Below, in pieces: positions 1 to 15,973 of a stretch of 15,973 nt of DNA. Position 1 is the stretch's first letter. Each line of letters begins with the position of its first letter. Below the pieces are notes generated by a model. The model saw only the letters and a list, made by a program, of their open reading frames with translations, was not told the origin of the DNA and did no database searches. Source of the DNA: an uncultured Verrucomicrobium sp. Lineage in GTDB: Bacteria; Verrucomicrobiota; Verrucomicrobiia; Methylacidiphilales; GAS474. A program made the translations under genes and the position numbers. Location: the NCBI GenBank assembly GCA_903889845.1, contig CAISZB010000091.1, forward strand, positions 1-15,973. Reading direction: 5' to 3'.

Positions 1-80
1 CGCGCCGCCATCGCCAGGGCGAAGCGGCGCATGCTCTCCTGCTGGTCCGGGAGGTAGTTGCCGAGGAGGACGACCGTCAT
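1..80 (-). CDS. Partial glycosyltransferase, N-terminus only
   Basis: Only the first 26 codons are inside the window; the gene continues past the left edge. The start is ATG at 80-78, and its A is also the last base of the TGA stop of the upstream FkbM gene (TGATG junction), which indicates translational coupling. The visible peptide begins MTVVLLGNYLPDQQESM, a short hydrophobic beta strand followed by a G-N-Y-x-P-D-x-Q-E-S-M segment. From memory, such a segment is typical of the N-terminal Rossmann half of GT4-type glycosyltransferases. The function is inferred from this short stretch and from the glycan locus around it. The donor and acceptor sugars cannot be told, and a different nucleotide-sugar enzyme is possible. 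Confidence 0.55.
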   Translation of the reverse strand, partial: MTVVLLGNYLPDQQESMRRFALAMAA

Positions 81-934
81 CACCGTTCTCCGACAGCCGA
101 ACTCCTCCCCTCGGAAGGCGCCGCATCCAGCCCCAGACCCAGGCCCAGGGGCGTCGAGCGGGAAGCCCAGATCACGCCGCACCCCCCCGCCGTGGCGATC
201 CGCTTCTCGATCTCCAGCCCCCCGGCGGCCAGGAGCCCCGGCAGCGCCTCCGCGTCGCGGCCCGGCCTGGGATGGTATTCGAGCAGGAGCCGCCCGATCC
301 GGGCCAGGGAGGCGCGGTCCTCAAGCATCGCCCACTCCGCCCCCTCGCAATCCATCTTCACCAGATCGACGGTGCCTCCCTCCCCCCCCAGCCGGTCCAG
401 GGCCCGCCGCAGCGCCGTCTGGGGCACCGTCACCGCCTCGGCCCGATCGACCGCGATGGCCGACGCCGGGACCACCGTTCCGGTCATCGAGTCGAGCGTG
501 GGAAAGAACGAAACCTCCCCGTCCTCCGCCCCGACGGCCTCGATGAAGCAGACGGCCCCGGCTCCCGCCGCCTGCACGCGCAGGTGGGGTTCCAGCGTTC
601 GGTTCGGCTCGTAGACGTGGAGCAGCGCGTCCGGGAAGCGGCGCCGGGCGGCGAGGGTGAAGAGGCCGACATTCCCCCCGATGTCGAGGATCGTCCGCAC
701 CGGGCGCGCCCCCGACCCCAGCTTGGGAATCGCATCGAGGCCGTACTCGTCGTCGAGCAGCAGGGCGACAAAGGCCGTGACCACCTCCCCGCCCGGGGGG
801 AACGAGAGCCGCATCGTTCCCCCGCCGAGGAGGAGCCGGTCGGGCATCGCGAAATCGCGCACGCGGGAGAACGCGATCCCCCAGCGCCGCGCCTCCCTGC
901 GGCGGCGGATCGTCCGCAACATCTTTCCGATCAT
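80..934 (-). CDS. FkbM family SAM-dependent methyltransferase
   Basis: Product of 284 aa, probably an O-methyltransferase acting on a sugar or glycan using S-adenosylmethionine. Motif I is ILDIGGNVGLFTL (about residues 82-94), followed by the acidic ribose-binding YEPN (108-111). The typical FkbM segment VDLVKMDCEGAEWAML (189-204) supplies the conserved K-x-D-x-E-G-x-E. The start chosen is ATG 934, eight bases after the stop of the membrane-protein gene, with a GAGGGG Shine-Dalgarno-like stretch just before it. A much longer in-frame extension upstream would overlap that gene and is not believed. The C-terminus carries a short LGLGLGL run. The protein is cytosolic and probably decorates the glycan made by this locus. 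It shares a family with the 312-aa protein at 2416-3354 but is clearly divergent from it, so it probably has a different acceptor. Family assignment is firm; substrate is unknown. Confidence 0.85.
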   Translation of the reverse strand: MIGKMLRTIRRRREARRWGIAFSRVRDFAMPDRLLLGGGTMRLSFPPGGEVVTAFVALLLDDEYGLDAIPKLGSGARPVRTILDIGGNVGLFTLAARRRFPDALLHVYEPNRTLEPHLRVQAAGAGAVCFIEAVGAEDGEVSFFPTLDSMTGTVVPASAIAVDRAEAVTVPQTALRRALDRLGGEGGTVDLVKMDCEGAEWAMLEDRASLARIGRLLLEYHPRPGRDAEALPGLLAAGGLEIEKRIATAGGCGVIWASRSTPLGLGLGLDAAPSEGRSSAVGER

Positions 935-942
935 GCCCCTCA

Positions 943-2352
943 CTATGCCCCGGAACCGGGGCCAGTACCAGAAATTTGAGAACCCGGCCCCCCATGCAGC
1001 CTTTCGGCGTAGAGGGAGCGACCCCGCGGACGCCGGGAGGGCTCTGCGGCGGCCGGATCCGCAGCCTCCGCGTCGGCGACATTCTCGGAGGCGAGGCACA
1101 GGCCCGCCGCGATCATGATGAAGCCCTGCCCCGTCGTCAGCCCCAGGGGGGTCATGAAGAGATTGACGAAACAGGAGGCCAAAATAAGCCCCGCCAATGC
1201 CCCTCCCTTGAGCAATTCGAGGTGCGCCCGCCTTAGCAGCCACAAGGCAATGGCCACGCGCATCGCCAAAAAGGCGCTACCCAGGATCCATCCCAATTCC
1301 CAAAGCGTCCTCATCCACTCGTCCTCGATGATCATCGAATCGTTCTTCGTGTAGAGCAACGCGGCGTTCGTCGCCCGCCCCATGCCGATGCCGAACATGT
1401 CGATGTTGAGGAAATCGTTCCACGGGTTGAGGATCGCCCCGACGAAGCGGCCGCCGATGGAGGAACTCAGATCGCCGCCGTCCTGGAAACGGGACTGCAG
1501 GCTGTCGATCCCCGAGGAGAAGACGGGGAGCATGCTGAGCAGGGCTCCGAAAACGAGAATCCCCACTCCCAGGCCGATGAATTTGCGAAAATACCGGGGA
1601 TAAAAGATCCCCATCAGCACGAAGGCCACGATCACCAGGATGACGGAGACCACGGTGTTCCGGCTGACGCTGACCACCATCCCCAGCAGCAGGGAAAAGA
1701 GCGCCCCCCACAGGAGCCATTTCGGATAGAGGTCGGTGCGGGTGAAACCATAAACGATGAAGGCGGCCAGCAAAGCGAGGTAGAGCGGCCCGCCATTGGC
1801 GAAGGAAAAAGTTCCCGAAGGGCGGGCGTGGCCAAGGGCCCCGATCATCTGCCCGCCGGCCAACCCTCCCGCGCCGTTGTTCCAGGTCGACCCCTCCGGC
1901 GCCAGGAACTGCATCATCATCAGCAGCGCCATCGGGACCGCCGTGCAGAGCAGGAGAAGGCCGACCTTCTCGACATCGCGGCGGTTCATCACCCGCCCGA
2001 TCACGAAGATAAGGGGATAATGAAGAAAATAGGACCTCACCCCATAGAACACCACGACGATGTTCACGTCGGAATGCAGCAAGCTCGCCACCAATCCCAG
2101 GAAGGACAATATCCCGAGCACCACGATGAACCCGTTGACGGCAAAGACCCCCCGGCTCACCGCCATGCAATAGATCACGATGACGACGGGCTCCCGGATG
2201 AAAAGAATGTAGGAGGAAAGGCCCGGAAGCAGCCACTTACGGAACGCCCCCTCCACCAGCCACAGGATGATGTAGAGCCAGATCGCCTTGCGTACGCCCT
2301 CCGTCTGATGCCGGAAATCCTCCTCGGAGGAAAAGAATCCCGCGACGCTCAT
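943..2352 (-). CDS. O-antigen ligase/polymerase-like multi-pass membrane protein
   Basis: Product of 469 aa with about twelve hydrophobic segments, the first near residues 23-42 and the last near 400-440. A larger hydrophilic loop (about 278-345) lies between the later segments. Motifs resembling the WaaL/Wzy superfamily are ARPSGTFSF (176-184), SRNT after a helix (230-233), GIGMGRATN (321-329) and EDEWMRTLWELG (343-354). In this superfamily the periplasmic loop joins or transfers lipid-linked glycan. Beside an ABC exporter a WaaL-type ligase role is more logical than a Wzy polymerase role, but sequence alone does not separate them. The start chosen is ATG 2352; an in-frame TTG at 2397 would add 15 residues, and neither has a clear Shine-Dalgarno. 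The C-terminal 45 or so residues are a low-complexity Ala/Pro/Arg/Gly tail, probably cytoplasmic. The FkbM gene begins 8 nt after the stop. Confidence 0.78.
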   Translation of the reverse strand: MSVAGFFSSEEDFRHQTEGVRKAIWLYIILWLVEGAFRKWLLPGLSSYILFIREPVVIVIYCMAVSRGVFAVNGFIVVLGILSFLGLVASLLHSDVNIVVVFYGVRSYFLHYPLIFVIGRVMNRRDVEKVGLLLLCTAVPMALLMMMQFLAPEGSTWNNGAGGLAGGQMIGALGHARPSGTFSFANGGPLYLALLAAFIVYGFTRTDLYPKWLLWGALFSLLLGMVVSVSRNTVVSVILVIVAFVLMGIFYPRYFRKFIGLGVGILVFGALLSMLPVFSSGIDSLQSRFQDGGDLSSSIGGRFVGAILNPWNDFLNIDMFGIGMGRATNAALLYTKNDSMIIEDEWMRTLWELGWILGSAFLAMRVAIALWLLRRAHLELLKGGALAGLILASCFVNLFMTPLGLTTGQGFIMIAAGLCLASENVADAEAADPAAAEPSRRPRGRSLYAERLHGGPGSQISGTGPGSGA

Positions 2353-2415
2353 GGGAGGAGAGTAAGAGCCCCCGCCGCCGGAGACAAGGCCGGGCAAGAG
2401 AAAAAAGAAAAGCGA

Positions 2416-3354
2416 TTAAAACTCGACCTGCACCACCGGCCATTGGGGGCGGGAACGGGGACGGAAAGCGGGGTCGAAGCCGAAGGCGTCCCGCAGCGCG
2501 GCGTCCTCCGGGGAAAGGGCGACGAGATTCGCGCTGACGAAGATCCCGTTCGCGATCGGATAGAGGGAGCGGTCGAGGGCGTAGAAATGCCGGTAGCCGC
2601 ACGCCTCCAGCGCCTCCCGGAAGAGCCGGGGCGGACGGCCCCGCTGCTCGCATTCCCGGGTATTCAGCTCGAAGACGAGCGGCGGGCGGCGGTGGGCAAA
2701 GAGGCCGGAGGCCCCGTTGAAGACGTCGATTTCGAACCCCTCCACATCGACCTTCACCGCGACGACCCGTTTCCATTCCTCCACGCCGATCTCCCCGTCG
2801 AGGCGGCGGAGCGGCACGACCATGCCTCCTTCCTCTCCAATGCGGGAGACATAGGAATTCCCCTCGTTCAACTCCATCCGGGCCTCCCCCTCCACAGCCC
2901 CCAGGGCGACGGGATGGATGCGGACCCGTCCCGCCAGGCCGTTCCGGGCGATGTTCCGCTCCAGCAGGGAAATGAGCCGGGGCTGGGGCTCGAAGGCCTC
3001 GCACGTCACCCCCTCCCGCAGGGCGAGGCGGAGGGAAAAGAGGCCGAGGTTCGCCCCGGCATCGACGAAGACGCCGCCCCGTTCCCTCTCGAAGAGGAAA
3101 TCGAGGAACCGGCTCACGTCGCCGTCGTGCTCCCCGAAGAGGGCGGCGGTCCGCCCCGCCACGTCGTCCCAAAAGACGTCGAGCCCCAGGTCGGCGTCGT
3201 AGCGGACGGAGACGATCTCCCGGACCGGCGGCGAAATCCGGTCGAGGAGCCGCAGGAGGAACGACTTCCCCCGCTCGCACGGCCACAGCCGGGCGAGGCG
3301 GCAGAACAGGGCCGGGACGAGGGAAAGGGAACGGGAGGCTCCGGCGGCAGTCAT
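2416..3354 (-). CDS. FkbM family SAM-dependent methyltransferase
   Basis: Product of 312 aa. SAM-binding motif I is VFVDAGANLGLFSL (about residues 95-108). An acidic loop FEPQP follows (121-125), and the FkbM signature VAVKVDVEGFEIDVFNGA lies in the second half, where K-x-D-V-E-G-x-E is the expected family pattern. The N-terminal 90 residues are basic and form a family-variable domain. The start chosen is ATG 3354; an in-frame TTG at 3393 would extend it by 13 residues but overlaps a possible -35 box. It lies 63 nt upstream of the membrane-protein gene and 67 nt downstream of a class I methyltransferase gene. The predicted role is methylation of a hydroxyl on a glycan residue or terminus in the cytosol. 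No acceptor can be named. Confidence 0.85.
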   Translation of the reverse strand: MTAAGASRSLSLVPALFCRLARLWPCERGKSFLLRLLDRISPPVREIVSVRYDADLGLDVFWDDVAGRTAALFGEHDGDVSRFLDFLFERERGGVFVDAGANLGLFSLRLALREGVTCEAFEPQPRLISLLERNIARNGLAGRVRIHPVALGAVEGEARMELNEGNSYVSRIGEEGGMVVPLRRLDGEIGVEEWKRVVAVKVDVEGFEIDVFNGASGLFAHRRPPLVFELNTRECEQRGRPPRLFREALEACGYRHFYALDRSLYPIANGIFVSANLVALSPEDAALRDAFGFDPAFRPRSRPQWPVVQVEF

Positions 3355-3364
3355 GGGAAGCCCC

Positions 3365-3393
3365 AACGTACGGGGACGGTCTGGAGCTGTCAA
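3365..3393 (-). promoter_or_regulatory. Possible sigma-70-like promoter before the FkbM gene
   Basis: Reading the minus strand, TTGACA (3393-3388) matches the -35 consensus exactly. It is followed after 17 nt by TACGTT (3370-3365), a poor -10 box matching only three of six bases. A start about seven bases later would leave almost no leader before ATG 3354. The 67-nt gap between the two methyltransferase genes is the only other support, so this may be chance. Confidence 0.22.
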
Positions 3394-3421
3394 ATCCTCA
3401 GAACAGGCTCTCCATGCCGGG

Positions 3422-4354
3422 CTACGGCGGCTTGATCGCGACGATGTAAGCCACGATGTCCCGCTCGTACAAGAACTTGGAGGCGAACTGGGCGCGCAGC
3501 GCGTCCTCCAATTGGCGACGCTCTTCCGGGGTAAAATCGGAGGCGAAAATCTCCCGAAGAGTCGGGGCGCCCGGGCGGGGGGAGATGTCCATCAACACCT
3601 CCAGGGATTGGATGGACGAGGGGCGATCCTTGATGTGCAACTCCAGCTGAATCTCGTGGAAACCGGCCAGGCGGCACATCTCGAACAGATCCCGCTCCGT
3701 AAAGTTGGTCAGCGGGTTGCCGTCGATTTCTTCCGCCGTCGAAGGATATTGGGCGGCCTTCCATCGCCGGATCAACCAGGCCGTCGCGGTCGCGGCGGCG
3801 GGCGGCTGGTCCCGCAGATAGCGGGTGAGGTTGGCCAGTTGCACGGCTTCATCCCGGAGGATCGGCTCGCCCAGGGAGATGCGCCCCCCGGGCTTGAGGA
3901 CGCGATAGAATTGACGCAGAGCCTTCGCCTTGTCGGCGACGTAGGCCAGCACCGCCCGGCTCGTGACCAAGTCCGCCGACGCGTCGGCGACGCCCCGAAG
4001 TTCCTCGGCCGAAGTGTCGAGAAACGAACAGCGCTCCTCCAGGCCGAGCGCGACGGCCCGCCGCTCCGCCCGTTCCAGAAGCGGGACCGAGGGATCGACC
4101 AGCACGGCCCGAAGGCCGTGCCCCAGACGCTCGAAGGCGCCGAACGCAATCAGCCCGTCGCCCGTGCCCACGTCGACCAGCACCATTCCGGGCGCAAGGT
4201 TTGCCCCGTCGAGTACGCGGTCCCGGAACCCCTCGACGAGGGCGCGCATGACCGGTTCGTATTGCGGATCACCTCCATGCCGCCGATGCAGCAGCCATTC
4301 CGACCAGACATCCGTGGCGCTGGGCGTGTTCCGAGGGGCGATCTCCGTGGGCAT
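3422..4354 (-). CDS. Class I SAM-dependent methyltransferase
   Basis: Product of 310 aa. A UbiE/type-11-like Rossmann methyltransferase domain occupies roughly residues 35-170. Motif I is LVDVGTGDGLIAFGA (about 59-73), an acidic residue ends strand 2 in VLVDPS, and ADLVTSRAVLAYVADKAKAL followed by the post-motif YRVLKPGGRISLGEP is the classic small-molecule methyltransferase arrangement. The C-terminal 130 residues include a helical insert and a long region ending in a hydrophobic strand. Unlike the two FkbM proteins it lacks the K-x-D-x-E-G signature, so it is a separate family. The start is ATG 4354, with no good Shine-Dalgarno. It stands alone between two gaps (108 nt before, 67 nt after), in contrast with the tightly overlapped genes upstream. 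The substrate is unknown; a sugar or lipid-linked intermediate is suggested only by context. Confidence 0.8.
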   Translation of the reverse strand: MPTEIAPRNTPSATDVWSEWLLHRRHGGDPQYEPVMRALVEGFRDRVLDGANLAPGMVLVDVGTGDGLIAFGAFERLGHGLRAVLVDPSVPLLERAERRAVALGLEERCSFLDTSAEELRGVADASADLVTSRAVLAYVADKAKALRQFYRVLKPGGRISLGEPILRDEAVQLANLTRYLRDQPPAAATATAWLIRRWKAAQYPSTAEEIDGNPLTNFTERDLFEMCRLAGFHEIQLELHIKDRPSSIQSLEVLMDISPRPGAPTLREIFASDFTPEERRQLEDALRAQFASKFLYERDIVAYIVAIKPP

Positions 4355-4462
4355 TCGGAACCGGATCTTAAACCCGGTTTCTGAACGAAATCTGAAACGA
4401 AAATGGAAATTCCATTAAGGAACGGGGCGAAGCGGCCTGGCGCCCCCTTCGCGCCACCCCCC
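4355..4462 (-). promoter_or_regulatory. Dyad-rich, A/T-rich intergenic gap
   Basis: This 108-nt gap separates the overlapped glycosyltransferase block from the methyltransferase genes and holds three inverted repeats. The first is TGGCGC/GCGCCA with a 7-nt loop (4438-4456), just after the GT9-like stop. The second is AATGGAA-A-TTCCATT (4402-4416). The third is AACCGG/CCGGTT with a 9-nt loop (4359-4379), immediately before the methyltransferase start. The middle part is markedly richer in A and T than its surroundings. It could hold a promoter, an operator or a weak transcription-attenuating hairpin. There is no U-run after the first hairpin, so a classical terminator is not supported, and no convincing -35/-10 pair was found. 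Confidence 0.35.
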
Positions 4463-5485
4463 TCACCCCCGGGCAAAGGCGACGATCCGGTCGTTCCGCT
4501 CCGCGTCGTCCCACGCGATGCAGGAGGGGAATCCCTCGGCGCAGAGCCGGAAGGTGCCCCGCTCCCGGTGGGGACAGGGCAGGCAGCGGGCCGAGGAAGG
4601 AAAGACCGTCCCCCCCGCCAGGAACCCGGGCGTCACGACCGACGCGGGCCGGGTCCGCGTCAGGAGGATGCCCAGGCGGCCCGCCTCGCACCCGTATTGG
4701 AGGAGGTGGGAGGGGAAGCTGTCCGTCGTCAACACGCGGCGGCGTCCCCGGGCGAGGGCCAGGATCTCCTCCGGACGGGCAAAGCGGACCGTCGCGAGGC
4801 CCATCGCCTCGAAGGCCGCCGCGTCGCCGTCGGCGGCATGGAAGGCGTAGCGGGCCTCGGGTAGATACCGGGCCGCCCACGCCGCAGGCATGTATTGATG
4901 CCCCTTCCCCGAGGGGAAGACGAGGAGCCCCTCCCCGCCTTCCCCCGACAGCGGCATGTTCCGCAGCCGTTCCCGCGCCTCGGGAAAATCGGCGGCGATC
5001 TGGTGGAGGAGCGCCTCCGCCGGAATCGCGCGGAGGGCCGGGACTGCCGAGGTCTCCAACCGCCCGCAGTAACTCTCCGTGTCGGCCTCCGGCGCGATCG
5101 AGACCCGCCCCGCCGCGTCGAGCAGAGAAAAGAGAAGCGCATTGATCCGGTCCCGCGGCCCCCGCCGCCGGGAGAGGGAGGCGACGACCCGGTGAAGCGG
5201 GGCCACATACCGCCGCCCCCGACGCAGTCCGGGCAAGAGGTCGCGGAGGCCCCGGTTCGTGTAGACGAGGGCCGAAGCCGGAGGCTCCCCGTCCGGGCCG
5301 AGGTCGACAAACTCGATCCTCCCGGCGAAGGCGACCCGGGCCAGCGGCGCGATCTCCGGGGCGAAGACGGCCCGGATCCGCAACTCCGGGCGGAGCGCCG
5401 CCGCCGCGTGGAGCCCGGCGAGCCGCATCCAAACGTCGCCGAAGCCCCCGTTCCGGGCGTCGAGGAAGAGTTCCCGCCGCATCAT
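4463..5485 (-). CDS. GT9-like (heptosyltransferase-like) glycosyltransferase with C-terminal cysteine cluster
   Basis: Product of 340 aa. The N-terminus FLDARNGGFGDVWMRLAGL (7-25) fits the glycine-aspartate loop of GT9 enzymes, where the Asp (D17) is the likely catalytic base position. The second Rossmann half contains LVFPSGKGHQYMP and RVLTTDSFPSHLLQYG, equivalent to the donor-binding D-[ST]-x-x-x-H segment of LPS heptosyltransferases. The C-terminus has four cysteines, C301, C304, C315 and C322, in a CxxC-x10-C-x6-C pattern that could bind a metal or form a structural clamp. The start is the first of two tandem ATG codons (5485), overlapping the previous gene by ATGA. It is the last gene of the overlapped block. 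GT9 members usually transfer heptose, but other sugars are possible. Similarity to classical heptosyltransferases is weak, so the family call is moderate. Confidence 0.65.
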   Translation of the reverse strand: MMRRELFLDARNGGFGDVWMRLAGLHAAAALRPELRIRAVFAPEIAPLARVAFAGRIEFVDLGPDGEPPASALVYTNRGLRDLLPGLRRGRRYVAPLHRVVASLSRRRGPRDRINALLFSLLDAAGRVSIAPEADTESYCGRLETSAVPALRAIPAEALLHQIAADFPEARERLRNMPLSGEGGEGLLVFPSGKGHQYMPAAWAARYLPEARYAFHAADGDAAAFEAMGLATVRFARPEEILALARGRRRVLTTDSFPSHLLQYGCEAGRLGILLTRTRPASVVTPGFLAGGTVFPSSARCLPCPHRERGTFRLCAEGFPSCIAWDDAERNDRIVAFARG

Positions 5486-6699
5486 AGAAGTTCCTTTACG
5501 CCCGCCGCGAGGCGGGAGCAATAGGTTTCCCACCGGAGCCGGACCGCCTTCTCCCGCGCCGCCATGCCGACGGCCCGGAGCCGTTCCCGGTCGCCGTGCA
5601 GCACCGCCAACCGTTCCGCAATCGCCGCCGCCGAGCGGATCGGGACGACGAAGCCCTCCCGCCCGTCCTCGATCAGGTCGGGCGCGGCGGTGTGGGGCGT
5701 CGCGATCACCGCCATCCCCCGCCCCATCGCCTCCGGGATGACGAGGCCGAAGCCCTCGAAGAGCGAGGGGAAGACCAGGACGTCGTGCCGCTCCATCTCG
5801 TCGAGGACGGCGGCATGGGGCAGGCTCGGAATCCAGCGGCGGCCCGGCTTCGACAACGCCGCGTCGAGCGCGGGGCAGGGCCGGTCCGTGATCTTCCGCC
5901 CGACGAGCGTCGCCACACAGTCCCCTCCCATCCGATCCAGAGCGGAAAAAAGATAGGAAATCCCCTTCCGCTGACTGAGGGAACCGACGTAGAGCACCCG
6001 CAACGGCTCCCCCGGCGCCGACCACGAGCGGGAGAGGCTCCCCTCCCCCGCATCGCTTCCGTAAGGGATCACCGCCACCCTCTCCGGGGCCACCTCCCCG
6101 CGCAGCGTCAAGGCCGTGTAGGAGCTGGCGACGAAGACCCGGTCGGCCAAGCGCAGTTCCTCCTCCTTCCGCGCCAGCTTCTCCGGCCCGTCGTCGAGGG
6201 CCGTCAGCGTCGCCGCCCATTCCGGCTCCCGCTCCGCCTCTTCCGCCGAAAGCCGGTGCAGCGTCTTCCAATAGGCGATCGGCAGATCGTAGAACGTCCG
6301 CAGCCCCCGGCGCCGCGCCTCGCGAAAGGAGGCCTGGGCCCCGTCCTCATAGGCATAAACCCCCCGGACTCCCGGACGGGTCAGAGACGCCGCCATCCCC
6401 CGGTCGAGCGCCGCATAGACCGCATCGACATCGCACCAAGCAGGCGTTCCCCGGCCCAGCCTCCCGCAGAGGAGCCGCACCGCCTCGCGCCACGGCGCGG
6501 TGCGCAGTTGACCGCGCGGCACCTCCGGCCACGCCCGCCGCTCCAATTCCCGGCACAGGGCGGAGGGCAGGAGCCGGGAGAGAAAACCATCCCGCCACGC
6601 GAGCGTCGTGTGGAACTCGGAGAGCAACCCCGCCTCGGCCAGAGCCCGGGCCGCGTGACGGCTGTTCGCATTCCCCGTCGGATGCCCCATCACAATCAT
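5482..6699 (-). CDS. GT4 family glycosyltransferase
   Basis: Product of 405 aa with a GT-B fold. The N-terminal acceptor domain covers about 1-225 and the donor domain follows. Recognisable donor-domain features are LRVLYVGSLSQRKGISYLF (about 233-251), SLPHAAVLDEMERHDVLVFPS (292-312) and the E-x7-E motif in EGFGLVIPE (E315 and E323) followed by AMGRGMAVIAT. These are the hallmarks of retaining GT4 enzymes that use nucleotide-activated sugars. The N-terminal domain is unusually long (DUF-like, with PIAYWKTLHRL), as in enzymes acting on large acceptors. The start is ATG 6699, overlapping the preceding stop as ATGA; a second in-frame ATG lies three codons in. It probably adds one residue of the exported glycan at the cytoplasmic membrane face. 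Donor sugar is not predictable. Confidence 0.85.
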   Translation of the reverse strand: MIVMGHPTGNANSRHAARALAEAGLLSEFHTTLAWRDGFLSRLLPSALCRELERRAWPEVPRGQLRTAPWREAVRLLCGRLGRGTPAWCDVDAVYAALDRGMAASLTRPGVRGVYAYEDGAQASFREARRRGLRTFYDLPIAYWKTLHRLSAEEAEREPEWAATLTALDDGPEKLARKEEELRLADRVFVASSYTALTLRGEVAPERVAVIPYGSDAGEGSLSRSWSAPGEPLRVLYVGSLSQRKGISYLFSALDRMGGDCVATLVGRKITDRPCPALDAALSKPGRRWIPSLPHAAVLDEMERHDVLVFPSLFEGFGLVIPEAMGRGMAVIATPHTAAPDLIEDGREGFVVPIRSAAAIAERLAVLHGDRERLRAVGMAAREKAVRLRWETYCSRLAAGVKELL

Positions 6700-7709
6700 C
6701 GCCGCCCCTCCGGCAACGACCGCTCGAACAGCGCCAGGTAGGCCGCGCCGATCCGCTCCCGGGTGAACCGGGCGGCGTGGGTCCTCCATGCCGCCTCGTC
6801 CGGCTCCAACGCGAGCGCCTTCTCCAACGCCCCGGCCAGCCCCTCGGCATCGCCGTTCTCGAACAGGAAACCGCACGGCCCCACCGCCTCCGGCAGGCCG
6901 CCCCCGCGCGAGGCGACCGCCACGCACCCGCAGGCGATCCCCTCCAGCGCCACGATCCCGAACGGCTCCGCCCACCGCGACGGCACCGCCAGGACGCGGT
7001 GCCGCCGCAATAGGACGGCCAGATTCTCCGGCGGCTGCGCCCCGGCGAACGTCACCTGCGCCGCGACGCCTTCCTCCGCCGCCAGCGCCCGGAGCGCCGC
7101 CTCCTCCGGCCCCGACCCGGCCAGCGTCAGCCCGACCGTGCGGCCCCGACGACGCAGCAGGCCGAGGGCGCGCAACAGCAAATCAAAGCCCTTGTCCGAG
7201 ACCAGCCTCCCCACGGCGACCACCTCCCCGTCCCTCCGCGTCGCGGCGTCGGGGGAAAAAATCCGGTCGTCGTAGGGATTCGGAATGAGCTCCGACGGAA
7301 CCGGCAGCGCCGCCGTAATCGGCCCGCTGATCGAGACCGAGACCGACCGGGAAAGGGCATGCCGCTTCAGCACCGCCGCAATCCCCTGTTCCGGCAGCCA
7401 TGTCTGACAGGTGATGATCCAGGGCTTTTTCGGGAAAAGAGGCAAAAGCTGGGGCCACCCCGTCCGCAGGCTGATATGATTGTGCCAGACCACGTCGGCC
7501 CGCCCGATCTGCCGCAGCAACTCCCCCGCCGAGGGACGGCGGACCACCGCGTAGGGGAACACCTCCTCAGCCGACTCTGCGGCGGGAGTCTGCGTGACCA
7601 CCGTCACCTCGTGGCCGCACCGGACGAATTCCTCGGCCAGGAGCCGCGTCGCCGTCTCCAGGCCGCCCCGGTTCGGGGCGAAGGAATGGGAGGAGGCCAG
7701 AATCCTCAT
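6696..7709 (-). CDS. GT4 family glycosyltransferase
   Basis: Product of 337 aa with a complete GT-B fold. The N-terminal glycine-rich loop is FAPNRGGLE (10-18), as in many GT4 enzymes that bind an acceptor near the first strand. The donor domain begins at VVAVGRLVSDKGFDLLLRAL (163-182). The catalytic-region E-x7-E is present in EPFGIVALE (E248 and E256), followed by GIACGCVAVASRGGGLPEAV. Its length is usual for a compact GT4. The start ATG 7709 gives an ATGA overlap with the preceding stop; longer upstream readings would run through that gene. It lies between two other GT-B enzymes in a translationally coupled series, so it probably works sequentially with them on one glycan. Linkage and sugar are unknown. 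Confidence 0.87.
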   Translation of the reverse strand: MRILASSHSFAPNRGGLETATRLLAEEFVRCGHEVTVVTQTPAAESAEEVFPYAVVRRPSAGELLRQIGRADVVWHNHISLRTGWPQLLPLFPKKPWIITCQTWLPEQGIAAVLKRHALSRSVSVSISGPITAALPVPSELIPNPYDDRIFSPDAATRRDGEVVAVGRLVSDKGFDLLLRALGLLRRRGRTVGLTLAGSGPEEAALRALAAEEGVAAQVTFAGAQPPENLAVLLRRHRVLAVPSRWAEPFGIVALEGIACGCVAVASRGGGLPEAVGPCGFLFENGDAEGLAGALEKALALEPDEAAWRTHAARFTRERIGAAYLALFERSLPEGRR

Positions 7710-8821
7710 CGCCCGGCCCCCCGCACCAACCCGGCGATCCGGGCCGCGATCCGTTCCGGCGCCCCCTCCGTCCGCCACCATTGCCGCCCCGCCTCGCCGA
7801 CCTCGGCCAACCGGTCCCGGGAAGGCAGAGCCGACCCCCGGAATTCGTCCGGCACGAAAAAGTGGACGCCCACGCGCAGCGGCGCCGCCTCCCGCCCGTC
7901 GGCGGCCAGGACCGGGCAGCCCGCCGCCAACGCGCTCAGCACCGTCGTCGATTTGCCGATCAGGCAGGAACTATAGCCGGTCAGGTACAGATCGGCCCCG
8001 GCCAGGACCTCCCGGATGGCTTCTTCTGACAAATCGAAGCGCCGCTCGATCCGCTCCGGCCCGATCCCGCACCGGGCCAGCTCCCCGACCTCTGCACCGT
8101 CTTCGGCGGCGCGCCCCGCCAGGACCACCGTCCCGACGCCGCCCGCCCCGTTCCACCGCGCCAGGAGCCGCCGCTGGGCGCGCAGCGCCAGCAACCGGGT
8201 CGAGGGCAACCCATAGAACAGCAGCCTTAGCGCACCCGTGTCAGGCGCCTTCCGTTCCCCCGGCCTCAGCCCGAAGCCCGAGATCGGGCCGGAGACCTTC
8301 TCCTCCCCGGGCCGCTGCAGGCCGCGGAGGAGCCGGTCGTAATAGCCGACCGTCGTGTAGGCCGCCGCCGCGTGGCGGAGCAGGCGCCGGGCGATCTCCC
8401 GCTGGAGCGGGAACGTGTAGAAAACCTTTTTCCAGAACGGCCCCGTCGCCCACATCTCGTGGTAGGCGACCGCGAGCGGGAGGCCCGCCTCCCCCAACCC
8501 CTCCGCCGCCCGCACGAGCCAGAACGGGAGCCCCTCCCGGTCGTAACCGTAGCCGACGTAATGGAGCAGCACCCGATCCGCCTTTGTCTGCGCAACCGCC
8601 CGCCGCAGCGCCCCCGGCGTCCGCTCCTCCAGCCTCACCGTCCCCTCCGGCGTCCCGGCGGCGGGATCGGGCCGCCACTGCGGATCGGCGACGACGAAGG
8701 CACTTTCGATTCCCTCCCCCTTCCGCCACTCCTCGGCCAGCTGCATCGCGTAGAGACCGATCCCCTCCCGCACCGGAGGAAGCTTCGGCACCACGTGACA
8801 AACCCTCAGAACGCCGCTCAT
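7706..8821 (-). CDS. Divergent GT-B glycosyltransferase lacking the canonical E-x7-E
   Basis: Product of 371 aa. The N-terminus VCHVVPKLPPVREGIGLYAMQLAEEW (about 7-32, with the key G-I-G-x-Y) resembles the acceptor-side start of GT4 enzymes. The second half holds LRLLFYGLP, VVLAGRAAE and ADLYLTGYSS, consistent with a donor Rossmann domain. Where most GT4 proteins have E-x7-E, this one reads SSCLIGKSTTVLSALAAGCPVLA, with a Ser/Lys-rich segment and no glutamates. A comparable S-x-x-x-x-K-S-x-x segment occurs, from memory, in other divergent GT4 relatives, so the protein is probably active rather than broken. The start ATG 8821 overlaps the preceding stop as ATGA. The reading frame is intact and composition matches its neighbours. 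The role is inferred as one transfer step in glycan assembly. Confidence 0.68.
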   Translation of the reverse strand: MSGVLRVCHVVPKLPPVREGIGLYAMQLAEEWRKGEGIESAFVVADPQWRPDPAAGTPEGTVRLEERTPGALRRAVAQTKADRVLLHYVGYGYDREGLPFWLVRAAEGLGEAGLPLAVAYHEMWATGPFWKKVFYTFPLQREIARRLLRHAAAAYTTVGYYDRLLRGLQRPGEEKVSGPISGFGLRPGERKAPDTGALRLLFYGLPSTRLLALRAQRRLLARWNGAGGVGTVVLAGRAAEDGAEVGELARCGIGPERIERRFDLSEEAIREVLAGADLYLTGYSSCLIGKSTTVLSALAAGCPVLAADGREAAPLRVGVHFFVPDEFRGSALPSRDRLAEVGEAGRQWWRTEGAPERIAARIAGLVRGAGR

Positions 8822-9954
8822 TGCGCCTCCCCCATCGCCGCATGGATCTCGCGATAGTGGGCATAGACCTCCTCCGGACCGGGGAGGGGCCGCCCCTGGC
8901 CCTCCTCCCGCCCCATCACGTGGCTCCACCCTGGATAGCCCCACTGCGCCATGTGTTCCTGCGCCGAGGGGTACATCTCCCCCAGGAGGACCAGCGCCGG
9001 TTTCCGGAACGCCGCGGCGGCATGCATCGCCATGCTCGAATTGCAGAAGACGAAGTCACCCCCCGCGATCAGGGCAAGGCTCTCCCGCAGGGAAAGTTTC
9101 CCGGCCAGGCTGAGCCCCCCCGCCGCCCCCGCGATCTCCTCCCCGACGGCGACGTCCCCCGGCCCGCCGAGGACCGCGATCCGCGCCCCGTTCCCGGACG
9201 CCCCCAGCTTCCGCGCCAGCGCGACGTAGGAGGCGGTCGGCCACGCCTTCGCCGGGAATCCCGCCCCCGGGGCCAGGACGAGGCGGAGGCGGGAATCGGA
9301 TCGGCCGGGAACTTCCCGCCACAGCGCTTCCGCCGCCTCGCACTCCGCCTTCGACAGGAAAAGCTGGGGCCGGTTCTCGGGAAAGGCGGAACGGGAAAGG
9401 CCGAGGACCCCCGCCAATTCCAGCGCGGCGGCCCCGACGTGCTTCCCCCCGTCGTACCGGATCGCGAGCCCCGGGCCGTATCCCCCGTCGCCGCCCGCAT
9501 ACCCCTCCACGCCGACGCGCCGCGGGATGCCCGCCCGGATCAGGAACAGCGCCCCGTAGAACGTCCCGGTGACGTCGATGCCGACGTCGTAGCGCTCCGC
9601 CCGGACGCGGCGCAGGTCGGGGGAAGAGAGGAGGTAGCGCAGCTTCCCCGCCACGCCCGGCTCCGGCACCGCCTTGTTGTGCCACGGCGTCCGCAGCGGC
9701 TCGACGCGGGAGAGGTGCGGGTTCCCCTCCAGCAGCGGCGCCGCCCACGGCCCGACCCCGGCGACGATCTCCGCCCCGGGATGGAGCCGCCGCAGGGCCT
9801 CGAAGAGCGGCGTCACCGCCAGCAGGTCGCCGAGGTCGTTGCAGCGATGGACGAACATTTTCCGGGGCGCAGAAGACACAGAAGGCGCAGCAGAGGCGGC
9901 CAGGCGCGAGGCCGCCGCCAGGATCGCCCGCTTCACGCCCCCCGCCCCGATCAT
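8818..9954 (-). CDS. GT9 family (ADP-heptose:LPS heptosyltransferase-like) glycosyltransferase
   Basis: Product of 378 aa. After a 30-residue Ala/Ser-rich N-terminus, MFVHRCNDLGDLLAVTPLF (33-51) matches the GT9 opening R-x-x-x-x-G-D-x-x-x-T-x-P, with D43 at the catalytic-base position. The second half has LVLAPGAGFPAKAWP (the P-G-A-x-x-x-x-K-x-W motif), IAVLGGPGD and LAGKLSLRESLALIAGGDFVF, all typical of GT9. The usual N-D-[ST]-G-x-M-H segment reads CNSSMAMHAAAA (304-315), so the donor-binding Asp is replaced by Ser and the Gly is also lost. Start ATG 9954 is fixed by the ATGA overlap. GT9 enzymes transfer heptose or related sugars to LPS core or glycans at the inner-membrane face. The substituted residue raises the possibility of a different donor. 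Confidence 0.85.
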   Translation of the reverse strand: MIGAGGVKRAILAAASRLAASAAPSVSSAPRKMFVHRCNDLGDLLAVTPLFEALRRLHPGAEIVAGVGPWAAPLLEGNPHLSRVEPLRTPWHNKAVPEPGVAGKLRYLLSSPDLRRVRAERYDVGIDVTGTFYGALFLIRAGIPRRVGVEGYAGGDGGYGPGLAIRYDGGKHVGAAALELAGVLGLSRSAFPENRPQLFLSKAECEAAEALWREVPGRSDSRLRLVLAPGAGFPAKAWPTASYVALARKLGASGNGARIAVLGGPGDVAVGEEIAGAAGGLSLAGKLSLRESLALIAGGDFVFCNSSMAMHAAAAFRKPALVLLGEMYPSAQEHMAQWGYPGWSHVMGREEGQGRPLPGPEEVYAHYREIHAAMGEAQ

Positions 9955-10967
9955 GAGGATTTCCCCCAGCCGATTCGAAAGGCCCGGACCGCCCGTCCGA
10001 TCCGCAGGTCGAGCCGCCGGACCGCAGCCCACCACCGCCACCCCTCGCCGAACGGGCCGCAGCCCGGCGCCGCGCGCCAGTAGGCCGCCGCCGCCGCGCC
10101 GACCTCCCGCCCCAGCAGCGAGGGCCAGAGGAAAGGCCGCCGCCACGGCTTCCGGGGGCCGAGGGTGTGCGGGAGCCAGAGCGGTCCCGGGCAGAATCCC
10201 ATCGCGGAGGCGGGGGCGAACTCGACCGGCTCCTCCGTCAGCATCAGCGCCACGTTGAGGCAATCCTGGTCGGCGATGTGGAAGGGACTCGGCGCCACGC
10301 TGCTCCAGTTCCGCAGCCCGCCGACCGCCGGGGCCGCCCCGTCGATCAGATCGCGCCACAGCGAGAGGAAGCCGAGCCGCTCCCGCCGCAGGCCCAGGAA
10401 CCCGCCGTTGGCGTAGAGGCCCTCCTTCATCTCCCCCATCGGGCCGGGGAAGACATAGCCGCCGGGCGACTCCGCCTTCCCCTCCTCCCCGGACCGGAAA
10501 AAGCGCCGCCACCCCTCGCGCCGGGGGGCATCGAAGGGCATCTTCCCGTTCACGTCCTCGCAGACCGCGATCCCCCGGTCGATCCAGGCGTCGAAGTCGG
10601 CCCACGGCCGCGCCACCACCGCGTCGGCATCGATGTAGACCAGCCGCTCGAAGGGCTCCACCTCCTCCGCCGCGACGCGGAGCAGGAACTCGGGCTTGTA
10701 ATGGGTCAGATGATAATCGGTCTCGATCTCGATCAGGGAGAAGGTGAAGCCCCCGGCATCCCGCCCGTCCGCACGCCGCGCCCACTCCGGCACCCGCCCC
10801 TGGCACCCGACCCGGAAGCCGCCGCGGAAACCGGCCGCGGCCAGCGAGTTCGCCAGCGCCGCCACGCCGTCCCAGTAATCGCCCCCGCACAGCGTCGCGA
10901 CGAGCGTCCGGTCCCGCCCCGTCGGTTCCGTTTCTAGATTCATAGCCAAGTCGGACTCCGGCCTCAT
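9951..10967 (-). CDS. GT-A fold (GT8-like) glycosyltransferase
   Basis: Product of 338 aa. TLVATLCGGDYWDGVAALANSL (21-42) resembles the nucleotide-binding first strand of GT8-like enzymes. LVYIDADAVVARP (109-121) supplies the metal-binding D-x-D, and NGGFLGLRRERLGFLSLWRD (187-206) plus DQDCLNVAL (233-241) are the later GT8-type motifs (N-x-G-x-x-x-x-R, then D-Q-D-x-x-N). No membrane segment is seen, but the C-terminus is Trp/Arg-rich, as in enzymes that sit on the membrane surface. The start ATG 10967 gives an ATGA overlap with the GT2 gene; an internal ATG eight codons later (10943) is an alternative. The probable role is transfer of a hexose or uronic acid to the growing glycan with retention. 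The exact family (GT8 or an unclassified relative) is uncertain. Confidence 0.78.
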   Translation of the reverse strand: MRPESDLAMNLETEPTGRDRTLVATLCGGDYWDGVAALANSLAAAGFRGGFRVGCQGRVPEWARRADGRDAGGFTFSLIEIETDYHLTHYKPEFLLRVAAEEVEPFERLVYIDADAVVARPWADFDAWIDRGIAVCEDVNGKMPFDAPRREGWRRFFRSGEEGKAESPGGYVFPGPMGEMKEGLYANGGFLGLRRERLGFLSLWRDLIDGAAPAVGGLRNWSSVAPSPFHIADQDCLNVALMLTEEPVEFAPASAMGFCPGPLWLPHTLGPRKPWRRPFLWPSLLGREVGAAAAAYWRAAPGCGPFGEGWRWWAAVRRLDLRIGRAVRAFRIGWGKSS

Positions 10968-11857
10968 CGTCCCGGCCCCCGGCGCGTCACCGCGTTCCAA
11001 ATCATCTTCGCCCCCTCGCGCCAGCCCGCGCGGGGACCTTCCTCCCGGACCAGCGCGTCGCGCAGCGTCCAGAAGGCGACCCGCCGCTGCACCGCCTCCG
11101 CCCGCCGCCCGATCTCCCCCGCCGTCCCGCCCGACCGCGCGACCTCCTCCCAAAACCGGAGCCGCCCCGCCGTGAGATGGATCTGCTCCGGCCTTCCGGC
11201 TGCGGCCCCCTTCCAGATCGAGACCAGCGCGCCGCCGCCCCGCGCCGTCCGCGCGCCGCGTCCCAGCGCCTTCCAGACCAGCTGGGCATCCTCCGCCCCC
11301 TCGCAGCGGCCGTCGTAGCCGCCGATCTGCTCGAAGAAATCGCGGCGCCACAGCAGCGAGGCGGGCCGCCAGTCGACCGGCTCCGCCAGGCCCAGGGCGC
11401 GGAACAACTCGCCGAAGACCGCCGTGTCGACCCGCTCCTCCGTCCACGCCTCCCCGCCGCTCCCGGGGACGAAGCGGTCGTCGTGCGTCGCGAAAGGGAA
11501 AAAGACGAGGTCGTCCCCCCCCTCAAGGAACGGCGCGACCTCGGGAAGCGGCAGCGGCGTGTCGTCCCCGTCGATGTGGGCGATCCAGGGCGTCGCGGCC
11601 AGGGCCGCCCCCCGGTTCCGCGCGGCGGAACGGCCCCGGTTCACGCCGTCCTCCACGAAGCGCGCGCCCCGCCCCACCGCCGTCCCCCGCAACGAGGGCG
11701 GCAGGAGGTCGTCCGGGGAAGCCGCGTCGTTGACGAAGATCCACGCGACGCGCGGATCGGCCAGGCGCGAATCGTCAGCCCACCGCGCGACGAACTCCCA
11801 TTGCCGGTAGACCGTGACGATCCGGGTAAGCAAGGGCGCGGGAGCGGGCGGGTGCAT
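10964..11857 (-). CDS. GT2 family glycosyltransferase
   Basis: Product of 297 aa with the GT-A layout of GT2 enzymes. VNDAASPDD (42-50) takes the place of the usual V-x-D-G-S-x-D-x, GVNRGRSAARNRG (71-83) is the conserved N-x-G-x-x-x-A-R-N segment, and AHIDGDDTPLP (93-103) supplies the metal-binding D-x-D. WRPASLLWRRDFFEQIGGYDG (163-183) followed by GAEDAQLVWKAL, with the E-D catalytic-base pair at 189-190, completes the family pattern. The frame opens at ATG 11857 with a weak GGACGGGA upstream. It is the first gene after the nested-repeat element and begins the run of seven overlapping glycosyltransferase genes. It was probably once separated from wzt by only about 65 nt, so it is likely read in the same transcript. 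The transferred sugar is unknown. Confidence 0.88.
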   Translation of the reverse strand: MHPPAPAPLLTRIVTVYRQWEFVARWADDSRLADPRVAWIFVNDAASPDDLLPPSLRGTAVGRGARFVEDGVNRGRSAARNRGAALAATPWIAHIDGDDTPLPLPEVAPFLEGGDDLVFFPFATHDDRFVPGSGGEAWTEERVDTAVFGELFRALGLAEPVDWRPASLLWRRDFFEQIGGYDGRCEGAEDAQLVWKALGRGARTARGGGALVSIWKGAAAGRPEQIHLTAGRLRFWEEVARSGGTAGEIGRRAEAVQRRVAFWTLRDALVREEGPRAGWREGAKMIWNAVTRRGPGR

Positions 11858-11923
11858 TCCCGTCCATCATGAACGAAGCCGCCCCCTCCGTGCAACACCG
11901 GGAGTCCGTTGCCTGAAACTGGC
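11858..11923. other. Spacer between GT2 gene and repeat element
   Basis: This 66-nt non-coding stretch lies between the repeat element and the GT2 start. It contains no recognisable promoter, terminator or RNA gene. Two ATG codons in tandem lie just upstream of the GT2 start in another frame and open only a short overlapping frame of no evident meaning. Together with the element it makes up the only stretch over 300 nt without a gene (11858-12196). Confidence 0.6.
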
Positions 11924-11925
11924 TA

Positions 11926-11955
11926 GAGCGTGTCATGCACTTTGGGGAGGCCGCG
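11926..11955 (+). repeat. Left terminal inverted repeat of the element
   Basis: The 30-bp arm begins GAGCGTGTCATGCAC and ends GGCCGCG. It is the exact reverse complement of 12168-12197, with no mismatch. The outer two bases (TA) also match and are read here as the target duplication. Confidence 0.9.
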
Positions 11956-12055
11956 TTGCTTCTAAAACGGTCTCCATCAAGGCGCGAGCGACGCGGTGTG
12001 GCCGATGCGCCACTCAAGGAGCGAGTAACGCCGAGGGAGACCGTTTTAGAAGCAA
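11956..12055. repeat. Inner hairpin 1 of the element
   Basis: A 20-bp perfect stem begins directly at the inner edge of the left arm: 11956-11975 (TTGCTTCTAAAACGGTCTCC) pairs with 12036-12055. The enclosed 60 nt contain an apical stem GTGGC/GCCAC (11998-12013). They also hold a diverged direct repeat starting TCAAGG at 11978 and 12014, so the loop itself looks like a partial duplication. Confidence 0.85.
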
Positions 12056-12167
12056 CCCTCCGGGCCGGGGTTCTACGCCCCTTCCCCTTCGTTCTGCGCT
12101 GCCTTACGTGCCATTCAGGCACGCTGCGGCATCGCACGCCTCGGGGAGAGGGGCGTAGCCCCTCCGG
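12056..12167. repeat. Inner hairpin 2 of the element
   Basis: An imperfect stem fills the space between inner hairpin 1 and the right arm. CTACGCCCC (12074-12082) followed by TTCCCC pairs with GGGGAGAGGGGCGTAG (12143-12158) allowing a small bulge. The pairing continues with mismatches to a closed tip CGTGCC-ATTCA-GGCACG (12107-12123). A local alternative stem, GAGGGGC-GTA-GCCCCTC (12148-12164), competes with the long one. Confidence 0.72.
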
Positions 12168-12196
12168 CGCGGCCTCCCCAAAGTGCATGACACGCT

Positions 12197-12197
<1 letters not shown>
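12168..12197 (-). repeat. Right terminal inverted repeat of the element
   Basis: Exact reverse complement of 11926-11955. Its outermost base supplies the final G of the wzt TAG stop codon when read on the minus strand, while the TA duplication next to it supplies the first two bases. Confidence 0.9.
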
Positions 12198-13474
<1,277 letters not shown>

Positions 13475-13478
13475 AACC

Positions 13479-14348
13479 TTAGACCGTATCGACAAAGTTC
13501 TTTTCCACCCGATTGAAGGCGAGGACCCCCACGACGAGGACCCCCACCGTCATCGCTCCCCCGAGCCAGCCAATCCACGCCACCGGCATCGGCAGGCCGA
13601 ACCAGATCGCCTTGAACGACTCGATGGGCCAGACCAGGGGATTGAGGGCCACCAGCAGCCTCCGGGCCGCCGGCACCGACGAAAACGGATAGATGATCGG
13701 CGTGCAGAACAGCAGGAACTGCATCCCGAACGAGACCAGATGCTTCACGTCGCGATATTTCGCGCAGAGGGCGGACAGGAACAACCCGCTCCCCATCGCC
13801 AAGGCCGAGGTGTAGAAAACCAGCAGCGGAATCAGGAGAAGCCCCTGCAGACTCAACCCGGCCCGGTAGCCATGCCACCAGTAGAACGCATAGAGGGCGG
13901 CAAACACCATGAAGTTCATGACGAGTTGGAAGAGCTGCGAGAACATGCTCGAAATCGGCATGATGAGACGCGGGAAGTAGACCTTGCTGAAGATGTGGCA
14001 ATGCTCGAAGAGAACGTTCGACGAGGATATGAAGGCTGCCGAGAAATAGTTCCAAAGCACCAGCCCGCCCATGTAAAAGAGCGGCTTGGGCACCTGGTCC
14101 GTGGGCAATCCGCCGAAAACGCCGAAAACGCCGGTGAAGACGAGACTCGTCGCCAGGGGCTGGAAGAGGAACCAGATCGGGCCGAGGATCGACTGTTTGT
14201 AGCGCGCCAGGAACTCCCGCCGGACCATGACCCACACCAGGTCGCGATAGGTCCAGATCTCCATCCAGGGGATATCGAACCATCCGGAGGTCGGTCCGAT
14301 AACCTCTTCCCGGACCGAAGCCGGGAGAATAGGGGAATCCATGCTCAT
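13479..14348 (-). CDS. wzm: Polysaccharide ABC exporter permease (Wzm type)
   Basis: Product of 289 aa of the ABC-2 permease family, forming the membrane channel for the glycan exported with the adjacent ATPase. A cytoplasmic amphipathic start is followed by RYKQSILGPIWFLFQPL (49-65), a segment highly typical of Wzm/TagG proteins. About six hydrophobic segments follow, roughly at 58-78, 90-108, 135-158, 165-190, 200-225 and 255-280. NVLFEHCHIFSKVYFPRLIMP (111-131) is the conserved cytosolic loop that contacts the ATPase. The start is ATG 14348, chosen because it overlaps the sulfotransferase stop as ATGA; a second ATG two codons on is possible. The gene ends 4 nt before the wzt start, so the pair is surely co-transcribed. 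Confidence 0.93.
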   Translation of the reverse strand: MSMDSPILPASVREEVIGPTSGWFDIPWMEIWTYRDLVWVMVRREFLARYKQSILGPIWFLFQPLATSLVFTGVFGVFGGLPTDQVPKPLFYMGGLVLWNYFSAAFISSSNVLFEHCHIFSKVYFPRLIMPISSMFSQLFQLVMNFMVFAALYAFYWWHGYRAGLSLQGLLLIPLLVFYTSALAMGSGLFLSALCAKYRDVKHLVSFGMQFLLFCTPIIYPFSSVPAARRLLVALNPLVWPIESFKAIWFGLPMPVAWIGWLGGAMTVGVLVVGVLAFNRVEKNFVDTV

Positions 14349-15283
14349 GGGACAAAAGGAGGTTCCCCGAAGAGAACGCGGTGGAGCCGCAGCAAGTCGG
14401 GTTGGGACAGCGCCTGACAGTACTCGGGATTCCCCCGATACGCCTTCCACCGCTCCAGGACATTCAACTTCCTGGGATCGGACTGGGAGAGCCCCTCGAA
14501 GGAACTCCCCATCCCGTTGACCGACATCTCCCCCAGGCCCGAATCGTCGTGTTCGAGGCCGAGGCGGTCGGCCAATTCGGCCCGGTAGGCGGCGTCCGCA
14601 AACCAGCGGTCGTAGAAGAGGGGCACGACCGTGCCCAAGCCCGCCAGATACTGCGTTTCCCCCAGCGCCTCCCTGGCGTAGGCCGTCCAGGCGGCCCCCG
14701 CCTCAACGAGGCGGAGGTGATTCGGGTGGACCGGCTCCTTCAACCCTTTCAGGACACTGGCCAGCATATTGAAGGGATTCCGCACGATCACGACGATGCG
14801 GAGGGCGTCCCGCAGGAAGGGAACGGCCTGCCCCGGACCCGAGGCCAATAGATCGCGCCACTGCCGGGCGGCCTGCTCCGGGGTGTAGTTCTCCAGCCCC
14901 ACCACGTTCCAGTCGCAGGAAAAACCGGCCGTGTCCTTGATGGCGAAGGGAATGTGCTGCTCCGCCCGCGCGGCGTAGGGATCGACGCCCCGGACGCTCC
15001 TCTTCCCCCACCAGCCCAGTTGCTTCAGGAGGGCGTTCCAGCAGACTTCCTGGATCATCTCCCGATGCCCTGCATCGACGAGGGCGTAGGGACGCCCTTC
15101 GGGATTAAAATAGTGGTGTGTGGAGCGGGCCTCATAGAAGGGCCGTTTTCCCGAGGTCACCTCGTCGAGCAGGTGATCGTTCAGGATCCGCACCTTCCCC
15201 CGCATCTGCGGGATCATCCAATTGAAGACGGCGTGATTGCCGGAACGCCGCAGGCCGAGCACCAGGAATAATGAAGCCTTCAT
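14345..15283 (-). CDS. Sulfotransferase-like P-loop protein
   Basis: Product of 312 aa. The N-terminus LFLVLGLRRSGNHAVFNWM (5-23) is a sulfotransferase-type 5' phosphosulfate loop (R-S-G-N/T-x). LRIVVIVRNPFNMLAS (161-176) fits the 3' phosphate-binding segment, where R168 and the following Asn/Ser would contact PAPS. The second half is helical and ends in RLHRVLFGEPPF. Members transfer sulfate from PAPS to hydroxyls of glycans or small molecules. Here it is probably cytosolic, acting before export, since no signal peptide or TM segment is visible. It is the first gene of the leftward series, overlapping wzm by ATGA, so its product was probably needed together with the exporter. The start ATG 15283 has no clear Shine-Dalgarno. 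A related P-loop protein without sulfotransferase activity cannot be excluded. Confidence 0.72.
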   Translation of the reverse strand: MKASLFLVLGLRRSGNHAVFNWMIPQMRGKVRILNDHLLDEVTSGKRPFYEARSTHHYFNPEGRPYALVDAGHREMIQEVCWNALLKQLGWWGKRSVRGVDPYAARAEQHIPFAIKDTAGFSCDWNVVGLENYTPEQAARQWRDLLASGPGQAVPFLRDALRIVVIVRNPFNMLASVLKGLKEPVHPNHLRLVEAGAAWTAYAREALGETQYLAGLGTVVPLFYDRWFADAAYRAELADRLGLEHDDSGLGEMSVNGMGSSFEGLSQSDPRKLNVLERWKAYRGNPEYCQALSQPDLLRLHRVLFGEPPFVP

Positions 15284-15330
15284 TCAATAAGAGCGCCTAA
15301 GCATCCGGACGCTCCCTCAAACGGGCCTCG

Positions 15331-15355
15331 CCGCAGACGTTCTTGCGGTTTTTTT
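15331..15355 (+). terminator. Possible rho-independent terminator (rightward)
   Basis: CCGCA (15331-15335) pairs with TGCGG (15344-15348) to make a 5-6 bp stem with a short loop, followed directly by seven T residues (15349-15355). It points rightward, so no annotated gene is upstream of it on that strand. Its effect would be to stop antisense transcripts of the sulfotransferase gene before the acyltransferase promoter. The stem is short, so strength is doubtful. Confidence 0.38.
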
Positions 15356-15372
15356 CGCGCTTTTCAGAGAAG

Positions 15373-15395
15373 CTTCCAGAATTGCCTATTGGAAG
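15373..15395. promoter_or_regulatory. Inverted repeat overlapping a putative -35 box
   Basis: CTTCCA (15373-15378) and TGGAAG (15390-15395) form a 6-bp perfect dyad with an 11-nt centre. The centre contains the TTGCCT proposed as -35 for the acyltransferase gene. The geometry fits a regulator-binding operator between two divergent transcription units, but no regulator gene is in the window. Confidence 0.3.
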
Positions 15396-15410
15396 GGAAG
15401 AACGTAGAAA
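15382..15410 (+). promoter_or_regulatory. Possible promoter for the acyltransferase gene
   Basis: TTGCCT (15382-15387) and TAGAAA (15405-15410) match the sigma-70 consensus at four of six bases each, with the ideal 17-nt spacing. The start would fall near 15417, leaving a leader of about 80 nt before ATG 15500. The intergenic region 15284-15499 is otherwise non-coding. A leftward promoter for the sulfotransferase/wzm/wzt genes must also lie here, but no convincing box pair was seen for it. Confidence 0.3.
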
Positions 15411-15499
15411 GGTCAAGATTTCAGAACAACCCCGGCAGCCCAGGGAAAGATTCCTTGCGCCGGCCCCGCCACCCCGGACAGCAGCAAGACCACCAGCAC

Positions 15500-15973
15500 A
15501 TGACCGCCCACGAGACCGCGCCCCCTTCCCAGCCGGCCGAAACGCGCAGAAGGAGCGACTACCTCGACGCGCTTCGCGGCTTCGCGGCCCTCCTCGTGGT
15601 CTTCTCCCACACCAGCAACGAGGGGATTTCGATCCTCCCTTTCTTCAACACCTATGGATCGGGGCTGCTGGGAGTCTGGCTCTTTTTCGTGCTGAGCGCC
15701 TTTCTCCTGACGGAGCGCCTCGTTGCGGAGTTCTCGACCGGAGGCGCGGGCGCCGTCCGTCCGGCGTTGATCCGGTATGGCATTCACCGCGTCCTGCGCA
15801 TCTTTCCCCTCTATTCCCTCGTCGTCCTGGGCCACGCCATCGCGGCCCGCGCCGGATGGGGGATCGATCTGGGATGCGTCGATTTCCGCACCTGGGGGGA
15901 AACACCCTGGAAGTATTTTTGGAAGCACCTCCTCCTCCTGGAAGGGCGCGGTGAGGTTTTCTGGACCATCCCC
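15500..15973 (+). CDS. Acyltransferase family 3 (OafA/YrhL-like), partial
   Basis: The frame is open from ATG 15500 through the right edge, giving the first 158 residues. YLDALRGFAALLVVFSH (21-37) is the hallmark first TM helix of acyltransferase-3 proteins, with the conserved Arg (R26) and the essential His (H37). GLLGVWLFFVLSAFLLTERL (55-74) matches the family G-V-x-L-F-F-V-L-S-G-F-L with Gly replaced by Ala. RVLRIFPLYSLVVL (97-110) is the next conserved R-x-x-R-I-x-P-x-Y. Complete members have about 10 TM helices and O-acylate (often O-acetylate) surface polysaccharides or lipids using acyl-CoA from the cytoplasm. It is transcribed divergently from the export operon. An in-frame TTG at 15455, preceded by AGGGA, is an alternative start. 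Its placement suggests modification of the glycan made by this locus, which is inference. Confidence 0.88.
   Translation, partial: MTAHETAPPSQPAETRRRSDYLDALRGFAALLVVFSHTSNEGISILPFFNTYGSGLLGVWLFFVLSAFLLTERLVAEFSTGGAGAVRPALIRYGIHRVLRIFPLYSLVVLGHAIAARAGWGIDLGCVDFRTWGETPWKYFWKHLLLLEGRGEVFWTIP

Follow-up and report, generated by a model that had tools for sequence, protein, structure and literature searches.

A probable new family of IS5-mobilised, non-autonomous MITEs in the Verrucomicrobiota, built around a conserved branched DNA core

The non-coding body of a bacterial MITE is usually regarded as expendable, and the targets of the IS5 group, a possible source of mobilising enzymes, are TA, TNA and YTAR. 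Folded or palindromic DNA occurs in other systems as well: REP, REPIN and BIME units are palindromic repeats with covarying stems, and integron attC and other folded single-strand DNA sites combine a conserved fold with variable stems. In passages of PMC3733652, bacterial MITEs are defined as elements of 70-300 bp with terminal repeats of 15-30 bp and no coding capacity; according to PMC2516522, members of the IS1031 group insert at a site of three nucleotides. The locus described here lies in the window, i.e. the whole 15,973-nt stretch of DNA that was analysed (contig C91), which belongs to a MAG of 593 contigs and 82.7% completeness (G000). It holds a 272-bp, non-coding element (11926-12197) within the nested palindrome originally predicted at 11924-12199; the element body is below transposase size and composed of nested palindromes. 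The features of the locus are as follows:

10964-11857, minus strand: family 2 glycosyltransferase gene, downstream of the element and on the same strand as wzt
11924-11925, unstranded: putative left target duplication TA (from the sequence and the TA/TNA duplications in the family)
11926-11955, plus strand: left outer arm, with 23-bp IS5-type terminal repeat (11926-11948) and 7-bp inner part GGCCGCG
11949-12174, minus strand: 226-nt core as modelled by R1 (covariance-model match)
11956-12055, plus strand: P arm, with 20-bp stem (11956-11975/12036-12055), conserved internal blocks and apical hairpin
12052-12072, minus strand: conserved junction motif AACCCCGGCCC-NNN-GGGTTGC (reversed-pattern control: 0 in 62 genomes)
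12056-12064, minus strand: mini-hairpin CCC-NNN-GGG at the junction
12065-12167, minus strand: Q arm, with covarying imperfect stem (about 12065-12090 with 12139-12167), internal blocks and apical hairpin
12168-12197, minus strand: right outer arm, inverted copy of 11926-11955
12198-12199, unstranded: putative right target duplication TA, forming with 12197 the TAG stop codon of wzt (minus strand)
12197-13495, minus strand: ABC transporter ATPase with Wzt C-terminal domain (wzt), upstream of the element

The individual stems agreed with the original prediction: the 30-bp terminal repeats (32 bp with the flanking TA; 11924-11955/12168-12199) are perfect and extend to 35 nt at 97% identity, the 20-bp stem is perfect and sits within a 24-nt pair of 96%, and the long third stem is imperfect (31 nt, 71%). 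That either strand could fold was likewise borne out: folded as single-stranded DNA, the two strands of the element reached -116.1 and -117 kcal/mol, compared with means of -56.3 and -57.4 kcal/mol for shuffled sequences (z -15.1 and -14.4), and none of 200 shuffles attained the native energy on either strand. The expected multi-armed structure was found, but with the layout outer arm, Q arm, mini-hairpin CCC-NNN-GGG and P arm it has four arms and not the three proposed. The P and Q arms of the window copy showed no inverted homology beyond that of shuffled sequences (score 18.5 versus 20.0); in another copy, L160, 51 of 61 positions agreed (score 35, shuffled maximum 18.5) and weaker signals occurred in L175, L091 and L105, which we regard as a lead only.

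Like a typical MITE, as had been suggested, the element is multicopy and non-coding, with common ends and terminal repeats. The anticipated further copies were detected by blastn in its own genome and in relatives: G000 contains one full copy at 93% identity (on contig C365) and many partial copies, several of them at contig ends; since several contigs of this MAG end in copies, the family accounts for some of the breaks in its assembly. A subsequent blastn search of 60 genomes matched four, namely G000 itself, the same-genus G001 and G002 (the latter, a congener of the source genome, being a single contig of 3.76 Mb) and G045, which belongs to another family of the same order, as does G036. 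A covariance model of the core (R1; 226 positions) was built from 22 cores of these five genomes, the alignment rows including the hybrid copies L036 and L037 discussed below; the window core, itself among the 22, scored 225.8 bits on the minus and 82.3 bits on the plus strand. After merging of two-strand rows and with up to 150 candidates scored per genome, R1 placed about 17 copies in G000, 4 in G001, 10 in G002, 28 in G036 and 20 in G045.

The model was also matched beyond the order. With E-values that are rough throughout, 84 of 384 evenly drawn genomes of the class (5 candidates scored per genome; the five source genomes included) matched at E <=1e-3, corresponding to 57 of 171 genera, and 21 of 387 genomes matched in a phylum-wide sample overlapping the class set. 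Nine of these lie outside the class, with matches that range from 1e-26 (G537) down to partial ones of 4.5e-5, some of them weak. An element with outer arms (R1 E 6.4e-20) was even present in the betaproteobacterial Sulfuricella MAG STA_57 (JAQTNE010000018.1, L130:3024-3243); this copy may reflect transfer, contamination of the MAG or a wider spread, alternatives that are indistinguishable here. The exact core motif had no match in viral contigs, and distant blastn searches returned none among plasmids (window and Sulfuricella copies as queries) or phages (Sulfuricella copy only).

Allowing up to one mismatch, the junction motif occurred in 6 of the 62 genomes searched within the order. Its exact form was present in 12 stretches of sequence records, seven of them from Candidatus Methylacidiphilales SRB-291 and five from outside the Methylacidiphilales, the Sulfuricella MAG being one of the five. 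One of the six genomes with the motif, G058 (L096), was taken as chance, its R1 match reaching only E 0.0087; the records from Flexivirga, Actinomadura, Sulfitobacter and Rhodospirillaceae, none of which matched R1, were likewise attributed to chance. Inspection of 15 loci revealed GCCC-loop-GGG at the junction in 14, with a loop of 3 nt in 13 and of 4 nt in L170 (L174 had been mis-excised); CCC-NNN-GGG was present in 10 of 12 further loci, being absent from L309 and partial in L315. Three copies on different contigs of G143 have identical inner cores, which suggests recent movement.

In order to define the ends, the outer arms were read outward in 97 copies, of which 9 truncated or hybrid ones were left out. 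In the remaining 88, pairing was kept in 64-80 copies at positions 1-6 outside the core, in 76-85 at positions 7-24 and in 43-49 at positions 25-27, and fell to 19-30 of 87-88 beyond; the outer arm thus stops 24-27 bp outside the core and is followed by short direct duplications, TA or TNA. Direct end repeats were recorded in 51 of the 88 copies by a rule (2-4 bp, small offsets allowed) that is lenient, yet exceeded its control, in which right flanks were swapped between copies (50 trials: mean 24.2, maximum 34); the 37 copies without duplication by the same rule count against mobilisation by IS5-type enzymes. Where both flanks read T-N-A, N was the same in 12 of 13 copies and complementary in none (p 6e-7 versus 1 in 4). 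The element ends read GAGCCTGTCTGAAAATTGGG, GAGGCTGTCCGAAAAGTAGG, GAACTCTTATCAAAAGTAG, GTGTGCTGTTCATGAATTGG and similar.

From the TA flanks, mobilisation by IS630/Tc1-mariner had originally been proposed, and TA is indeed duplicated in the window copy and present on both sides in 30 rows (preceded by C in 22 and followed by G in 25). The copy ends coincide, as expected by the original prediction, but not always at TA: a 2-bp TA duplication was not found throughout the family, which also shows TNA in sister copies and the non-palindromic pairs CA/CA (L177, L133) and AA/AA (L113), and IS5_3 transposases with similar ends exist in the class (see below). An IS630/Tc1-mariner MITE is therefore highly improbable. 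The short targets fit TA, TNA or YTAR, and, judged by these duplications, the ends are IS5-type rather than IS630/Tc1.

Transposases of family PF01609 were encoded at 2 loci in the own genome and at 28 in eight other genomes (of these 30, L278 and L298 are one place). Both transposon ends of L278 resemble the element ends (17-18 of 20 positions); in L281 one end does so (18/20), and the second was found as its inverted partner. The IS5 element at L073 of the own genome has ends that match the own copy L214 at 16/20, and the paired ends of L275, whose transposase lies outside the NCBIfam scan, resemble element ends more weakly (16/20). Matches to NCBIfam IS5_3 (NF033580) were above the curated cut-off of 110 bits for L281 and L278, whereas L073, in two frames, scored 100.8 and 86.1 bits and the fragment L074 82.8 bits. 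As an end match L074 was dropped (less than 16/20), and single-end matches of 16/20 at other transposase loci (e.g. L273, L276, L291, L292) were left uncounted, since such matches are expected by chance among 191 ends. Since the element ends that matched L281 and L278 belong to other genomes, these two loci indicate the type of enzyme but do not identify the partner; both loci are moreover unlike the element ends of their own genomes, which counts against the IS5 assignment. A full-length insertion sequence carrying the terminal repeat of the window element, as had been envisaged, was not recognised in G000, G001 or G002 with the L073 and L074 transposases as the tblastn queries, a second point against the IS5 assignment. 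The window end type recurred at 29 places in these genomes (G000 15, G001 1, G002 13), and those inspected were copies, degenerate copies or single ends. Adjoining the IS5 element on contig C204 of G000 lies a core-less hairpin (L073:1083-1138; 26-nt arms of 92% identity, 4 nt apart) that holds GGCCGCG and is, by its sequence, apparently an outer-arm pair without core.

At the window locus, the right end of the element coincides with the stop codon of wzt, TAG being composed of TA and the element's first G, and from the sequence the excision of the element together with one TA would restore TAG at the same place. Among the 78 copies with enough flank, the stop codon of a long open frame (at least 120 codons) was located at the element edge in 37, compared with 26 of 166 other YTAR sites of the same flanks, TNA sites left aside (Fisher p 3e-7); open frames in these flank counts are not proven genes. 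When the two flanks were joined, 33 of these 78 copies showed an uninterrupted open frame of at least 118 codons, a feature common in G+C-rich DNA, and some copies may accordingly have been inserted into genes. An unoccupied site was sought for L002: both G001 and G002 have relatives of QueE, but there is no synteny on the other side, and no empty site was found.

RNAalifold predicted 58 pairs from the 22 aligned cores, 33 of them with both sides changed. Paired cells amounted to 94.0%, compared with 78.0% after shuffling (sd 0.8; 0 of 500 as high) and with 40-49% when partners were slid by 1-3 columns, the consensus structure being derived from the same alignment, which favours the native over the slid versions. 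A measure of further pair types was not above shuffles (94 of 500 reached the observed value). Pairing is kept while the arms vary in sequence, and conservation is seen at the junction and in some loop blocks.

Covariation of this strength along with conserved loop blocks resembles an RNA family, and both genes beside the window copy are on one strand. Selection might act on a transcript, from a structured RNA gene or as part of an mRNA, with transposon ends merely spreading the sequence. Wobble pairs, counted on one strand, help to tell at which level selection acts: the Q stem contained more GT than AC (59 versus 22 in an alignment fitted to the model; 31 versus 17 when counted per pair and genome, p 0.06), in contrast to a balance in the P stem (47 versus 44 in the same fitted alignment) and to the outer arms, where GT 35 versus AC 45 (84 of the 88 copies, 4 gapped ones dropped) gave no G-T excess of the RNA type. 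In addition, long open frames reach the element from either side and end there (18 and 23 of the 78 copies, 4 from both), and the only three Rfam matches stayed far below their gathering scores (19.3 of 137, 18.5 of 99 and 17.1 of 74 bits). The wobble balance overall fits selection at the DNA level, at least as read from these alignments, while the Q stem excess leaves room for an RNA role; as the main explanation we consider RNA unlikely.

About equally unlikely, in our view, is a neutral palindrome whose arms are continually corrected by template switching between them and whose fold is unselected. The changes are mostly between Watson-Crick pairs, and the outer arms are unrelated between subfamilies and each nearly perfect, as such correction would produce. 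It does not agree, however, with the blocks GCCC-NNN-GGGT, GTTGCTC, CTCGCGCCT and GAGC-AC, which remain highly conserved in 94 distinct copies (27 genomes) whose stems change. Mean column entropy was the same in paired and unpaired columns (1.11 each), so that conservation is confined to blocks, a point counted against a selected fold.

To our knowledge, terminal inverted repeats with direct 2-3-bp duplications are not expected of HUH enzymes. Both are present here, and with 272 bp the element far exceeds the 20-40 bp of a REP/REPIN unit; a REP/REPIN-like palindrome moved as single strand by an HUH transposase (RAYT or IS200/IS605) is for these reasons hardly credible, in spite of conserved hairpins with covarying stems and of the high enrichment of GTAG repeats that PMC3733652 describes for the verrucomicrobium O. 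terrae.

In one genome, near-identical cores were found with unrelated ends. Pairwise comparison of the 94 copies gave 133 pairs with cores more than 80% identical; in the 33 pairs with cores of at least 95%, median end identity was 0.96. In G002, by contrast, the cores of L106 and L102 agree at 209 of 211 positions (those of L106 and L092 likewise, 99.1%), whereas the ends of L106, of about the same length and with CTAG on both sides, agree with those of L102 and L092 at only 57-60% by gapped alignment, again on both sides. A single core is thus flanked by two different pairs of outer arms, which meet it at CGCG, and the core behaves as a module with changeable ends. One-sided end differences in L183 (G342, near a contig end) and L037 (G000) may be due to misassembly. 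Two different terminal repeats per copy were observed in L037 (C460) and L036 (C449) of G000, which may be hybrid elements or assembly chimaeras. In G036, the P arm and a portion of the outer arm are missing from the copies L104, L108, L112 and L100 in what looks like the same deletion, which follows GGGTTGC; all four end in TTTTGAAATGAGTTCTAG. The copy L071 (G002 C1:2349784-2349905), 122 bp long, has near-perfect ends around an internal deletion.

Taken together, we consider it probable that the element belongs to a new family of non-autonomous MITEs that are mobilised by IS5 enzymes and share a conserved, branched core of DNA, a reading for which the multicopy family, common ends, duplications above control, arm covariation, conserved junction, spread over the class and the occurrence of one core with two unrelated end pairs are taken as established. 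IS5-family transposases of the IS5_3 group would move the element in trans, with its terminal inverted repeats, some 23-25 bp long, as substrate and with TA or TNA duplicated. Either DNA strand of the core, which is about 226 nt long, can adopt the branched layout of outer arm, Q arm, mini-hairpin and P arm, and the fold itself would be kept by selection, as an extruded cruciform or as single strand at replication; the CGCG border of the core may be where ends are swapped, through recombination or template switching. More tentatively, and with somewhat less than even confidence, the branched core could be a selfish cassette that swaps pairs of IS5-type repeats, uses whichever transposase the host currently offers and so persists across lineages, perhaps phyla, its fold and loop blocks being bound by a protein (the transposase or a host replication or repair factor). 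The family apparently is undescribed, as originally supposed; no description of such elements was found by title or abstract start, in a search mostly outside subscription journals and without ISfinder, which makes the novelty provisional. A branched non-coding core that can be traced through a class and into one betaproteobacterial MAG, with near-identical cores bearing unrelated ends in one closed genome, raises a general question that can be tested: whether a non-coding DNA fold can be a unit of transposon selection, and how its ends change.

Among the known systems, the IS5 family (NF033580, IS5_3) shares with the element the AGAGCCTGTCCGAAAA-type end pattern, the short target duplication and similar paired ends at L281, L278 and L073 (more weakly at L275), but the window element has a branched core as its body in place of a transposase gene. 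REP, REPIN and BIME units are likewise palindromic with covarying stems; the element is much longer and has terminal inverted repeats and a direct duplication. With integron attC and similar sites it has in common a conserved fold with variable stems, whereas its ends, like its duplications, are typical of a DDE transposon. It resembles bacterial MITEs such as RUP, NEMIS, Nezha and ERIC in size, terminal repeats and lack of coding capacity, and differs from them in a core recognisable over the class and beyond, in covarying arms around a conserved junction and in near-identical cores that carry unrelated ends.
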